Below are positions 1 through 64,000 of a stretch of DNA of 64,000 nucleotides, in pieces. The stretch is from Achromobacter sp. B7 (lineage in GTDB: Bacteria; Pseudomonadota; Gammaproteobacteria; Burkholderiales; Burkholderiaceae_B), in assembly GCF_003600685.1 (NCBI RefSeq), contig NZ_CP032084.1:4712001-4776000 (forward strand), read 5' to 3'. A program made the translations under genes and the position numbers. Positions within the stretch are counted from its first letter, which is position 1, and each line of letters opens with the position of its first letter. The notes under the pieces are model-generated. The model did not search any database. It saw nothing but the letters and a program-made list of their open reading frames with translations, and was not told the DNA's origin.

Positions 1-758
1 GGCTGACCGCCGTGAACGGCGTGTCCCTGTCGCTGGCGCGCGGGCAAGTGCACGCCGTCATCGGCACCAACGGCGCGGGCAAGTCCACGCTGATCAATAT
101 CCTGTCCGGCGAGCTTGCGCCCAGCAGCGGGCAGGTCATGCTGGGCGCACAGGACATTACCGCCTGGCGCCAACCGCAACGAGCCCGCGCCGGGCTGGGC
201 CGCAGCTACCAGCGGTCCACGTTATTCCCCGAATTAAGCGTGTTCGAAAACTGCCGCCTGACCGCGCAGGCGGCACGCCAGCGCTTCTGGCATTGGTGGC
301 GCCCAGCCGCCGACTGCCGCCGCAGCGCCGAGCTGGCGCACCACGCGCTGGAACGCACCGGCCTTGCCGGCGATGCCACGCGCACGGCCGGCCTGTTGCC
401 ACACGGCCGCAAGCGTCAGCTTGAAATCGCCATGTGCCTGGCGGGCGAGCCGCAGGTGTTGTTGCTGGACGAGCCCCTTGCCGGCATGGGGCCGGAAGAA
501 ACCGACCGCATCCTGGACCTGCTGCAAACATTGAAGACGGGCCACGCCATCCTGCTGGTCGAGCACGACATGGACGCGGTTTTTCGTATCGCCGAAACCA
601 TCACGGTAATGGTCAACGGCACCGCCATCGCCAGCGGCACGCCCGAGGCCATACGCGCCAACGCCGACGTGCGCACCGCCTACCTGGGTGAAGACGCCCA
701 GCCCACCCACGCACCAGGAGCCGCCGCATGCACGCCATCGCAAACCACGACGCGCTGA
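1..758 (+). CDS. livG: LivG-type ABC transporter ATP-binding protein (5' partial)
   Basis: The reading frame is open to the left edge (codons for L-T-A precede the first GTG at 12), so the N-terminus lies outside the window. It is an ATPase of the branched-chain amino acid/urea importer class acting at the inner membrane face. Visible are a Walker A (GTNGAGKSTL), a Walker B with D-E (LLLDEPLAGMGPEE), the H-loop (LVEHDM) and the LivG-type degenerate signature (LPHGRKRQLEIA instead of LSGGQ). It overlaps livF by 31 bp, indicating translational coupling. Permease and binding-protein genes are presumably upstream. The substrate cannot be told: branched-chain amino acids, urea/amides or aromatic acids are all possible. 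Confidence 0.9.
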   Translation, partial: LTAVNGVSLSLARGQVHAVIGTNGAGKSTLINILSGELAPSSGQVMLGAQDITAWRQPQRARAGLGRSYQRSTLFPELSVFENCRLTAQAARQRFWHWWRPAADCRRSAELAHHALERTGLAGDATRTAGLLPHGRKRQLEIAMCLAGEPQVLLLDEPLAGMGPEETDRILDLLQTLKTGHAILLVEHDMDAVFRIAETITVMVNGTAIASGTPEAIRANADVRTAYLGEDAQPTHAPGAAACTPSQTTTR

Positions 759-1456
759 TCGAGGCCGGCGGCCTGCACGTGTACTACGGCGCCAGCCATG
801 TGCTGCGCGGTGTCGACATGCACATCGCGCGCGGCGAATCCGTTGGGCTTGTCGGCCGCAACGGCATGGGCAAAACCACCTTGATCCGCAGCCTGATGGG
901 CCAGGTCAAGAGCTCGCGCGGCCAGGTGCGCGTGGCCGGGCGCGATTGCACACGGGCGCCTGCGCACGCCATTGCACAACTGGGCGTGGCCTACGTGCCC
1001 GAAGGCCGAGGCATATTTCCAAATTTGAACGTACGCGAAAACCTGCAAGTGGCGGCGCGTGCCGGCGTGCGCGGCGGGCGCGATTGGACTTACGCGCGCG
1101 TGCTGGAGACCTTTCCCCGACTGCGCGAACGGCTGGGCCACGGCGGGCAGCAACTATCAGGAGGCGAACAGCAGATGCTGGCCATCGGACGCGCGCTGAT
1201 GACCAACCCCGATCTGCTGATTCTGGACGAAGCCACCGAAGGGCTGGCCCCGCTGATCGTGGCCGAGATCTGGCGCATCATCCGCGAGATCCGCTTGACC
1301 GGCATGTCCACGCTGATCGTCGACCGCAACTATCGCGCGGTGCTCGAACACACCGACCGGTGTCTGGTGATGGAAAAAGGACTGATAGTCGAAGACGGCA
1401 ATAGCGCGTCGCTGGCCCGGCAACCGGAACAGCTGACGCGCTATCTGGGCGTGTAG
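728..1456 (+). CDS. livF: LivF-type ABC transporter ATP-binding protein
   Basis: A 242-residue second ATPase of the same importer, pairing with LivG. Motifs: Walker A GRNGMGKTTL (about residues 39-48), signature LSGGEQQMLAIGRAL, Walker B LLILDEATEGLAPL. The DEATEGLAP stretch is typical of LivF. The start overlaps the livG end by 31 bp and no better internal start is visible. It is the last gene of this operon: the next gene is convergent, 21 bp away, and no clear terminator hairpin is seen between them. Confidence 0.9.
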   Translation: MHAIANHDALIEAGGLHVYYGASHVLRGVDMHIARGESVGLVGRNGMGKTTLIRSLMGQVKSSRGQVRVAGRDCTRAPAHAIAQLGVAYVPEGRGIFPNLNVRENLQVAARAGVRGGRDWTYARVLETFPRLRERLGHGGQQLSGGEQQMLAIGRALMTNPDLLILDEATEGLAPLIVAEIWRIIREIRLTGMSTLIVDRNYRAVLEHTDRCLVMEKGLIVEDGNSASLARQPEQLTRYLGV

Positions 1457-1477
1457 ACGTACGCGCCCCGCCGTACT

Positions 1478-3037
1478 TCAGATGATGGCTTCGATCAGGA
1501 AGGGGCCACGGCGCTTGAGGCCGTCGGCCAGCGCGCGCGCGAAGCCTTCCACCGTATCCACGCTGACCGCCTCCACGCCCATGCCGCGCGCCAGGTGCGT
1601 CCAGTCCAGGTAGGGTTCTTCCAGATCCAGCATGCGGCGCGCATTGCGGCCGGGTTCCTCCACGCCCACGTTTTTCATCTCGCCGTGCAAGGTGGCGTAG
1701 GAACGGTTGGCCAGGATCACTGTCAGGCAGTCCAGGTTTTCGCGCGCCTGCGTCCACAGCGCCTGCAAGGTGTACATGCCGCTACCGTCGGCTTGCAGCG
1801 TGATGACCTTGCGGTCCGGGCACGCCACGGCCGCGCCCGTGGCCAGCGGCAGGCCGATACCGATTGCGCCGCCCGTCAGCATCAGCCAATCGTGCGGAGC
1901 GCTGCTGGCGCTGTAGATCGGAAATTCGCGGCCCTGCGTGATGGACTCATCGCACACGATGGCCTGCTCGGGCAAGGTATGCGCGATCAGGATGTTCACA
2001 GCGGCGCCCGTCAGCTTGCCCGAGGACGGCACCTCATAGGCGGCGGCCGGCGTGGCCAGGCGCGGCGCGTCGGCGGCAATGCCCAGTTCGTCGGCCAGCC
2101 ATTCCAGCGCGTGGGCCAGGTCTTGTTCGGCCGAGGCCAGCACCACCTGATTGCTGTCAGCCGGGGCCAACAGGCTGGGCTTGCCGGGGTAAGCAAAAAA
2201 CCCCACCGGCGCCTTCGCCCCTGCCAGCACCAGATGTTTGACGTCTTTCAGCTTGGCCACCGCAAGATCAATCGGATACGGCAAGCGATCGACCGGGGTG
2301 CGCGCGCCGCCGCGCTCGATGCGGCGGTTGGACGTTTCCGACATCAGGCGCACACCCGTCGCGCGGGCGATGCGCCCGGCGGCGTTCAGCGCGCGTTCGC
2401 GCAGCGCGGCGCCCCCCAGCATCAGCACGGTCACTTCGCCCGAACGGATCGCCGCGGCCGCCGCGCGCACGGCGTCGGCGGAAGTCTGCGCCAGCGCGGC
2501 ATCCTTGACTTGTACGGGCGCGGGCGCGTTGTCGGGCAGATCGGTCCAGGCGGTGTCGGCCGGCAGGATCAACGTGGCGATATTGCCGGGCGCCTGCCGC
2601 GCCACGCCAATGGCTTCGGCGGCGTCCGCCGACACGGCAGCGGCCGTCATCGTGCGTTTGACCCAGTGCGACATCGGCCGCGCCACGCCTTCCACGTCGC
2701 TGGTCAGCGGCGCGTCGTATTGCACGTGATAAGTGGCGTGGTCGCCCACGATATTGACCATGGGCGTACGCGCGCGCTTGGCGTTGTGCAGGTTGGCCAG
2801 CCCGTTGCCCAGGCCAGGCCCCAAGTGCAGCAAGGTGGCGGCCGGCTTGTCGGCCATGCGCGCGTAACCGTCGGCAGCGCCCGTCACCACGCCTTCGAAC
2901 AGACCCAGCACACACCGCATCCGGGGCTTGCGATCCAAAGCCGCGACGAAGTGCATTTCAGACGTGCCGGGGTTGGCAAAACACACGTCCACATCGTTGG
3001 CCAGCAAGGTATCGCAGAGACTGTCAGCGCCGTTCAT
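1478..3037 (-). CDS. thiamine-diphosphate-dependent enzyme (acetolactate synthase large-subunit family)
   Basis: This 519-residue protein has the three-domain architecture of the acetolactate synthase / benzoylformate decarboxylase superfamily. The conserved catalytic Glu is at about residue 48 (GLFEGVVTGAADGYARM). The C-terminal ThDP/Mg motif begins at DGSGMYTLQ (near residue 416) and closes with the Asn of ILANRSY. It is shorter than genuine IlvB and no small regulatory subunit is adjacent, so it is more likely a catabolic carboligase or 2-oxoacid decarboxylase than a branched-chain biosynthetic enzyme. It lies 190 bp downstream of the amino-acid-type ABC ATPase on the same strand, so co-transcription is possible but not shown. 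Confidence 0.85.
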   Translation of the reverse strand: MNGADSLCDTLLANDVDVCFANPGTSEMHFVAALDRKPRMRCVLGLFEGVVTGAADGYARMADKPAATLLHLGPGLGNGLANLHNAKRARTPMVNIVGDHATYHVQYDAPLTSDVEGVARPMSHWVKRTMTAAAVSADAAEAIGVARQAPGNIATLILPADTAWTDLPDNAPAPVQVKDAALAQTSADAVRAAAAAIRSGEVTVLMLGGAALRERALNAAGRIARATGVRLMSETSNRRIERGGARTPVDRLPYPIDLAVAKLKDVKHLVLAGAKAPVGFFAYPGKPSLLAPADSNQVVLASAEQDLAHALEWLADELGIAADAPRLATPAAAYEVPSSGKLTGAAVNILIAHTLPEQAIVCDESITQGREFPIYSASSAPHDWLMLTGGAIGIGLPLATGAAVACPDRKVITLQADGSGMYTLQALWTQARENLDCLTVILANRSYATLHGEMKNVGVEEPGRNARRMLDLEEPYLDWTHLARGMGVEAVSVDTVEGFARALADGLKRRGPFLIEAII

Positions 3038-3229
3038 GATTTTCCCTAGTCGTTTTCAATGGCGATGCGGGCGCATCCGCGCCCGCCTGATATGCATGAT
3101 AGGTAGCGTATCAAAAACGCGATAGACCCATTTCAGCTTGCGGGCATGGAACCATTCCGGGATATGGCCGCCGCGTTCCGCCAGCCGGAATTAGCGCTGG
3201 CGTGACGGCAGGCATGAGCGCTGCCCACA

Positions 3230-3982
3230 TCACCCCAGGATCTGCCCCAGGAATGCCTGCGCCCGCTCCGATCGGGGGGCATTGAAGAAGTTCTCCGGCG
3301 TGTCGGCTTCCACGATGGCTCCCTGGTCCATGAAGACGACGCGATCCCCCACTTCTCGCGCAAAACCCATTTCGTGCGTGACGCAGACCATGGTCATGCC
3401 GTCTTTGGCCAGCGCGACCATGGTGTCCAGCACTTCCTTGACCATCTCGGGGTCCAGCGCCGACGTGGGTTCGTCGAACAGCATGATCTTGGGCTGCATG
3501 CACAAGGCGCGCGCAATCGCCACGCGCTGCTTCTGGCCGCCCGAGAGCTGGCCGGGATACTTGTCAGCGTGCTGCGGAATGCGCACCCGTTCCAGATATT
3601 CCATGGCGCGCGACCGGGCTTCGTCCGCCGGCACGCCCTTGACCAGCAGCGGTGCCAGCGTGCAGTTCTCAAGCACCGTCAAATGCGGAAACAGATTGAA
3701 GTGCTGGAACACCATGCCGACTTCCGCGCGGATGCGCTCGATGTTCTTGACGTCTTCATTGAGCTCTATGCCGTCGACAACGATGCGGCCCTTCTGGTGC
3801 TCTTCCAGCCGGTTCAGCAGGCGGATCGTCGTGGACTTTCCCGAGCCCGACGGCCCACAAAGTATCAGCTTTTCTCCGGGCGACACTTCCAGGGCCAGGT
3901 CGTTCAGTACCTGGAAGTCTCCATACCATTTGCTGACGCCCTGCATCGTGATGATGGGCGCCAAGGCAGTCGTTGCATTCAT
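3230..3982 (-). CDS. polar amino acid ABC transporter ATP-binding protein (GlnQ/ArtP type)
   Basis: A 250-residue ATPase with Walker [11 protein letters not shown], signature [15 protein letters not shown], Walker [15 protein letters not shown] and H-loop VTHEMGFA, diagnostic of the polar amino acid/opine uptake (PAAT) family. It follows the permease gene by 4 bp and ends the operon ureohydrolase, binding protein, permease, ATPase. In this context it probably energises import of the guanidino or amino compound acted on by the ureohydrolase. That substrate assignment is inference. Confidence 0.9.
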
Positions 3983-3986
3983 CGTC

Positions 3987-4679
3987 TCAAGCCTTGGAAA
4001 TGTCGTGGTTTTCGCCGGCGCCGCTCCAGTAGCCCGGCACCGTCAGACGCTTTTCAGAGCGTCGGAACAGGTACGACAGCACGCTGCACATGGCGAAGTA
4101 GATGACCCCCACCATCGTGTAGACCGTCAGTGCCTGGAAGGTCGCACCGGCCAGCATCTCGCCCGCCCGCATCAATTCGTACACGCTGATAACGGCCACC
4201 AGCGAAGTCTCCTTGATCAGCACCAGCGCGTAGTTGCCCAAAGCCGGGAAGACCGTGCGCAGCGCTTGCGGCAATACGATGCGACGCAGCCGCTGCACCT
4301 TGCGCAGACCCAATGCGCGCGCCGCCTCGTACTGACCCGTGTCCACCGACTGGATGCCGCTTCTGAACAGTTCGGCCAGGTACGCGCCGAAGTTCAAGGT
4401 CAGGCCCAGCACCCCGGCGACAAAGCCGTTGATCACGACGCCCATCTCGGGCAGGCCGTAGTAGATGTAGAACAATTGCAGCAGCAGGGGCGTGCCGCGA
4501 ATCACCTCGATGTAGAACCGCGCGCCACGGCTCAACAGGCGCGAAGGCGACAGGCGGCACAAGCAAACGACCAGGCCCAACGCCACCGCCAGGAAAGCCG
4601 AACAGAAAAACAGCGCCAGGGTCCAGACCGTGCCCTCGGCCAACGGGGTCAGGTACATGCGCAGCGTAGGGAGATCCAA
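3987..4679 (-). CDS. polar amino acid ABC transporter permease
   Basis: A membrane permease of the HisM/GlnP family, about 230 residues with five or so hydrophobic segments and the EAA-type loop ([21 protein letters not shown]). The longest open frame extends to 4751, but that would overlap the binding-protein gene. A TTG codon at 4679 lies six bases after a good AAGGAG, so I prefer this TTG start. Only one permease gene is present, so it presumably forms a homodimer. It sits between the binding protein and the ATPase of the same operon. Confidence 0.85.
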
Positions 4680-4710
4680 GTCGTGCTCCTTATCCGTGCC
4701 GTAACGGCGC

Positions 4711-5499
4711 TTACTTGCTGATGAGGTCGGACACGCCCCACTTCTTGCCAATGGCGGCCATTTCGCCGTTCGCCTTCATGTCGGCAATTGCCTTGTTGAC
4801 GGCTTCAAGCAGCGCGGTATTGCCTTTTTGCACGGCCATGCCCACTTGCCACGTGCGTTGCGGCTGGTAGCCCGTATCGAGCTTCACGCCCGGGATGTTC
4901 TTGGTCTGGATTTGGTAAATGATGCTGGGGGGATCCACGATGCCAAGGTCGACGCGGCCAGCGCGCACGTCAGCCAGCAAGGTTGAATAGTCCTGGTACG
5001 TCGTAACTTTGGTGTCCGGCATGTCCTTGATCATGTTGAACTGGACAGAATCCACCAGCACGCCTACCCGCTGCCCCTGCATGTCTTCGAATTTGGCGTA
5101 CTTTTTGGTCGCCTTGTCGCTGACTACCACGCCCTCTCCCCATCCGTAGACCGGGACTGAAAAGTCGATGGCCTTGGCGCGTTCTTCGGTAATGAACAGC
5201 GGCGCCGACATGACGTCCGCCCGCCCCGAGGTCAGCGTGGGAATAAGGCCGGAAAATGGCACGTCGGACAGCTTGTCCGATACCTTCAGATGCTTGGCCA
5301 CGCCCGCCGCCACGTCCACCATGATGCCTTCCAGCTCGTTGGACTTTGGATTCTTGAACCCGTGCGGCGGCGCCGATGCGGTGGTGACGACGGCCAGGCT
5401 TTTATCGGCGCGCACTTCGTCCAGCGTGCGCGCCTGCGCGCCGGTTTGAATCAGCAGGCCGGCGGCCGCCAGGCCCAGCAGAATGGCTTTGAATGTCAT
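4711..5499 (-). CDS. polar amino acid-type periplasmic binding protein
   Basis: A 262-residue solute-binding protein (SBP_bac_3 family). It starts at the ATG giving M-T-F-K, preceded by AAGGGG; the longer frame to 5535 lacks a ribosome site and would spoil the signal peptide. The N-terminus is a classical Sec signal (hydrophobic core [10 protein letters not shown], cleavage near AQA/R). It binds substrate in the periplasm and delivers it to the downstream permease and ATPase. The ureohydrolase gene directly upstream suggests a guanidino compound or a basic amino acid as ligand, which is inference from context. Confidence 0.88.
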
Positions 5500-5556
5500 C
5501 GTTTTTCCCCTTGGATGAATGATTGCCGCGAACATGGATGATGCGAACGCCTCGTC

Positions 5557-6510
5557 TCAGGCCGGACGCCCTTGCGGATACTGCTGCACTGCCACCGCCG
5601 CCAGCGCGAAGAATTCCTGCATCACGGTGGCGGCCAGGAAGGCTGTTGCTCCCTGCACGTCTTGCGGCGGCGACACGGTATTGATGTCGAACGCCACGAA
5701 GTTCAGGCCGGCAAGCTGGCGCACCAGCGCCAGCCCTTCCTTGGCCGACAAGCCCCCCCACTCCGGCGTGCAAACTCCTGGCGCGCAGGAGGGGTCAAAG
5801 ATGTCCATGTCGAAGCACAGGTACACCGGGCGCTGGCCGATACGCTGCTTGATGTCCGCCAGCGTGGCCTTCTGGTCCTGGTCGAAGTCGTCGTAGGGCA
5901 CGATCGTGTAGCCGACCTCGCGCCCGAACTCCAGCACCCCGGGCATGAAAGAACTACCGCGCGTGCCTACGTGAAAGCTGGCCGCGACGTCCAGCAGACC
6001 CTCTTCGGCGGCGCGCGTGAACGTGGTGGCCGTGTTGTAGCCGGGGATGGGATAGGTGTCGGTGTGCGAGTCGAAATGCAGCACGACGAAATTCGGATGG
6101 CGGCGCCCCACGGCACGCAACTGCGGCAACGTCACCGCGCCGTCACCGCCCATCGAGATGGGGATGGCACCCGCGTCCAGGATGGCGCCGATGCCGGCTT
6201 CGATCAGCGGGTACGAAGCGTCGGGGTCTCCCGGGTGGCACGCCACGTTGCCCACATCGATGGCGCGCAGGAATTCAGGAGGACTGTCGATGCCATGGCG
6301 GCGAAAGATGTCGACGGGGCGCAGCAAACGGGATTGCTCACGGATCGCGTCGGGACCCTGCCGCGATCCCACGCGAAAGGGGTGCGTGCCGCAATCGAAC
6401 GGAATGCCCACCACGCAAGCGCGTGCCCTGCCCGCTTCAGACTCGCGGGCCGATGGCAAACCCATGAACCCGGCTGCGGGATGGAAACTAACTTCAGATG
6501 ACTGCGGCAC
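5557..6510 (-). CDS. agmatinase/arginase-family ureohydrolase with altered active site
   Basis: A 317-residue ureohydrolase. Canonical members hydrolyse guanidino compounds to urea plus an amine using two Mn ions. Visible motifs are HFDSHTD (Asp147, His149, Asp151) and FDMDIFDP (Asp234, Asp236), all expected metal ligands. The first motif reads GGDG (residues 121-124) where the family has GGDH, so the His ligand of one metal is replaced by Gly124. The late motif reads NTVSPP where agmatinases have a guanidinium-binding Glu (usually EVSPP); here Thr278. It is the first gene of the transporter operon (57 bp to the binding protein). Substrate and metal may differ from SpeB, so no symbol is given. 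Confidence 0.82.
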   Translation of the reverse strand: MPQSSEVSFHPAAGFMGLPSARESEAGRARACVVGIPFDCGTHPFRVGSRQGPDAIREQSRLLRPVDIFRRHGIDSPPEFLRAIDVGNVACHPGDPDASYPLIEAGIGAILDAGAIPISMGGDGAVTLPQLRAVGRRHPNFVVLHFDSHTDTYPIPGYNTATTFTRAAEEGLLDVAASFHVGTRGSSFMPGVLEFGREVGYTIVPYDDFDQDQKATLADIKQRIGQRPVYLCFDMDIFDPSCAPGVCTPEWGGLSAKEGLALVRQLAGLNFVAFDINTVSPPQDVQGATAFLAATVMQEFFALAAVAVQQYPQGRPA

Positions 6511-6574
6511 TGCGCGGCTCCCTGGATTTGCCCCGTCGTTGATAGGCGGGCGTTGCTATATTTAGATTCAGTCG

Positions 6575-6589
6575 AATCGCCATGCGATA
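6575..6589. promoter_or_regulatory. candidate IclR operator in front of the ureohydrolase operon
   Basis: The 15-bp sequence AATCGCCATGCGATA holds the palindrome ATCGC-CAT-GCGAT. An exact inverted copy lies in the promoter of the neighbouring iclR gene at 7670-7684. It sits 65 bp upstream of the ureohydrolase start in a comparatively AT-rich stretch. The shared exact match at two neighbouring promoters is the evidence; binding by the IclR protein is inferred. Confidence 0.6.
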
Positions 6590-6688
6590 CGAGTGTGTCG
6601 TAAATAGATTAGCAGGCAAAAACTTGGCCGGCCTATTAGGGTGTTCCCCCTACAGGCGTGGAATTACTTGATTTGAATAGTCGGGATT

Positions 6689-6715
6689 AAAAAAGAATGC
6701 GCCCCGTCATGGCGC
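6689..6715 (-). terminator. probable intrinsic terminator of the iclR gene
   Basis: On the minus strand a GCGCC/GGCGC stem with a seven-base loop is followed by ATTCTTTTTT, 35 bp after the regulator's stop codon. The stem is short, so confidence is moderate. Confidence 0.5.
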
Positions 6716-6749
6716 GCCGCGTGCACCGAAAACGGGCGTGCGAAAGGGA

Positions 6750-7616
6750 TCAGACCTCGTCGTCTGGCAAGGGCATCGCCCCGCGCAACGCGCCACCTGG
6801 TGGTTCCATCAAGTAGAAGGGATGCGTACGGCCCAAGGTGCGTGATGCACTAATGGCGTGCGCGGTCTCCACCACTTGCGGGCCGAACACGGCTTGCGCC
6901 TGTTCAAAAGACCAGCGGCTGGAAGGCACGGACACGTTCACGGCGCCCAAGGGGGTGCCGCCGGCATCCAGGACCGCCGCGCTGACCGTGATGTCACCGG
7001 GGTAAAACTCGCCGTTGGACCTTGCATAGCCGTGGCGCCGGGCGAACTCCAGTTCGGCCAGCAAGGCGTCCATGCTGGTGATCGTATTCCCCGTGAAAGG
7101 CTTGCGGTCGCAGCGTTCCAGCAAGTCTTGCGCAACGCCGGGGTCCAACTTGGCCAGCACCGCGCGCCCCGCTGCCGTGCAATAGAAAGGCAAGCGCATG
7201 CCGACCGGCATGTTCACAAACATTTCCTTGTGCGTGGCAAAGCGCGCCACATAGACCATGTCCAAACCGTCGGGCTCCGCCAGGCTGCACGTCTCCTGAC
7301 TGTTGCGGTTCAGCGTGTGCAGGAACGGGTTTCCGCCCAGAACGAGCGGGCTTGTCTGCACGTAGTGCATGCCCAGCTCCAGCGACCAGGGCGCCAGCGA
7401 GAACTTCTTGGTGACGGGATCCTTGCGCAGGTAGCCCAGCGTCCAGAGCGTGTGGGTAAAGCGCTGAACCGCGCTTTTACCCAGGCCGGTGGCTTCCGCG
7501 AGTTCCGGCAGCGTCATGGCAGGCTCGCCTTCGTTGAACGCCCTTAATACGGAAATGCCGCGCGCCAGCGCGGCAATGAACAAAGGCGAATCTTCGGGAT
7601 GTGGCGTCTGGGTCAT
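6750..7616 (-). CDS. IclR family transcriptional regulator
   Basis: About 288 residues from the ATG giving M-T-Q-T-P; the frame runs upstream to 7694, but that would swallow the operator-like palindromes. An N-terminal winged helix (LPELAEATGLGKSAVQRFTHTL) is followed by the IclR effector domain (CSLAEPDGLDMVYVAR, RLPFYCTAAGRAVLA, GAVNVSVP). It lies between an orphan binding-protein gene and the ureohydrolase/transport operon, all on the same strand. Palindromes at 7645-7667 and 7670-7684 overlap its own promoter, and the second recurs before the ureohydrolase. Autoregulation and control of that operon are therefore likely. Confidence 0.88.
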   Translation of the reverse strand: MTQTPHPEDSPLFIAALARGISVLRAFNEGEPAMTLPELAEATGLGKSAVQRFTHTLWTLGYLRKDPVTKKFSLAPWSLELGMHYVQTSPLVLGGNPFLHTLNRNSQETCSLAEPDGLDMVYVARFATHKEMFVNMPVGMRLPFYCTAAGRAVLAKLDPGVAQDLLERCDRKPFTGNTITSMDALLAELEFARRHGYARSNGEFYPGDITVSAAVLDAGGTPLGAVNVSVPSSRWSFEQAQAVFGPQVVETAHAISASRTLGRTHPFYLMEPPGGALRGAMPLPDDEV

Positions 7617-7644
7617 GGCGCAGCGCATGCAGGATAAAGCGCAT

Positions 7645-7667
7645 AGCGTACCGTATAACGGTTCGCT
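7645..7667. promoter_or_regulatory. 23-bp palindrome upstream of iclR (possible operator)
   Basis: The core is ACCGT-ATA-ACGGT (7650-7662), extended by AGCG on the left and CGCT on the right with one unpaired base on each side. It lies 29-51 bp upstream of the chosen iclR start, next to the shared element at 7670-7684. It could be a second site for the same regulator or for a different one. Confidence 0.5.
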
Positions 7668-7669
7668 TA

Positions 7670-7684
7670 TATCGCATGGCGATT
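7670..7684. promoter_or_regulatory. candidate IclR operator at its own promoter
   Basis: TATCGCATGGCGATT is the exact reverse complement of the element at 6575-6589 upstream of the ureohydrolase operon, and is itself an ATCGC/GCGAT palindrome with a three-base spacer. Confidence 0.6.
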
Positions 7685-7724
7685 GGGGCGACAATCCGAC
7701 CTCGGATCGCCGTCACCGCGCTCA

Positions 7725-7754
7725 CAAGAAAAACGGCCTGCATGCGCAGGCCGT
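7725..7754 (-). terminator. intrinsic terminator of the AapJ-like gene
   Basis: A perfect nine-base stem ACGGCCTGC/GCAGGCCGT with loop ATGC is followed on the minus strand by TTTTTCTTG, 19 bp after the stop codon of the binding-protein gene. Confidence 0.8.
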
Positions 7755-7772
7755 CTCGTCAGTGTGGCAGCG

Positions 7773-8795
7773 TCAGCGGATCGGCCATGGGTACATGGCG
7801 CCACCGTTGCTCCACAGTGCATTCGTGCCGCGTTGCAGGCCCAGCTTGCTGTCCTTGCCGACGTTTCGCTCGAACACTTCGCTGTAATTGCCCACTGCCT
7901 TGATGGCGTTGTAGGCCCATTTTTCGTCCAGCCCCATGTTCTTGCCCGCGCCCGGCGTCACGCCCAGGATGCGGGACACGTTGGGGTTGTTGCTCTTGAG
8001 CATCTCGTCCACGTTCTTTTGCGTGATGCCGTATTCCTCGGCTTCCAGCAGGGCGAACAACGTCCAGCGGACGATGCCCAGCCAGTTTTCGTCGCCTTGG
8101 CGCACCATCGGCCCCAGCGGTTCCTTGGAGAAGCGTTCGGGCAGGATTTCGTAGTCGTCCGGCTTGGCCACCTGCGTGGCGCGCACGGCGGCCAGTTGCG
8201 AGGCGTCGTCGGTGAAGGCGTCGCAGCGGCCGGATTCAAAGGCGCGCACCACTTCGGTCACCTTGTCGATCACCACGGGTTTGAATTCGATTTTGTTGGC
8301 GCGAAACCAGTCGGCCAGGTTCAGTTCGGTGGTGGTGCCCGGTTGCACGCAGACCGTGGCGCCGTTCAGCTCCTTGGCGCTTTTCACGCCCAGCTTCTTG
8401 TTGACCAGAATGCCCTGGCCGTCATAGAAGCTGGCGGCCACGGCGGACAGCCCCAGCGACGTATCGCGCGTTTGCGTCAGCGTGACGGTGCGCAGCAGCA
8501 CGTCGACTTCACCGGACTGCAAAGCGGTGAAGCGTTGCTGCGTGGACAGCGCGGTGCCCTTGAATTTGGTGGGGTCCCCGAATACGGCTGCGGCGACGGC
8601 GCGGCAGATGTCCACGTCCATCCCTTCCCATTCACCCTTGCTGTTGGTGGCCGAAAAGCCGGAGACGCCGTCGGTCAAACCGCATTGCACGAATCCCTTT
8701 TTCTTGACCGCATCCAGCGTGGGGCCGGCAAGCGCCGCCTGGGACACACAAGCCAGGGCCAGGGCGCCGGCTGCAAACAAAGTTGACCGCTTCAT
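7773..8795 (-). CDS. aapJ: AapJ/BztA-like general L-amino acid binding protein
   Basis: A 340-residue periplasmic binding protein with a Sec signal peptide (MKRSTLFAAGALALAC, cleavage near ALA/G). The mature region (GLTDGVSGFSATNSKGEW, DVDICRAVAAAVFGD, LLRTVTLTQTRD) is characteristic of AapJ/BztA, the receptor of the general L-amino acid ABC importer. The partner genes aapQMP are not in this window, so it is an orphan receptor or works with a distant transporter. It has its own terminator at 7725-7754, so it is probably monocistronic and separate from the downstream iclR. Confidence 0.85.
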   Translation of the reverse strand: MKRSTLFAAGALALACVSQAALAGPTLDAVKKKGFVQCGLTDGVSGFSATNSKGEWEGMDVDICRAVAAAVFGDPTKFKGTALSTQQRFTALQSGEVDVLLRTVTLTQTRDTSLGLSAVAASFYDGQGILVNKKLGVKSAKELNGATVCVQPGTTTELNLADWFRANKIEFKPVVIDKVTEVVRAFESGRCDAFTDDASQLAAVRATQVAKPDDYEILPERFSKEPLGPMVRQGDENWLGIVRWTLFALLEAEEYGITQKNVDEMLKSNNPNVSRILGVTPGAGKNMGLDEKWAYNAIKAVGNYSEVFERNVGKDSKLGLQRGTNALWSNGGAMYPWPIR

Positions 8796-9149
8796 TGATG
8801 CCTCTCCTGAGAGTGATGTCCGTGCCGGCTTGTAAGACGGCGGCGGCTGAAACCAAGCCCGGCTTTACAGGGCCGGCCGCCAGATTACGCCATGTCCACG
8901 GCGTGAACAACGCGGCTTTCCCTAGAGGAAACCCCAAGGATGACAAGCTTGATAGATTCCGGGCATTTGTCCGATGACCGAACTTTATCGAACCCTTGCG
9001 CCCCGTATGGCAGGCCCCTGCATGCCATACTTTTTTTGCGTCGATGTCCGATACGCGGCATCGCCGCCCCAGCCCTAAAACGCCGAGCGCGCCACATAAA
9101 AAACCCGGCGCGCATCGATATTCGGTCGATTCATGGAGGAGACAAATCC
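8796..9149. other. 354-bp intergenic region between divergent binding-protein genes
   Basis: No coding frame here has a ribosome site or family similarity I recognise. It must hold the promoters of the AapJ-like gene (minus) and the Bug gene (plus). It also contains the terminator-like hairpin at 9005-9037 and a strong GGAGGAG ribosome site at its right end. Confidence 0.6.
9005..9037 (+). terminator. orphan terminator-like hairpin in the leader of the Bug gene
   Basis: An eight-base perfect stem GTATGGCA/TGCCATAC with a ten-base loop is followed by seven T residues on the plus strand. There is no plus-strand gene upstream of it, and the Bug gene starts 113 bp later. It may end a short leader or small RNA, or act as an attenuator. 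Confidence 0.5.
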
Positions 9150-10169
9150 ATGGCACATGTTTGCAACTCGCAGCCCCGCCGCAATGCCGTCGCCCCGCGC
9201 CGCCTTGCCCTGAAAACCGTGCTGTGCGCAGCGCTGGCCGCCGTCGGCATGATGGCCGGCCCCGCGCATGCCGCCGATGACTGGCCCACCAAGCCCATCA
9301 AGATCATCGTGCCCTACACGCCGGGCGGCTCCACCGACATCGTCACCCGCATCGTGGTGGAAAAGCTGGCGCCGCGCCTGGGCCAGACCATCATTGTGGA
9401 AAACAAGCCCGGCGCGAACAGCAGCGTGGGCTCGGCCATGGCGGCCAAGGCCGACCCCGACGGCTACACCTTTCTGGCGATGCTTCCCGCTTACCTGGTC
9501 AATTTCCACCTGTACAAGCTGAACTTCAAGCCCACCGACCTGGTGCCGGTTGTGCAGATGGCCGACCTGCCGCTGTTCCTGTTCGTGTCCGAAGACGTGC
9601 CCGTCAAGACCGTGGCCGAGCTGGTCGACTATGGCCGCAAGCACCCCGACAAGCTGACGTATGCCTCCAGCGGCACGGGGTCGAACGCGCACCTGACCGG
9701 CGCCATGTTCGCCTCGCAGAACAAGATTGCAATGACGCACGTGGCCTACAAGGGCAGCGCGCCGATTTTGACCGACCTGCTGGGCGGGCGCGTGTCGATG
9801 GTGTTCGACCCCATCCTGGTGCCCATGCAGTACGTGAAGCAGAACCGGCTGAAGGCACTGGCCTTCACCGGCAAGGAACGCTGGCCCGACGAGCCCTCCA
9901 TTCCCACCATGGGCGAAGCCGGCCAGCCGGGCTTTGAAACGGGATCATGGGCGGGCCTGCTGGCGCCGGCCAACACGCCTCAGCCGATCATCGACCGCAT
10001 GGCGCGCGAGATCGCCGAGGTGGTCAAGGACCCCGAGGTCAAGCGCAAATTCGTGGACGTGGGCTTCATGCCGGTGGGCGGCACGACCGCGCAATTCGCC
10101 GACCTGATGCAGAAAGAGTCGGCCCGCTACGCCGAGGTCATCAAGCAAGTCGGCATCACCGCGAACTGA
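9150..10169 (+). CDS. Bug-family (TctC) tripartite tricarboxylate transporter receptor
   Basis: A 339-residue periplasmic receptor. The start chosen is the ATG after GGAGGAG giving M-A-H-V; the frame runs open to 8940 but without a ribosome site. The signal peptide ends near AHA/A. Family hallmarks are PIKIIVPYTPGGSTDI, a GQTIIVENKPGA stretch and ADPDGYTF. Bug proteins bind carboxylates and are greatly expanded in Bordetella and Achromobacter. Position directly upstream of the pcaI/pcaJ genes suggests a ligand linked to aromatic-acid catabolism (e.g. an oxoacid), which is inference. No TctA/TctB membrane genes are nearby. Confidence 0.88.
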   Translation: MAHVCNSQPRRNAVAPRRLALKTVLCAALAAVGMMAGPAHAADDWPTKPIKIIVPYTPGGSTDIVTRIVVEKLAPRLGQTIIVENKPGANSSVGSAMAAKADPDGYTFLAMLPAYLVNFHLYKLNFKPTDLVPVVQMADLPLFLFVSEDVPVKTVAELVDYGRKHPDKLTYASSGTGSNAHLTGAMFASQNKIAMTHVAYKGSAPILTDLLGGRVSMVFDPILVPMQYVKQNRLKALAFTGKERWPDEPSIPTMGEAGQPGFETGSWAGLLAPANTPQPIIDRMAREIAEVVKDPEVKRKFVDVGFMPVGGTTAQFADLMQKESARYAEVIKQVGITAN

Positions 10170-10220
10170 AAGGCGGCGGGCGGCGGCATGGCCGGGCGCC
10201 CGCCCGATCGGAGCTTCACC

Positions 10221-10901
10221 ATGATCAACAAGTTCATCGACACCCCCGAGGCCGCGGTCTCGGATATCCACGACGGCGCCACGGTGCTGATCAGCGGCTT
10301 CGGCGGCGCGGGTATGCCCACCGAACTGATCCACGCGCTGATCGACCAGGGCGCGCGCGAGCTGACCGTGGTCAGCAATAACGCGGGCAATCGCGAAACC
10401 GGGCTGGCCGCGCTAATCAAGGCGGGCCGCGTGCGCAAGGTGATCTGCTCGTTTCCGAAGGCCTCGCACTCCTGGGTCTTTGACGACTTGTACCGGCGCG
10501 GCGGCATCGAACTGGAATGCGTGCCGCAGGGCACCATCGCCGAACGGCTGCGTGCGGCCGGGGCCGGGCTGGGCGGGTTCTTTACGCCCACTGCCTACGG
10601 CACCGAACTGGCGGCAGGCAAGGAAACGCGCATCATCAACGGACGCGGCCACGTATTCGAAACGCCGCTGCATGGCGACTTTGCGCTGGTCAAGGCCGAC
10701 CAGGGCGACCGCTGGGGCAACCTGACTTATCACAAGAGCGCGCGCAACTTCGGCCCGATCATGTGCATGGCGGCCAAGACCACCATCGTGCAGGTGCGCG
10801 CCAAAGCCGACCTGGGCGAGCTGCCGCCCGAAGCCATCGTCACGCCCGGCATCTTCGTCAAGCGCATCACCGAGGTGGCGAACGCCGCCTTTTCCAGCTG
10901 A
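10221..10901 (+). CDS. pcaI: 3-oxoadipate CoA-transferase subunit A
   Basis: A 226-residue alpha subunit of a class I CoA-transferase that moves CoA from succinyl-CoA to 3-oxoadipate in the beta-ketoadipate pathway. The start at ATG 10221 (M-I-N-K-F) follows GGAG; the frame opens at 10188. The glycine-rich CoA loop SGFGGAGMPTELI is near the N-terminus, and VICSFPKASHSWVF and GTIAERLRAAGAG are typical of PcaI/CatI. The beta subunit follows after 9 bp. Acetoacetate or another 3-oxoacid as substrate cannot be excluded. Confidence 0.88.
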   Translation: MINKFIDTPEAAVSDIHDGATVLISGFGGAGMPTELIHALIDQGARELTVVSNNAGNRETGLAALIKAGRVRKVICSFPKASHSWVFDDLYRRGGIELECVPQGTIAERLRAAGAGLGGFFTPTAYGTELAAGKETRIINGRGHVFETPLHGDFALVKADQGDRWGNLTYHKSARNFGPIMCMAAKTTIVQVRAKADLGELPPEAIVTPGIFVKRITEVANAAFSS

Positions 10902-10910
10902 GGCCCACGT

Positions 10911-11552
10911 ATGTACCAACCCCTGACCCGCGAGGCCATGGCGCGCCGCCTGGCCCTGGATATTCCCGACGGCAGCTACGTCAACCTGGGCATCGGCATG
11001 CCGGTGCTGGTGGCCGCTTGCCTGCCCGATGATCGCGAGATCGTGCTGCACAGTGAAAACGGCATCCTGGGCATGGGCCCGCCGCCTTCGGAAGACGCCA
11101 TCAACCTGGACCTGATCAACGCCGGCAAGCAGCCGGTGACGCTGCTTGCCGGCGGCGCATATTTTCACCACGCGGATTCGTTCGCGATGATGCGTGGCGG
11201 CCATCTGGACATCTGCGTCATGGGCGGCATGCAGGTCGCGGCCAACGGCGACCTGGCCAACTGGTCGCTGGCCAAGCCGGGCGAAGCGCCCGCCGTGGGT
11301 GGCGCGATGGACCTGGCGGTGGGCGCGCGCAGCGTGTTCATCATGATGGAACACAACAGCAAGAACGGCGATCCGAAAATCGTCGAACGCTGCACCTATC
11401 CGCTGACGGGCGCGGGCGTGGTTGACCGCATCTACACGGATTTAGCCGTGATCGACGTGACGCCGGACGGCTTGATTGTTCGAGATATGATCGACGGCAT
11501 GACGCTGACCGAACTGCAAGGACGCACCGGCGCGCCGCTGCGCGCGGGCTGA
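10911..11552 (+). CDS. pcaJ: 3-oxoadipate CoA-transferase subunit B
   Basis: A 213-residue beta subunit. The catalytic glutamate that forms the CoA thioester is Glu49 in HSENGILGMGP. Other family segments are YVNLGIGMPVLVA and VMGGMQVAANGDLANW. It partners PcaI (9 bp upstream). Its stop overlaps the start of the downstream IclR gene by one base (TGATG), which favours translational coupling with the regulator. Confidence 0.9.
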   Translation: MYQPLTREAMARRLALDIPDGSYVNLGIGMPVLVAACLPDDREIVLHSENGILGMGPPPSEDAINLDLINAGKQPVTLLAGGAYFHHADSFAMMRGGHLDICVMGGMQVAANGDLANWSLAKPGEAPAVGGAMDLAVGARSVFIMMEHNSKNGDPKIVERCTYPLTGAGVVDRIYTDLAVIDVTPDGLIVRDMIDGMTLTELQGRTGAPLRAG

Positions 11553-12379
11553 TGCTGCCCAACCTGCCCCCACCCGGCTACGCGCTGCCGCTGGCCGAGG
11601 ACGAACATCCCGACCAGTTCCGTGGCGACCCGGACTACATGCTGACCCTGGCGCGCGGCCTGCACGTGATCCGCGCATTCGGCACGCGCCGCCATCCGCA
11701 AACCGCCGCTGAACTGAGCCGCCGCGCCGGGCTGCCGCGCGCCGTGGTGCAGCGCTGCCTGCACACGCTGGTGCTGCTGGGCATCGCGGAACAGCACGGC
11801 AGGCTGTTTGTGCTGACGCCGCGCATCCTGGGCCTGGGCTACGCGTATTTCTCGTCCACGCCGTTCGTGTCCCTGGCCCAGCCGGTGCTGGAAGAGCTAA
11901 GCGCCACGGTCAACGAGACCTGCGCGCTGGCCATCATGGAAGGCAACGAAATGCTGTACCTGGCGCGTTCGGAAGTGAACCGCCTGCTGGCCACGTCCAT
12001 GGGGCTGGGCAGCCGCCTGCCGGCGTATTGCACATCGATCGGGCGCGTGCTGCTGGCGCAATTGCCCGAGCCGGCGCTGGCCCGCTACTTTGCCGCCACG
12101 CCGTTGCAGCCCTACACGGAATTCACGCTGACCACCGAAGCCCCGCTGCGCGCCGAACTGGCGCGCATTCGCGAGCAGGGTTACGCGGTGGTCGACCAGG
12201 AATTGGAATTGAACGTGCGCGCGATTTCGGTGCCGGTGCGCTCGGCCAGCGGCAAGGCGTGCGGCGCCGTGAATGTCAGCGTCAAAGCGGCGCGCGTGCC
12301 GCTGACGCGGCTGACGGACGAGTTCCTGCCGCCGCTGCGTCAGGCGGTGGAACGAATCGGGGAATTCCTGGTGGCGTAG
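11552..12379 (+). CDS. IclR family regulator (PcaR/PobR/CatR-like)
   Basis: A 275-residue IclR protein: helix-turn-helix TAAELSRRAGLPRAVVQRCLHTL near residues 50-72, then the effector domain (CALAIMEGNEMLYLARSEV, RLPAYCTSIGRVLLA, CGAVNVSVKAARV). The N-terminal portion (FRGDPDYMLTLARGLHVIRAF) matches regulators of protocatechuate/beta-ketoadipate genes. Being the last gene of the Bug-pcaI-pcaJ operon, it probably controls that operon in response to a pathway intermediate. The start codon overlaps the pcaJ stop codon. Confidence 0.88.
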   Translation: MLPNLPPPGYALPLAEDEHPDQFRGDPDYMLTLARGLHVIRAFGTRRHPQTAAELSRRAGLPRAVVQRCLHTLVLLGIAEQHGRLFVLTPRILGLGYAYFSSTPFVSLAQPVLEELSATVNETCALAIMEGNEMLYLARSEVNRLLATSMGLGSRLPAYCTSIGRVLLAQLPEPALARYFAATPLQPYTEFTLTTEAPLRAELARIREQGYAVVDQELELNVRAISVPVRSASGKACGAVNVSVKAARVPLTRLTDEFLPPLRQAVERIGEFLVA

Positions 12380-12449
12380 GAAGGTGAACGCGCGGCCAGG
12401 GCAAGGCGGCCGCCGCTGTGGGGGAACGACGGCCCGGCGTTCGAGCATC

Positions 12450-12578
12450 GTTCTGTTTGAGCCCCGATGTTCAAGCCCCGATCTGTTCGAGCCCCGATCT
12501 GTTCGAGCCCCGATCCGTTGAGCCCCTCCTGATCGAGCCCGTGCTGTGCGGGCCCCTTCTATTCGAGCCCGTTCTGTG
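12450..12578. repeat. degenerate tandem repeat between convergent iclR and sua5
   Basis: About seven imperfect units of roughly 16 bp; on the minus strand the clearest copies read GATCGGGGCTCGAACA. It fills the space between the two convergent stop codons. No protein or hairpin explains it. Similar short repeats recur at other gene ends in this window. Confidence 0.7.
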
Positions 12579-12592
12579 ACGCGCGCCTGTCC

Positions 12593-13651
12593 CTATGAAG
12601 CCAGGTCGGTGGTATCCAGCGTGAACGCCGCCGCCGCGCGGCCGATGCGATCGTTGACGGCGTGCCAGGCGTCGGTGGCAGGCGGCGCCTGCACGACGAT
12701 GCGCGCATAGCCCTGCTTGTCCAGATCCCGCAGCAAGCCATACAGCGCCTGCGCATAACGCGCCGGGTCCGCCGGCACCGGGTGCCATTGCAGACGCGCA
12801 TCCAGCGCGTCGGGCTTGTCGCCATACGCCACCACCACCACCTTGCCGGGCGGCAGGTTGCGGCCTTGCGCCACGTCGCGCAGGCGGTCGTCGGATGCCA
12901 GCTCAAGGGGGGTGCGGGGCGCGTAGTGCGCCTTCAGCGTGCCCGAGGCGCGCGGCGCGGCGGCATCCGGCGCGAACACCTGCACGCCCAGCACCGCTTC
13001 GATCTGCGCGGCGCTGATATGGCCCGGGCGCAGCAACACGGGACCCGCGCCGCGATCCAGGCGCGACAAGTCAAGAATGGTGGATTCGATGCCCACTTCC
13101 GATGCGCCGCCTTCCAGCACCGGCATGCCGGCCGCGACTTCATCAGGGAATTCGGCGCGCACGTGGTCCGCGCGGGTGGGCGATACCTGGCCGAACTTGT
13201 TGGCCGAAGGCGCCGCCACGCCGCCCTGCCCGTTTGGCTTGCCCGCCGCGAACGCCGCCAGCAGCGCCTGCGCCACGGGATGCGACGGGCAGCGGATGCC
13301 GATGCTGTCCTGCCCACCGCTGACGGTGTCGGCGATGTGCGGCGCGCGCTTGAGGATCAGCGTCAGCGGGCCGGGCCAGAACGCGTCGATCAGCAGACGC
13401 GCCTCGGTCGGCACGTCTGCCGCCCAATAGCCCACGTCGCCCGTGGGCGCAATGTGCACGATGACAGGGTGGTTCGACGGCCGGCCCTTGGCCGCGTAGA
13501 TCTTGGCCACCGCCTGCGGGCTTTGCGCATCCGCGCCCAGGCCGTAGACGGTTTCGGTCGGAAAGGCGACCAGTTCACCGTCCAGCAGGCGTTGCGCGGC
13601 GTGGGATATTTCCGCGTCGCTGGCGGAGTCGGGCGGGGGCAAGGAAGACAT
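12593..13651 (-). CDS. sua5: L-threonylcarbamoyladenylate synthase (Sua5/YrdC family)
   Basis: About 352 residues, the full-length Sua5 form (YrdC domain plus C-terminal Sua5 domain). It makes threonylcarbamoyl-AMP from Thr, bicarbonate and ATP for t6A37 modification of ANN-decoding tRNAs. Signatures are LVAFPTETVYGLGADA, KGRPSNHPVIVH and the SAN motif of APSANKFGQVSPT. The start is set at M-S-S-L-P; the frame continues upstream through a tandem repeat to 13846, which reads as low-complexity peptide and is rejected. It is the last gene of the purE-purK-sua5 group. Confidence 0.9.
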   Translation of the reverse strand: MSSLPPPDSASDAEISHAAQRLLDGELVAFPTETVYGLGADAQSPQAVAKIYAAKGRPSNHPVIVHIAPTGDVGYWAADVPTEARLLIDAFWPGPLTLILKRAPHIADTVSGGQDSIGIRCPSHPVAQALLAAFAAGKPNGQGGVAAPSANKFGQVSPTRADHVRAEFPDEVAAGMPVLEGGASEVGIESTILDLSRLDRGAGPVLLRPGHISAAQIEAVLGVQVFAPDAAAPRASGTLKAHYAPRTPLELASDDRLRDVAQGRNLPPGKVVVVAYGDKPDALDARLQWHPVPADPARYAQALYGLLRDLDKQGYARIVVQAPPATDAWHAVNDRIGRAAAAFTLDTTDLAS

Positions 13652-13663
13652 CGGGATGGTCGC

Positions 13664-13740
13664 GGGTGACTCGGAGTGACTCGGCGTTATTCGGGCGTGA
13701 CTCGGGGATGGCTCGGGCGTGACTCGGGCGTTACTCGGGC
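13664..13740. repeat. tandem repeat carrying copies of the purK stop codon context
   Basis: On the minus strand about seven 10-11 bp units follow one another: CGCCCGAGTAA (the purK end), CGCCCGAGTCA, CGCCCGAGCCA, TCCCCGAGTCA, CGCCCGAATAA, then two shortened copies. The first unit contains the purK stop codon, so the array looks like duplication of the gene's 3' end. It fills the space between purK and sua5. Confidence 0.75.
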
Positions 13741-14921
13741 GCCTGCATGCCCAGCGCGGCAGCCACGCTCGCGGCATCGCTGCGGGCCTGCTCCAGCGTG
13801 GGAGCCACGATGGTGATGTGACCCATCTTGCGGGCGCGACGCGCATCGCGCTTGCCGTACAGGTGCAGCTTGGCGGTGGGCACCGCCAGGGCCGCCGCCC
13901 AATCGGGTTCGCGCTGCTGCGTGGCCGTGGGCGATTCGTACCAGATGTCGCCCAGGATGTTCAGCATGACGGCGGGCGCCAAGAGCGCCGTGCTGCCCAG
14001 CGGCAAACCCGCCATGGCACGTGCCTGCTGTTCGAACTGGCTGGTGACGCAGGCGTTCATCGTGTAGTGGCCGCTGTTGTGCGGACGCGGCGCGATCTCG
14101 TTGACGATCAGGCTGCCGTCTTTCAGCACGAAGAATTCCACGCACAGCACGCCGTGATAGCCCAGGCCTTGCGCAATGGATTGCGCGGCTTCGGTCGCGC
14201 GGGCCTGCCGTTCGGCATGCGCGGCGTCCGACTGCACGGGCGCGGCGGTGGACACCGCCAGGATGCCGTCGCGGTGCACGTTGCGCGCCACCGGGAAGAC
14301 GACGCTTGCGCCGTCGAAACCGCGCGCCAGCACCACCGAGATTTCGTAGTCCAGCGGCATCAGCGCTTCCAGCACGCAGGCCACGCCGCCAAATTCGGCG
14401 AAGGCGGCCAGCGCTTCGTCGCGCGTGTTGATGCGGGCCTGGCCCTTGCCGTCATAGCCCAGGCGCGCCACTTTCAGGATGCCGGGGAACAAGGCGTCGG
14501 GCGCGGCGCGCAGGTCTGCTTCGGTGCGGATGGCGGCGTGCGGCGCCACGGCGATGCCTTGCGAGGCGATGAAGGTCTTTTCGGCGATGCGGTCCTGCAC
14601 GATGGCGACGGCGTCGGCGGCCGGGCTGACGCGGCAACGCGTGGCTAGCGTACGCAGGCTGTCGGCAGGGACGTTTTCGAATTCGGTGGTGACGGCCTGG
14701 CAGGTCTGGGCCAAACGGGCCAGCCCGGCTTCGTCGTCATAGGCAGCCTGGATGTGCAGGTCGGCCACCATGCCCGCGGGGCATTCGTCGGCCGGGTCCA
14801 GCACCGCGACCTTGTAGCCCAGGCTTTGCGCCGCATGGCAGAACATGCGGCCCAATTGGCCGCCGCCCAACAAGCCCAACCAGCCACCGGGAGCGATCAT
14901 GAAAGAAGTGGATTGGCTCAT
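13731..14921 (-). CDS. purK: N5-carboxyaminoimidazole ribonucleotide synthase
   Basis: A 396-residue ATP-grasp enzyme that converts AIR, bicarbonate and ATP to N5-CAIR in purine synthesis. The N-terminal nucleotide-binding glycine loop is [15 protein letters not shown]-grasp elements include [13 protein letters not shown] and the metal-binding [15 protein letters not shown]. It starts inside the purE stop (ATGA overlap), so PurE and PurK, which act in sequence, are translationally coupled. The last codons are part of the tandem repeat at 13664-13740. Confidence 0.95.
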
Positions 14922-15448
14922 ACGATCGACGCCTCGGGCGGAACCTTCATGTCGCGCGCGGCTTGCGTCTGGCGGGCGCGGAACGCCACCAGCTTCTGAT
15001 GCAGGTCCGCATCGGTGCCGGCCAGCGTGGCAATCACGTGCAGCGCCGCGTTGGCGGCGCCCGCTTCGCCGATGGCGAACGTGGCCACCGGCACGCCCTT
15101 GGGCATCTGCACAATGGACAGCAGAGAATCTTCGCCGCGCAGGTATTTGGACGGCACCGGCACGCCAAACACCGGCACTTCGGTCAGCGCCGCCATCATG
15201 CCCGGCAGGTGCGCCGCGCCGCCAGCGCCGGCGATGATGCCGCGCAGGCCACGGCCATGCGCGGCCGCGCCGTATTCGGCCATGTCCTGCGGCATGCGGT
15301 GCGCGGAAATCACGCGCGCCTCATAGGCCACGCCGAAATCCTCAAGCATGCTGACCGCGTGCTTCATGACCTCCCAATCGCTGGAAGATCCCATAATCAC
15401 GCCCACCACGGGCGAGGCCTTGGCCGCTGCGGAAGTCTTGGCTGTCAT
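14918..15448 (-). CDS. purE: N5-carboxyaminoimidazole ribonucleotide mutase
   Basis: A 176-residue class I PurE that rearranges N5-CAIR to CAIR. The active-site segments [16 protein letters not shown] and [12 protein letters not shown] are all present. I place the start at M-T-A-K-T; the frame is open to 15616 but the upstream part is not conserved. It overlaps purK by four bases. dsbB lies upstream on the same strand, with a 106-bp gap that must contain the purE promoter. Confidence 0.95.
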
Positions 15449-15554
15449 AACCGGTGTCAAAGAGGGTAAGACCGCGGAAACCTGCCCGCGGAATGTCAAT
15501 GGACCGCGGATCCAGTCCGCGAAACCCGGTATTTTACCCGGCGCGCGCGGCAGG

Positions 15555-16127
15555 CTATGGCGCGGTGGCCTTGGGCAGCCACAGATAGGTGTCGGGGTTG
15601 TCCGGGCACGGGCCAAAACCGCATTCCAGCGTGGTGCCGCCGACGTTGGCCAGCGTCATGACAAAAAACAGGGCCATGACCAGGACGCCCAGCGCCGACA
15701 CGGGCTTTTTCAGCATGGTGTCGCCCCATTTGCGGTCGGCCGTCTGCATCAGCACGCAGAAGACGATGATGGCCGCAAACGCAATGAACGCCCAGGTATA
15801 GAAGTGCATGCCCAGGAATGGCGAGCCATAGCCGGGATCGCCGGGCGCCAGGTGCAGCAGCACTTGCCGGCCCGAGGCGACCATGCCGCCCAGCGACGCC
15901 GCGATGCTCATCGCGTAATGCATGGGCGACGGGCCCAGGCGCAGGTTCAGCAGGAACCCCACGCCGGCCAGAATCAGCGCCACGCGTTGCAGCAGGCACA
16001 GCGGGCACGGCAGTTCGTCATAAATGAGTTGCCAGGCGAACGCCATGGCCAGGATGCCGGTCACGCCCAGCAGCGCCAGCCCATTGATGACACGCGAGCC
16101 ACGCGCCGGATTACCAGAGAAGATCAT
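15555..16127 (-). CDS. dsbB: DsbB-family disulfide bond formation protein
   Basis: A 190-residue inner-membrane protein with four predicted membrane helices. The first periplasmic redox pair is in PCPLC (about residues 40-44) and the second in CGFGPC near residue 165. It reoxidises DsbA-type thiol oxidases by passing electrons to quinone. The start follows a 52-residue membrane protein (DUF5993) by 10 bp, and the two are likely translated together. Confidence 0.9.
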
Positions 16128-16137
16128 CGCCCGGCCT

Positions 16138-16296
16138 TTACAGCGACAACGCCAGCGGCGTATTCATGTGATGCACGCACCAGGCCGCGAAGATCAGCAA
16201 GGTCAGCAGCCAGAAGGTCACGCATGGACGGCGACGGCCCAGCACGCCAAACCACACGGCGATCAGACCAGTCAGAAACGGCAACATCATGATCAT
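16138..16296 (-). CDS. small membrane protein, DUF5993-like partner of DsbB
   Basis: A 52-residue reading frame beginning M-I-M-M-L-P-F with AGGAG eight bases upstream and ending 10 bp before dsbB. Two hydrophobic segments (roughly residues 3-18 and 26-42) are separated by a basic turn GRRRP, and a Cys and two His occur near the second helix end. Small proteins of this kind (DUF5993) are known beside dsbB in related beta-proteobacteria, as I recall. The role is unknown; assistance to DsbB is guessed from the pairing. The competing longer frame at 16124-16360 lacks a signal of translation and is rejected. Confidence 0.75.
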   Translation of the reverse strand: MIMMLPFLTGLIAVWFGVLGRRRPCVTFWLLTLLIFAAWCVHHMNTPLALSL

Positions 16297-16412
16297 GCGA
16301 CGGGCTCCTGTCGGCGGCGTCCTGTAAGCAACCGAGGAGTATAACGTAACAATCCGACATATTTGTTATCGAAAGCCCGGATGCGCGCGCGGCGAACTTA
16401 TGCGTCCCCCCA

Positions 16413-16449
16413 AAGAAAAAACCCGCTCGGTGGACTCACCGGCGGGTTT
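16413..16449 (-). terminator. intrinsic terminator of purC
   Basis: A 13-base-pair stem (AAACCCGC and CGGTG pairing with CACCG and GCGGGTTT, one bulged T) with loop GACT is followed on the minus strand by TTTTTCTTTG, 38 bp after the purC stop. Confidence 0.85.
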
Positions 16450-16486
16450 GTTTTCGTCTAGGCGGCGTCAACGGCGCCCGACGGGA

Positions 16487-17368
16487 TCAGGCAATCAGGC
16501 GGTCCAGCGCTTCGCGGTACTTGGCGGCGGTCTTTTCCAGCACTTCTTGCGGCAGGCGCGGGGCGGGCGGGGTCTTGTCCCAGGTCTGGGTTTCCAGCCA
16601 GTCGCGCACGAACTGCTTGTCGAACGACGGGGGGCTGATGCCCACGCGGTAGCCGTCGGCCGGCCAGAAGCGCGACGAATCGGGCGTTAGCACTTCGTCC
16701 ATCAAGTGCAGCGTGCCGTTATCGTCCAGGCCGAATTCAAACTTGGTGTCGGCAATGATGATGCCCTTGGTGGCGGCAAAGCGCGCGGCTTCGGCGTACA
16801 GCTTGAGGGTCACGTCGCGGATGCGTTCGGCCATTTCCTGACCCACTTCCTTGACCACGTGCGCGAAGTCCACGTTTTCGTCGTGCATGCCGAATTCGGC
16901 CTTGGCGGCGGGCGTGAAGATCGGTTCGGGCAATTGGCTGGCCTGTTGCAGGCCGGCGGGCAACTGAATGCCGCAGACGCTGCCGGTGGCCTGGTAGTCT
17001 TTCCAGCCGGAGCCGATCAGGTAGCCGCGTGCAACGGCTTCCACCAAAATCGGCTTCAGGCGCTTGACCACGACAGCGCGTCCGCGCACCTGGTCAACTT
17101 CGTCCGGCGCCACCACGTCTTCGGGCTTCACGCCGGTGGAGTGGTTCGGCAGGATGTGGGCCAGCTTCTGCAACCAGAATTCGGTCAGCTCGGTCAGCAC
17201 CTGTCCCTTGCCGGGAATGGGGTCGTCAAGAATCACGTCGAACGCGGAGATACGATCCGACGCGACGATCAGCAACTTGTCGTCGCCCACCGCGTACATA
17301 TCGCGCACCTTACCGCGGCCCAGCAGCGGCAAGGACTTGATGCTGGATTGATGCAAAGCAGAAGTCAC
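16487..17368 (-). CDS. purC: phosphoribosylaminoimidazole-succinocarboxamide synthase
   Basis: A 293-residue SAICAR synthase that condenses CAIR with aspartate using ATP. Motifs: [12 protein letters not shown] near the N-terminus, [13 protein letters not shown], and DTKFEFGLD. The length matches the longer beta-proteobacterial/yeast-like form. It ends at a strong terminator (16413-16449), so it is transcribed apart from dsbB and purE. The leader carries an 8-bp inverted repeat (17396-17426). Confidence 0.95.
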
Positions 17369-17395
17369 GGGAATGGCCTATGGCAAAAATGAAGA

Positions 17396-17426
17396 TTCCC
17401 GCCACGGGCGAGCGCCAGGGCGGGAA
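17396..17426. repeat. inverted repeat in the purC leader
   Basis: TTCCCGCC and GGCGGGAA are perfectly complementary, 15 bp apart, and lie 28-58 bp upstream of the purC start. It could form an RNA hairpin or be a protein-binding site. The remaining 180 bp to the GFA gene show nothing else recognisable. Confidence 0.5.
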
Positions 17427-17610
17427 GTAGAACGAAATCGAAACTTGCGCAAAAGGCGGCATGGCCTGTGCAAGACGCATAGATTACTGCAAATATGCCC
17501 GTCTTGCCGGGCGGCAAGGGCCGGGTTAGCCTCTGATTCCCGACTCACGATTCGCGCCGACCGCCCCAGCCGCGTCACGGCGCAGACCTCACGCCCGGAG
17601 ACAAAGCCGT

Positions 17611-18066
17611 ATGCAGGATGCTTCCCTTAAACGCCCGTCCGCCGCCGACGCGCAGGTACACCTGACTGGCGGTTGCCAGTGCGGCGCGATCCGTTACGCC
17701 GTCACCGACGAACCCATCACCGCCGCCACCTGCCACTGCCGCGACTGCCAATATTCCAGCGGCGGCGCGCCGGCCCATGCGCTGATCTTTCCCGCCGGCT
17801 CGATCACGATGCTGCGCGGCCAGGCCAAGGAACACCGCTACAAGGGCGATTCCGGGCACACCGTCATGCGCAGCTTCTGCGCCGCCTGTGGCACGCCGCT
17901 ATTCGGCGGCTCGGAAGGCATGGGATACGAAGTGGTGCGCGCGGGCTCGCTGGACGATCCGGAAGCCTTTCACGCCAAGGCCAGCCTGTGGACGAGTTCG
18001 GCGCCGTCCTGGCACCACGTGGACCGCAGCGTGCCGCACTTCCCGCAAAACTCGCCGCCCGCCTGA
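17611..18066 (+). CDS. GFA/CENP-V domain protein (glutathione-dependent formaldehyde-activating family)
   Basis: A 151-residue zinc-binding protein with the family cysteine pattern: GGCQCGAIRY, CHCRDCQ and CAACGTPL. Members are thought to bind zinc, and Gfa itself condenses glutathione with formaldehyde, but most homologues have no known substrate. It is convergent with fba, sharing the bidirectional terminator at 18121-18155. The start ATG at 17611 is the only reasonable one. A second family member lies at 40639-41076. Confidence 0.85.
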   Translation: MQDASLKRPSAADAQVHLTGGCQCGAIRYAVTDEPITAATCHCRDCQYSSGGAPAHALIFPAGSITMLRGQAKEHRYKGDSGHTVMRSFCAACGTPLFGGSEGMGYEVVRAGSLDDPEAFHAKASLWTSSAPSWHHVDRSVPHFPQNSPPA

Positions 18067-18120
18067 CTTGCGGGGCTGACGCGGCCAGCCGATACGCCCG
18101 TCTTGGCAGCCGGCCAAAAC

Positions 18121-18155
18121 AAAGGGGTGGGTCCACGACGGACCCACCCCTTTTT
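18121..18155. terminator. bidirectional intrinsic terminator between the GFA gene and fba
   Basis: A 14-base perfect stem AAAGGGGTGGGTCC/GGACCCACCCCTTT with a five-base loop and A/T runs on both sides. It can end both convergent genes. Confidence 0.9.
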
Positions 18156-18193
18156 GCTATCCCGGCGCCCCCCGAAGGCGGCGCTGGATAGGT

Positions 18194-19258
18194 TTACTGC
18201 ACCACTTGCGACAGCTTGCCCGACGCGTATTGCGCGGCGATTTCGGTCAGCGGCAGCGCGCGGATCTTGCTGGCGTTGCCGGCGGTGCCGAATTCCGTGT
18301 AGCGAGCCACACAGATCGCCTTGGCGGCGGCGCGGGCGGGCTTCAGGTATTCGCGCGGGTCGAACTTTTCGGGGTTCTCGGCAAAAAAGCGGCGGATCGC
18401 GCCGGTCATGGCCAGACGAATATCGGTGTCGATATTGATCTTGCGCACGCCGTACTTGATGGCTTCCTGGATTTCCTCGACCGGCACGCCGTAGGTTTCC
18501 TTCATGTTGCCGCCGAATTCGCGGATTTCAGCCAGCAGTTCCTGCGGCACGCTGGAGCTGCCGTGCATCACCAGGTGGGTGTTGGGCAGGCGGGCGTGGA
18601 TTTCCTTGATACGGGAAATCGACAGGATGTCGCCGGTGGGCTTGCGCGTGAACTTGTAGGCGCCGTGGCTGGTGCCGATGGCAATCGCCAGCGCGTCCAG
18701 CTGGGTGCGGCGCACGAAGTCGGCGGCCTGTTCCGGGTCGGTCAGCAGCTGGTCCATGGTCAGCTTGCCGTCGGCGCCGTGGCCGTCTTCCTTGTCGCCT
18801 TCCATGGTTTCCAGGGAACCCAGGCAGCCCAGTTCGCCTTCAACCGTCACGCCCAGCTTGTGGGCCACGTCCACGACCTTCTTGGTCACTTCGACGTTGT
18901 AGTCGTAGTCGGCAATGGTCTTGCCGTCTTCTTTCAGCGAACCGTCCATCATCACGCTGGAGAAACCGAGGTCGATGGCGCCTTGGCAGACCTTGGGCGA
19001 CTGGCCGTGATCCTGGTGCATCACGACGGGGATGTGCGGGTAGGACTCAACCGCGGCCTGGATCAGGTGCTTCAGGAAGCCTTCGCCCGCGTACTTGCGC
19101 GCGCCGGCCGAGGCTTGCATGATCACCGGGCTGTCGGTCTCCGCAGCGGCTTCCATGATGGCCTGGACCTGTTCCAGGTTGTTGACGTTGAAAGCCGGAA
19201 TGCCGTAGCCGTTCTCGGCGGCGTGGTCGAGCAACTGGCGCATGGAGACTAGGGCCAT
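18194..19258 (-). CDS. fba: fructose-bisphosphate aldolase, class II
   Basis: A 354-residue zinc-dependent aldolase that interconverts fructose 1,6-bisphosphate with glyceraldehyde-3-phosphate and dihydroxyacetone phosphate. Visible signatures are [11 protein letters not shown] (metal His), [10 protein letters not shown] and [10 protein letters not shown]. The N-terminus [19 protein letters not shown] is typical of the Calvin-type (CbbA-like) subfamily. A ribosome site GGAGGA precedes the ATG. In related bacteria it usually sits after pgk-pyk; here pgk is 41 kb away and no pyk is in the window. Confidence 0.95.
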
Positions 19259-19380
19259 GAGTGGTCCTCCTAAGTACTGTTTATTGAAATGGTTGAAGGC
19301 TTGCTGAATGGGGTGATTTTACGGGGGTTTCCAGGAAAGGTCTTGCAACCGCCGGTATCCAGTCCATTCAGCCGAGGACG

Positions 19381-19407
19381 GAAGGCGTAGAACCGGTCTA
19401 CGCCTTC
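19381..19407. repeat. 11-bp perfect hairpin downstream of the SMP-30 gene
   Basis: GAAGGCGTAGA and TCTACGCCTTC pair exactly around a five-base loop, 40 bp after the lactonase stop codon. No T run follows on either strand, so it is not a classical intrinsic terminator; it could stabilise the mRNA 3' end. Confidence 0.6.
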
Positions 19408-19446
19408 AGCCTCCACCCAGCCCCCCGCCCGACTCCGGCCCCGGTC

Positions 19447-20346
19447 TCAGGGCCGACCGGCGTGCGGTACGTCCACCCGAGTCGTCAGGATGCGGGCTTC
19501 GGGCTTGGCGCGGCGGTTTGCCTCGATGAAATCCGGCGCGGCCGCCATGAACAGCGTGCAGCCGTCCGGACCGCCCAGCGCCGCGGCGAAGATGCCGAAT
19601 TCGCCGGTATCGATCTGTTCCAGAATGGTGCCGCCCCGCTCCACCCGCACGATGCGCTTGCCGATGGCGTCCGCCACCCACAGCGCGCCCTCGGCATCCA
19701 GCGCGCCGCCATCCGGCGCGATGGCCGACGCGGCGATCAATACCGACAGGTCGTCGCTATCCGGCAACGGGCCGAAGTTGGCCCAGTCGCGGCGCGGGCC
19801 CAGTGCCCCCGTGGGCAGGATGTCGAATTCCGAGATCCGGTTGCCGAACGTCTCGTTGACAATCAACGTGTTGCCATCCGGCGTGATGAACAAGCCATTG
19901 GGAAAGCACAGCCCATCGGCCACGGCCTGCGCAACGCCGTCCGTGTCGACGCGCACCAGCGCCGTGGTCGCGACGGGTTCGCCCGCCATCAAATCGAAAC
20001 CGAAGTTGCCGACGTACGCCCGGCCCTGCGCATCCACCACCATGTCATTGATCGGGCCGCCCGCCAGCGAGGACAAATCCGCATGCACGCTTAGCGTGGC
20101 GTCAGCTTCCCGGCGCAACACCTTGCGGTCTTTCATGGATGAGATCAGCAAGCGGCCATCGGGCAGCCAGCCCAGGCCCGAGGGCTGCTGGGGCACGCGG
20201 CAGATCAGCTCAATATTGCCCTTCAGATCCACGGCGATGACCTGCCCGGTATAGAAGTCCGACGCCCACAAGCGGTCTTCGTGCCATCGCAAGCCCTCTA
20301 GGTAGGTGTATCCCGTTGCCAGCACGGACAGTTCGCGTTTCGGCAT
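19447..20346 (-). CDS. SMP-30/gluconolactonase/LRE family protein
   Basis: A 299-residue six-bladed beta-propeller lactonase-like protein. Family features are YLEGLRWHEDRLWASDFY at the N-terminus, NDMVVDAQGRAYVGNFGFD, PNGLFITPDGNTLIVNETF and DAEGALWVADAIGKR, which supply the metal-binding Glu, Asn and Asp residues. Members hydrolyse sugar or other lactones. No sugar-catabolic genes are adjacent, so the substrate is unknown. A ribosome site (AGGAGAC) precedes the start. It is divergent from the symporter gene. Confidence 0.85.
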   Translation of the reverse strand: MPKRELSVLATGYTYLEGLRWHEDRLWASDFYTGQVIAVDLKGNIELICRVPQQPSGLGWLPDGRLLISSMKDRKVLRREADATLSVHADLSSLAGGPINDMVVDAQGRAYVGNFGFDLMAGEPVATTALVRVDTDGVAQAVADGLCFPNGLFITPDGNTLIVNETFGNRISEFDILPTGALGPRRDWANFGPLPDSDDLSVLIAASAIAPDGGALDAEGALWVADAIGKRIVRVERGGTILEQIDTGEFGIFAAALGGPDGCTLFMAAAPDFIEANRRAKPEARILTTRVDVPHAGRP

Positions 20347-20638
20347 TGCCTTGTCTCCTGTTATCGCCCCATCGGGGCCGGCTTTTCAAATGCGCCGCAT
20401 GGCCGATGCGTTCGGCCGGGCGGACCCATTCTGTCACGTCAAAGGTGTTACGGATATGTCCCCAAGATGACAACTGACTGTCAGGTGGCGGGCGTTAACA
20501 TCGCGCCCCAAGGGAAAACCCGTACCCCGGGATTTGCCTTGGCATCCCCAAAACCGGACCGCCTTTCCCGCCCCATGCCGGCGGGCCGACCCCCACCCCG
20601 GGGCGCTATGCGGCGGGTCCCTTGTTTCCGTTTTGATC

Positions 20639-21880
20639 ATGAATACAAAGAAGCTGACGCGTTACATCGGCATCGCCATGGTGCTGGGCGTCGTGGTGGG
20701 CTACGTGTGCAACAAGACGGCGCAGGACGCGAAGCACGCAGCGGAAATTGCGTCGTACTTCAGCCTGGTCACGGACATCTTCCTGCGCATGATCAAGATG
20801 ATCATCGCGCCGCTGGTCTTCGCGACGCTGGTGTCGGGCCTGGCCAGCATGAGCGACGCGAACGCCGTGGGCCGCATTGGCCTGCGCGCCATGGTGTGGT
20901 TCATCGCGGCGTCCGCCGTGTCCTTGCTGCTGGGCCTGCTGCTGGTCAATATCTTCCAGCCGGGCGCACACATGAACCTGGCGATTCCGGACACGGGCAT
21001 CACCTCGGGCTTGAAGACGGGCGACTTCACGCTCAAGGCGTTCATCGCGCACGTGTTCCCCAAGAGCATCGCCGAAGCGATGGCCAACAACGAGATCTTG
21101 CAGATTTTGGTGTTCTCGCTGTTCTTTGGCGCAGCGTTGTCGTTCATACGCGGCAAGGGCCACCACACGATCTACACCATGATCGACGAGCTGGCCAAGA
21201 TCATGTTCCGCGTCACCGACTACGTGATGCGCTTTGCGCCGCTGGGCGTGTTCGCCGCCATGGCCGCCGCCATCACCACCGAAGGCCTGGGCGTGCTGGT
21301 CAGCTACGGCAAGTTGATCGGCGAGTTCTACCTGGGCCTGGCGCTGCTGTGGGCCATTCTGTTTGGCGTCGGTTACCTGTTCCTGGGCAAGTCCACGCGC
21401 CGCCTGGGCGGGCTGATCAAAGAGCCGACCTTGCTGGCATTTTCCACGGCCAGCAGCGAATCGGCCTATCCGAAGACCATCGAAGCACTAGAACGCTTTG
21501 GCGTGTCCAAGCGCATTTCGGGCTTTGTACTGCCGCTGGGGTATTCGTTCAATCTGGACGGCTCGATGATGTATCAGTCGTTCGCCGTCCTGTTCATTGC
21601 GCAGGCTTACAACATTGAGATGAGCTTTGCGCAGCAGTTGACGCTGTTGCTGGTGCTGATGGTGACCAGCAAGGGCATGGCGGGCGTGGCGCGCGCGTCG
21701 CTGGTCGTGGTGGCCGCCACCCTGCCGATGTTCCATTTGCCGGAAGCGGGCCTGCTGCTGATCATGGGCATCGACCAGTTTTTCGACATGGGCCGCACCG
21801 CGACCAATGTGGTGGGCAACAGCCTGGCCACCGCCGTCATTGCGAAACTGGAAGACGACCGCGACGATGCGGCGGCTTGA
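20639..21880 (+). CDS. dicarboxylate/amino acid:cation symporter (DAACS family)
   Basis: A 413-residue glutamate/dicarboxylate transporter with eight membrane helices. It starts at the ATG giving M-N-T-K-K-L; the longer frame from 20534 adds unconserved residues. The hairpin serine motif (STASSESAYPKTIEALERFG) and the substrate/Na site SFNLDGSMMYQ (NMDGT-equivalent) are clear. It imports glutamate, aspartate or C4-dicarboxylates with Na+ or H+. The gene is followed directly by a tandem repeat overlapping its stop codon. Confidence 0.9.
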   Translation: MNTKKLTRYIGIAMVLGVVVGYVCNKTAQDAKHAAEIASYFSLVTDIFLRMIKMIIAPLVFATLVSGLASMSDANAVGRIGLRAMVWFIAASAVSLLLGLLLVNIFQPGAHMNLAIPDTGITSGLKTGDFTLKAFIAHVFPKSIAEAMANNEILQILVFSLFFGAALSFIRGKGHHTIYTMIDELAKIMFRVTDYVMRFAPLGVFAAMAAAITTEGLGVLVSYGKLIGEFYLGLALLWAILFGVGYLFLGKSTRRLGGLIKEPTLLAFSTASSESAYPKTIEALERFGVSKRISGFVLPLGYSFNLDGSMMYQSFAVLFIAQAYNIEMSFAQQLTLLLVLMVTSKGMAGVARASLVVVAATLPMFHLPEAGLLLIMGIDQFFDMGRTATNVVGNSLATAVIAKLEDDRDDAAA

Positions 21881-21956
21881 TCGGGCTGTTGGATCGGGCT
21901 GTTGGATCGGGCTGCTTGATCGGGCCACGTAATCGGGCCACATGATCGGGCGCTTG
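21876..21956 (+). repeat. tandem repeat beginning at the symporter stop codon
   Basis: Six to seven units of about 13 bp of the form GGGCTGTTGGATC follow each other, diverging rightwards (GGGCTGCTTGATC, GGGCCACGTAATC, GGGCCACATGATC). The first partial unit includes the TGA of the symporter. No hairpin or reading frame accounts for it. Confidence 0.75.
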
Positions 21957-22047
21957 ACCGCGCCGCAAGCGCGGGCGCAACATAGGCTTCCCGTTCTTGA
22001 CCTGCGGCGCGGCGTGCCATCCGGCGGCGCCCGCCCCATGCAATGCC

Positions 22048-22422
22048 ATGACACCCCTCCCCCTGCGCGGCATCCTGGCGGCAATCGCCCTGGTTGCCGC
22101 CGCTGACGCAAACGCCTGGACCCGCATTTCCTGCGACCTGGCCGGCACAGTCACCACGCCCGCGCTACAGATGCGGCAAAGCCGCACCGACGGCACGACG
22201 CTGTCTCAAACCACGTTTCGTATCAAGGTCAAGGCGGCCGACATTCCGGAAGGCGCGCGCGCGGATACGGATTGCACCGAATTCGTAAACCGCGAAATGG
22301 ACGTGTCGCTGGAGGACACGCCGCCCGGCCAGATTCGCCAGGGCAAGCCAATCAAGCTGCGTTACCGCTACGACGAATCGTTGGGGCAAAGCCTGTCGAC
22401 AAAATTCGAGCTGGTCCGCTGA
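22048..22422 (+). CDS. small secreted/periplasmic protein of unknown function
   Basis: A 124-residue protein starting at M-T-P-L-P-L-R with a Sec signal peptide (hydrophobic GILAAIALVAAADA, cleavage near ANA/W). The mature domain of about 100 residues has two cysteines (SCDL and DCTEF) that could pair in the periplasm. I do not recognise the family. It stands alone between the symporter and a convergent hypothetical gene. Confidence 0.65.
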   Translation: MTPLPLRGILAAIALVAAADANAWTRISCDLAGTVTTPALQMRQSRTDGTTLSQTTFRIKVKAADIPEGARADTDCTEFVNREMDVSLEDTPPGQIRQGKPIKLRYRYDESLGQSLSTKFELVR

Positions 22423-22473
22423 AGACCCCGCCGCCGCCACGAGGGCGGATCGGCGGAGCGCGCAACCGGCTTT

Positions 22474-22537
22474 CAGTGCTGGGTCAGGCTTTCAGTGCTT
22501 GATCGGACTGTCAGCGCCTGGCCGGGTTTTCAACTGC
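22474..22537. repeat. degenerate repeat at the 3' side of the acidic hypothetical gene
   Basis: GGCTTTCAGTGCT occurs twice about 19 bp apart, followed by weaker versions (GACTGTCAGCGCC, GGTTTTCAACTGC). The units run up to the minus-strand stop codon at 22538 and carry stop-codon triplets on that strand. Confidence 0.5.
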
Positions 22538-22972
22538 TTAGTCGTTGACCGAGCACGACACCGGCGCGCCGTCTTCGAATTCGACGTCATACGTGTGGAC
22601 CGGATCCCACGGCAGCGTGAACCACAGTTCGTAGCCGTCGCCGTCTTCGTCGAACAGCCACAATGCGCGCAGCACGGCTTTTTCGGCCATGGCGTCGGCG
22701 GTTTCTTCCTGCAGCAGCTGGTCGTCTTCCAGACCCAGCTTTTTGTAGTGCTCGTACGAATAGTTATCCAGCAGGAACTCGGCCGCTGCCAGGATGTGAT
22801 CGTCAAGATTGTCGATGATGCCCTTGACCACCTTGGAGGCGCCGCTGTCGGGCTCTTCGCCATCCGTCTGGATCATGACGTGAATGGGGGGCCGGCCATC
22901 GCCGGCAGGCACGTTTTCGGCCGCCCACAGATCGGGTTCTTCGGGGTCTTGGGTGAAATTGAATCGTGCCAT
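22538..22972 (-). CDS. acidic protein of unknown function
   Basis: A 144-residue soluble protein starting at M-A-R-F-N-F; the frame stays open to 23284 but without conservation or ribosome site. It is strongly acidic (for example FDEDGDGYELWF and VEFEDGAPVSC) with no signal peptide or membrane segment. No family recognised; its size and charge resemble uncharacterised cytosolic DUF proteins. It is 125 bp from the upstream MOSC gene. Confidence 0.65.
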   Translation of the reverse strand: MARFNFTQDPEEPDLWAAENVPAGDGRPPIHVMIQTDGEEPDSGASKVVKGIIDNLDDHILAAAEFLLDNYSYEHYKKLGLEDDQLLQEETADAMAEKAVLRALWLFDEDGDGYELWFTLPWDPVHTYDVEFEDGAPVSCSVND

Positions 22973-23097
22973 TGCGCGCTCCGGAAAATTGGATGGCGAG
23001 CCGAAAAAGTATCGGCTGCGCCTCAGGCCGTTACGCCTTTCGCCATTTAACCAGATGCGCGGCGACCCGTCTGTGGCTGCCCGCGATGTTTTTGACG

Positions 23098-23640
23098 CTA
23101 CACCCGTTCCAGTGCCAAATGCGGCAGTGCGGGAAGCTCGGTTCGGATACTGTCGCCCGGGCTGACCGCCCCGCCCTCGATCACAATCCCCATCACGCCG
23201 GCGCGCCGTTGCAGGCTGCCGTCGGGGTTGCGGCCCAGCACGGCGGCCATCAGACCTTTCTGATATTGGTCCAGTTGCACGCACGGATTGCGCAACCCGG
23301 TGATTTCGATGATTGCGTCTTCGCCGATACGCAGTCGCGCCCCACGCGGCAACGCCAACAGGTCAATACCGCGCGTGGTGATGTTTTCGCCCATCGTGCC
23401 TTCGGCCACATTGAAGCCGGCCAGTTGCAGCTCGTCGTGCAGTTCCGCCTGAATCAGATGCACCTGGCGCAGGTTGGGCTGCGTGGGGTCGGCCCGCACG
23501 CGCGAGCGATGCTTGACGGTCACCCCCTGATGCGCGTCGCCTTCGACGCCCAGCCCCTTGACCAGCAGGATGGTCGGCACGACCGGCTTGCTGAACGCAT
23601 GCGTTGCGCTTAGCGCCACGGCAATCACGATCGGATTCAT
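23098..23640 (-). CDS. MOSC domain protein
   Basis: A 180-residue single-domain MOSC protein, related to the C-terminal sulfur-carrier domain of molybdenum cofactor sulfurases. Typical segments are GVEGDAHQG, MGENITTRGIDL and ITGLRNPCVQLD, which contains the conserved Cys expected to carry sulfur. Relatives (YiiM-type) act in reduction of N-hydroxylated compounds or remain uncharacterised. It is 25 bp downstream of phnM on the same strand and may be co-transcribed with the phn operon, though no link to phosphonates is known. Confidence 0.85.
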   Translation of the reverse strand: MNPIVIAVALSATHAFSKPVVPTILLVKGLGVEGDAHQGVTVKHRSRVRADPTQPNLRQVHLIQAELHDELQLAGFNVAEGTMGENITTRGIDLLALPRGARLRIGEDAIIEITGLRNPCVQLDQYQKGLMAAVLGRNPDGSLQRRAGVMGIVIEGGAVSPGDSIRTELPALPHLALERV

Positions 23641-23665
23641 CGCGGTACTCCGGAAAAACAGGGTG

Positions 23666-24865
23666 TCATGCCGCCTCGCGTTGCGCCTCGGGCGACGCCG
23701 CCGCGTGCGTGCGCGTCGGCAGGTAGTGCGTGGAGAATACCAGCCGGCCGGCCGACCAGGTGTGACTGATCAGTGGCAGCGCGCCAACTTGTGCCACTGC
23801 CACCAGATCCGCCCGCTGGCCCACCGCGATCCGGCCCCGATCGGACAGCCCGCAGGCGTCGGCCGGGTTTGCCGTGACCAGCGCGATGGCTTGCGGCCAG
23901 CTCAGGTCGGTTTGCGCCGCCACGGCAAATGCGGCGGCGATCAGCGTGGACGGTTGGTAGTCCGAACACAGGCAGCTGGCCACGCCCGCGCGGATGGCGT
24001 CGATGGCGCGCATTGACCCGCTCTGGCTTTGCCCGCGCAACACGTTGGGCGCCCCGAGAATGGTGGGCAGGCCGCAGGAAACCGCCGCGCGCGCCGTGTC
24101 CAGCGTGATGGGGAATTCGCTCATCGACACGCCCAGGTTGCGCATCGTGGCGATGCGCTGCACGGAATCGTCGTCATGGCTGGCGGTGGCGATGCCCAGC
24201 GCATGCGCGTGCGCCAGCAGTGCCTGCACGCGCGTCACCGCCCCGTCCTTGGCGCGTGTCTTGGCGTGGGCCGCCTCTTCGGCCTGCTCGCGGCTCATGG
24301 CGTGGTTGCCCATCATGTATTGCAGATAGGATTCCAGCGTCTTGAACTGCCCCTGCCCCGGCGAATGGTCCATCACCGACAACAGGTCCACCGCGCCTTC
24401 GTCCATCAATGCGCGCAATACGTCCACTGAGGTTGGGTCGGTGACTTCGTAGCGGCAATGCACGCGGTTGTCCACCAGGCTGTGCGGGCGGAACGCATGC
24501 ACCGCGCGCACCACCTGCGCCGCCGTCTGGTTGTTGCGCACGCCCCATTCATTGTTGGCGAAAGACAGCGCATGAAAAGGCGTGGTGATGCCCGCGGCGG
24601 CGTTGCGACGGTCGACCTGCGCCACCGCGAAATCGAACGGAAACAGCACGCGCGAGCGAGGCTCCGCTTCCTTTTCGATGGCGTCGCAATGCAGGTCGAT
24701 CAAGCCGGGCATCAAGGTCTGGCCTTGCAGGTCAACCACGCGGTCCGCCCGCGCGCCGTCCGGCTCGATGGCCACGATGCGGCCGTCATCGATCAGCACC
24801 GCGCTGTTCTCCAGCACGCGGTCGGGCATGATCACGCGGGCATGGGTCAGGTATGAGCTTGGCAT
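23666..24865 (-). CDS. phnM: alpha-D-ribose 1-methylphosphonate 5-triphosphate diphosphatase
   Basis: A 399-residue amidohydrolase-fold enzyme that removes pyrophosphate from alkylphosphonate ribosyl triphosphate before C-P cleavage. Metal-binding elements include GLIDLHCDAIEKEAEPR, the later ATASHDDDSV and the CSDYQPS near the end. It overlaps phnL by 19 bp and completes the phnGHIJKLM order. A second paralogue lies at 30663-31856 in the divergent operon; this copy, being in the core operon, is the more likely orthologue of E. coli PhnM. Confidence 0.93.
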   Translation of the reverse strand: MPSSYLTHARVIMPDRVLENSAVLIDDGRIVAIEPDGARADRVVDLQGQTLMPGLIDLHCDAIEKEAEPRSRVLFPFDFAVAQVDRRNAAAGITTPFHALSFANNEWGVRNNQTAAQVVRAVHAFRPHSLVDNRVHCRYEVTDPTSVDVLRALMDEGAVDLLSVMDHSPGQGQFKTLESYLQYMMGNHAMSREQAEEAAHAKTRAKDGAVTRVQALLAHAHALGIATASHDDDSVQRIATMRNLGVSMSEFPITLDTARAAVSCGLPTILGAPNVLRGQSQSGSMRAIDAIRAGVASCLCSDYQPSTLIAAAFAVAAQTDLSWPQAIALVTANPADACGLSDRGRIAVGQRADLVAVAQVGALPLISHTWSAGRLVFSTHYLPTRTHAAASPEAQREAA

Positions 24866-25587
24866 GAGGGCTCCAGGGCAAGCGAGGCGGGCGGCGCGGG
24901 GCGCAGCGCCAGGGTTTGGGTGGCAACGGCGTCGCGCACTTCGGCGTCGTGAAAGATGCCCAGCAGGCAGCGGCCCGCCGCCAGTGCTTCGTGGATCAGC
25001 GCGATCACCACGCGGCGGTTATCGGCATCCAACGACGCCGTGGGTTCGTCCAGCAACAGAATCGGATGGCGCGCAATAAAGCCGCGCGCGATGTTGACGC
25101 GCTGCTGCTCGCCGCCGGAAAACGTGGCGGGCGCCAGGCCCCACAAACGCGGCGGCACATTCAAGCGTTGCAGCAAGGCGCCGGCCTGCTCGCGCGCATC
25201 GGCGGCGTCCACGCCCGCCACGCGCAGCGGCTCGGCCACCACGTCCAGCGCGGACACCCGGGGAATGACGCGCAGGAACTGGCTGACGTAGCCGATGACG
25301 TCGCGGCGCAGCGCCAGGATGCGCTGTTCGGGCGCGCCCACCAGCTCGACCCATTCATCATGGGCGCGCACGCGGATGCTGCCTTCGGTAGCCAGGTAGT
25401 TGCCATACAGGCAACGCAGCAAGGTGCTTTTTCCGGTGCCCGACGGGCCGGCCAGCACCAGGCAATCGCCGGCGGCGGCGGTCATGTCCACGGCATCCAG
25501 CACGGGCAGATGCATGCCGCCCTGGTTGTGCAGCGTGAACCGTTTCACCAGCCCCCGCACTTCGATCATGGGTAAGGATGCATGCAT
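24847..25587 (-). CDS. phnL: C-P lyase system ATP-binding protein PhnL
   Basis: A 246-residue ABC-type ATPase that is part of the C-P lyase machinery, not of an importer. Walker A GPSGTGKSTLLR, signature FSGGEQQRVNIARGF and Walker B LLLDEPTASLDADN are intact. It starts 2 bp after the phnK stop; in-frame M-I-E-V-R six codons later is an alternative start. It overlaps phnM. PhnL is needed for phosphonate use in vivo and associates with PhnK and the core complex. Confidence 0.92.
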   Translation of the reverse strand: MHASLPMIEVRGLVKRFTLHNQGGMHLPVLDAVDMTAAAGDCLVLAGPSGTGKSTLLRCLYGNYLATEGSIRVRAHDEWVELVGAPEQRILALRRDVIGYVSQFLRVIPRVSALDVVAEPLRVAGVDAADAREQAGALLQRLNVPPRLWGLAPATFSGGEQQRVNIARGFIARHPILLLDEPTASLDADNRRVVIALIHEALAAGRCLLGIFHDAEVRDAVATQTLALRPAPPASLALEPSCQAHT

Positions 25588-25589
25588 GG

Positions 25590-26366
25590 TCAGCTCTGCA
25601 AAATGGAAGACACCAGCAACTGGGTGTAGGGGTGTTGAGGGTCGTCAAGAATCTGGTCGGTCAGCCCGCTTTCAACCACAACGCCGCCGCGCATCACCAG
25701 CGTGCGATGCGCCAGCAGCCGCGCCACCGCCAGGTCATGCGTGACGACGATGGCGGCCAGGCCCAGGTCCGTGACCAGTTGGCGCAGCAGGTCCAGCAGC
25801 CGCGCCTGCACGGACACGTCCAGCGATGCCGTGGGTTCGTCCATGAACACCAGGCGCGGGTGCGTTACCAGGTTGCGGGCGATTTGCAGACGCTGCTGCA
25901 TGCCGCCGGAAAACGACACCGGCGTATCGTCCAGCCGGCCCACGTCGATCTCCATCTTTTGCAGCCAATTGCCCGCCACGGCGCGCAGGTCGCCGTAGTG
26001 CCGGTCGCCCACCGCCATCAGCCGCTCGGCGATATTGGCGCCCGCGCTGACCTGCATGCGCAGCCCGTCGCGGGCGTTCTGCCGCACGAAGCCCCAATCG
26101 GTGCGCGACAACAATCGCAGCCGCGCGCCTTGCAGGCCGGCCAGGTCGATGAAGCCCTGGTCACGCGTGTCGTACCAGACGCTGCCGGCATCGGGCGCGG
26201 TCTGGTGCGACACGGCCGACAGCAAGGTGCTTTTGCCCGAGCCCGATTCCCCCACGATGCACAGCACTTCGCCCGGATACAGGTCAAAGCTGACGTCGCG
26301 GCAGCCGTGCACGCCGTCCCACGTGCGGGTCAGCTTGCGCACGGAAAGCAGTGGATGCGCGTTCAT
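25590..26366 (-). CDS. phnK: C-P lyase system ATP-binding protein PhnK
   Basis: A 258-residue ABC ATPase that docks on the PhnGHIJ core. Walker [15 protein letters not shown], signature FSGGMQQRLQIARNL and Walker B VFMDEPTASLDVSV are all present. The start M-N-A-H-P overlaps the phnJ stop (ATGA), so the longer frame to 26429 is not used. ATP binding and hydrolysis are thought to open the core for substrate exchange. Confidence 0.93.
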   Translation of the reverse strand: MNAHPLLSVRKLTRTWDGVHGCRDVSFDLYPGEVLCIVGESGSGKSTLLSAVSHQTAPDAGSVWYDTRDQGFIDLAGLQGARLRLLSRTDWGFVRQNARDGLRMQVSAGANIAERLMAVGDRHYGDLRAVAGNWLQKMEIDVGRLDDTPVSFSGGMQQRLQIARNLVTHPRLVFMDEPTASLDVSVQARLLDLLRQLVTDLGLAAIVVTHDLAVARLLAHRTLVMRGGVVVESGLTDQILDDPQHPYTQLLVSSILQS

Positions 26367-27337
26367 GCGGCGGCCTCGTTGTCGCGTTGCTGCGTTTGGC
26401 GGTGATTGCAGTATTCGGTGTCCGAACACACAAAGCGGCGTGTGCCGGCGTCGTCCAGGATGATCTCGTCCAGATAGCTGTCACGCGAGCCGCACAGGTC
26501 GCAGCATTCGGCCCAGGTTTCCACGGTGAACGGGTGATCGTCGAAGTCCAGGCTCTTGACCGAGGTGTAGGGCGGCACGGCGTAGACGCGCTTTTCGCGG
26601 CCGGCGCCGAACAGCATCAGCGCGGGGCTGCCGTCCAGCTTGGGGTTGTCGAACTTCGGGATGGGTGACGGCCGCATCATGTAGCGGTCGTTCACGATGA
26701 CGGGGTAATCGTAGGTGGTGGCAATGTGGCCATGCTGCGCGATGTCTTCGTACAGCTTGACGTGCATGCCGCCGTACTCGGCCAGCGCGTGCATGGTGCG
26801 CGTTTCGGTTTCGCTGGGTTCCAACCAGCGCAGGGGCTCGGGGATGGGCACCTGGAACACCATGACCTGCCCTTCGCGCAGCGGGGTTTCCGGGATGCGG
26901 TGGCGGCTTTGCACAATAGTCGCCGCGGGCGTGGACGTGGTGGTGGCCACGCCCGTGACGCGGCCGAAGAAGCGGCGGATGTTGATGGCGTTGGTCGTGT
27001 CGTCCGAACCCTGGTCGATGACCTTAAGCACGTCATCCGTGCCGATGATGGCCGCCGTTACCTGGATGCCGCCCGTGCCCCAGCCATACGGCAGCGGCAT
27101 TTCGCGGCTGCCGAACGGCACCTGGTAGCCGGGGATGGCCACGGCTTTGAGCAAGGCGCGGCGCAACATGCGCTTGGTGGATTCGTCCAGGTAGGCAAAG
27201 TTGTAGTGCTCGTCGCGCGGGACCGTGGCGGCCGAGGCAGCCGAGGCGGTGGCCGGATCGTTGGCTATGGCGCGGACCGTGGCGTTGGCCGTCGCGTCCG
27301 CCTTGTTGTTCAGCGTTGCATTCGTGTTCGGGGTCAT
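26363..27337 (-). CDS. phnJ: alpha-D-ribose 1-methylphosphonate 5-phosphate C-P lyase
   Basis: The radical-SAM enzyme that cleaves the C-P bond. The cluster/thiyl cysteines appear as CCDLC and, about 20 residues on, FVCSDTEYC, matching the spacing of the E. coli [4Fe-4S] ligands and active-site Cys. The ATG overlaps the phnI stop (ATGA), giving 324 residues, some 40 longer than the E. coli protein (about 281). The extra length is an N-terminal low-complexity segment rich in Ala, Thr and Asn before RDEHYNFAYLDE, where the conserved protein begins. Confidence 0.95.
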   Translation of the reverse strand: MTPNTNATLNNKADATANATVRAIANDPATASAASAATVPRDEHYNFAYLDESTKRMLRRALLKAVAIPGYQVPFGSREMPLPYGWGTGGIQVTAAIIGTDDVLKVIDQGSDDTTNAINIRRFFGRVTGVATTTSTPAATIVQSRHRIPETPLREGQVMVFQVPIPEPLRWLEPSETETRTMHALAEYGGMHVKLYEDIAQHGHIATTYDYPVIVNDRYMMRPSPIPKFDNPKLDGSPALMLFGAGREKRVYAVPPYTSVKSLDFDDHPFTVETWAECCDLCGSRDSYLDEIILDDAGTRRFVCSDTEYCNHRQTQQRDNEAAA

Positions 27338-28449
27338 TGCGAAACAGCCTCGTCCATCAGGTCGCGGGAAGCGGGTTGCGGGGCGTGCCGGTCGGCGCGC
27401 AGCCGGCGCAGCAGTTCCAGGTTGGCCTGGAAGTCCACGTAGTGCGGCAGCTTCAAGTGCTGCACAAAACCGGACGCCTCGACGTTGTCGCTGTGATACA
27501 GCACGAATTCGTGATCGTTGGCGGGCGAGTCGGCGCGCTCGCCCAGTTCTTGCGCCTTTAGCGCACGGTCCACCAGCGCCATCGACATGGCTCGGCGTTC
27601 GCCGTAGCCGAACGTCAGGCCGTAGCCGCGCGTGAACTTCGGGCCGTCTTCGCCGTTGCCGGCGAACTGGCTGACCATCTGGCATTCGGTGATTTCGATT
27701 TCGCCCACCGTGACGGCAAAGCCCAGCTCTTCCACCATCATGTCGACTTCCAGCGTGCCGTAGCGGATCTCGGCGGCGAAGGGATGGGTGTTGCCATAGC
27801 CGCGCTGCGTGGAATAGCCCATGGACAACAGAAAGCCTTCGTCGGCGCGTGCCAGGTTTTGCAAGCGTGCCGGGCGCGATGCCGGAAATTCCATCGGCTG
27901 GCGCGTCAGGTCGAAAGGCTCGGGGTCGCCCTCGGGCACGGGCTCGGCGTCGATCAGGTCATCGTGCGCCAGCAGGTCCGTCACGCGCGGCATGTCGCTG
28001 TCCAGGGCGTCAGCGCCCGGGGGCAGCGCGTCCGCCTCGCGCTGGGCCGCCAGCGTGAAGTCCAGCAGGCGCTGCGTGTAGTCGTAGGTGGGGCCCAGGA
28101 TCTGCCCGCCGGGCACGTCCTTGAACGTGGACGAAATGCGGCGTTGCAGGCGCATGGCGCCGGTGTCGATCGGCTGCGTATAGCCCAGCCGCGACAGCGT
28201 TGTGCGATAGGCTCGCAGCAGGAACACGGCTTCGATCTGGTCGCCGGCGGCTTGCTTTAGCGCCAGCGCGGCAAGTTGCGGATCGTAGAGCGAGCCCTCG
28301 GCCATCACGCGTGACACGGCCAGCGGCATCTGTTCGCGGATCTGGTCCAGGCTTAGCTCGGGCACCTCGCGGTTGCCGCGGCGGTAGTCGTCCAGCATGC
28401 GATAGGAATTCAGGATGGCGCGCTCGCCCCCTTTGACGGCGACGTACAT
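27334..28449 (-). CDS. phnI: C-P lyase core subunit PhnI (nucleosidase)
   Basis: A 371-residue subunit that, with PhnGHL, displaces adenine from ATP by phosphonate to form the ribosyl triphosphate. It begins M-Y-V-A-V-K-G-G, the family N-terminus, one base after the phnH stop; the 12 codons upstream are not used. Diagnostic stretches are GYTQPIDTGAMRLQRRIS and LGPTYDYTQRLLDF. It overlaps phnJ by four bases. Confidence 0.95.
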   Translation of the reverse strand: MYVAVKGGERAILNSYRMLDDYRRGNREVPELSLDQIREQMPLAVSRVMAEGSLYDPQLAALALKQAAGDQIEAVFLLRAYRTTLSRLGYTQPIDTGAMRLQRRISSTFKDVPGGQILGPTYDYTQRLLDFTLAAQREADALPPGADALDSDMPRVTDLLAHDDLIDAEPVPEGDPEPFDLTRQPMEFPASRPARLQNLARADEGFLLSMGYSTQRGYGNTHPFAAEIRYGTLEVDMMVEELGFAVTVGEIEITECQMVSQFAGNGEDGPKFTRGYGLTFGYGERRAMSMALVDRALKAQELGERADSPANDHEFVLYHSDNVEASGFVQHLKLPHYVDFQANLELLRRLRADRHAPQPASRDLMDEAVSQ

Positions 28450-28450
28450 G

Positions 28451-29179
28451 TCAGTTCTCCACGCGCGTGGTGCGCGGCAATCCACAGATCCGCTCGCCTT
28501 GCGTCAGGAACACGTCGACGCCCAGCGGGAAACGTTGGTGGTTCAGGCGCCATTCGCGCCAAAAGCCGTCGGGCAAGCCCGCTACCGACAGCGCGTGACA
28601 GGTCTTGATGCCGGGGCCGCCGAGGCTGACGGTGTCATGCGCGGCGTTCATAACGCCGTCGTCGGCCAGCGCGTCGACGTCGATCAGCAACGTGGTGGAC
28701 AGGTCGGGATACGCCGGGTCGCCCGCATGGCAGGCCGACAGCGCGGGCGCGGCGTGGCCGGACGGCACGGCGGCAAAGCGAGCCAGCGACGGCGACGGCA
28801 CGAAGGGGCATCCGCAGTGAAAGCGCAGGAACGTCACGACGTCCTCGTTCACGCCGGGCGGCAACCACAGCGGGGTGTCACCGTCCACCAGCGTCAGCAG
28901 CAACGCCGTCATCGCCATCGAAAGCCCGGCAGGCACGCCGGTGCGCGCGGTGATCCGCTGGATGCGACCGGGATGCGCCAACGCACGCAACGCGGCGCGG
29001 AAGGTGGTTTGCGCATCGTTGACGGGGTTGGCAAACCCGGGCAACAAGCCGCGCCGCGCGGCGGGCGCGGCGTCGGTGCGGATCGGCATCGCCTGGGCTT
29101 GCAGGTCCTGTGCTTGCGCGCTGTGTGCTTGCAGGCTTTGTGCTTGCAGGCTTTGTGCCTGCATGGTCTGTGTCGGCAT
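28451..29179 (-). CDS. phnH: C-P lyase core subunit PhnH
   Basis: The 242-residue PhnH subunit of the C-P lyase core. The conserved domain starts at GFANPVNDAQTTFRAALRALAHPG and ends with CGLPRTTRVE, as in E. coli PhnH (about 194 residues). The excess is an N-terminal repeat of the five-residue unit QSLQA/QAQDL (about residues 5-28) encoded by near-identical 15-bp units. An alternative start at M-P-I-R-T (29089) would drop it, but that codon lacks the tight 1-bp spacing to phnG. Confidence 0.93.
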   Translation of the reverse strand: MPTQTMQAQSLQAQSLQAHSAQAQDLQAQAMPIRTDAAPAARRGLLPGFANPVNDAQTTFRAALRALAHPGRIQRITARTGVPAGLSMAMTALLLTLVDGDTPLWLPPGVNEDVVTFLRFHCGCPFVPSPSLARFAAVPSGHAAPALSACHAGDPAYPDLSTTLLIDVDALADDGVMNAAHDTVSLGGPGIKTCHALSVAGLPDGFWREWRLNHQRFPLGVDVFLTQGERICGLPRTTRVEN

Positions 29180-29180
29180 G

Positions 29181-29651
29181 TCAGTCCTCGCCCCGCACCA
29201 TCGTGAAGAATTCGACCTTGGTTTGCGCGGCCACGCGGGCCTGGGCATCGACCTTGTCGGCATGCGCCCGCGCCAGCGGCTGGATCACTTGTGCATCCAC
29301 CGTGTCGTGCCATTCGGGCAGTTGCAGCAGCGCATCGGCCACGGCGGCCTGTTCGGCGTGCCGGGCGCTGCGCCCCTGCACATAGGCCATGCCCACCACG
29401 CCGTCGGCCAGCATGACGGCGCAACGTGTCACCGTCATTTCGCCAAGGTTGAAGCGCGCCCCGGTGCCGCCGCTACGCGCCCGCACCATCGCCATGCCGG
29501 TCTGCGCGGGCCGCAGCATCTGGTGGGCGGGTACGCCGCCCAACCCTCTTAAAGCGCCTTCCAGCGCGGCCGGGTCGGCCAACGACAGCACGCGCATCCA
29601 GGCGGCACGCCTGGCGTTCGCCGCGTTCTGCCCTGCTTGTGAGTGATCCAT
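29181..29651 (-). CDS. phnG: C-P lyase core subunit PhnG
   Basis: The 156-residue first gene of the C-P lyase operon. PhnG is a structural subunit of the PhnGHIJ core complex. Family segments are RPAQTGMAMVRARSGGTGARFNLGEMTVTRCAV and AYVQGR near residue 90. AGAGGAAAT precedes the ATG. The promoter region to its right holds a sigma-70-like promoter, the PhnF-box candidate and a possible Pho box. Confidence 0.93.
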   Translation of the reverse strand: MDHSQAGQNAANARRAAWMRVLSLADPAALEGALRGLGGVPAHQMLRPAQTGMAMVRARSGGTGARFNLGEMTVTRCAVMLADGVVGMAYVQGRSARHAEQAAVADALLQLPEWHDTVDAQVIQPLARAHADKVDAQARVAAQTKVEFFTMVRGED

Positions 29652-29664
29652 TATTTCCTCTACA

Positions 29665-29679
29665 CGTCTAGACGACTGG
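29665..29679. promoter_or_regulatory. candidate PhnF operator 1 (phnG promoter)
   Basis: The perfect palindrome CGTCTAGACG (29665-29674) continues as TCTAGACGACTGG to 29679. The pattern TCTAGACnnCTGG recurs at 30621-30633 before the other phn operon. The site lies just downstream of the predicted phnG -10, where a bound repressor would block transcription. Confidence 0.65.
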
Positions 29680-29683
29680 ATGA

Positions 29684-29712
29684 AGTATGATCGCTGACAA
29701 ATTGAAGTTCAA
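29684..29712 (-). promoter_or_regulatory. predicted sigma-70 promoter of phnG
   Basis: On the minus strand TTGAAC (29707-29712) is separated by exactly 17 bp from CATACT (29684-29689), matching -35 and -10 consensus at four of six positions each. Transcription would start inside or next to the PhnF-box candidate. Confidence 0.5.
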
Positions 29713-29721
29713 CAGTCTGGC

Positions 29722-29739
29722 GTGAATTTTTGATGACAG
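29722..29739 (-). promoter_or_regulatory. possible Pho box upstream of phnG
   Basis: On the minus strand CTGTCAT, four bases (CAAA), then AATTCAC. The first half is a perfect PhoB repeat, the second matches only in TCAC. Spacing (7+4+7) and orientation toward phnG fit. Confidence 0.4.
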
Positions 29740-29846
29740 TTGCGGCGGCGATGCATCGGCTGCACATCGCCTACCCGGCCGCCGCCGCATGGTGCACAAT
29801 CACAGCCATTCTTCATGAAGCTGATGTGACAGCAAGAGCGCACCCT

Positions 29847-30569
29847 ATGGTCGAACGAGGTTCCGGCATCGCCGTCTGGCGGCAAATTGGCGAGTCCCTG
29901 GCGGACGACATCCGCAACAAGCTCTATATGGCGGGCGAACAGCTGCCGTCCGAGCCCGAACTGGCCGCCAAGTTTTCAGTCAACCGGCACACCATCCGCC
30001 GCGCCATGGGCGAGCTTGAGCAAAGCGGGCTGGTGCGCATCGAACAGGGCCGCGGCACGTTCGTGCAAGAACACGCCATTGATTACGCCATCGGCAAGCG
30101 CACGCGCTTTTCCGAAAACCTGCGTAGCCAGGGCGTGCTGGGCCACCAGGAGGCGCTGGGCAGCCAGACGCTGCGCGCCGCCGATATCGCCAAGCACCTG
30201 GGCCTGGCTCGCACGGCGCCGCTGTTGCGCGTGCAGATTGTTGGCAAGGCCGAAAACCGAACCATCAGTACCTCTGAACACTACTTCGACGAAAAGCGCT
30301 TTCCCGATTTTGCCGACCGGCTGACCGCGCTGCGCTCGGTGTCGAAGGTGTATGGCCACTACGGCATTGGCGACTACACGCGCAAGTGGTCGCGCATTAC
30401 CGCCACACTACCCACGCCCGAAACCGCGCGCTTGCTGGGTCAGCCCAAAACGCGGCCCATCCTGCAAGTGGAAGCCTTGAACGTGGACCAGGAGGGCGCG
30501 CCGTTGCAATACAGCATCACCCGCTTTGTCGGCGACCTGGTGCAGCTGATGGTGGCGGACGACAGCTGA
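29847..30569 (+). CDS. phnF: PhnF, GntR/UTRA family regulator of phosphonate genes
   Basis: About 240 residues from M-V-E-R-G-S-G-I; the frame is open to 29730 but the HTH domain begins just after this methionine. N-terminal winged helix: MAGEQLPSEPELAAKFSVNRHTIRRAMGELEQSGLV, then RGTFVQ. The C-terminal UTRA ligand domain (SEHYFDEKRFPDFADRL, QYSITRFVGDLVQL) is of the PhnF type. It lies between the two divergent/tandem phn operons, each bearing the TCTAGACnnCTGG element, so it probably represses both. The effector would be a phosphonate-pathway metabolite. Confidence 0.9.
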   Translation: MVERGSGIAVWRQIGESLADDIRNKLYMAGEQLPSEPELAAKFSVNRHTIRRAMGELEQSGLVRIEQGRGTFVQEHAIDYAIGKRTRFSENLRSQGVLGHQEALGSQTLRAADIAKHLGLARTAPLLRVQIVGKAENRTISTSEHYFDEKRFPDFADRLTALRSVSKVYGHYGIGDYTRKWSRITATLPTPETARLLGQPKTRPILQVEALNVDQEGAPLQYSITRFVGDLVQLMVADDS

Positions 30570-30620
30570 TCGGCCGGCTCGCCGTGCCGCGCACCGGCGC
30601 GGAAAATGCAATATCAATCA

Positions 30621-30633
30621 TCTAGACATCTGG
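30621..30633. promoter_or_regulatory. candidate PhnF operator 2 (phnM-paralogue operon)
   Basis: TCTAGACATCTGG, matching site 1 in eleven of thirteen positions, lies 30 bp upstream of the second phnM start. A partial copy GCTAGACC follows at 30641-30648. Confidence 0.65.
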
Positions 30634-30662
30634 CTGTCATGCTAGACCGATAACTTGGCGCA

Positions 30663-31856
30663 ATGAACTCACACGCCCCCTCGCCCCTGGCCGGTGTCAC
30701 AGGCCAACGCATCCTGACGCCGCGCGGCGTTGAACAGGCCAGCCTGCGCTTTCAAGGCGGACTGATCGACGACGGCGCAAGCGCCCCCGCGCGCGGCGCG
30801 CCGTGGTTCGACGCCGGCCGCCTGCTGGTGCTGCCCGGCATCGTGGACTTGCACGGCGACGCGTTTGAACGCGCCATCATGCCGCGCCCCAGTGTCACCT
30901 TTCCGTATGACAGCGCGTTGTTCGATGTCGACCGCCAGTTGCTGGCCAACGGCATCACCACCGAATTCCATGGCGTGACCCTGTCCTGGGAAGGCGGCCT
31001 GCGCGGCGAAGCCTATGCCGAACGCATGTTCGACGCGCTGGAGCGCATGAAGCCGATGATGGGCGCACGGCATTATGTGCACCTGCGTTTTGAAACCCAC
31101 CACATCGGCGGCGTGGACCTGGCGCAGCAGTGGATTCGCGATGGCCGGGTGCGCTTTCTGGCGTTGAACGATCACCTGCCCAGCATGGCGCGCCGTCTTG
31201 GCGATGAACGCAAGCTGATGCAGTACGCAGACCGCGCGCAGTGCGATCTGGACGCCTTCCAGCAACGCATCCGCGCCGCGATGTCGGCGGCCGATTCCGT
31301 GGCGGACGCCATGCGTGACCTGGCGCTGTGCGCGCAGGCCGCGGGCCTGAAGGTGGCCTCGCACGACGACCCCGACGCCGCCACGCGCCGCTACTACCAC
31401 CAGCTGGGTTGCGGCGTGGCCGAATTTCCGCTGACCCGCGAAGCCGCCTGCGTCGCCCGCGATCTGGGCAACGCCGTGGTCTTCGGCGCGCCCAACGTCG
31501 TGCGCGGCGGCAGCCATACGGGCGCGCCGGGCGCCACCCAGATGATCCAGGCCGGGCTGTGCGACGTGTTGACGTCCGACTACTACTACCCCGCGCCGCT
31601 GGCCGCCGTGATGCGGCTGGTGCAGGACGGCGTGTTGCCCCTGGCGCAGGCCTGGAACCTGGTGTCGATGAACCCCGCGCGCGCCGCCGGCCTGAAAGAC
31701 CGGGGCGCCTTGGCGCCGGGCCTGATCGCCGACGCCATCGTGGTGGACGACCATCTGCCGGGACTGCCGCGCGTGGTGGCCGCCATAGTCGGCGGCGAAC
31801 TGCGCTATGCCACGCGGGTCTTCGGCGACGATCACAGCCAACGCATGGCGGCCTGA
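30663..31856 (+). CDS. PhnM paralogue (amidohydrolase-fold phosphonate protein)
   Basis: A 397-residue second PhnM-family protein. Metal-site elements are GIVDLHGDAFERAIMPRP, VASHDDPDAAT and LTSDYYYP, parallel to those of the core-operon PhnM. The sequences differ clearly, so this is an old paralogue, not a recent duplicate. It heads an operon with DUF1045 and phnN (2-bp gap to DUF1045) behind its own PhnF-box candidate. It may prefer a different ribosyl triphosphate or act at a later step; that is speculation. Confidence 0.88.
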   Translation: MNSHAPSPLAGVTGQRILTPRGVEQASLRFQGGLIDDGASAPARGAPWFDAGRLLVLPGIVDLHGDAFERAIMPRPSVTFPYDSALFDVDRQLLANGITTEFHGVTLSWEGGLRGEAYAERMFDALERMKPMMGARHYVHLRFETHHIGGVDLAQQWIRDGRVRFLALNDHLPSMARRLGDERKLMQYADRAQCDLDAFQQRIRAAMSAADSVADAMRDLALCAQAAGLKVASHDDPDAATRRYYHQLGCGVAEFPLTREAACVARDLGNAVVFGAPNVVRGGSHTGAPGATQMIQAGLCDVLTSDYYYPAPLAAVMRLVQDGVLPLAQAWNLVSMNPARAAGLKDRGALAPGLIADAIVVDDHLPGLPRVVAAIVGGELRYATRVFGDDHSQRMAA

Positions 31857-31858
31857 CC

Positions 31859-32602
31859 ATGGCGCTTGCGCATCGCTACGCCCTGTACCTGTCGCCCGCC
31901 AAACCCTGGCGCGATGTTGGCAGCCGCTGGCTGGGACGCTGCGCCGACACGGGCGCGGCGCTGCCGCCCCTGCCGGGCATGCCATCCGCCGCGCGCGACT
32001 GGACTGCCGCGCCACGCCATTACGGCCTGCATGCCACGCTGAAGCCGCCCTTTCGCCTGGCATCGGGCGCGACCCCGCAGGCGCTGGACGACGCGGCTCG
32101 CACGCTTGCGCGCGGTTTCGCGCCTTTTAGCGTCATGTTGGAATGCGCCAGGCTGCGCGGCTTCCTGGCCTGGCGCATCGCGCAGGCGGATGCCGTTGGC
32201 CACAGCCGCATCCAGGCCTTGGCGGACGCGGCCGTGCGCGATCTTGACGCCCTGCGTGCGCCCCCCACCGCCGACGAACTGGCAAGGCGCCAGGCCACTG
32301 CGTTGACGCCCGCGCAGCAAGCCATGTTGGCGCGCTGGGGCTACCCCTATGTCTTCGATACGTACACGTTCCACATCACGCTGACCGGCAAGTTGGAAGG
32401 CGACGCGCTGGCCGCGGCGCAACACAGCGTGGCCGCCTTTGCCGAGCCGTTGCGCGGGCAGGCCATGCCCGTGTCTGGCGTCAGCCTGTTCGTGCAGCCG
32501 GAGCCGGGTGCGGATTTCGTCGCCGCGCGCCACTACCATTTCGACGGCGCGCAAACAGACGCCATCGGCGTGCAGGCCTTGCAAGGCGCCCCCGCGCCAT
32601 GA
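31859..32602 (+). CDS. DUF1045 phosphonate-operon protein, 2H phosphoesterase-like
   Basis: A 247-residue protein of the family annotated as a putative phosphonate metabolism protein (DUF1045). Two His-x-Thr motifs, HATLKPPF near residue 58 and FHITLTGK near residue 170, are the signature of 2H phosphodiesterases, which open cyclic phosphates. It is followed by phnN with a four-base overlap. No phnP is in the window, so it could hydrolyse the 1,2-cyclic ribosyl phosphate left by PhnJ. That role is inference. Confidence 0.85.
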   Translation: MALAHRYALYLSPAKPWRDVGSRWLGRCADTGAALPPLPGMPSAARDWTAAPRHYGLHATLKPPFRLASGATPQALDDAARTLARGFAPFSVMLECARLRGFLAWRIAQADAVGHSRIQALADAAVRDLDALRAPPTADELARRQATALTPAQQAMLARWGYPYVFDTYTFHITLTGKLEGDALAAAQHSVAAFAEPLRGQAMPVSGVSLFVQPEPGADFVAARHYHFDGAQTDAIGVQALQGAPAP

Positions 32603-33189
32603 CCGGGCCCGCACCGGTTCCGCCGCCGGCTTGCGGCGCGCGGCTGATCTACTTGATGGGCGCATCGGGCAGCGGCAAGGACACGCTGCTGCGTCGTGTG
32701 CGCGCCCAATTGCACGCGCATGAACCCGTGCTGGTGGCGCACCGCTACATCACGCGCGACAGCGGCGCCACGGAAGACGCGCTGTCTTTGACGCCTGACG
32801 AATTCGACCGCCGCGCGGCCTTGGGTTGCTTTGCGATGCGTTGGGCCAGCCACGGGCTGCAATACGGCATCGGCATCGAAATCGACACCTGGCTGGCGTG
32901 TGGCGCGGTGGTGATCGTGAACGGTTCGCGCGCGCACCTGCCCATCGCGCACGCGCGCTATCCCGCGTTGACGGCGGTAGCGCTGACCGTTGCCCCGGCG
33001 CTGCTTGCGCAGCGGCTGGCGGGCCGGGGCCGTGAAAGCGGCGAGCAGATCGCACAACGGCTGGCACGCGCGTCGCAGGACTACGCGGTGCCGGCGCAGT
33101 GCGTGATACGGCGCGTCAGCAACGATGCCGACCCCGATGTGGCGGCCGCCGAGTTGCTGGACATCGTGCGGCGAACAATCGCCGTTTAG
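32599..33189 (+). CDS. phnN: ribose 1,5-bisphosphokinase
   Basis: A 196-residue kinase that phosphorylates ribose 1,5-bisphosphate to PRPP, the last step of the C-P lyase pathway. The P-loop is GASGSGKDTLLR near residue 22, and HRYITRDSGATEDALSLT is typical of guanylate-kinase-like PhnN. It overlaps DUF1045 by ATGA. Its stop codon overlaps that of the convergent LysR gene (TTAG). Confidence 0.93.
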   Translation: MTGPAPVPPPACGARLIYLMGASGSGKDTLLRRVRAQLHAHEPVLVAHRYITRDSGATEDALSLTPDEFDRRAALGCFAMRWASHGLQYGIGIEIDTWLACGAVVIVNGSRAHLPIAHARYPALTAVALTVAPALLAQRLAGRGRESGEQIAQRLARASQDYAVPAQCVIRRVSNDADPDVAAAELLDIVRRTIAV

Positions 33190-34160
33190 GCCGGAGCCGG
33201 GGCCGCCCCCGTACCAATGGACGCCCCCGCGTCGCCGCACAGGTCCAGCAGGATCTCCGAAAACCGTTCCTCGGCCGCCAGCACCTGATCGCGTTTGCGT
33301 CGGATCAGGTTGATGGGCGGCAGTTCCCACCCGAAGTCCCAGGGCGGCATGCCCAGCTTTCCGCGCTGGCAAAGCTCGCGCGCGATGTCTTCCGGCACCA
33401 CGGATATCAGCGTTTCGTTCATCGTCAACATGCCTTCGATGACATCCGTGGAATAGGCTTCCAGCACGGGGGACGGCGGCCGCAATCCCGCGCGGATGAA
33501 GTGTTCAACGATCAATTGCCGCGTGGGGGTGTTGGCGGCGGGCAGCACCCAATCCATGGCGGCGACAGCGGCCCAATCCGGCTTGCGCCGCGCCAGCCGT
33601 TGCGCCAGCCTGCTGTGGGCGATCAGGCGCGGCCGCTGGCGGTACAGGACCTTGTGCATCAGGTCGTCCAGCGCCACGGTGGACGTGGCCCGGCTGATGA
33701 TGCAATCCAGCTCGTGGCGGCGCAGCATGGGCACCAGGTGGTCCGTGGTCGCGCGATGCAGGGTCAACGTGACGCCATAACGCTGATGCAGGCGGCTGAT
33801 GGCGGCGGTCAGCAAGGCGCTGGACACGTAGGGCACCACGCCCACGTTCAGGTGCGCGGAATGGCCGGCATGCAGCGCCTGGACTTCGCGCGCCCATAGG
33901 TCCAGGTCGCTTTGCAGGTGGCGCGCGCGCACCAGCGCCAGGTTGCCCAGCGGCGTGGGCAACAGGCCACGACCGCTGCGCAGAAACAGCGGCCCGCCGA
34001 AAATATCTTCAAGTTCGGCCAGCGCCTTGGTGACGGCGGGCTGGCTGATGCCGGTAGCCGCCGCCACACGAGTCAGGGACCCATGCCGGGCAATGTTGGC
34101 CAGCAGGGCCAGATGGCGGTGCTTCAGTCGATTGGACAGTCGGGTGGGGTCCCAGCTCAT
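33186..34160 (-). CDS. LysR family transcriptional regulator
   Basis: A 324-residue LysR regulator. N-terminal HTH: HLALLANIARHGSLTRVAAATGISQPAVTKALAELE, followed by the ligand-binding domain. It is divergent from the gamma-glutamyltransferase-family gene. The 117-bp intergenic region contains the palindrome ATAACC-AGAC-GGTTAT, a plausible LysR box. It likely controls the ggt-like, Bug and GAF genes. It is convergent with phnN, the stops overlapping. Confidence 0.9.
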   Translation of the reverse strand: MSWDPTRLSNRLKHRHLALLANIARHGSLTRVAAATGISQPAVTKALAELEDIFGGPLFLRSGRGLLPTPLGNLALVRARHLQSDLDLWAREVQALHAGHSAHLNVGVVPYVSSALLTAAISRLHQRYGVTLTLHRATTDHLVPMLRRHELDCIISRATSTVALDDLMHKVLYRQRPRLIAHSRLAQRLARRKPDWAAVAAMDWVLPAANTPTRQLIVEHFIRAGLRPPSPVLEAYSTDVIEGMLTMNETLISVVPEDIARELCQRGKLGMPPWDFGWELPPINLIRRKRDQVLAAEERFSEILLDLCGDAGASIGTGAAPAPA

Positions 34161-34180
34161 GCGGTACTCGGTGGCGTTCT

Positions 34181-34196
34181 ATAACCAGACGGTTAT
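34181..34196. promoter_or_regulatory. candidate LysR-type operator
   Basis: A 16-bp palindrome with six-base arms ATAACC/GGTTAT separated by AGAC, 21 bp upstream of the lysR start and 82 bp upstream of the divergent ggt-like gene. The placement between divergent regulator and target is classical. Confidence 0.55.
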
Positions 34197-34277
34197 TGAA
34201 TCATGCCCATAAAGATGATTCCAGTTATTTCACGACCCTATACTGCGGTCGTTCCCCGCCTGTCACCGAGCCGCCCC

Positions 34278-36113
34278 ATGAGCGCATCCTTTACCACCCG
34301 TCCTGAAATTCGCGGCACCTTTGGTGTTGTGTCGTCCACACATTGGCTGGCGTCGCAGGTAGCCATGGGCGTGCTGGAACGCGGCGGCAACGCCTACGAC
34401 GCGGCCGTGGCCGGCGGCTTCACGCTGCAAATCGTCGAGCCCCACCTGAATGGCCCGGGCGGCGAAGTGCCCATCCTGCTCTGGAACGAAAACGAAAAGC
34501 GCATGCGCGCGCTGTGCGGCCAGGGGCCCGCGCCCGCGCTGGCCACGCCGGCCGCGTTCCGCGCGCTGGGCGTGGAGATGGTGCCCGGCATCGGGCTGCT
34601 GCCGGCCACCGTGCCTGGCGCGTTCGGCGCCTGGCTGACGTTGCTGCGCGACTACGGCACGTGGGAATTGGCCGACGTCTTGCGCCCCGCCGTCGATTAC
34701 GCCCGCAACGGCTTCCCGCTGGTGCCGCGCGTGTCGCAGGCCGTGCTGGCCGTGCAGGCGCTGTTTCGTGATGAATGGACCACCTCGCGCGACGTCTGGA
34801 TGCCCGACGGCCGCGTACCCGCGCCCGATTCGCTGTTCTGCACGCCCGCCATCGCCGACACGTACACGCGCATCCTGGACGAGGCGCACGCCGCCAGCAC
34901 CGACCGGCGCGGGCGCATCGACGCCGCGCTGGACTGCTGGTATCGCGGCTTTGTGGCCGATGCCATCGACGCCTACTACACCAATGAGCCGGTGCGCGAC
35001 ACCACGGGGCAGCGCAACCGTGGCCTGCTGCGCAAGTCCGATCTGGCCGATTGGCGCGCCACCTACGACGAGCCTGTTACCACCCAGTACGGCCGCTACA
35101 CCGTGGCCAAGTGCGGCGTGTGGTCGCAAGGGCCGGTGCATTTGCAGCAGCTGGCAATGCTGCGGCATCTGGGCATGGACGGGCTGGACCCGACCTCGCC
35201 GCAATTCGTGCACCGCATTGCCGAAGCCGCCAAGCTGGCCTTCGCGGACCGCGCCGCCTGGTATGGCGACCCCGACTTCACCCCGGTGCCGCTGGCCGCG
35301 CTGTTAAGCGACGCCTATGCCCGCGAACGCGCGGCATTGATCGGCACCAACGCGTCGCCCGATTTCCGCCCCGGCAGCCCGGCCGGCCTGGCGCCCCGCC
35401 TGCCGGACCTGGACGCCGCGGCCCGCACGCTGGCCGCCTCGGACACCCGCTTTGGCGTGGGCGAACCCACGTTCGCAGCCTTGCCGCCCGTGGCCGAATG
35501 GGCCGCGCGCGAGATATTCGTGGGCGACACCTGCCAGATCGACGTGATTGACCGCGACGGCAACATGGTGGCCGCCACGCCGTCGGGCGGCTGGCTATCG
35601 TCCAGCCCGGTCGTGCCGGGCCTGGGCTTTCCGCTGACGACCCGTTTGCAGATGACCTGGCTGGACGATGGCGTGCCCGGCCAGCTGCAACCGGGCAAGC
35701 GCCCTTGCACGACGCTGTCGCCAGGCCTGGTGCTGCGCGACGGGCAACCTTATATGGCGTTCGGCACGCCGGGCGGCGACCAGCAGGACCAATGGACGGT
35801 GGCGTTCTTCTTGCGTCACGCCATGGGCATGAATTTGCAGGAAGCCATCGACGCGCCGTCCTGGCACATCGATCACTTCCCGGGATCGTTCTGGCCACGC
35901 ACGCAAACGCTGAACCGCCTGACGGTGGAATCGCGTCTGCCCGAGGCCACCATCGACGCGCTGCGCGCGGCGGGCCACGACGTCAAGGTCGGCCCCGCGT
36001 GGTCCGAAGGGCGCATCAGCGCGTGCACGCGTGAACCGGGCATGGGCGGCGGCTTGCTGCTGCGCGCGGGGGCCAACCCGCGCGGCATGCAGGGGTACGC
36101 CGTTGGCCGGTGA
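34278..36113 (+). CDS. gamma-glutamyltransferase family Ntn-hydrolase
   Basis: A 611-residue protein, starting at M-S-A-S-F (the frame opens at 34203). GGT features: THWLASQVAMGVLERGGNAYDA near the N-terminus, the likely autoprocessing site before Thr418 in GDTCQIDVIDRDGN, and GTPGGDQQDQW near residue 495. No signal peptide is evident, so it is probably cytosolic, unlike periplasmic Ggt. Such cytosolic members include acylases and oxamate amidohydrolase. Coupling with a Bug receptor suggests hydrolysis of an imported amide or gamma-glutamyl compound. Confidence 0.85.
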   Translation: MSASFTTRPEIRGTFGVVSSTHWLASQVAMGVLERGGNAYDAAVAGGFTLQIVEPHLNGPGGEVPILLWNENEKRMRALCGQGPAPALATPAAFRALGVEMVPGIGLLPATVPGAFGAWLTLLRDYGTWELADVLRPAVDYARNGFPLVPRVSQAVLAVQALFRDEWTTSRDVWMPDGRVPAPDSLFCTPAIADTYTRILDEAHAASTDRRGRIDAALDCWYRGFVADAIDAYYTNEPVRDTTGQRNRGLLRKSDLADWRATYDEPVTTQYGRYTVAKCGVWSQGPVHLQQLAMLRHLGMDGLDPTSPQFVHRIAEAAKLAFADRAAWYGDPDFTPVPLAALLSDAYARERAALIGTNASPDFRPGSPAGLAPRLPDLDAAARTLAASDTRFGVGEPTFAALPPVAEWAAREIFVGDTCQIDVIDRDGNMVAATPSGGWLSSSPVVPGLGFPLTTRLQMTWLDDGVPGQLQPGKRPCTTLSPGLVLRDGQPYMAFGTPGGDQQDQWTVAFFLRHAMGMNLQEAIDAPSWHIDHFPGSFWPRTQTLNRLTVESRLPEATIDALRAAGHDVKVGPAWSEGRISACTREPGMGGGLLLRAGANPRGMQGYAVGR

Positions 36114-36238
36114 CAACAGGCGGCATTGAACACGCATACGCAAACCACAAACCGCAAACCGCAAACCCCATTCACGAATCACATCCACTTTTTCAAACAG
36201 CCGGCGTCCAGACCGGCACTTACACAGGGGTAATCACC

Positions 36239-37213
36239 ATGAAACTGTCTTTCCAACGACTGATGCGCGTGTGCGCGCTAGGCCTGGCCCTCGCCACGCC
36301 CGCCTTGTCCCAGGCCGCCTGGCCTGAAAAGCCGATCACGCTGATCGTGCCGTGGGCCGCGGGCGGGTCCACCGACATTCTGGCGCGCGTGCTGTCCGAA
36401 GGGCTGACGCAATCGCTGGGCCAACCGGTCATCGTGGAAAACCGGTCGGGCGCGTCCGGCAACATCGGCACCACCTTCGTGGCGCGCGCCAAGCCGGACG
36501 GCTACACGCTGCTGGTGGGCTCGATGAGCACGCACACGATGAACCAGGCGCTGTATTCCAACATGCCGTTCGATGGTGTCAAGGACTTCACGCCCATCGC
36601 AGAACTGGCGCTGGTGACGAACACGATGGTGGTGCACCCCTCGGTGCCCGTCAGCAACGTGAAGGAATTCATCGCCTACGTGAAAGACCGCCCGGATGCG
36701 GTGGCCTATGCCTCGGCCGGCCAAGGGTCGACCAACCACCTGAGCGCCGCGCTGTTCGAGAAAGCCGCCGGCGTGAAGATGATGCACATCCCCTATCGTG
36801 GCGGCGCGCCCGCGGTGCTGGACACCGTGGCCGGTCGTACGCAGGTGCTGTTCAGCGCCGGCACGCAAACCCTGCCGCACGTGCAGTCGGGCAAGCTGAA
36901 GCTGTTGGCCGTGACCGAAGAAAACCGTTCGCCGCTGTTGCCCGAGGTACCGACCGTGGCCGAAACGCTGCCGGGCTATGAGCTGTCGGTGTGGTACGGC
37001 GCGTTCGGCCCGGCCGGCATGCCGCCGGAGCTGACCGCGCGCCTGAACCGCGAGATCAACCTGATCCTCAAGCGCCCCGACGTCATCAAGAAGATGGGCG
37101 ACATGGGCGTGCTGCTGACGGAAACAACGCCCGAGCAGTTCGGCCAGATCCTGGCGCGCGATGCCGACAAGTACGGCAAGCTGATCAAGGAACTGGGGAT
37201 CACGGCGGAATGA
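36239..37213 (+). CDS. Bug-family (TctC) solute receptor
   Basis: A 324-residue periplasmic receptor with signal peptide (MRVCALGLALATPALSQA/A). Start chosen at M-K-L-S-F; the frame opens at 36110. Family elements: PITLIVPWAAGGSTDILAR, GQPVIVENRSGASGNIGT and KPDGYTLL. It is 125 bp after the ggt-like gene and overlaps the GAF gene by four bases. Ligand unknown, presumably the substrate of the ggt-like enzyme. The gap before it contains a short run of AAACCGC-like repeats (about 36138-36170). Confidence 0.88.
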   Translation: MKLSFQRLMRVCALGLALATPALSQAAWPEKPITLIVPWAAGGSTDILARVLSEGLTQSLGQPVIVENRSGASGNIGTTFVARAKPDGYTLLVGSMSTHTMNQALYSNMPFDGVKDFTPIAELALVTNTMVVHPSVPVSNVKEFIAYVKDRPDAVAYASAGQGSTNHLSAALFEKAAGVKMMHIPYRGGAPAVLDTVAGRTQVLFSAGTQTLPHVQSGKLKLLAVTEENRSPLLPEVPTVAETLPGYELSVWYGAFGPAGMPPELTARLNREINLILKRPDVIKKMGDMGVLLTETTPEQFGQILARDADKYGKLIKELGITAE

Positions 37214-37722
37214 ACGCCACGCCGACTTCCGTGACGCCGGCGGCAGCCGGCGTGTCGGCCATTGCACAAGCCTACGCCGCCGCGGATGCGACGGCGGCCT
37301 TGCAGGCCATAGACGCCTACGCCCATGGCCGGCTTGAACATGCCTTGTGCACCGTCAACCGCTTTGACGCCGACACCATGCGCGTGGTGCGCTTGTACAG
37401 CTCGAACCCCAACGCCTATCCGCCGGGCGGCAGCAAGGACAAGCGCGGCACGCCGTGGGGCCAGCACGTGCTGCTGGACCAGCGCGTGTTCGTGGGCGAA
37501 GGCGAAGCCGCCATCCGCGAATTCTTCAACGACCACGACGCCATCCGCGAACTGGGCCTGCAATCGGTCATCAACGTGCCGGTGTCGTATGACGGGGTTT
37601 GCCTGGGCACCGTCAACTTCCTGATGCCGCGCCCCAGGGTGTCGGACGCGGATATCGACCACGCTAGGCTGGCGGGCCTGTTGGCCCTGCCCGCCCTGCT
37701 GGCGCTACGCCGCACCGACTAG
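37210..37722 (+). CDS. GAF domain protein
   Basis: A 170-residue protein, essentially a single GAF sensory domain ([63 protein letters not shown]). It starts inside the stop codon of the Bug gene (ATGA), so it is co-translated with it. No output domain is fused. GAF domains bind small molecules; here it may sense or bind the compound handled by this cassette. Its stop overlaps that of the convergent phnE. Confidence 0.8.
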
Positions 37723-38513
37723 ATCAGCGCGCGCCGGATGCGCGAGGACAACATGTCTATGGCCACCACGAAGGCCACGATGATGATCATCACCGCGCAG
37801 GTTTCGGCGTAGCGGAAGCTGCGGATGATTTCCCACAGCACCGTGCCGATGCCGCCCGCGCCCACGATGCCGACCACCGAGGCCGAGCGCACGTTGGATT
37901 CAAAGCGGTACAGCGAATACGAGATCCACAGCGGCAACACTTGCGGGATCACGCCGTACACGATTTCTTCCAACGCGTTGGCCCCGGTGGCGCGCACGCC
38001 TTCGACCGGACGCGGATCGATGGCTTCAACGGCTTCCGAGAACAGCTTGGCCAGCACGCCGGTGGTGTGCACCCACAAGGCCAGCACGCCCGCGAACGGA
38101 CCCAGGCCCACGGCCACGATGAACAGCATCGCGAACACCATTTCATTGATGGCGCGGCACGCGTCCATCAGGCGTCGCATGGGCTGGTAGACCCACGCCG
38201 GCACCATGTTCGACGAACACAGCAGACCCAGCGGCACGGCCACCACGATGGCCAGGAACGTGCCCCACACCGCGATCTGCACGGTGACGATCATCTCGTC
38301 CAGGTACATGCGCCAGTCGCGGAAATTCGGCGGGAAGAAGTCGGCGGCAAACTGCGCCATGTTGCCCGAGTCGCGCAACAGATCCATCGGCCGCATGTCC
38401 GCGCCGCCCCATGACATCACCAGCAGTGCAAGAACAAAGGCCCAGACCAGCAAGACCGGCAGCGAAGAACGCGGCGCGGTGGGCAGGCGAGGGGAATGGG
38501 TGGCTAGGCTCAT
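37719..38513 (-). CDS. phnE: phosphonate ABC transporter permease
   Basis: A 264-residue permease of the phosphonate importer, with about six membrane helices. The family N-terminal periplasmic portion ([15 protein letters not shown]) and the loop [20 protein letters not shown] are typical of PhnE. It follows phnD by 29 bp and ends the phnCDE operon. Only one permease gene is present, so a homodimer is expected. It is convergent with the GAF gene, overlapping by four bases. Confidence 0.93.
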
Positions 38514-38542
38514 GGCGGTCCGATGGATGGCGATCAGGAAAG

Positions 38543-39526
38543 TTATTGCTTGGCGACGGCGGGTTGGCCCAGCGCGGCCAGCTTGCCGTCCAGGTCGGCC
38601 AACTGCTTTTGCTTTTCGGCCTGGCCCAGCGTGCTGTCGCCTTCTACCTTGGCCTTTTCACGGGCCAATTCGATCTGGCGGATGGGCACGAGCTGCTGGT
38701 TATCCGACGCGCGGAAGCCCTGGTACGTCAGCGCCTTCAGGTTGGCCAATTCGCGCTGGGCGTCCTTGCCCTTGCCGTAGTTGACGAAGAAGTCGCGGAT
38801 GCGGCCCTTCAGGTCGGCCGGCAGGTCCGAGCGCATGACCAGCGGATCAGCCGGAATCAACGGCGACTTCCACAGCACGCGCACGCTGTCGTTGGCGTCC
38901 TTGCCCGTATTCAGGCGATAGCGCTCCAGCGCTTCCGTGTTGTTGACGGCAACATCCACCTGCTTGTTGATGACCGACAGCAGATTGGTTTCGTGGTTGC
39001 TGGCGCGCACCGTCTTGAAGAACGTCTTGGGTTCGATCTTGTTGGCGGCCCACAGGTAGTACCCGGGCACGGCGGTGCCGGACGTGGAGTTGGGGTCGCC
39101 CGCGCCGTAGCTCAGCTTGCCGCCGTTTTTCAGCACGTCGTCCAGCGTCTTCAGGTTGCTGTCCTTGTTGACGATCAGCAGCGACCAATAGCCGGGGTTG
39201 CCGTCCTTGTCGATCACCGACGCGAACACTTCGCCCTTGGCGCGGTCCACCGCTTCAATCGCCGACTTGTTGCCGAACCAGCCCATCTGCACCTTGTTAA
39301 AGCGCATGCCTTCGATGATGCCCGCGTAGTCCGAGGCGAAGAAGGGTTTGACCGGCACGCCGATGGCGCGGCTCAGGTCGTCGATGACGGGCTGCCAAAC
39401 CGACTTCAGGTTGGTCGACGATTCGGTCGAGATGATGCCGAAGTTCAACGTCTTGGCGTCTTGCGCGACGGCCTGGGTGGACAGCGCGGCGGCGGCGATC
39501 AGGGTAAAGAAGGTTCTGCGTAGCAT
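38543..39526 (-). CDS. phnD: phosphonate-binding periplasmic protein
   Basis: A 327-residue receptor starting at M-L-R-R-T-F-F; the frame continues to 40084 inside phnC and is not used. Signal peptide cleaved near AVA/Q. Family segments: [33 protein letters not shown] and [12 protein letters not shown], which supplies Ser/Thr ligands for the phosphonate group. The C-terminus is a charged helix ([18 protein letters not shown]), common in PhnD. The gene lies 65 bp after phnC. Confidence 0.93.
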
Positions 39527-39591
39527 GGATGACTCCGGAGTGGATACGGTGAAAAGGCCGTGGGGTCGCGGCGTTGCAATCAAGGATCGGA

Positions 39592-40434
39592 TCAGGCGGC
39601 GTGCGCCAACCGCGACAGCGGCGCCAGCGCCGGCATGGCGGGCGACTGCTGCGTGTATTCGGGAAGCAGCTCGGACAGTTCTGAGCCGTACAGGTCGCGC
39701 AGCATTTCGGGGGTCAGGTCGGCGGCGCGGCCGTCGTACACCACCTTGCCGTGGCGCAACGCCACTACGCGCGGGCAGTAGCGCAACGCGACATCCACCT
39801 GATGCAACGACACCACCACCGCCACCTTGCGCGTGCGGTTGATGTGGGCCAGCGTGTCCATTACGCGGCGCGACGATTCGGGGTCCAGCGATGCGATGGG
39901 TTCGTCGGCCAGGATCACGCGCGCGTTCTGCACCAGCGTGCGGGCAATGGCGGCGCGCTGCTGCTGCCCGCCGGACAGCGTCGAGGCGCGCTGAAATGCG
40001 TAGTCGTCTATACCAACCTGGGCAAGCGCATCCAGGCCCTGACGCACTTCGGCGCGCAGGAACCAGCGGGTCAGGCTGCGCCACAGCGGCACGCGCGGCA
40101 ACATTCCGGTCAACACATTGGTAATCACCGGCAGGCGGCCCACCAGGTTGAATTGCTGAAACACAAAGCCGATGCCGGCGCGCGCGGCGCGCACGTTGCG
40201 GCTTAGCCGGCCATGCTGCTGAATAAGCTGACCGTTGACGGTCACGCTGCCCTGGCCCGCATCCCCGGCCACAAAGCCGGCCAGATGGCGCAGCAAGGTG
40301 GACTTGCCCGAACCGGACGCGCCCAGCAGCGCCACCATTTCGCCGTCGGCGACTTGCAGGCTGACGTTGTCCAGCGCCTTGGCCCCGGCATGGAAGGTCT
40401 TGCTCAAGCCCTGTACTTCAATGGCGACCGTCAT
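39592..40434 (-). CDS. phnC: phosphonate ABC transporter ATP-binding protein
   Basis: A 280-residue ATPase of the phosphonate importer. Walker [15 protein letters not shown], signature [15 protein letters not shown], Walker [17 protein letters not shown]. It is the first gene of phnCDE. A good Pho box lies 47 bp upstream of the start, so the operon should be induced by phosphate starvation. Confidence 0.93.
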
Positions 40435-40481
40435 CGCTGATCCCCTTGTCTGTGGTCATGGGCGCATTCTGTTTTCGCGGC

Positions 40482-40499
40482 ATGACAGCGCGATGACCC
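40482..40499 (-). promoter_or_regulatory. Pho box upstream of phnC
   Basis: On the minus strand GGGTCAT, four bases (CGCG), then CTGTCAT. The second repeat matches the PhoB consensus perfectly, the first in five of seven positions; spacing is exact and the distance to phnC fits. Confidence 0.6.
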
Positions 40500-40638
40500 G
40501 GCGGACAATTCGGATGGGATAAAAACCGGGGTCAGCAACGCACTGAAAGAGATCCGTCACAATCGCCGCCGCCGACGGCTTGCAGCCTGGGTCGGCGCGG
40601 GTATATTCAGGAAATCCCCCACTCGCTTGGCGCTCATC

Positions 40639-41076
40639 ATGATTACCGGTTCCTGCCTGTGCGGCCGCGTGGCTTACGAGATCAACGGCCCCCTCACCAA
40701 CGCCCTGAATTGCCACTGCATCATGTGCCGCAAGTCCCACGGCGCGGCTTTCCGCAGCCGCGCTTCGGTGCAAGTGTCTGATTTCAAATGGACCAAGGGC
40801 GAAAACCACGTCACCTGGTATGCCTCGTCACCCGGCAGTTATCGCGGTTTTTGCGAAGCTTGCGGCACGCCTTTGCTAAGCCGCTTTGATCAGACGCCCG
40901 ACACCTATGGCCTGCCGCTGGGCGCGCTGGACGACGACCCGGGCGTCAAGCCCGCCGCCCACTGCCACGTGGCCAGCAAGGCGCCATGGTTCGACATCAC
41001 AGACGACCTGCCGCAATACCCGGACGACTTCCCCGGCGTAGTCGAACCGGACGCGCAGGCGCAAAACGTCAGCTAG
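40639..41076 (+). CDS. GFA/CENP-V domain protein
   Basis: A 145-residue zinc-binding GFA-family protein (start M-I-T-G-S; a TTG four codons upstream is possible). Cysteine motifs: GSCLCGRVAY, CHCIMCRKSHG and CEACGTPL. The segment CRKSHGAAF is typical of the larger GFA group distinct from the copy at 17611-18066. It is divergent from phnC. Substrate unknown. Confidence 0.85.
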   Translation: MITGSCLCGRVAYEINGPLTNALNCHCIMCRKSHGAAFRSRASVQVSDFKWTKGENHVTWYASSPGSYRGFCEACGTPLLSRFDQTPDTYGLPLGALDDDPGVKPAAHCHVASKAPWFDITDDLPQYPDDFPGVVEPDAQAQNVS

Positions 41077-41678
41077 GCATTGAAGCGGCGCGATTTGCCC
41101 CCATAAATAGAGCAGACCGCGCGGGCTTGCGTGTTTGCCCCCGGGGCGCCCATGAGTCGTCCAGCAGCAACTATCGCGGCTTTGCCGCAGATAAATACTG
41201 GCTAATCGGCGCGCTTTGCAGTAACATAAGTCCGTGATTTTTCCGCAAAAACCGGGCTTCGGTCACTCTGCGTGCCAACCTGTACTCCTTCGGGTCACCC
41301 CCCAAGATACCCAGGCTGCCCCCGGTTTGGTTGAACCTTGCCGGGCGACCTTCCTACTGTCGGCGACGTCACGACTGTCCCACGCGCCGCAGCCCTCTGC
41401 GCCGCAAGGCACGCAGCAAAAGTTCCAACCCGCTTCTTCCGGTGCTGTGCACTTGCACGGTATCGCGACCAAGCCGCGCCGTGCGCGCACATTGCCCACG
41501 CTGCGCGAGTATCCGTCATTTCAGACATCCACCCGGGATGCCGTGGCCATTACCCGCGCTTGCCCGAACGTTTTACGTTCAACCGCTGGACCTGGTTATC
41601 TGTGTCCAACGCGCTTGCCGCTTCGTGCGGCGCGTCATGCCGCCGGCCTGGCTGCGCGTATTGATCAAGGAGTAGAGA
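41077..41678 (+). other. 600-bp gene-free leader upstream of infA
   Basis: Long frames exist here in several phases (e.g. 41234-41686), but none has family similarity, a ribosome site or the codon-position GC bias of the neighbours, so I read it as noncoding. It holds a small hairpin GCGGC-TTT-GCCGC at 41176-41188 followed by an AT-richer stretch. A promoter somewhere between 41170 and 41240 with a leader of over 400 nt before infA is the simplest reading. Confidence 0.5.
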
Positions 41679-41942
41679 ATGGCTAAAGAAGAACTCATCG
41701 AATTGGATGGCATTGTTGACGAAGTGCTGCCCGATAGCCGCTACCGCGTCAAACTGGACAACGGCATCGAAGTTGGCGCTTACGCCTCCGGCCGTATCCG
41801 CAAGCACCGCATCCGCATCCTGGCGGGCGATCGCGTCACCCTGGAAATGTCGCCGTATGACCTGACCAAGGGCCGCATCAACTTCCGTCACAAAGACGAG
41901 CGCGCACCCGCGCCGCACCGTCCCCAGCAATACCGCCGTTAA
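41679..41942 (+). CDS. infA: translation initiation factor IF-1
   Basis: An 87-residue S1/OB-fold protein ([52 protein letters not shown]), clearly IF-1, with AAGGAG before the ATG. It has a basic C-terminal extension (PHRPQQYRR) compared with the usual 72 residues. It is not in a ribosomal-protein operon, so it is probably one of two infA copies, as known in other Burkholderiales. Confidence 0.93.
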
Positions 41943-41952
41943 GTCAGGACCT

Positions 41953-41985
41953 CAGGGCCGGCCACAAGGCCGGCTCCCTGTCTTT
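41953..41985 (+). terminator. probable terminator of infA
   Basis: A seven-base GCCGGCC/GGCCGGC stem with loop ACAA, extended by flanking CAGG/CCTG pairing across a bulge, followed by TCTTT, just after the infA stop codon. Confidence 0.55.
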
Positions 41986-42117
41986 ATGTCGCACCGGTCC
42001 GGGGCCTTACCGCCCTTAAGGCCAAACCGCGACATGCCGTAATGCGTGGAACGTCCGTTCGTGAAAAAATGGCAACCCGGTCAGGCGCAATGTCTGGCGG
42101 GATACGCATGAAGCAAG

Positions 42118-42405
42118 ATGGATTTCACAGAAGAATTGCAAGCCGCTGCTGACCAGCTTTCCCGGACGCGAAGAAAATTCGCCAAAGGGGAGGAAGGGCT
42201 GCGCCTGCTGCGTCAATCGCGCGAGGCGTTCATCAACAGCCTGCGCAACACCGGCCTGACCTACGCCGAAGCCAAGATCAAGTACGACAACTGCCTGGAC
42301 GAACAGGAAGCCGAACAGCTTCATGTGCGCCAGCAGATGGAATATGCCGAGCGCATGCATCAGTTCGTGCTGAACAAAATCGCGCAGCAGGCCGCCACGG
42401 CGTAA
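42118..42405 (+). CDS. small helical protein of unknown function
   Basis: A 95-residue protein with no signal peptide and a high Gln/Glu/Arg/Lys content (FTEELQAAADQLSRTRR, QEAEQLHVRQQMEYAERMH), predicted almost entirely helical, possibly a coiled coil. I recognise no family. The ribosome site upstream is weak. Next to it are infA and a convergent M23 peptidase gene. Confidence 0.6.
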   Translation: MDFTEELQAAADQLSRTRRKFAKGEEGLRLLRQSREAFINSLRNTGLTYAEAKIKYDNCLDEQEAEQLHVRQQMEYAERMHQFVLNKIAQQAATA

Positions 42406-42438
42406 CGCGCCGGCCGGGCAGCCACGCCCGGCGGTGCA

Positions 42439-43323
42439 TCAGGGCTTGAACGCCCCGATGAAAATGGCGGGATCGACCCGCGCATCGTTCAGGCTGACAT
42501 TCCAGTGCAGGTGTGGCCCGGTGGCGCGCCCGGTGGCGCCGACCTTGCCCACCACGCCGCCACGCGGCACCTCATCCCCCACCTTCACGTCAATGGCCGA
42601 CATGTGGCAGAACATGCTGATGAAGCCCTGGCCGTGGTCGACGAACACCGTCTTGCCGTTGAAGAAATAATCCCCCACCAACACCACCACACCCGCCGCC
42701 GGCGACTTGATCGGCGTGCCCGCGGGCACGGCAAAGTCCAGGCCCGAATGCGGGTTGCGTTCCTGCCCGTTGAAAAAGCGGCGCAGCCCGAACGGGCTGG
42801 ATAGACGGCCACCGCTTACCGGGCGGTCCAGCAACAGGTTGCTGGGCGTGACGCCGGCGCGGTAGGTCCGGTTGGCCGCGCTTTGCTCGGCCATTTCGCG
42901 TTCGATGCGCTTCATGTCGTCCGGGTTGGGGTCGACCTGACGCGGATTCTTCAAGGTGATGTGCTGCGCCACGTATTCCTTGGTGCCCACCGAGAACGAC
43001 ACCTTGCGTTCGCCGTTGGCATCGCGCACCACGGCCTGCTGCTCGCCCGGTTTGACGCTAAGCGGAATGCCAAGCACGGCGATCCACTGCTTGCCCTCTT
43101 CGCGCACCACCATCACGCGGCGGTCCAGGAAGGTGACCTCGGGCGCGCGGTCGGCATCGCCCAGCGGCAGGATGGCGACGCCGCCCGGCACGGGCGCGTT
43201 CAGCTTGCGTGAAATAAAGCCTTGCTGCGTGGCGGCGCGCGCCGGCAGGCCGCAAGCCATGGCCGCCACCGCAAGGCCCAGGCGCAGAACGTCGCGGCGC
43301 AGGATCAGACGGCTTACAGGCAC
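42439..43323 (-). CDS. M23 family metallopeptidase (LytM-type)
   Basis: A 294-residue exported peptidase. The N-terminal signal contains twin arginines (LILRRDVLRLGL) before the hydrophobic core and a cleavage site near ARA, so Tat export is possible. The C-terminal M23 domain has the zinc ligands in NPHSGLDFAVP (HxxxD) and GPHLHW (HxH), both intact, implying an active peptidoglycan endopeptidase. It has no LysM domain; the N-terminal 130 residues form the accessory domain common to such proteins. It overlaps the lipoprotein gene by 10 bp. Confidence 0.9.
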   Translation of the reverse strand: MPVSRLILRRDVLRLGLAVAAMACGLPARAATQQGFISRKLNAPVPGGVAILPLGDADRAPEVTFLDRRVMVVREEGKQWIAVLGIPLSVKPGEQQAVVRDANGERKVSFSVGTKEYVAQHITLKNPRQVDPNPDDMKRIEREMAEQSAANRTYRAGVTPSNLLLDRPVSGGRLSSPFGLRRFFNGQERNPHSGLDFAVPAGTPIKSPAAGVVVLVGDYFFNGKTVFVDHGQGFISMFCHMSAIDVKVGDEVPRGGVVGKVGATGRATGPHLHWNVSLNDARVDPAIFIGAFKP

Positions 43324-43652
43324 AGGTTCGCCGGTTCGATGATGCTCTGGTCGCGGCGGGCGATGCGCGTGGACAGGCGCGCTTCGGTCTTGCCCTTCCA
43401 GGTAGTCGTGCTGAGCACGGCTTCGACACCCAGGCTGTCTTCCTGGACCAATTCAAACCCGTTGCGGATTTCCTGGCGCTTGAAGTTAACGCCCATGTTC
43501 TTCCAGGCGTCGGCCACGCACGTCGTGTAGTCGTCGGCCGTGCGCTGGGTGGCGCCGTAGAAAACGGGGTCGCGCTTGCGCACGTCTTGCACGTTGGCGC
43601 AGGCTGACAAGGCGGTCAGGACGGCGAGGGACAGGGCGATGCGAACCTTCAT
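43314..43652 (-). CDS. small outer-membrane-type lipoprotein
   Basis: A 112-residue protein with a type II signal and lipobox LSAC (Cys18). The mature part (DDYTTCVADAWKNMG, RLSTRIARRD) has two further cysteines but no family I recognise. It overlaps the start of the downstream M23 peptidase by 10 bp, so the two are co-translated; the lipoprotein may localise or regulate the peptidase, as some LytM partners do. That is inference. Confidence 0.75.
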   Translation of the reverse strand: MKVRIALSLAVLTALSACANVQDVRKRDPVFYGATQRTADDYTTCVADAWKNMGVNFKRQEIRNGFELVQEDSLGVEAVLSTTTWKGKTEARLSTRIARRDQSIIEPANLCL

Positions 43653-43715
43653 GACGGTAGGACTCTTTAAGCAAATAAGTGGACGGAGCGGCCAAAACTA
43701 TAACGCAGCAGCCGG

Positions 43716-44348
43716 TCAGGACTGCGGGGCGCGACGGGCCGATTTGGGACGGAAGGCGTCGATGATCTCGGGGCGGGTCTCGGCGTACGGCCCGCCGATC
43801 AGGTCGATGCAATACGGGATCGCGGCGAAGATGCCCGGCGCGATCACCGTGCCGTCATCGCCCTTCAAGCCTTCCAGCGTTTCACGGATGGACTTCGGTT
43901 GGCCCGGCAAGTTCACGATCAACGCGGCGTGCGACGGCGTTTCGCGGATGACGGCCACCTGGCGCGACAGGATCGCGGTGGGCACGAAGCGCAGGCTGAT
44001 CTGGCGCATCTGTTCGCCAAAGCCGGGCATTTCCTTGGTGCCCACGGCCAGCGTGGCCTCGGGGGTGACGTCGCGGCGGGCGGGGCCGGTGCCGCCCGTG
44101 GTCAACACCAGGTCGCAACCGCAGATGTCCACCAGTTCAATCAGTGTTTCGGAAATACGCGCGGGCTCGTCGGGAATCAGGCGGTCCACCGCCTGCCACG
44201 GCGACACCAGCGCCGTCCCCAGCCATTCCCGCAAGGCGGGCAGGCCCTGATCCTGGTAAACGCCGGTGGCGGCGCGGTCAGAGACGGACACCAGGCCGAT
44301 GATCAGGTCGTCGGGATGGCGGCGGGCGATTCGGGTGGGCGTGGTCAT
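43716..44348 (-). CDS. mogA: molybdopterin adenylyltransferase
   Basis: About 210 residues, starting at M-T-T-P-T; the frame is open to 44588. It activates molybdopterin by adenylation before molybdenum insertion. Family motifs are GLVSVSDRAATGVYQDQG, LVLTTGGTGPARRDVTPEAT and GIFAAIPYCIDLIGGPY. Its promoter region faces that of the DltD-like gene (288 bp between starts, with no further gene seen). Confidence 0.92.
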   Translation of the reverse strand: MTTPTRIARRHPDDLIIGLVSVSDRAATGVYQDQGLPALREWLGTALVSPWQAVDRLIPDEPARISETLIELVDICGCDLVLTTGGTGPARRDVTPEATLAVGTKEMPGFGEQMRQISLRFVPTAILSRQVAVIRETPSHAALIVNLPGQPKSIRETLEGLKGDDGTVIAPGIFAAIPYCIDLIGGPYAETRPEIIDAFRPKSARRAPQS

Positions 44349-44636
44349 AGGCGGTGGCGATGGCTGAAAGCGACAAGGGGAACGGGTGCGCCGGGCAATA
44401 AGGCGGGCGGCGCGGCGGTCAATCATGGAAATCCAGAAGACGGCCGCGATGACGATGCTATCGCATTCTTTCCCAGGAAAAAGGCGTCCCCGCCCCCACC
44501 AACCCGCCTGCGGACGTGTGGCAAAAAAGCGAATCGTCCGTGGCCCCGGTTTCGCGCGCTTGTTTGCGTCATGGGGCCTGGATAACATCCGCTAACAAAA
44601 TACTTCCCTGGCTGGCCCATCGCGCCTGTTGTCTCC

Positions 44637-45761
44637 ATGTTCAAACGCACTTTACGGCAGCACGCGCTGGCCGCCGCGCTGGCCCTGACGGCCGCGGTCG
44701 CCGCGGGATGGCTCGCCTGGCATACGCTGGCATTGAAAACAGAACCCGTGCCCGCCGCCGCCCCGGGCATCTACATTCCCAACCTGGGCAATACGCTGCA
44801 AGAACAGACGCGCAACCTGTCGCGCCTGAGCCAGGCACTGCGCACCGGCGACCGGGTGGTGATCCTGGGGTCTTCCGAGCTGACCAGCAACGACCTGCGC
44901 TTTGTCCCCTACCGCTATCTGGCCGACGAGTTACAGATGCCGGTGCTGGCCTACGGCCATTCGGGCTTCCAGTCCTTGGGAATGCAGCTAGTGCTGGCTG
45001 CACTGGCCGATGACCTGTCGCCCGCCTCGCGCGTGGTGGTGATGTTGTCGCCCGGATGGTTCGACGGCGATGGCGGGCTGGGCGCTGACGAATTCAAGGA
45101 ACACGCCAACCCGCTGCTGCCCCGGCTGCTCAAGCAACCCGAAGGCCGCGCCGAACTGGCACGCTGGCTGCGCGACAAAGGTGATGCGGGCGTGGCTTGG
45201 TCGATGATGACCGAGCAGGCCTATGTTTTCAGGCAACGGCTGGTCGACCTGTGGACACCTGCCCATGCCGCCCCCGCCCCCGAGCGGGAACGCGAGGGCC
45301 CCGCTGCTGCTGCCCGCGTGGTGGATTGGGACGCACTGGCCGAAGAGGCGCAACGCGCCGAGCAGGACTTGATGACCGGCAACCGCTACGCGGTGCGGGA
45401 CGACTTCTTCAACAAATACCTGCGGACCCTTCCCGAGGGCGGCAAAACCGCGTACCTGCCGCAACCCCTGACAGGCCGCGACGAACTGCGCGAACTGACC
45501 GCCCTGATGGCGCTGCTGCACCAGCATGGCGTGAATGCGCTGTTTGTCATGCAGCCGCTGCACCCGATGGTCTTCAAGGACCTGAACCGTTTCCAGCCCG
45601 TGCAAGAGGAAGTGGGCGCCCTGTGCCGGCGCTATGCGATGACGTGCATGGATATGTACGACGCCCCCTTTGAAGTGGGCATGCTGCGCGACGTGCAGCA
45701 CCTGGGCGAGCTCGGCTGGCTGCGCGTGAACCAGAAGATTGCCCAGGTGTTCCGGCCATGA
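44637..45761 (+). CDS. dltD: DltD-like acyl transferase
   Basis: A 374-residue protein with one N-terminal membrane anchor (about residues 10-32) and an extracytoplasmic SGNH/DltD domain. The catalytic Ser lies in LGSSEL (residues 78-82), and Asp352 and His355 in DVQHLGELGW complete the triad. GHSGFQSLGMQL and LSPGWFD are further DltD hallmarks. In Gram-positives DltD transfers D-alanine to teichoic acid; in Bordetella dlt-like (dra) genes modify the surface. Here dltA, dltB and dltC are absent from the neighbourhood; the next gene is a DltX-like microprotein. Confidence 0.85.
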   Translation: MFKRTLRQHALAAALALTAAVAAGWLAWHTLALKTEPVPAAAPGIYIPNLGNTLQEQTRNLSRLSQALRTGDRVVILGSSELTSNDLRFVPYRYLADELQMPVLAYGHSGFQSLGMQLVLAALADDLSPASRVVVMLSPGWFDGDGGLGADEFKEHANPLLPRLLKQPEGRAELARWLRDKGDAGVAWSMMTEQAYVFRQRLVDLWTPAHAAPAPEREREGPAAAARVVDWDALAEEAQRAEQDLMTGNRYAVRDDFFNKYLRTLPEGGKTAYLPQPLTGRDELRELTALMALLHQHGVNALFVMQPLHPMVFKDLNRFQPVQEEVGALCRRYAMTCMDMYDAPFEVGMLRDVQHLGELGWLRVNQKIAQVFRP

Positions 45762-45813
45762 CCCCTGCCCGCCCCGCCCCTGGCCAGACCTTTCCCGCTG
45801 GAGGGATGCCGCA

Positions 45814-45939
45814 ATGAAAAGAACGCTGTGGCTGTGCCTGCTTTACCTCGGCGTGTTCGCCGTGCTGCTGATCCAGGCGGACACCTCCGCCAATCTGGGC
45901 AAGCCGATGGAGATCGAGTTCCAGTATTCGAAATTCTGA
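45814..45939 (+). CDS. 41-residue DltX-like membrane microprotein
   Basis: A frame of 41 residues starting M-K-R-T-L-W after a good GGAGGG, 52 bp behind dltD. It has one membrane helix (LWLCLLYLGVFAVLLI) and ends in EFQYSKF. The last six residues fit F-x-Y-x-x-F, like the FIYNEF terminus of DltX, the small partner in dlt operons whose C-terminal Tyr is proposed to carry the D-alanyl group. Size, topology, C-terminus and neighbour all agree. The in-frame upstream extension to 45739 is rejected as it lacks a ribosome site. Confidence 0.7.
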   Translation: MKRTLWLCLLYLGVFAVLLIQADTSANLGKPMEIEFQYSKF

Positions 45940-46046
45940 CGGCGCGCCCCCCAGGGCGGGGAAAATTGGTTTTCCAACGCAACCAGGGCCAGGTCACAAA
46001 TCTGCAATAATCGGCTCCTCACGCCGGAACCTCGCCCCCCGCCTCC

Positions 46047-47522
46047 ATGTTCGACCTCTTCCACGGCCTTGATCTCTGGGTCGGCCTCAGTCTTGTGCTG
46101 GCCCTGACATTCGTCCTGGCCTTCGAATTCATCAATGGTTTCCACGACACGGCGAACGCCGTGGCCACGGTCATCTACACCAAGGCCATGCCGCCGCATC
46201 TTGCGGTCGTGCTGTCCGGTATCTTCAATTTCCTTGGCGTGTTGCTGGGCGGCGTGGGCGTTGCCTACGCCATCGTGCACCTGCTGCCGGTGGAATTGCT
46301 GATCAACGTGGACACCGGCCGCGGGCTGGCCATGGTGTTCGCCATGCTGGCCGCCGCCATCGCCTGGAACCTGGGCACCTGGTACTTCGGTATCCCCGCG
46401 TCCAGTTCGCACACGCTGATCGGCTCGATTCTTGGCGTGGGCCTGGCCAATGCACTGATCACCGACCTGCCGCTGGGCGAGGGGGTCAACTGGGGCAAGG
46501 CCGTGGACATCGGCATGTCGCTGGTGGCCTCGCCAATAGCCGGCTTCATCGTCGCGGGCGGCTTGCTGTTGCTGCTCAAGCGCTGGCTGCCCACCTCCAA
46601 GATGCACAAGACGCCCGAACAGCGCCGCGCCATCGACAACAAGAAGCACCCCCCGTTCTGGAACCGGCTGGTGCTGGTGCTGTCGGCCATGGGCGTGAGC
46701 TTTGTGCACGGGTCCAACGACGGGCAGAAGGGCATCGGCCTGATCATGCTGGTGCTGATCGGCATCGTGCCGGCCAACTTCGTGCTGGATACGACCAGCA
46801 CCACCTACCAGATCGAACGCACCCGCGACGCCGCGAACCACCTGAACGTGTTCTACCAGCGCAACGAAGCCATGCTGGGCGACTTCCTGGCGCTGAAGCG
46901 GGCGCCGGCCGCGTCCGACCTGCCGCGCAACTTTCGCTGCGACCCCGAATTGACCGTGCCCACCATCGCCGCGCTGCAAACGGACCTGGCCGGTGTCGCC
47001 AACTACGCCGACCTGTCGGCCGACAAGCGCATTGACGTGCGCCGCTACCTGCTGTGCCTGGACGACACCGCCAAGAAGGTGGCGCGCATCGAAGGGCTGC
47101 CCGCCCGCGAACGCGCCGACCTGCAACGCCTGCGCGCCGACCTGACCGCCACCACCGAATACGCCCCCTTCTGGGTGATCGTGGCAGTGGCCCTGGCGCT
47201 GGGCGCCGGCACCATGGTGGGATGGCGCCGCGTGGTGCTGACGGTGGGCGAAAAGATCGGCAAGCAGGGCATGACCTACGCGCAAGGCATGTCGGCGCAG
47301 GTGACGGCCGTGGCAGCCATCGGGCTGGCCAACGTGTTCAGCCTGCCGGTATCGACCACCCACGTGCTGTCCTCGGGCGTGGCCGGCACCATGATCGCCA
47401 ACAAGAGCGGCCTGCAAGGCAATACGGTGCGCAACATCCTGCTGGCCTGGGTGCTGACGCTGCCCGCCTCGATGGCGTTGGCGGCCGCGCTGTTCTGGAT
47501 CGGCGTGCAGTTCACCGGCTGA
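46047..47522 (+). CDS. pit: PiT family inorganic phosphate transporter
   Basis: A 491-residue low-affinity phosphate permease. The two PiT signature repeats are FEFINGFHDTANAVATVIYTKAM (residues about 26-48) and, in the second half, GMTYAQGMSAQVTAVAAIGLANVFSLPVSTTHVLSSGVAG. GSNDGQKGIGLIMLV is also present. Around 10-12 membrane helices flank a central hydrophilic region of about 130 residues. It takes up metal-phosphate complexes. The location has no phosphate-regulatory gene next to it. Confidence 0.93.
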   Translation: MFDLFHGLDLWVGLSLVLALTFVLAFEFINGFHDTANAVATVIYTKAMPPHLAVVLSGIFNFLGVLLGGVGVAYAIVHLLPVELLINVDTGRGLAMVFAMLAAAIAWNLGTWYFGIPASSSHTLIGSILGVGLANALITDLPLGEGVNWGKAVDIGMSLVASPIAGFIVAGGLLLLLKRWLPTSKMHKTPEQRRAIDNKKHPPFWNRLVLVLSAMGVSFVHGSNDGQKGIGLIMLVLIGIVPANFVLDTTSTTYQIERTRDAANHLNVFYQRNEAMLGDFLALKRAPAASDLPRNFRCDPELTVPTIAALQTDLAGVANYADLSADKRIDVRRYLLCLDDTAKKVARIEGLPARERADLQRLRADLTATTEYAPFWVIVAVALALGAGTMVGWRRVVLTVGEKIGKQGMTYAQGMSAQVTAVAAIGLANVFSLPVSTTHVLSSGVAGTMIANKSGLQGNTVRNILLAWVLTLPASMALAAALFWIGVQFTG

Positions 47523-47629
47523 CCGGCTGACGTCTTTGCCGGCCGTGCGGGCAATCTGCACGGCCGATGCAACACTCTGGCGATCACGTCGGGCTTTTTC
47601 CGCCCGCAGCCCGCGTCTACCATCACGCC

Positions 47630-48286
47630 ATGGCTACCCCGACCCCCACCCTGCATTACGTCTTCGACCCGCTTTGCGGCTGGTGCTACGGCGCCGCGCC
47701 GCTGGTGGACGCCGCCCGCGATATCGCCGGCCTGCACGTGGCGCCGCACGGCGGCGGCATGATGACCGGCGGCAACCGCCAGCCCGTCACCGACGCCCTA
47801 CGCCGCTATGTCATGCCGCACGACGAACGCATCGCCGGCCTGACCGGCCAGGTCTTCGGCAAGGACTATTTCGACGGCCTGCTGCGCGACAGCGGCGCGG
47901 TGTTTGACTCCGAGCCCCCCACCACCGCCATCCTCGCCGCCGAGCAGCTGGACGGGCGCGGGCTGGACCTGCTCAAGCGCTTGCAGCACGCCCACTACGT
48001 AGAGGGCCGCCGCATTGCGGACCCGGCCGTGCTGGGCATCCTGGCGCGCGACATCGGGCTGGACGGCGCAGCGTTCGACGCCGCCTATGGCGCGGCGCAA
48101 GGCGCCGACACGGCAGCGCACATCGCGGCCAGCCGGCAGTTGCTAGCCCGGGTAGGCGGCAGCGGTTTCCCCACGTTTGCGCTGGAAATCGGTGGCGTTT
48201 ACACGCTGCTGGAACCGGCTCGCTACCTGGGCCGCCCCGCCCAATGGCAGGCCGACCTGCGGCAACGGATCCAAGCGGCGGCTTAG
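47630..48286 (+). CDS. DsbA family thioredoxin-fold protein (cytosolic)
   Basis: About 218 residues from M-A-T-P-T. The redox motif CGWC (Cys16 and Cys19) lies in DPLCGWCYGAAP, near the N-terminus, with no signal peptide, and GGSGFPTFAL provides the cis-Pro loop. This is the DsbA/FrnE-like cytosolic group (often annotated protein-disulfide isomerase). The frame opens at 47567. It is convergent with the GST gene, 4 bp apart. Confidence 0.85.
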   Translation: MATPTPTLHYVFDPLCGWCYGAAPLVDAARDIAGLHVAPHGGGMMTGGNRQPVTDALRRYVMPHDERIAGLTGQVFGKDYFDGLLRDSGAVFDSEPPTTAILAAEQLDGRGLDLLKRLQHAHYVEGRRIADPAVLGILARDIGLDGAAFDAAYGAAQGADTAAHIAASRQLLARVGGSGFPTFALEIGGVYTLLEPARYLGRPAQWQADLRQRIQAAA

Positions 48287-48290
48287 GCGG

Positions 48291-48905
48291 TCAGGACTCT
48301 TCGATGTCGCCGTCGCGTTGCAGAGCCCGGTGCATGGCCGGGCGCGCGGCCAGGCGTTCGATGTAGCCGTTGAACACGTCCGATTCGGCAATCACGTTCA
48401 CCTGCATCATGTATTGCAGCGAACCGCCCAGCACGATGTCCACCGCTGAAAACGCGTCGCCCAGAAAAAAGGGCCGGGCTTGCAGCACGCGGGTCAGGAC
48501 CTGTTCGACTTCGTCGGCCGACCCCCACCCCGGGGCGCCGGCATGATGCGGCTGCTTGAAGGCGCGTTCGACCATGGCCGGCTCGAACACCCCGGTGGAA
48601 TACGCCAACCAGGTCAGATACGGGCCACGATTGGGGTCGCCGATGCGCGGACCCAAGCCTTTCTCGGGGAACAGGTCCGTCAGGTACAGCGCGATGGCAG
48701 GGGTTTCAAAGATGGGCACACCGTCGTGCACCACGGCCGGCACCTTGCGGTGCGGATGAATGTCGATGTAGTCGGCGGGCATGTGCCCGGCGCTGTCGGT
48801 GCCCCGGATGGACACCATTTCGGTGTCGTACGGCACACCCAGTTCTTCAAGCAGCCACAGAACCCGGAACGAGCGCGAACGCGGCGCATGGTAGAGCGTA
48901 AGCAT
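48291..48905 (-). CDS. glutathione S-transferase family protein
   Basis: About 204 residues starting M-L-T-L-Y. N-terminal thioredoxin-like domain: YHAPRSRSFRVLWLLEELG, with KVPAVVHDGVPIFETPAIALYL as the glutathione-binding loop. C-terminal helical domain with LVGDAF-like segment PFFLGDAFSAVDIVL. Probably a detoxification enzyme of the beta/proteobacterial class. A longer frame to 48932 exists but the methionine used has the better context. Confidence 0.87.
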   Translation of the reverse strand: MLTLYHAPRSRSFRVLWLLEELGVPYDTEMVSIRGTDSAGHMPADYIDIHPHRKVPAVVHDGVPIFETPAIALYLTDLFPEKGLGPRIGDPNRGPYLTWLAYSTGVFEPAMVERAFKQPHHAGAPGWGSADEVEQVLTRVLQARPFFLGDAFSAVDIVLGGSLQYMMQVNVIAESDVFNGYIERLAARPAMHRALQRDGDIEES

Positions 48906-48975
48906 GGTCGGCCTCCTTTGGACACCGACCATTTTGCCTGGGCTTGCGCACGGGCGAAAGACGCCAGATTGCGGA

Positions 48976-49290
48976 TTATTCCGCCGCGCCCAAGGCCCGC
49001 AATTGCGCTTTCAGCCGCCGCACTTCCTGGCTCAGGTCCAGGATCAGCGCCACGGCATCCAGGCTGGCGCCGAAATCGTGCTCAAGCTTGCGAGCATGCA
49101 GCGCGCGCTGCAAGTCCATGCTGTAGAAGCACCATTGCTCGGGTTGGCGGCCGTCGGCGTTGACGATGCCGACCTCGACCAATTGGGCTACCCATTCCAC
49201 TTCCGCGTTGCAGGCGCGGGCCAGGTCATGGGCGCTGAGCGGCTGGGATTTGCCCACGACGGTGGCGCTGGTGATGACAACTTTGTTCAT
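48976..49290 (-). CDS. cbpM: chaperone modulator CbpM
   Basis: About 104 residues, starting M-N-K-V-V two bases after the cbpA stop (an in-frame TTG two codons earlier overlaps it). MerR-like HTH (SAHDLARACNAEVEWVAQLVEVG) and the helix DLQRALHARKLEHDFGASLDAVALILDL are typical of CbpM, which binds the J domain of CbpA and inhibits its activity. Confidence 0.88.
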   Translation of the reverse strand: MNKVVITSATVVGKSQPLSAHDLARACNAEVEWVAQLVEVGIVNADGRQPEQWCFYSMDLQRALHARKLEHDFGASLDAVALILDLSQEVRRLKAQLRALGAAE

Positions 49291-49292
49291 GG

Positions 49293-50234
49293 TCAAACCC
49301 CCATGTGGCGTCGCGGGTTGAACGGCGCATCCTGTTGCAGCTTGCGGTAGGCCGCCTTGGCCGCCTCGCTATCGGCGGGCGGCAACACCAGGTCCAGCAC
49401 CAGGTACAGGTCGCCCGGGGGATCACCGGGAATGCCGCGGCCGCGCAGGCGCAGCTTGCGGCCGTTGCCCGACCCCGCCGGAATCGAGACTTCCACCGTG
49501 CCGCCGGGCGTGGGCGCGTTCACTTTCGCGCCCAGCGCGGCTTCCCAGGGCGCCACCGGCAGGGTCATGTAAAGATCACGGCCATCGGCGCGGTAGCGCG
49601 AATTCGGCTTGAAGCGCACCTCCAGATACAGGTCGCCGTTTTCGCCGCCGCCGTAGCCGGGCATGCCTTGCCCCGACAGGCGGATGTACTGGCCTTCGCG
49701 TACGCCCGCGGGGATGCGCACGCTCAGGGTGCGCGTTTTCATCTGTGGGCGTCCCTGCTCGTCCATTTCCATGGACCGCAGGCTGATGTCGCGCGTGGCG
49801 CCCTTGAGCGCGTCTTCCAGGTCCACTTCGATGGCGGCGTGATGGTCGTCCCCGCGCGCACGAAACTCCTGCTGGCGCGCGCCGCCGCGTTGCCCGCGGC
49901 CGCCGAACAACGACGAAAAAAAGTCGCTGAACTGCGCCTCGTCGCCGGGCGCCGAGCCTCGGTGGAATTCGAAACCTTCGTCCCATCCGGGCGGGGGCTG
50001 AAAGCCGCCGTCGGGCGACACGCCGGCGGCCAGGTTGTCATAGGCCAGCCGCTTTTCCTGGTCGCGCAAGACGTCATAGGCTTCGTTGACGTCGCGCATG
50101 CGGGTCTCGGCGTCGCTTTCCTTGCTGACGTCGGGATGGTATTTGCGGGCGAGTTTGCGGTATGCGCGCCGGATCTCGTCTTCCGACGCGCCGCGCTCCA
50201 CCCCGAGAATGCTGTAGTAGTCCTTGAACTCCAT
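49293..50234 (-). CDS. cbpA: DnaJ-class curved DNA-binding co-chaperone
   Basis: About 313 residues starting M-E-F-K-D-Y-Y. J domain with HPD motif (YHPDVSKESDAETRMRDVNEAYD) at residues ~34-55, then a Gly/Phe-rich linker and two DnaJ C-terminal domains (LRGRGIPGDPPGDLYLVL) without the zinc finger of DnaJ. It stimulates DnaK ATPase and, in E. coli, binds curved DNA. Partner CbpM follows within 2 bp. Confidence 0.92.
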   Translation of the reverse strand: MEFKDYYSILGVERGASEDEIRRAYRKLARKYHPDVSKESDAETRMRDVNEAYDVLRDQEKRLAYDNLAAGVSPDGGFQPPPGWDEGFEFHRGSAPGDEAQFSDFFSSLFGGRGQRGGARQQEFRARGDDHHAAIEVDLEDALKGATRDISLRSMEMDEQGRPQMKTRTLSVRIPAGVREGQYIRLSGQGMPGYGGGENGDLYLEVRFKPNSRYRADGRDLYMTLPVAPWEAALGAKVNAPTPGGTVEVSIPAGSGNGRKLRLRGRGIPGDPPGDLYLVLDLVLPPADSEAAKAAYRKLQQDAPFNPRRHMGV

Positions 50235-50457
50235 ATGCCAGCTCACCTTAAGGGTTTCGGCCGCCGCGGGCTGTGCCGTATCCGGCCTGGGATATCAAGA
50301 AGATAGGGGTTGCGGACCGATTTATCAATGCGCAATATCAGACCAAGTCGCGGATGCGCCCTGTCACCCGAGTGGCGTAGTATCTGTTTTTACCGGTGCT
50401 GTTACCGGCGTTTTACCGGTGGCCCCGCCACCGCCCTACCCCCACGCAGGATCCACG

Positions 50458-50787
50458 ATGAAGATGAGCAACATCCCCTTCGGCACCACGGATTGGTCCG
50501 AAGTCGAACGCACCGAACACGCCGGCGACACGGGCATGGCCTACTGGCGCACCCGCCAATTTGGCGACGTGCGCGTGCGCATGGTCGAATACACGGCGGG
50601 CTACCTGGCCGACCACTGGTGCACCAAGGGACACATCCTCTTCTGTCTGGAAGGCGAGCTTCACACTGAACTGGAAGACGGCCGCCAGTTCATGCTGACC
50701 CCCGGCATGAGCTACCAGGTGGCCGACCAGGCCGAGCCGCACCGTTCGTCCACCACCACGGGCGCCAAGCTCTTCATCGTGGATTGA
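50458..50787 (+). CDS. DHCW-motif cupin-fold protein
   Basis: A 109-residue small cupin starting M-K-M-S-N-I-P-F after GGATCCACG. The characteristic segments are NIPFGTTDWSEVERTEHAGDTGMAYWRT and the tetrad DHWC before KGHILFCLEGELHTELEDGR; the family name is DHCW motif protein, here with W and C exchanged. Function is unknown. It lies between cbpA (divergent) and a GST gene. Confidence 0.85.
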   Translation: MKMSNIPFGTTDWSEVERTEHAGDTGMAYWRTRQFGDVRVRMVEYTAGYLADHWCTKGHILFCLEGELHTELEDGRQFMLTPGMSYQVADQAEPHRSSTTTGAKLFIVD

Positions 50788-50954
50788 TCCCGCCGGCGCA
50801 ACGAGCGCAACGATGCAATGCCACGGGGACGCACTGACGCGGCCACGCGACACGCAAAATTGCAGTTGCGTTACGCTTTGAAAATCATGCGGCACACCGC
50901 CGCGTGTCGATGCATTGCCACCTGCCAGACCCCTCGCCTGACCGGAGACTAGAT

Positions 50955-51590
50955 TTGGGCGCCCCGATTACGCTTTACGTTGATTCCCAGTTCCTTAGCC
51001 CCTACGCCATGTCGGTGTACGTGGCGCTGACCGAAAAGCAATTGCCTTTCGAAGTGCGCCCCATCGACCTGAACGCCGGCGAGCAACGGATGCAGCCCTA
51101 CCAATGTCGGGCGCTGACTGCCCGGGTCCCCGCGCTGACGCATGACGATTTCAACCTGACGGAATCCAGCGTCATCGCCGAATACCTGGAAGAGGTTTTT
51201 CCCGCGCCCAAGCACGCCGCGCTGTATCCGTCGGGCGTGCGCGAACGCGCCCGCGCCCGCCAGTTGCAGGCGTGGCTGCGCAGCGACCTGGCCCCCTTGC
51301 GCCAGGAGCGCCCCACCGAAACCGTGTTCTACGGCACCCCGGGGCAGCCCTTGTCGGACGCCGCGCATGCTGCCTCGGCCAAGCTGATCCAGGTGGCCAG
51401 CTATCTGATCGGGGTGGGCCAGACCACGCTGTTCGAGGATTGGTGTATTGCCGACCTGGACCTGGCCGTGATGCTCAAGCGCCTGGCGCTGGATGATTTG
51501 CCCGACCCGTTGCGCGCCTACGTCGACGCGCAGTGGCAACGCCCGTCTGTTCAGAAATGGCTGGAGCACAACGCCGCCGCGCGCGACTAA
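50955..51590 (+). CDS. yfcF: YfcF-type glutathione transferase
   Basis: About 211 residues. GGAG lies eight bases before the TTG at 50955, so I prefer that start (ITLYVDSQFLSPY is then at the N-terminus as in E. coli YfcF); an ATG at 50904 would add 17 residues. Domain features: LSPYAMSVYVALTEK, SSVIAEYLEEVFPAP, RARARQLQAWLRSDL and WCIADLDLAVM. YfcF has glutathione transferase and peroxidase-like activity and aids oxidative-stress tolerance. Confidence 0.85.
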   Translation: MGAPITLYVDSQFLSPYAMSVYVALTEKQLPFEVRPIDLNAGEQRMQPYQCRALTARVPALTHDDFNLTESSVIAEYLEEVFPAPKHAALYPSGVRERARARQLQAWLRSDLAPLRQERPTETVFYGTPGQPLSDAAHAASAKLIQVASYLIGVGQTTLFEDWCIADLDLAVMLKRLALDDLPDPLRAYVDAQWQRPSVQKWLEHNAAARD

Positions 51591-51850
51591 GCGCCTGTTC
51601 ACGCCACGGCGCCGTGGCAGCAGCCACTGCACGACCGTCTTGCAAGCGACGCTGCCGCCCACCGGGGTCCGGCAGCGTTGTCGGACACATCTGAAAAGCA
51701 GGGACGCTTCACGCTTTTTTGCAGGCCCCCTCCGACTTATGTTGCGGCGCAGCATTCGTTGCGGTGTAATGGGGAGGTCAACTTGGCCGGTTCCACTCGG
51801 GGCCGGCCCGGCGGCACGTCGCCGCCGGAAGCAACTTACAGGAGATCGCC

Positions 51851-54442
51851 ATGGCCGATTCCGGCAACGATCGCGTCCCCGCCCCGCCCATGAACCCCTG
51901 GACGGCCGCCTACGAATACGCCCTGGACGCCTGGCAACGCGGCGTGCTCTACGCCGACGTGCTGCGCCAGCGCGGCAACCAGTACCACGACCACATGGCC
52001 AAGCGCGCGCCCAACGTGCTGAGCATGGAGTCCGAGTTTGTGCTGGACGGCCGCGAGCTGCCCCGCCCCGTCAACTACGGGCTGCTGCGCATCAAGCCGC
52101 CCGAAGGCGTGGAAACCGACCCGATCAAGCGCCCTTTCCTGGTGGTTGACCCGCGCGCCGGGCACGGCCCGGGCATCGGCGGCTTCAAGCCGGAAAGTGA
52201 AATTGGCGTAGCCATTCGTGCCGGCCACCCCTGCTACTTCGCCACCTTCCTGCCCCAGCCCATGCCGGAGCAGACCGTCGAAGATGTGATGATGGCCGAA
52301 GCGCGCTTCCTGGAAGAAATCATCGCGCTGCATCCCGATGCGGAAGGCAAGCCCGTGGTGGTGGCCAACTGCCAGGCCGGCTGGCAGATCATGATGACCG
52401 CCGCCATACGCCCCGAACTGTTCGGCCCGATCATCGTGGCCGGCGCCCCGCTGTCGTACTGGGCGGGCTGGCGCGGGATGAATCCCATGCGCTATTCCGG
52501 CGGCTTGCTCGGTGGCAGCTGGCTGACGGCAATGACCAGCGACCTGGGTAACGGCAAGTTCGACGGCGCCTGGCTGGTGCAGAACTTCGAAAACCTGAAT
52601 CCCGCCAATACGCTCTGGTCCAAGCAGTACAACCTGTATTCCAAGGTGGACACCGAGGCCCAGCGCTACCTGAGCTTTGAAAAATGGTGGGGCGGCCACG
52701 TCTTCTTGAACGGCCCCGAAATCCAGTACATCGTGGACAACCTGTTCGTGGGCAACCGCCTGGCCACGGCCGGCCTGGTGACCTCGGACGGCATCCGCAT
52801 CGACCTGCGCAATATCCGTTCGCCCATCGTGGTGTTCTGCTCGAAGGGCGACAACATCACGCCCCCGCCGCAAGCACTGGGCTGGATCCCCGACCTGTAC
52901 CAGAACGAAGCCGAAGTGCTGGCTCATGGCCAGACCATCGTCTATGCCGTGCACGAAAGCATCGGCCACCTGGGCATCTTCGTGTCGGGCAGCGTGGCCC
53001 GCAAGGAACACCAGGAGTTCACGTCGAACATCGACATGATTGACGTCCTGCCGCCGGGCATCTACGAGGCCGAAATCGCCGACAAGACGCCCGACACGCC
53101 CAACGCCGACCTGGCCTTTGGCAACTACGTGCTGTCGTTCGAGCAGCGCACGCTGGATGATGTGCGCACCATTGTCGACCGCAAGGAAGAGGACGATCGG
53201 CGCTTTGCCGCCGTGGCCCGCATTTCGGACATCAACCTGGGCATGTACCGCAGCTTCGTGCAACCGTGGCTGCGCGCCATGGTCACGCCGCAGTCGGCCG
53301 AATGGGCGCAGCGCCTGCATCCGCTGCGCCTGCCCTACGAGCTGATTTCGGACCGCAACCCGGCCATCGCGCCCATTGCGAAGGTGGCGGAACAGGTTCG
53401 CGCGCACCGCCAGCCGGTGTCCGAGTCGAACCCGTTCCTGATGGCGCAGGAAATGTTCTCGAACTGGGTCGAAACCAGCCTGAACATCTGGCAGGAAATG
53501 CGCGACTCGGCGGACGAACGCACGTTCATGGGCGTGTACGGATCGCCGCTGGTGCAGGACCTGGCCGGGCTGGGCGCACGGTCCGGCCCCCCGCGCAAGC
53601 ACCCGGGCGTGTCGCCCGAGCATCGCCGCTTCATGGAAGAACGCACGGCGGACCTGCGTTCGCTGCTCCAGGAAGGCGGCCTGCGCGTGGCCGCGATCCG
53701 CATGCTGCTGTACGTGTCCGGCGCGGAAGGCGGTCTGGACGAACGCAGCTTCGCACTGATCCGCAAAGTGCGCGCCGAGTCCGACAACGCCATGACGCTA
53801 CAGGAGTTCAAGGACACCATACGCGACCAGGCCCTGATCCTGACGCTGGATTCCGATGCGGCCATTCAGGCCATGCCGCGCCTGCTGGACAAGTCATCGC
53901 CGGCCGCGATTCGCGACGCGCTGAACACCATGAAGCACGTGCTGGAAGCGGCCGAACCGCTGAGCCCGGCCGCGCGCGAAAGCCTGACGGAAATGGAGCG
54001 CATCTTCGAAGCCGCCGAACGCCGTGCACAGAAGCGCGAGCAGACCCACGCGCCCGCGCAACTGACGTTGGCCCCGGCGCCGACGGCGCCTTCGTTGAGC
54101 TTGATCGACGCAGCCGCCCAGGTACCGACCAAAACCGCCAAGCCGCACCCGGCAGCCGCCAAATCGGCGGAAGACTCGGTGGCGAAGTCGGCACCGAAGT
54201 CGGCACCGAAGCCCGCTGCAAAGTCCGCTGCAAAGTCTGCCGCAAAGTCCGCAACCCCGGCCACCGCAAGGTCCGATGCCAAGCCTGCCGCGAACAGCAC
54301 CGGCAAGACAGCCGGGAAGCCGGCTGACACGGCCGGGGCCAAACCCGCCGCAAAGACCGCGGCCAAGCGCGCGGCAAAGCCCGCCGCCAAGTCCGCCGGT
54401 AACGCCGGCGCCGGTCAACCCGCCAAGGCCAAGCGCGCATGA
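51851..54442 (+). CDS. DUF3141 alpha/beta-hydrolase with lysine/alanine-rich tail
   Basis: An 863-residue protein. Residues ~90-400 form a PHA-synthase/lipase-like alpha/beta-hydrolase: nucleophile Cys174 in ANCQAGW (a GxCxG-like elbow), acid Asp in SKGDNITPP, and His in HESIGHLGIF. A helical region follows to about residue 740. The last 100 residues are a Lys/Ala/Pro repeat (KPAAKSAAKS-type) as in histone H1-like AlgP and PhaF. It is co-translated with a phosphate acyltransferase (ATGA overlap) and upstream of ackA and fabI. The substrate is unknown; a role with acyl polymers is inferred. Confidence 0.82.
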   Translation: MADSGNDRVPAPPMNPWTAAYEYALDAWQRGVLYADVLRQRGNQYHDHMAKRAPNVLSMESEFVLDGRELPRPVNYGLLRIKPPEGVETDPIKRPFLVVDPRAGHGPGIGGFKPESEIGVAIRAGHPCYFATFLPQPMPEQTVEDVMMAEARFLEEIIALHPDAEGKPVVVANCQAGWQIMMTAAIRPELFGPIIVAGAPLSYWAGWRGMNPMRYSGGLLGGSWLTAMTSDLGNGKFDGAWLVQNFENLNPANTLWSKQYNLYSKVDTEAQRYLSFEKWWGGHVFLNGPEIQYIVDNLFVGNRLATAGLVTSDGIRIDLRNIRSPIVVFCSKGDNITPPPQALGWIPDLYQNEAEVLAHGQTIVYAVHESIGHLGIFVSGSVARKEHQEFTSNIDMIDVLPPGIYEAEIADKTPDTPNADLAFGNYVLSFEQRTLDDVRTIVDRKEEDDRRFAAVARISDINLGMYRSFVQPWLRAMVTPQSAEWAQRLHPLRLPYELISDRNPAIAPIAKVAEQVRAHRQPVSESNPFLMAQEMFSNWVETSLNIWQEMRDSADERTFMGVYGSPLVQDLAGLGARSGPPRKHPGVSPEHRRFMEERTADLRSLLQEGGLRVAAIRMLLYVSGAEGGLDERSFALIRKVRAESDNAMTLQEFKDTIRDQALILTLDSDAAIQAMPRLLDKSSPAAIRDALNTMKHVLEAAEPLSPAARESLTEMERIFEAAERRAQKREQTHAPAQLTLAPAPTAPSLSLIDAAAQVPTKTAKPHPAAAKSAEDSVAKSAPKSAPKPAAKSAAKSAAKSATPATARSDAKPAANSTGKTAGKPADTAGAKPAAKTAAKRAAKPAAKSAGNAGAGQPAKAKRA

Positions 54443-55383
54443 CACTGCCTACCTCGACGCATTACGACACGCTGATCGCGCGCGCCCAGACGCTGGAGCC
54501 CGCCTTCTGCGCCATCGCCCACCCTTGCGACGAACCGTCTTTGTCGGCCGCCCTGGAGGCGCGTGATCTGGGCTTGCTGCACCCCATCCTGGTGGGGCCG
54601 GAACAGAAGATCCGCGATACCGCCGCGCAGTTCAAGCTGAACCTGGGCGATGCCCGTATCGTGGATGCGCCGCACAGCCACGCTGCCGCCGAAACCGCCG
54701 TGGCGCTGGTGCGCAACGGCGAGGCCACGCTGCTGATGAAGGGCAGCCTGCACACCGACGAACTCATGCACGAAGTCGTCGCGCGCACAACGGGGCTGCG
54801 CAGCGGCCGGCGCATCAGCCATGTGTTCATCATGGAGGTGCCCACCTATGCCGGCCCGCTGTTCATCACGGACGCGGCCATCAACATTTTTCCGGACCTG
54901 GAAACCAAGGCCGACATCATCCGCAACGTGATCGACCTGCATCACGGGCTGGGGCTGGGCGAGCCCCGCGTGGCGATACTGTCGGCGGTGGAACAGGTCA
55001 CGCCCAATATTCCCAGCACCATCGAAGCGGCGGCCTTGTGCAAGATGGCCGATCGGGGGCAGATCGCGGGCGGCCTGCTGGACGGCCCCCTGGCGCTGGA
55101 CAACGCCATCAGCCCCGAGGCGGCGCGCATCAAAGGCATCCGCTCGCCCGTGGCGGGCGTGGCGCAGGTATTGGTCGTGCCCGATCTTGAAGCGGGCAAC
55201 ATGCTGGCCAAGAACCTGACGTTCCTGGCCAACGCCGAAGCGGCGGGCATCGTGCTGGGCGCACGCGTGCCCATCATCCTGACCAGCCGCGCCGACAGCC
55301 CGCGTTCGCGGCTGGCCTCGTGCGCGGTGGCGGCCATCTACGCGCACCACCTGAGCCAGTTGGCGGCCCGCCCGCTGATCTGA
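54439..55383 (+). CDS. phosphate acetyl/butyryltransferase
   Basis: A 314-residue phosphotransacylase of the PTA/PTB family (short form without regulatory domain). It moves acyl groups between CoA and phosphate. Signature pieces: HPILVGPEQKIRDTAAQF, MKGSLHTDELMHEV, GIRSPVAGVAQVLVVPDLEAGNML. The start overlaps the DUF3141 stop by four bases. With ackA downstream it gives an acyl-CoA/acyl-phosphate/acetate route linked to the DUF3141 enzyme. Whether acetyl or butyryl is preferred cannot be seen. Confidence 0.87.
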   Translation: MTLPTSTHYDTLIARAQTLEPAFCAIAHPCDEPSLSAALEARDLGLLHPILVGPEQKIRDTAAQFKLNLGDARIVDAPHSHAAAETAVALVRNGEATLLMKGSLHTDELMHEVVARTTGLRSGRRISHVFIMEVPTYAGPLFITDAAINIFPDLETKADIIRNVIDLHHGLGLGEPRVAILSAVEQVTPNIPSTIEAAALCKMADRGQIAGGLLDGPLALDNAISPEAARIKGIRSPVAGVAQVLVVPDLEAGNMLAKNLTFLANAEAAGIVLGARVPIILTSRADSPRSRLASCAVAAIYAHHLSQLAARPLI

Positions 55384-55440
55384 CGCGCGCCTATTGCCGC
55401 AAGTATTGCCGCCCCTGTTGCCGCACCTCTCGCCGCTCCC
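55384..55440 (+). repeat. short TTGCCGC repeats after the phosphotransacylase
   Basis: The 80-bp gap to ackA contains four spaced units (TATTGCCGC, GTATTGCCGC, TGTTGCCGC, TCTCGCCGC). Weak, but similar in position to the repeats after purK and gltP-like genes. Confidence 0.45.
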
Positions 55441-55464
55441 CTACCACCACCGGAACCCAGAGCC

Positions 55465-56658
55465 ATGAGTGACACCCGCGACACCATCCTCGTCATCAAT
55501 GCCGGCAGTTCCAGCATCAAGTTCTACCTGTACGACGTCGACGGCAACGAGCAACTTGCGCCGCGCCTGGGCGGGCAGCTTGAGGGCATCGGCACGTCGC
55601 ACCCCAAGCTGCGCGTACGTGACGCGGCGGGCCAGACACTGGTGGAACGCGACATCGCGCCCGGCCATGCGCCCGACGTGCCCAACGCGCAGGAAGTCGT
55701 GGGCACGTGGCTTAGCGGCCATCTGGGCGGTACGCCGCTGGCGGTGGGCCATCGGGTGGTGCATGGCGGGCCTGATCTGTCCGAACCCGTGCTGATCGAC
55801 GACGGTGTGCTGGCCAAGCTGGACACGTTCACGCCGCTGGCTCCGCTGCATCAGCCCAACAACCTGGCGCCCATCCGCGTCATCCGCGAGCGTCGGCCGT
55901 GGATACCGCAAGTGGCGTGCTTCGATACCGCGTTTCATCGCAGCCATTCCGACGTGGCCGACCGCTACGCGCTGCCCGAATCGCTGTACCAGGAAGGCGT
56001 GCGCCGTTACGGCTTTCACGGCCTGTCCTATGAATACATCGCGCAGCGCTTGAAGCAGGCACTGCCCGAACTGGCCATGGGCAAGATCATTGCCGCGCAC
56101 CTGGGTTCCGGCGTGTCCGCCTGCGCCATGCATGAAGGCAAAAGCGTGGACAGCACGATGGGCTTCACGGCGTTGGAAGGCCTGCCCATGGGCACGCGCC
56201 CGGGCCGGCTGGATGCGGGCGTGGTGCTGTGGATGATGGAACGCGGCATGGACCACGACCAGATCGAACACCTGCTGTATCACGACTGCGGCATGAAGGG
56301 CCTGTCCGGCATCAGCAACGACATGCGCGAACTGCTGGCCAGCGACGCGCCGTCGGCCCAGCTGGCGCTGAAGTATTTCGCGTGGCGCGTGGCCGAAGGC
56401 ATCATCGGCATGGGCTGCGCCATGAACGGCATCGACGGCATCGTCTTTACCGCCGGCGTGGGCGAAAACTCGCCCCAGATCCGGCAGATGATCGTGGACC
56501 ACTGGGGCTGGCTGGGCATCAAGCTGGACCCCGAGCGCAACGCCCATCAAGGCCCGCGCATTTCCAGCGACGACAGCCGCATCGGCGTCTACGTGGTGCG
56601 CACAAACGAAGAGCTGATCATCGCGCAGCACACGCTGGCTTTGGTGCGCCAACGATGA
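55465..56658 (+). CDS. ackA: acetate kinase (acetate/propionate family)
   Basis: A 397-residue kinase that converts acetate and ATP to acetyl phosphate and back. Motifs: INAGSSSIKFYLYD at the N-terminus, RYGFHGLSYEY, and AAHLGSGVSACAMHEGKSVDSTMGF. It completes the Pta-AckA pair with the upstream gene. Its stop overlaps the next start (ATGA), so it is co-translated with fabI. Confidence 0.92.
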   Translation: MSDTRDTILVINAGSSSIKFYLYDVDGNEQLAPRLGGQLEGIGTSHPKLRVRDAAGQTLVERDIAPGHAPDVPNAQEVVGTWLSGHLGGTPLAVGHRVVHGGPDLSEPVLIDDGVLAKLDTFTPLAPLHQPNNLAPIRVIRERRPWIPQVACFDTAFHRSHSDVADRYALPESLYQEGVRRYGFHGLSYEYIAQRLKQALPELAMGKIIAAHLGSGVSACAMHEGKSVDSTMGFTALEGLPMGTRPGRLDAGVVLWMMERGMDHDQIEHLLYHDCGMKGLSGISNDMRELLASDAPSAQLALKYFAWRVAEGIIGMGCAMNGIDGIVFTAGVGENSPQIRQMIVDHWGWLGIKLDPERNAHQGPRISSDDSRIGVYVVRTNEELIIAQHTLALVRQR

Positions 56659-57479
56659 GCAAGCCAACAATGAGCAAGCCGACGATGAACTCCCCCGCCC
56701 CCTCCTCTAGCGCGGCGCTGCCGCTGGCCGGCAAGCGCGGCCTGGTCACCGGCATCGCCAACGCCGATTCCATTGCCTGGGGCTGCGCCAAGGCATTTCG
56801 CGCCATGGGCGCCGAACTGGCCGTGACCTATCTGAATGACAAGGCGCTGCCCCACGTCGAGCCCCTTGCGCGCCAGGTGGATGCGCCCTTGCTGATGCCG
56901 CTTAACCTGCTGAACGACGGCGAACTCGAAGCCGTGTTCGACCGCATCACGGCCGAATGGGGACAGCTGGATTTCGTGCTGCATTCCATTGCGTTCGCCC
57001 CGCGCGCCGACCTGCACGGCCGCGTTACCGACTGCTCGCGCGAAGGCTTCCTGCAAGCCATGGACGTGTCGTGCTGGTCTTTCATCCGCATGGCGAAACT
57101 GGCCGAACCGTTGATGAAAAAAGGCGGCGCGCTGTTCTGCATGAGCTACTACGGCTCGCAGATGGTCGTCGAGCACTACAACATGATGGGTCCGGTCAAG
57201 GCCGCGCTGGAATCCGCCACGCGCTACCTCGCCGCCGAGCTTGGGCCGCAGGGCATCCGGGTGCACGCGATATCACCCGGGCCATTGAAAACGCGCGCCG
57301 CATCGGGCATTGCCGAATTCGATGCCCTGCTGGACCGCGCCCAATCCAAGGCGCCCGCGCGCAGCCTGGTGTCCATCGACGACGTGGGCGAAGCCACCGC
57401 CTGGCTGGCCACCGACGCCGCGCGCCTGATGACGGGCCAGACGCTGTATATCGACGGCGGCTATCACATCATCGATTAG
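56655..57479 (+). CDS. fabI: enoyl-ACP reductase (FabI-like)
   Basis: A 274-residue short-chain dehydrogenase of the FabI class. The N-terminus GKRGLVTGIANADSIAWGCAK is the FabI NAD site (GVANDxSIA type), and the catalytic Tyr-x6-Lys falls in YNMMGPVK. It reduces enoyl thioesters, using NAD(P)H. The first residues M-S-K-P-T are repeated (MSKPTMSKPTM) because the start codon region is a 15-bp tandem duplication. Being in an operon with DUF3141, pta and ackA, it is likely a second FabI, not the housekeeping one. Confidence 0.87.
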   Translation: MSKPTMSKPTMNSPAPSSSAALPLAGKRGLVTGIANADSIAWGCAKAFRAMGAELAVTYLNDKALPHVEPLARQVDAPLLMPLNLLNDGELEAVFDRITAEWGQLDFVLHSIAFAPRADLHGRVTDCSREGFLQAMDVSCWSFIRMAKLAEPLMKKGGALFCMSYYGSQMVVEHYNMMGPVKAALESATRYLAAELGPQGIRVHAISPGPLKTRAASGIAEFDALLDRAQSKAPARSLVSIDDVGEATAWLATDAARLMTGQTLYIDGGYHIID

Positions 57480-57481
57480 GC

Positions 57482-59173
57482 TCAGGCCAAGGTGGCCGGC
57501 GGCGCCTGGCGCCAGCGCTCGATCGCATCGACCGCCTGTTCCGGGGTGCCGAAGATCTTGTCGCGGCCGATCTTCTTGACCAGCCCCGAACGCTCAAGCG
57601 CCATGCGGAACTGGCCGTGCCCGCCCGCCAGCAACAAGGTGATGTTGCGGGCGTCCAGTTCGCGCTTCAGTTCATAAAGCGCTTCCACCGCATCGGCATC
57701 CGCCTGCGTCATGGCCTCGGCATCCAGCACGAACCACTGGGTGTCGGCCGCCGCCTGCTCGATAACGTCGCGCGCGCGGCGCCGAAACGCATCGGCGTTG
57801 AAAAACCAGATCGACGATTCAAACAACCAGATCACCGTGCCGGGCACGGGATGCGCATCTGGATTCAGGTGCAGCTTGCCCAATACGGACTCGCCGGGCA
57901 GCCGGCCCAGCAGCGCATCGCGCGGGTTGCCCGACACATACATCGCATACAGCAAGGTCGCCCCCACCGACACCGCCACGCCCCGCAGCACGCCAAAGCC
58001 CACCACACCCACGGCAGCCAGGATGCCAAACGCCAGTTCGATCCGGGAAATTCGCGCCAGGCGCAGGAAGGCCTTGACGTCGAACAGGCTGGCGGCGGCC
58101 AGCAACAAGATGGCCGACAGCACCGCCTGCGGCAGCCAGAACAAGGGCGCGCTCAACAGGCCCACCACGATGGCCAACGCCAAGGCGGCGCTGACGCTGA
58201 CCAGCGGCGACGAGCCGCCCGCCACCAAGCCCACCGCCGTCCGCGAATCCGCGCCCGTCACCACAAACCCCTGGAACAGTCCGGCCGCCACATTGGCCGC
58301 GCCGAAGCCCACCAGCTCGCGGTTGGGGTCCACGTGTTCGCCCGTGCGCGCCGCAAAGCTGCGCGCGGTGACGATGCCGCTGGAAAAGCTGACCACCAGC
58401 ACGCCCGCCGCGCCCAGCAGAATGCTGTCGACCCCCTCAAGCCGAACCGGCAGGCTGATGCCCGGCAAGCCGGCGGGCACCTCGCCCACCACCGCGATGC
58501 CCAGGCTGGGAAAATCGAATAGCCATGACAACAGGCAGCCGCCCACCACCAGCAGGATCGGCCCCGGCCAGGTCGGGCGCCAGCGCTTGAAGGCCACCAG
58601 CAACAGGCAGGACGCCAGCCCCAGGCACAGTGTGGGAATCTGGATCTCCTGGATACGGCGCGATAGCTCAAGGAAGGGGTGCACCAGGCCGCTGTTGCGC
58701 AGCCCCACCCCCGTCAGCCCGCTCAGTTGCGACAGCCCCAACGTGATCGCCACGCCCGCCATGTAGCCGATCAGCACGGGGCGCGACAGCAGGTTGGCCA
58801 GAACGCCCAGCCGCAGCACGCGCGCAATCAGGCAGCCGACCCCCACGGTCAATGCAATGCCGGTGGCGGCCACCAACCGGTCTTCCGGGGAGGTCAGCGC
58901 CATGCCGGTCAAAGTGGCGGCGATAAGGGTGCAGGTGGCCGTGTCCGGCCCCACGATCAGCGTGCGTGACGAGCCGAACAAGGCATAGCCCAACATGCCC
59001 GCAATGGCGGCCCACAGCCCGGCTACGGGCGGCACGCCCATCATCGCCGCGTAGGCCAGACCCACCGGCAGGCCGACGGCGGCCACGCTTAAGCCGGCCA
59101 TGATGTCGCGTCGTGCCGATTCCCGCGTCATGCCGCGGAAATTATTCAGGCCGGGAAAAAAACGTAGGTTCAT
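57482..59173 (-). CDS. SulP family anion permease with STAS domain
   Basis: A 563-residue transporter, starting M-N-L-R-F-F; the frame is open to 59251. Twelve or so membrane segments include GLPVGLAYAAMMGVPPVAGLW and SRTLIVGPDTATC. The last about 120 residues form a STAS domain (TQADADAVEALYELKRELDARN). It moves sulfate, bicarbonate or carboxylates; the substrate is unknown. It is convergent with fabI, the stop codons being 2 bp apart. Confidence 0.88.
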   Translation of the reverse strand: MNLRFFPGLNNFRGMTRESARRDIMAGLSVAAVGLPVGLAYAAMMGVPPVAGLWAAIAGMLGYALFGSSRTLIVGPDTATCTLIAATLTGMALTSPEDRLVAATGIALTVGVGCLIARVLRLGVLANLLSRPVLIGYMAGVAITLGLSQLSGLTGVGLRNSGLVHPFLELSRRIQEIQIPTLCLGLASCLLLVAFKRWRPTWPGPILLVVGGCLLSWLFDFPSLGIAVVGEVPAGLPGISLPVRLEGVDSILLGAAGVLVVSFSSGIVTARSFAARTGEHVDPNRELVGFGAANVAAGLFQGFVVTGADSRTAVGLVAGGSSPLVSVSAALALAIVVGLLSAPLFWLPQAVLSAILLLAAASLFDVKAFLRLARISRIELAFGILAAVGVVGFGVLRGVAVSVGATLLYAMYVSGNPRDALLGRLPGESVLGKLHLNPDAHPVPGTVIWLFESSIWFFNADAFRRRARDVIEQAAADTQWFVLDAEAMTQADADAVEALYELKRELDARNITLLLAGGHGQFRMALERSGLVKKIGRDKIFGTPEQAVDAIERWRQAPPATLA

Positions 59174-59513
59174 GATGCTGCAAGCGACCTGATCGAAGAG
59201 ACTGCGCGACAACACGCATAGACGGTCAAGGCTACACCAAGGCCAAGCCACGGCAACGGCTTCAGATCAAGTCGCCACGAAATCAGGCGGGCTTTTTCGC
59301 CACCTTCAGAAAAACACGCCGGGGTTCGAAGATCCAGAGCATTCCCAAAAGGAATGAAGATCGTTGCGTTTTTATCTCTTTTATCGAAAAGCCGGATTGC
59401 GTAGAGTCCTTCGGCATAAGAAAAGCGGCGCCACGCCGCACCATCGCACACCGACACGGCCTACCGCCCTTGCCACCCGGCGCGGACCCAAGGCCGGCAT
59501 TTCAGGAGACTCC
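59174..59513. other. 340-bp intergenic region between SulP and the Bug gene
   Basis: It must hold the promoters of both divergent genes. I see no gene: a 16-codon frame at 59354-59404 (M-K-I-V-A-F) with a poor ribosome site is noted but not called. A moderately AT-rich stretch around 59345-59400 is the likeliest promoter zone of the Bug gene. No clear operator was found. Confidence 0.5.
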
Positions 59514-60497
59514 ATGTCCTTGCCCATTCTTCGGCGCGTCAGCCGCGCCCTGGTTCTGACCGCGCTTGCCGCCGGCATCGCCCCCGCTGTCCACGCCCAG
59601 ACTTACCCCGAGCGCCCCATCAAGCTGGTGGTGCCCTGGCCCCCGGGCGGCGCCACCGATTCCCTGGCGCGCCTGCTGGCGCAACGCCTGACCGACCGCT
59701 TGGGCCAGACGGTGATCGTGGACAACAAGGCGGGCGCGGGTGGCAATATTGGCACGGCGTCGTTCGTGCGCGAAAAGGCCGACGGCTACACGTTGCTGAT
59801 GGCCACCAGTTCGACCAACGCGGCAAACCCGCATTTGTATTCCCGCCTGGGCTTCGATGCGTCCAAGGACTTCGCGCCCGTGGCCTTCGTGGCCGAGATC
59901 CCCAACATTCTGGAAGTGCCCAAGCAGTCGCCCTTCAAATCGGTGGCCGACCTGATCGCCGGCGCCAAGGCCGAACCCGGCAAGTTGAACTACGGTTCGG
60001 GCGGCGTAGGGTCTTCGCAGCATCTGGCGGGCGCGATGTTCAAGCACCTGACCGGCGCCGACGTGCTGCACATTCCGTACAAGGGCAGTGGCCCCGCCGT
60101 GTCGGATCTGCTGGCCGGGCAAGTCGACATGATGCTGGACACCGGCTCGCTGGCGCAGGTTCAGGCGGGCGCGTTGCGCGCGCTGGCCGTCGCGTCGCAC
60201 CGGCGTCTGCCGGCACTGCCGGACGTGCCCACCTTCGAGGAAGCGGGGGTGCCCAAGATGATCGCGTCGGCCTGGTACGGCATCGTTGCCCCCGCCGGCA
60301 CGCCGCCCGCCGTGGTGCAGCGCCTGAATAAGGAAGTGAACGCCGTGGTGGCCGAGCCCGAGGTCAAGCAGCGCATGGAAAGCATGGGCGCGCTGGTACC
60401 GGCGGGGCAAACCGCCGAGCAATTCGGCGCCTTCATCCAATCGGAAATCGCGCGCTACGCGGACATCGTGAAAATTTCGGGCGCCAAGTTGGAATAA
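59514..60497 (+). CDS. Bug-family (TctC) solute receptor
   Basis: A 327-residue periplasmic receptor; AGGAG precedes M-S-L-P-I. Signal peptide cleaved near VHA/Q. Family features: PIKLVVPWPPGGATDSLARLL, GQTVIVDNKAGAGGNIGT and KADGYTLL. It is a lone gene between the SulP gene and pgk, with a strong bidirectional terminator after it. Ligand unknown. Confidence 0.88.
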   Translation: MSLPILRRVSRALVLTALAAGIAPAVHAQTYPERPIKLVVPWPPGGATDSLARLLAQRLTDRLGQTVIVDNKAGAGGNIGTASFVREKADGYTLLMATSSTNAANPHLYSRLGFDASKDFAPVAFVAEIPNILEVPKQSPFKSVADLIAGAKAEPGKLNYGSGGVGSSQHLAGAMFKHLTGADVLHIPYKGSGPAVSDLLAGQVDMMLDTGSLAQVQAGALRALAVASHRRLPALPDVPTFEEAGVPKMIASAWYGIVAPAGTPPAVVQRLNKEVNAVVAEPEVKQRMESMGALVPAGQTAEQFGAFIQSEIARYADIVKISGAKLE

Positions 60498-60523
60498 CGC
60501 CGCCCTTGCACCCCGCACGGACG

Positions 60524-60554
60524 AAAAAAACGCCCCGAACCAAGGGGCGTTTTT
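60524..60554. terminator. bidirectional intrinsic terminator between the Bug gene and pgk
   Basis: An 11-base stem AAAAACGCCCC/GGGGCGTTTTT with a seven-base loop, flanked by A and T runs; it can terminate both convergent transcripts. Confidence 0.9.
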
Positions 60555-60606
60555 CATGGAGAACGGCGCGCGGCAAGCGCCACGACTTGGGCGCTGCCGC
60601 CCTGCC

Positions 60607-61803
60607 TTACTCCGCCGCGCGCGCTTCCAGCACGGCCACGACAGGCAGGGTCTTGCCTTCCAGGAATTCCAGGAACGCGCCGCCGCCCGTCGAGATGTAG
60701 CCGACTTGTTCGCCGATGCCGTACTTGGCGATGGCAGCCAGCGTGTCGCCGCCGCCGGCGATCGAAAAGCCGTCCGATTCCGCGATTGCGCGCGCTACCA
60801 CTTCGGTGCCGTTGGCGAACTGGTCGAATTCAAACACGCCCACCGGACCGTTCCACACGATGGTGCCGGCCTTCTTCAGGATCTCGGCCAGCTGCGCCGC
60901 GGTCTGCGGGCCGATGTCCAGAATCATGTCGTCATCGGCCACGTCGGTGGCCGCCTTGACGGTGGCTTCGGCGTCCGCGCCGAATGCCTTGGCGCACACC
61001 ACGTCCACCGGAATCGGCACGGCCGCGCCGCGCTGCTTCATCATGTCGATCACGGCGCGCGCCTGCTCAACCTGGTCGGGTTCCGCCAGCGACTTGCCGA
61101 TGGGCAGGCCGGCAGCCAGCAGGAAGGTGTTGGCGATACCGCCGCCCACGACCAACTGATCAACCTTGTCGGCCAGCGATTGCAGGATCGACAGCTTGGT
61201 CGACACCTTCGAGCCGCCCACGATGGCGACCAGCGGGCGCTTGTGTTCGTGCAGCGCACGGCCCAGGGCGTCAAGCTCGGCTTCCAGCAAGGGGCCGGCG
61301 CAGGCCACGGGCGCAAAGCGCGCGATGCCGTGGGTGGTGGCTTCGGCGCGGTGGGCGGTGCCGAATGCGTCGTTGACGTACACGTCGCACAACGCGGCCA
61401 TCTTCTTGGCCAGCGCTTCGTCATCTTTCTTTTCGCCGACGTTCACGCGGCAGTTTTCCAGCAGCACGACCTGGCCGTGATCGACCTGAACGCCGTCGAC
61501 CCAATCGCGCACCAACTGCACGGGCATGCCTAGCAATTCGGACAGGCGCTGGCCGACCTTGGCGAGCGAATCGGCGTCGGTCAGCACGCCTTCTTTCGGG
61601 CGGCCCAGGTGGGACGTAACCATCACGGCGGCGCCGGCGTCCAGCGCCAGGCGGATGCCAGGCACGGATGCACGGATGCGCGTGTCTTCGGAAATGCGGC
61701 CGGCGTCATCGAACGGCACGTTCAAGTCGGCGCGGATGAACACACGCTTGCCGGACAGGGCGCCGGACTTGGCCAGCGCGGACAGGGTATTGACCTTGGA
61801 CAT
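60607..61803 (-). CDS. pgk: phosphoglycerate kinase
   Basis: A 398-residue glycolytic enzyme, start M-S-K-V-N-T (the frame runs to 61854 but the preceding residues are not conserved). Family segments: [31 protein letters not shown] and the nucleotide-site [11 protein letters not shown]. It follows gap with a strong hairpin between them and is terminated at 60524-60554. Confidence 0.95.
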
Positions 61804-61830
61804 ATTTGCTTTCCTACGATAGGCGAACAA

Positions 61831-61878
61831 AGGGGACGAACCCATTTTCCGCATTGGCGGAAAACAAATCCGTCCCCT
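61831..61878 (-). repeat. long hairpin between gap and pgk
   Basis: Two nested stems, AGGGGACG/CGTCCCCT (outer) and TTTTCCGC/GCGGAAAA (inner, loop ATTG), separated by unpaired bases. It fills most of the 93-bp gap, so the gap-pgk mRNA should fold here; it may protect a 3' end or attenuate. Confidence 0.7.
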
Positions 61879-61896
61879 ATGGACTGACCGTGTTGC

Positions 61897-64000
<2,104 letters not shown>

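Follow-up and report, generated by a model that had tools for sequence, protein, structure and literature searches.

The question raised by this locus was why a gene for a DltD-type transferase and a very small open reading frame stand together between mogA and pit, apart from any dltA, dltB or dltC. The window that we analysed is the whole stretch of 64,000 nucleotides in which they lie, corresponding to positions 4,712,001-4,776,000 of a single-contig Achromobacter genome of 6,236,552 bases (G000). The original prediction had read the two genes as a DltD and a DltX-like microprotein, acting as a stand-alone relay or surviving as a remnant. We call their products DltD2 (D2) and X2.

The Pfam DltD model (PF04914) matched DltD2 with 154.5 bits (E 6.1e-45) against a cut-off of 22.7. 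The length of 374 residues, the GSSEL block and the D352/H355 pair had been predicted with exact coordinates, and G78-S79-S80-E81-L82, D352 and H355 showed no variation among 38 aligned sequences. The GSSEL and D-x-x-H motifs of the solved DltD 6o93 also lined up with those of DltD2. The AlphaFold model of DltD2 (mean pLDDT 87.9) had a long N-terminal helix at residues 3-31, and its best 12 Foldseek matches in the PDB were DltD chains, with TM-scores of 0.56-0.60; the rmsd was high, at 6-10 Å. Both profile and fold mark DltD2 as a DltD, and the model suggests an N-terminal membrane helix followed by a presumed periplasmic catalytic domain. The LTA-specific DltD equivalog of NCBIfam (TIGR04092) gave 92.3 bits, under its cut-off of 150. 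The flanking genes were as predicted: the mogA side was recognised by the NCBIfam molybdopterin adenylyltransferase model with 323.6 bits, and the best match on the pit side was PitA with 674.8 bits, under its 800-bit cut-off. An Rfam scan of the whole 64,000-nt window returned no matches.

The start codon of X2 lies 52 bp downstream of the DltD2 stop codon, and the predicted length of X2, its single helix and its EFQYSKF end were likewise exact. With 41 residues, one hydrophobic stretch and a C-terminal FQYSKF, X2 has the short single-helix form and the F-x-Y-x-x-F end of DltX. The results of our six-frame scan of the window showed that this motif precedes one of 2207 stop codons, namely that of X2. 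The expectation that such a gene is easily missed by ORF callers was only partly right, for public sources do annotate X2, as 'hypothetical protein'; the Gram-negative X protein carries no name in the databases that we searched. A search of the PDB with a profile of X gave no matches. The features of the window pair, and of the operon described below, are collected in Table 1.

Table 1. Features of the dltD2-X2 locus (window positions) and of the dlt operon of the same genome (positions prefixed L002).
Feature	Position	Strand	Basis
DltD2, DltD-type SGNH transferase, 374 aa	44637..45761	+	Pfam DltD, AlphaFold, Foldseek
GSSEL block, residues 78-82, presumed nucleophile Ser79	44868..44882	+	alignment
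D352-x-x-H355 of presumed catalytic triad	45690..45701	+	alignment
GGAGGG, likely ribosome-binding site of X2, before its ATG	45800..45805	+	sequence reading only
X2, single-helix microprotein, 41 aa, MKRTLWLCLLYLGVFAVLLIQADTSANLGKPMEIEFQYSKF	45814..45939	+	conservation, pN/pS, paralogue X1
X2-type linker D-T-(S/A)-A-N, residues 23-27, after hydrophobic stretch	45880..45894	+	table of X sequences
C-terminal hexapeptide F-Q-Y-S-K-F of X2	45919..45936	+	motif scan, conservation
Tyr38 of X2, presumed acyl-carrying residue	45925-45927	+	motif position
DltC, 79 aa, phosphopantetheine (PP-binding) domain	L002:4751-4990	+	
DltD1, between dltC and X1		+	Pfam DltD, E 8e-59
X1, 50 aa, MKFFRKDGAGRRFFWHLCLYIGVILVFVLQAQPTTGSGGPIKVEFQYQQF, between dltD1 and dltB		+	ends EFQYQQF
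DltB, MBOAT, 375 aa	L002:6312-7439	+	
DltA, AMP-binding, 481 aa	L002:7456-8901	+	

The statement that the pair occurs without dltA, dltB or dltC proved correct for the neighbourhood but not for the genome. A complete dltC-D1-X1-B-A operon of the dra type is present on the same chromosome (L002:4751-8901, C1 about 580,750-584,900), and the DltA, DltB and DltC of a complete Dlt pathway are all encoded in the window genome. The distant MBOAT that had been postulated was also found, since our search of this genome detected one MBOAT, at C1:582,674, which is the DltB of the operon (209 bits with LTA_dltB, under the equivalog cut-off of 375). The C-terminal end of this DltB is LYVFSGRSPI; it does not carry the shuttle hexapeptide that is fused to the MBOAT in PatA, and DltB should therefore need an X in trans. 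X1 is encoded with the dlt genes of the operon while X2 is encoded with dltD2 alone. Searched against Pfam and NCBIfam at E values up to 10, X1 gave a weak PsbL match (E 0.39) and no other.

Comparison of the two D-X units showed that DltD2 and DltD1 are 42% identical over 340 columns, and that X1 and X2 have a common layout consisting of a basic start, one hydrophobic stretch, a linker containing G-x-P and a final E-F-Q-Y-x-x-F, the C-terminal hexapeptides differing at two positions. Because of this shared layout and identity, the window pair is, as judged from the sequences, a dispersed paralogue of the D-X unit of the operon. Our table of 30 X sequences contained 13 X1 of Achromobacter, Bordetella and g9, six X1 of other genera, two Bordetella X2 and nine of ten Achromobacter X2 (one was left out), with the Klebsiella X kept outside it. 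The residues common to all 30 were L10, Y11, G13, G29, P31, E35, Y38 and F41, whereas D-T-(S/A)-A-N at residues 23-27 was found in the X2 of Achromobacter and Bordetella and was missing from the X1 compared.

The likeness of the X2 end to that of Gram-positive DltX was confirmed, as the three Gram-positive DltX that we compared end in FIYNEF, which has the same pattern as FQYSKF. The HMM search that the original prediction had called for was negative: the Pfam DltX model (PF12459), at E values up to 10, matched neither X2 nor seven other Gram-negative X, while it gave 57-73 bits on the three Gram-positive controls, and a scan of the window genome with this model returned just two matches, both elsewhere and below the cut-off. 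The hhalign comparison of 10 X with the three Gram-positive DltX gave a probability of 1.1%, a weak negative because the alignments were thin. Little can be read from the lack of NCBIfam matches to X, for a genuine Gram-positive DltX received none either. Membership of X in the Pfam DltX family was ruled out by the Pfam search, the genome scan and hhalign. X resembles DltX in architecture, motif and context, a likeness of analogy in which a claim of homology is not supported. The Gram-positive Dlt system (dltXABCD; DltX PF12459, DltD PF04914) also uses a single-helix microprotein of about 40-50 residues with an F-x-Y-x-x-F end, encoded with the dlt genes and used together with DltA, DltB and DltC. 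It differs from the system described here in gene order, which is dltC-D-X-B-A in the operon, and in the second D-X unit, which lies far from that operon. The acceptor in Achromobacter, which has a Gram-negative envelope, is presumably not teichoic acid, unlike that of Gram-positive Dlt.

We then surveyed the co-occurrence of D and X. X2 adjoined DltD2 in 19 of the 19 loci matched by the window DltD, all from Achromobacter, and in all 40 D2 loci of a second set (38/38 in Achromobacter and 2/2 in Bordetella); the two sets overlap, as at least 3 of the 19 loci fall in genomes of the set of 40. The start of X2 overlaps the stop of D2 by four bases in 8 of the 38 Achromobacter loci, including G137 and G181, where the automated start call is a later Met, and in both Bordetella loci. 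Genomes were drawn evenly from larger groups, except for the genus set of 43 Achromobacter. In this set DltD1 was present in 43/43 genomes and DltD2 in 38/43; it was not found in G045, G098, G171, G182 and G178, the last of which is only 57% complete. The X profile search found two X in each D2-bearing genome and one in each of the other five, giving 81 X for 81 DltD. The survey of 151 genomes of the family found X in exactly the 19 with DltD (26 X and 26 DltD) and in none of the other 132; the profile itself derived from 10 X sequences, mostly of genomes that were then searched, and for those the concordance is partly by construction. In the wider sets DltD was rare, being found in 4 of 399 genomes of the order, three of them Achromobacter, and in 1 of 369 genomes of the class, the window's own. 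The fourth genome of the order set (G399) has a DltD, with no X found, so Gram-negative DltD does not always come with X. This genome belongs to another Burkholderiales family, and its DltD (locus L081) is followed by a frame that resembles an aminotransferase by eye, perhaps as part of a different polymer system.

All 40 D2-bearing genomes (38 of 43 Achromobacter and two of the four DltD-bearing genomes of the Bordetella group) also had DltD1 with an adjoining MBOAT, a co-occurrence that is confined to related genera and is statistically weak for that reason. Of the 38 Achromobacter genomes with D2, 15 had DltB as the sole MBOAT detected, that of the window among them. In 25 of the 43 Achromobacter genomes (for example G161, G175 and G158) a second MBOAT was encoded apart from the dlt operon, its frame being mostly 528-529 residues long.

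The pN/pS ratio (uncorrected Nei-Gojobori, summed over pairs of Achromobacter copies) was 0.110 for X2 (38 copies) and 0.198 for D2 (37 of 38 copies, one of other length being dropped), compared with 0.062 for X1 and 0.083 for D1 (32 of 43 copies each). As had been predicted, the Tyr and both Phe of the hexapeptide were conserved: Tyr38 was found in 38/38 Achromobacter copies of X2, encoded by TAT in 23 and TAC in 15, and Phe36 and Phe41 were each present in 38/38, while position 39 was Ser in 30 copies and Gln in 8. The start codon was present in all 38 copies, one of them having GTG (G166). The small ORF of X2 is under purifying selection, and from their sequences neither D2 nor X2 looks like a relic.

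In the DltD tree, D2 of Achromobacter and D2 of Bordetella formed one clade (96/90), apart from the DltD1 of both genera; the long branches beside this clade (Klebsiella and P0079) were flagged as unsafe. In the 19 Achromobacter loci, pit flanked the pair in 19/19 and mogA was on the other side in the 18/18 that reached that far. By comparison, mogA and pit were directly adjacent, with no pair between them, in G045, G098, G171, G182 and four Bordetella-group genomes. D2 and X2 were missing together wherever this site was empty, and the mogA-pit spacer of G182 retained both flanks. The D2-X2 pair of Bordetella was found at another site, near ORFs named by eye as pheS/pheT-like and transporter genes. 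The tree of dltD1-locus DNA (35 rows, 32 of them Achromobacter) placed G045 and G171 as the first branches, G171 with weak support (94.5/53), and nested G098 and G182, both lacking the pair, among D2-bearing genomes. Taken together, the empty sites, the other location in Bordetella and the nesting of G098 and G182 suggest that D2-X2 moves and is lost as a unit; since two nested genomes do without it, the pair is dispensable.

We favour, with somewhat better than even confidence, the reading that DltD2-X2 is a functional second terminal branch drawing D-alanine from a shared DltA/C/B trunk. In Gram-positives, according to an extract of PMC12148441, DltB transfers the D-Ala of DltC to the Tyr in the hexapeptide of DltX, from which it passes to the Ser of DltD; other MBOAT-SGNH systems have the hexapeptide as part of the MBOAT itself. 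To the gene anatomy, conservation, co-inheritance of D2 and X2, complete operon and single detected MBOAT of the window genome, which we observed here, the favoured reading adds chemical steps, a pairing of X2 with DltB and an acceptor, all of which we infer. DltA would charge DltC with D-alanine and the single DltB would carry the D-alanine across the inner membrane. The C-terminal F-x-Y-x-x-F of X2, like that of X1, would insert into DltB, and Tyr38 would accept D-alanine and pass the acyl group to Ser79 of DltD2, which would esterify an envelope acceptor. By analogy with DltX, X2 probably hands D-alanine over to the transferase in this way, and two shuttle-transferase pairs would thus be fed by one trunk encoded elsewhere on the chromosome. 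As DltB is the sole MBOAT detected in 15 D2-bearing Achromobacter genomes, it is the one MBOAT candidate for charging X2 there. The shared donor may be served by the residues common to all X of the table, and the two transferases by the linkers specific to each type. DltD2 would probably serve a second acceptor or condition, because it has diverged strongly from DltD1 and its evolution is faster; the faster evolution (0.198 versus 0.083) could also reflect weaker constraint. As the pair is split from the operon in the genome, its co-expression with the operon is not guaranteed. A more tentative extension, which we regard as possible though on balance doubtful, is that X1-DltD1 and X2-DltD2 compete for one donor site on DltB and feed two envelope acceptors, the microprotein acting as a destination switch.

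Several other explanations were weighed against this second-branch reading. The pair might be a dosage copy that shares both the function and the acceptor of DltD1-X1, adding only capacity or a different promoter; the retained catalytic residues and shuttle motif would suit this, and one trunk would supply both pairs, but the 42% identity of D2 to D1, the separate clade with Bordetella D2 and the X2-specific linker exceed what a simple dosage copy needs, and we consider it unlikely, if still deserving of attention. The stand-alone relay of the original prediction would have X2-DltD2 take its acyl group from a donor other than DltB, such as an AT3 protein or an unrecognised transporter. The physical separation of the pair from the operon and the second MBOAT of 25 Achromobacter genomes point that way, whereas DltB is the sole MBOAT detected in the window genome and in 14 further Achromobacter genomes with D2, and the X2 hexapeptide differs so little from that of the X1 of the DltB operon. 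With a complete dlt operon in the same genome, including a paralogue of X2, this relay seems improbable.

X2 might instead be a scaffold that tethers DltD2 to DltB or regulates DltB, its Tyr38 bearing no acyl group. Part of a structural study of DltB (PMC11035591) considers that the DltD and DltX of Gram-positives may be regulators of DltB, and we found no report of an acyl-Tyr for any Gram-negative X in the open-licence literature. However, Tyr38 and both Phe never vary among the copies read, and an extract of PMC12148441 reports D-Ala transfer to the DltX Tyr and an acyl-Tyr demonstrated for PatA; we judge the scaffold very improbable. A decaying duplicate with no present function, the remnant of the original prediction, would account for the faster evolution of D2 and for the absence of the pair from G098 and G182. 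It is hardly credible beside the retention of both ORFs in 38/43 genomes, the invariant catalytic and shuttle residues, pN/pS values well below 1 that speak of purifying selection, and the exact concordance of D and X copies, X2 being always missing where D2 is missing. That the 41-codon frame is not a gene at all has a negligible chance of being right: the frame is short, has no name and falls into no curated family, but it lies beside D2 in 40/40 loci, shows purifying selection, keeps its start codon in all 38 Achromobacter copies and has a paralogue in the operon. A chance ORF is refuted by this pattern of conservation.

Another close system is the dra locus of Bordetella (BP2987-BP2991), an operon of the same kind from a sister genus, which is said in part of PMC9858536 to place D-alanine in the outer membrane or a component of it; that account, in the part available, names no microprotein and no second D-X pair. 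The four genomes of the Bordetella group that we read had dltD1 followed by X1 and then by the MBOAT gene. Peptidoglycan O-acetylation by PatA/PatB, another MBOAT-SGNH system, works by the same shuttle chemistry, through the Tyr of a C-terminal hexapeptide (PMC12148441, in extract); PatA carries this hexapeptide fused to its MBOAT chain and has acetyl-CoA as the donor, whereas here it is on a separate protein and DltB has none.

The enterobacterial plasmids NZ_CP041250.1 and NZ_CP071862.1 also have, between dltD and the gene of the MBOAT, a reading frame for a 40-residue 'hypothetical protein' with the end HFEYQKF. They differ from the chromosome studied here in having a complete dltD-X-B-A-C set by insertion sequences, with one D-X unit in the stretch read. 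These plasmid operons, of Klebsiella electrica and Enterobacter cloacae, were read at L128:2529-6581 and L129:2529-6581, and they show that the Gram-negative X is not confined to the family of the window. Dlt genes of Gram-negatives were already known, Dickeya and Pectobacterium being named in part of PMC5541007. In the open-licence literature we found no report of a Gram-negative DltX and no paper on the dlt operon of Achromobacter, and the sole match for DltX with Bordetella means double-lung transplantation (DLTx).

To this our analysis adds an unrecognised shuttle-like protein in Gram-negative dlt operons together with a dispersed D-X paralogue, of which most Achromobacter carry a copy far from the operon for D-alanine modification of the envelope. 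The accounts that we consulted assign the separate shuttle microprotein to Gram-positive Dlt, and in part of a 2025 paper (PMC12148441) other MBOAT-SGNH pathways are said to lack one. The dispersed paralogue suggests that a shuttle and its transferase can be copied together, as a portable module for the exit of the acyl group, with no second copy of the donor trunk. In that case a 41-residue protein and its partner could decide where D-alanine goes, and this would give a handle on the acceptor or acceptors of D-alanine in the envelopes of Bordetella and Achromobacter.

Three further observations concern DltD and DltB relatives outside the loci described above. Some sequences (P0074, P0075, named A. 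ruhlandii, and P0096, named A. xylosoxidans) shared just 48-50% identity with DltD2 of the window; in the DltD tree two of them, P0074 and P0075, clustered with the Bordetella hinzii type, a type that occurred in 0/38 of the Achromobacter D2 loci read. DltD relatives of 373-400 residues with 30-42% identity to DltD2 were also collected (P0097-P0112), one of them from a Bacillota MAG. A plasmid of Ligilactobacillus murinus (L133:3516-4924) carries a lone dltB right after the gene of the bacteriocin bactofencin A and, in the stretch shown, lacks dltA, dltC and dltD, which makes it the mirror case of the window pair.
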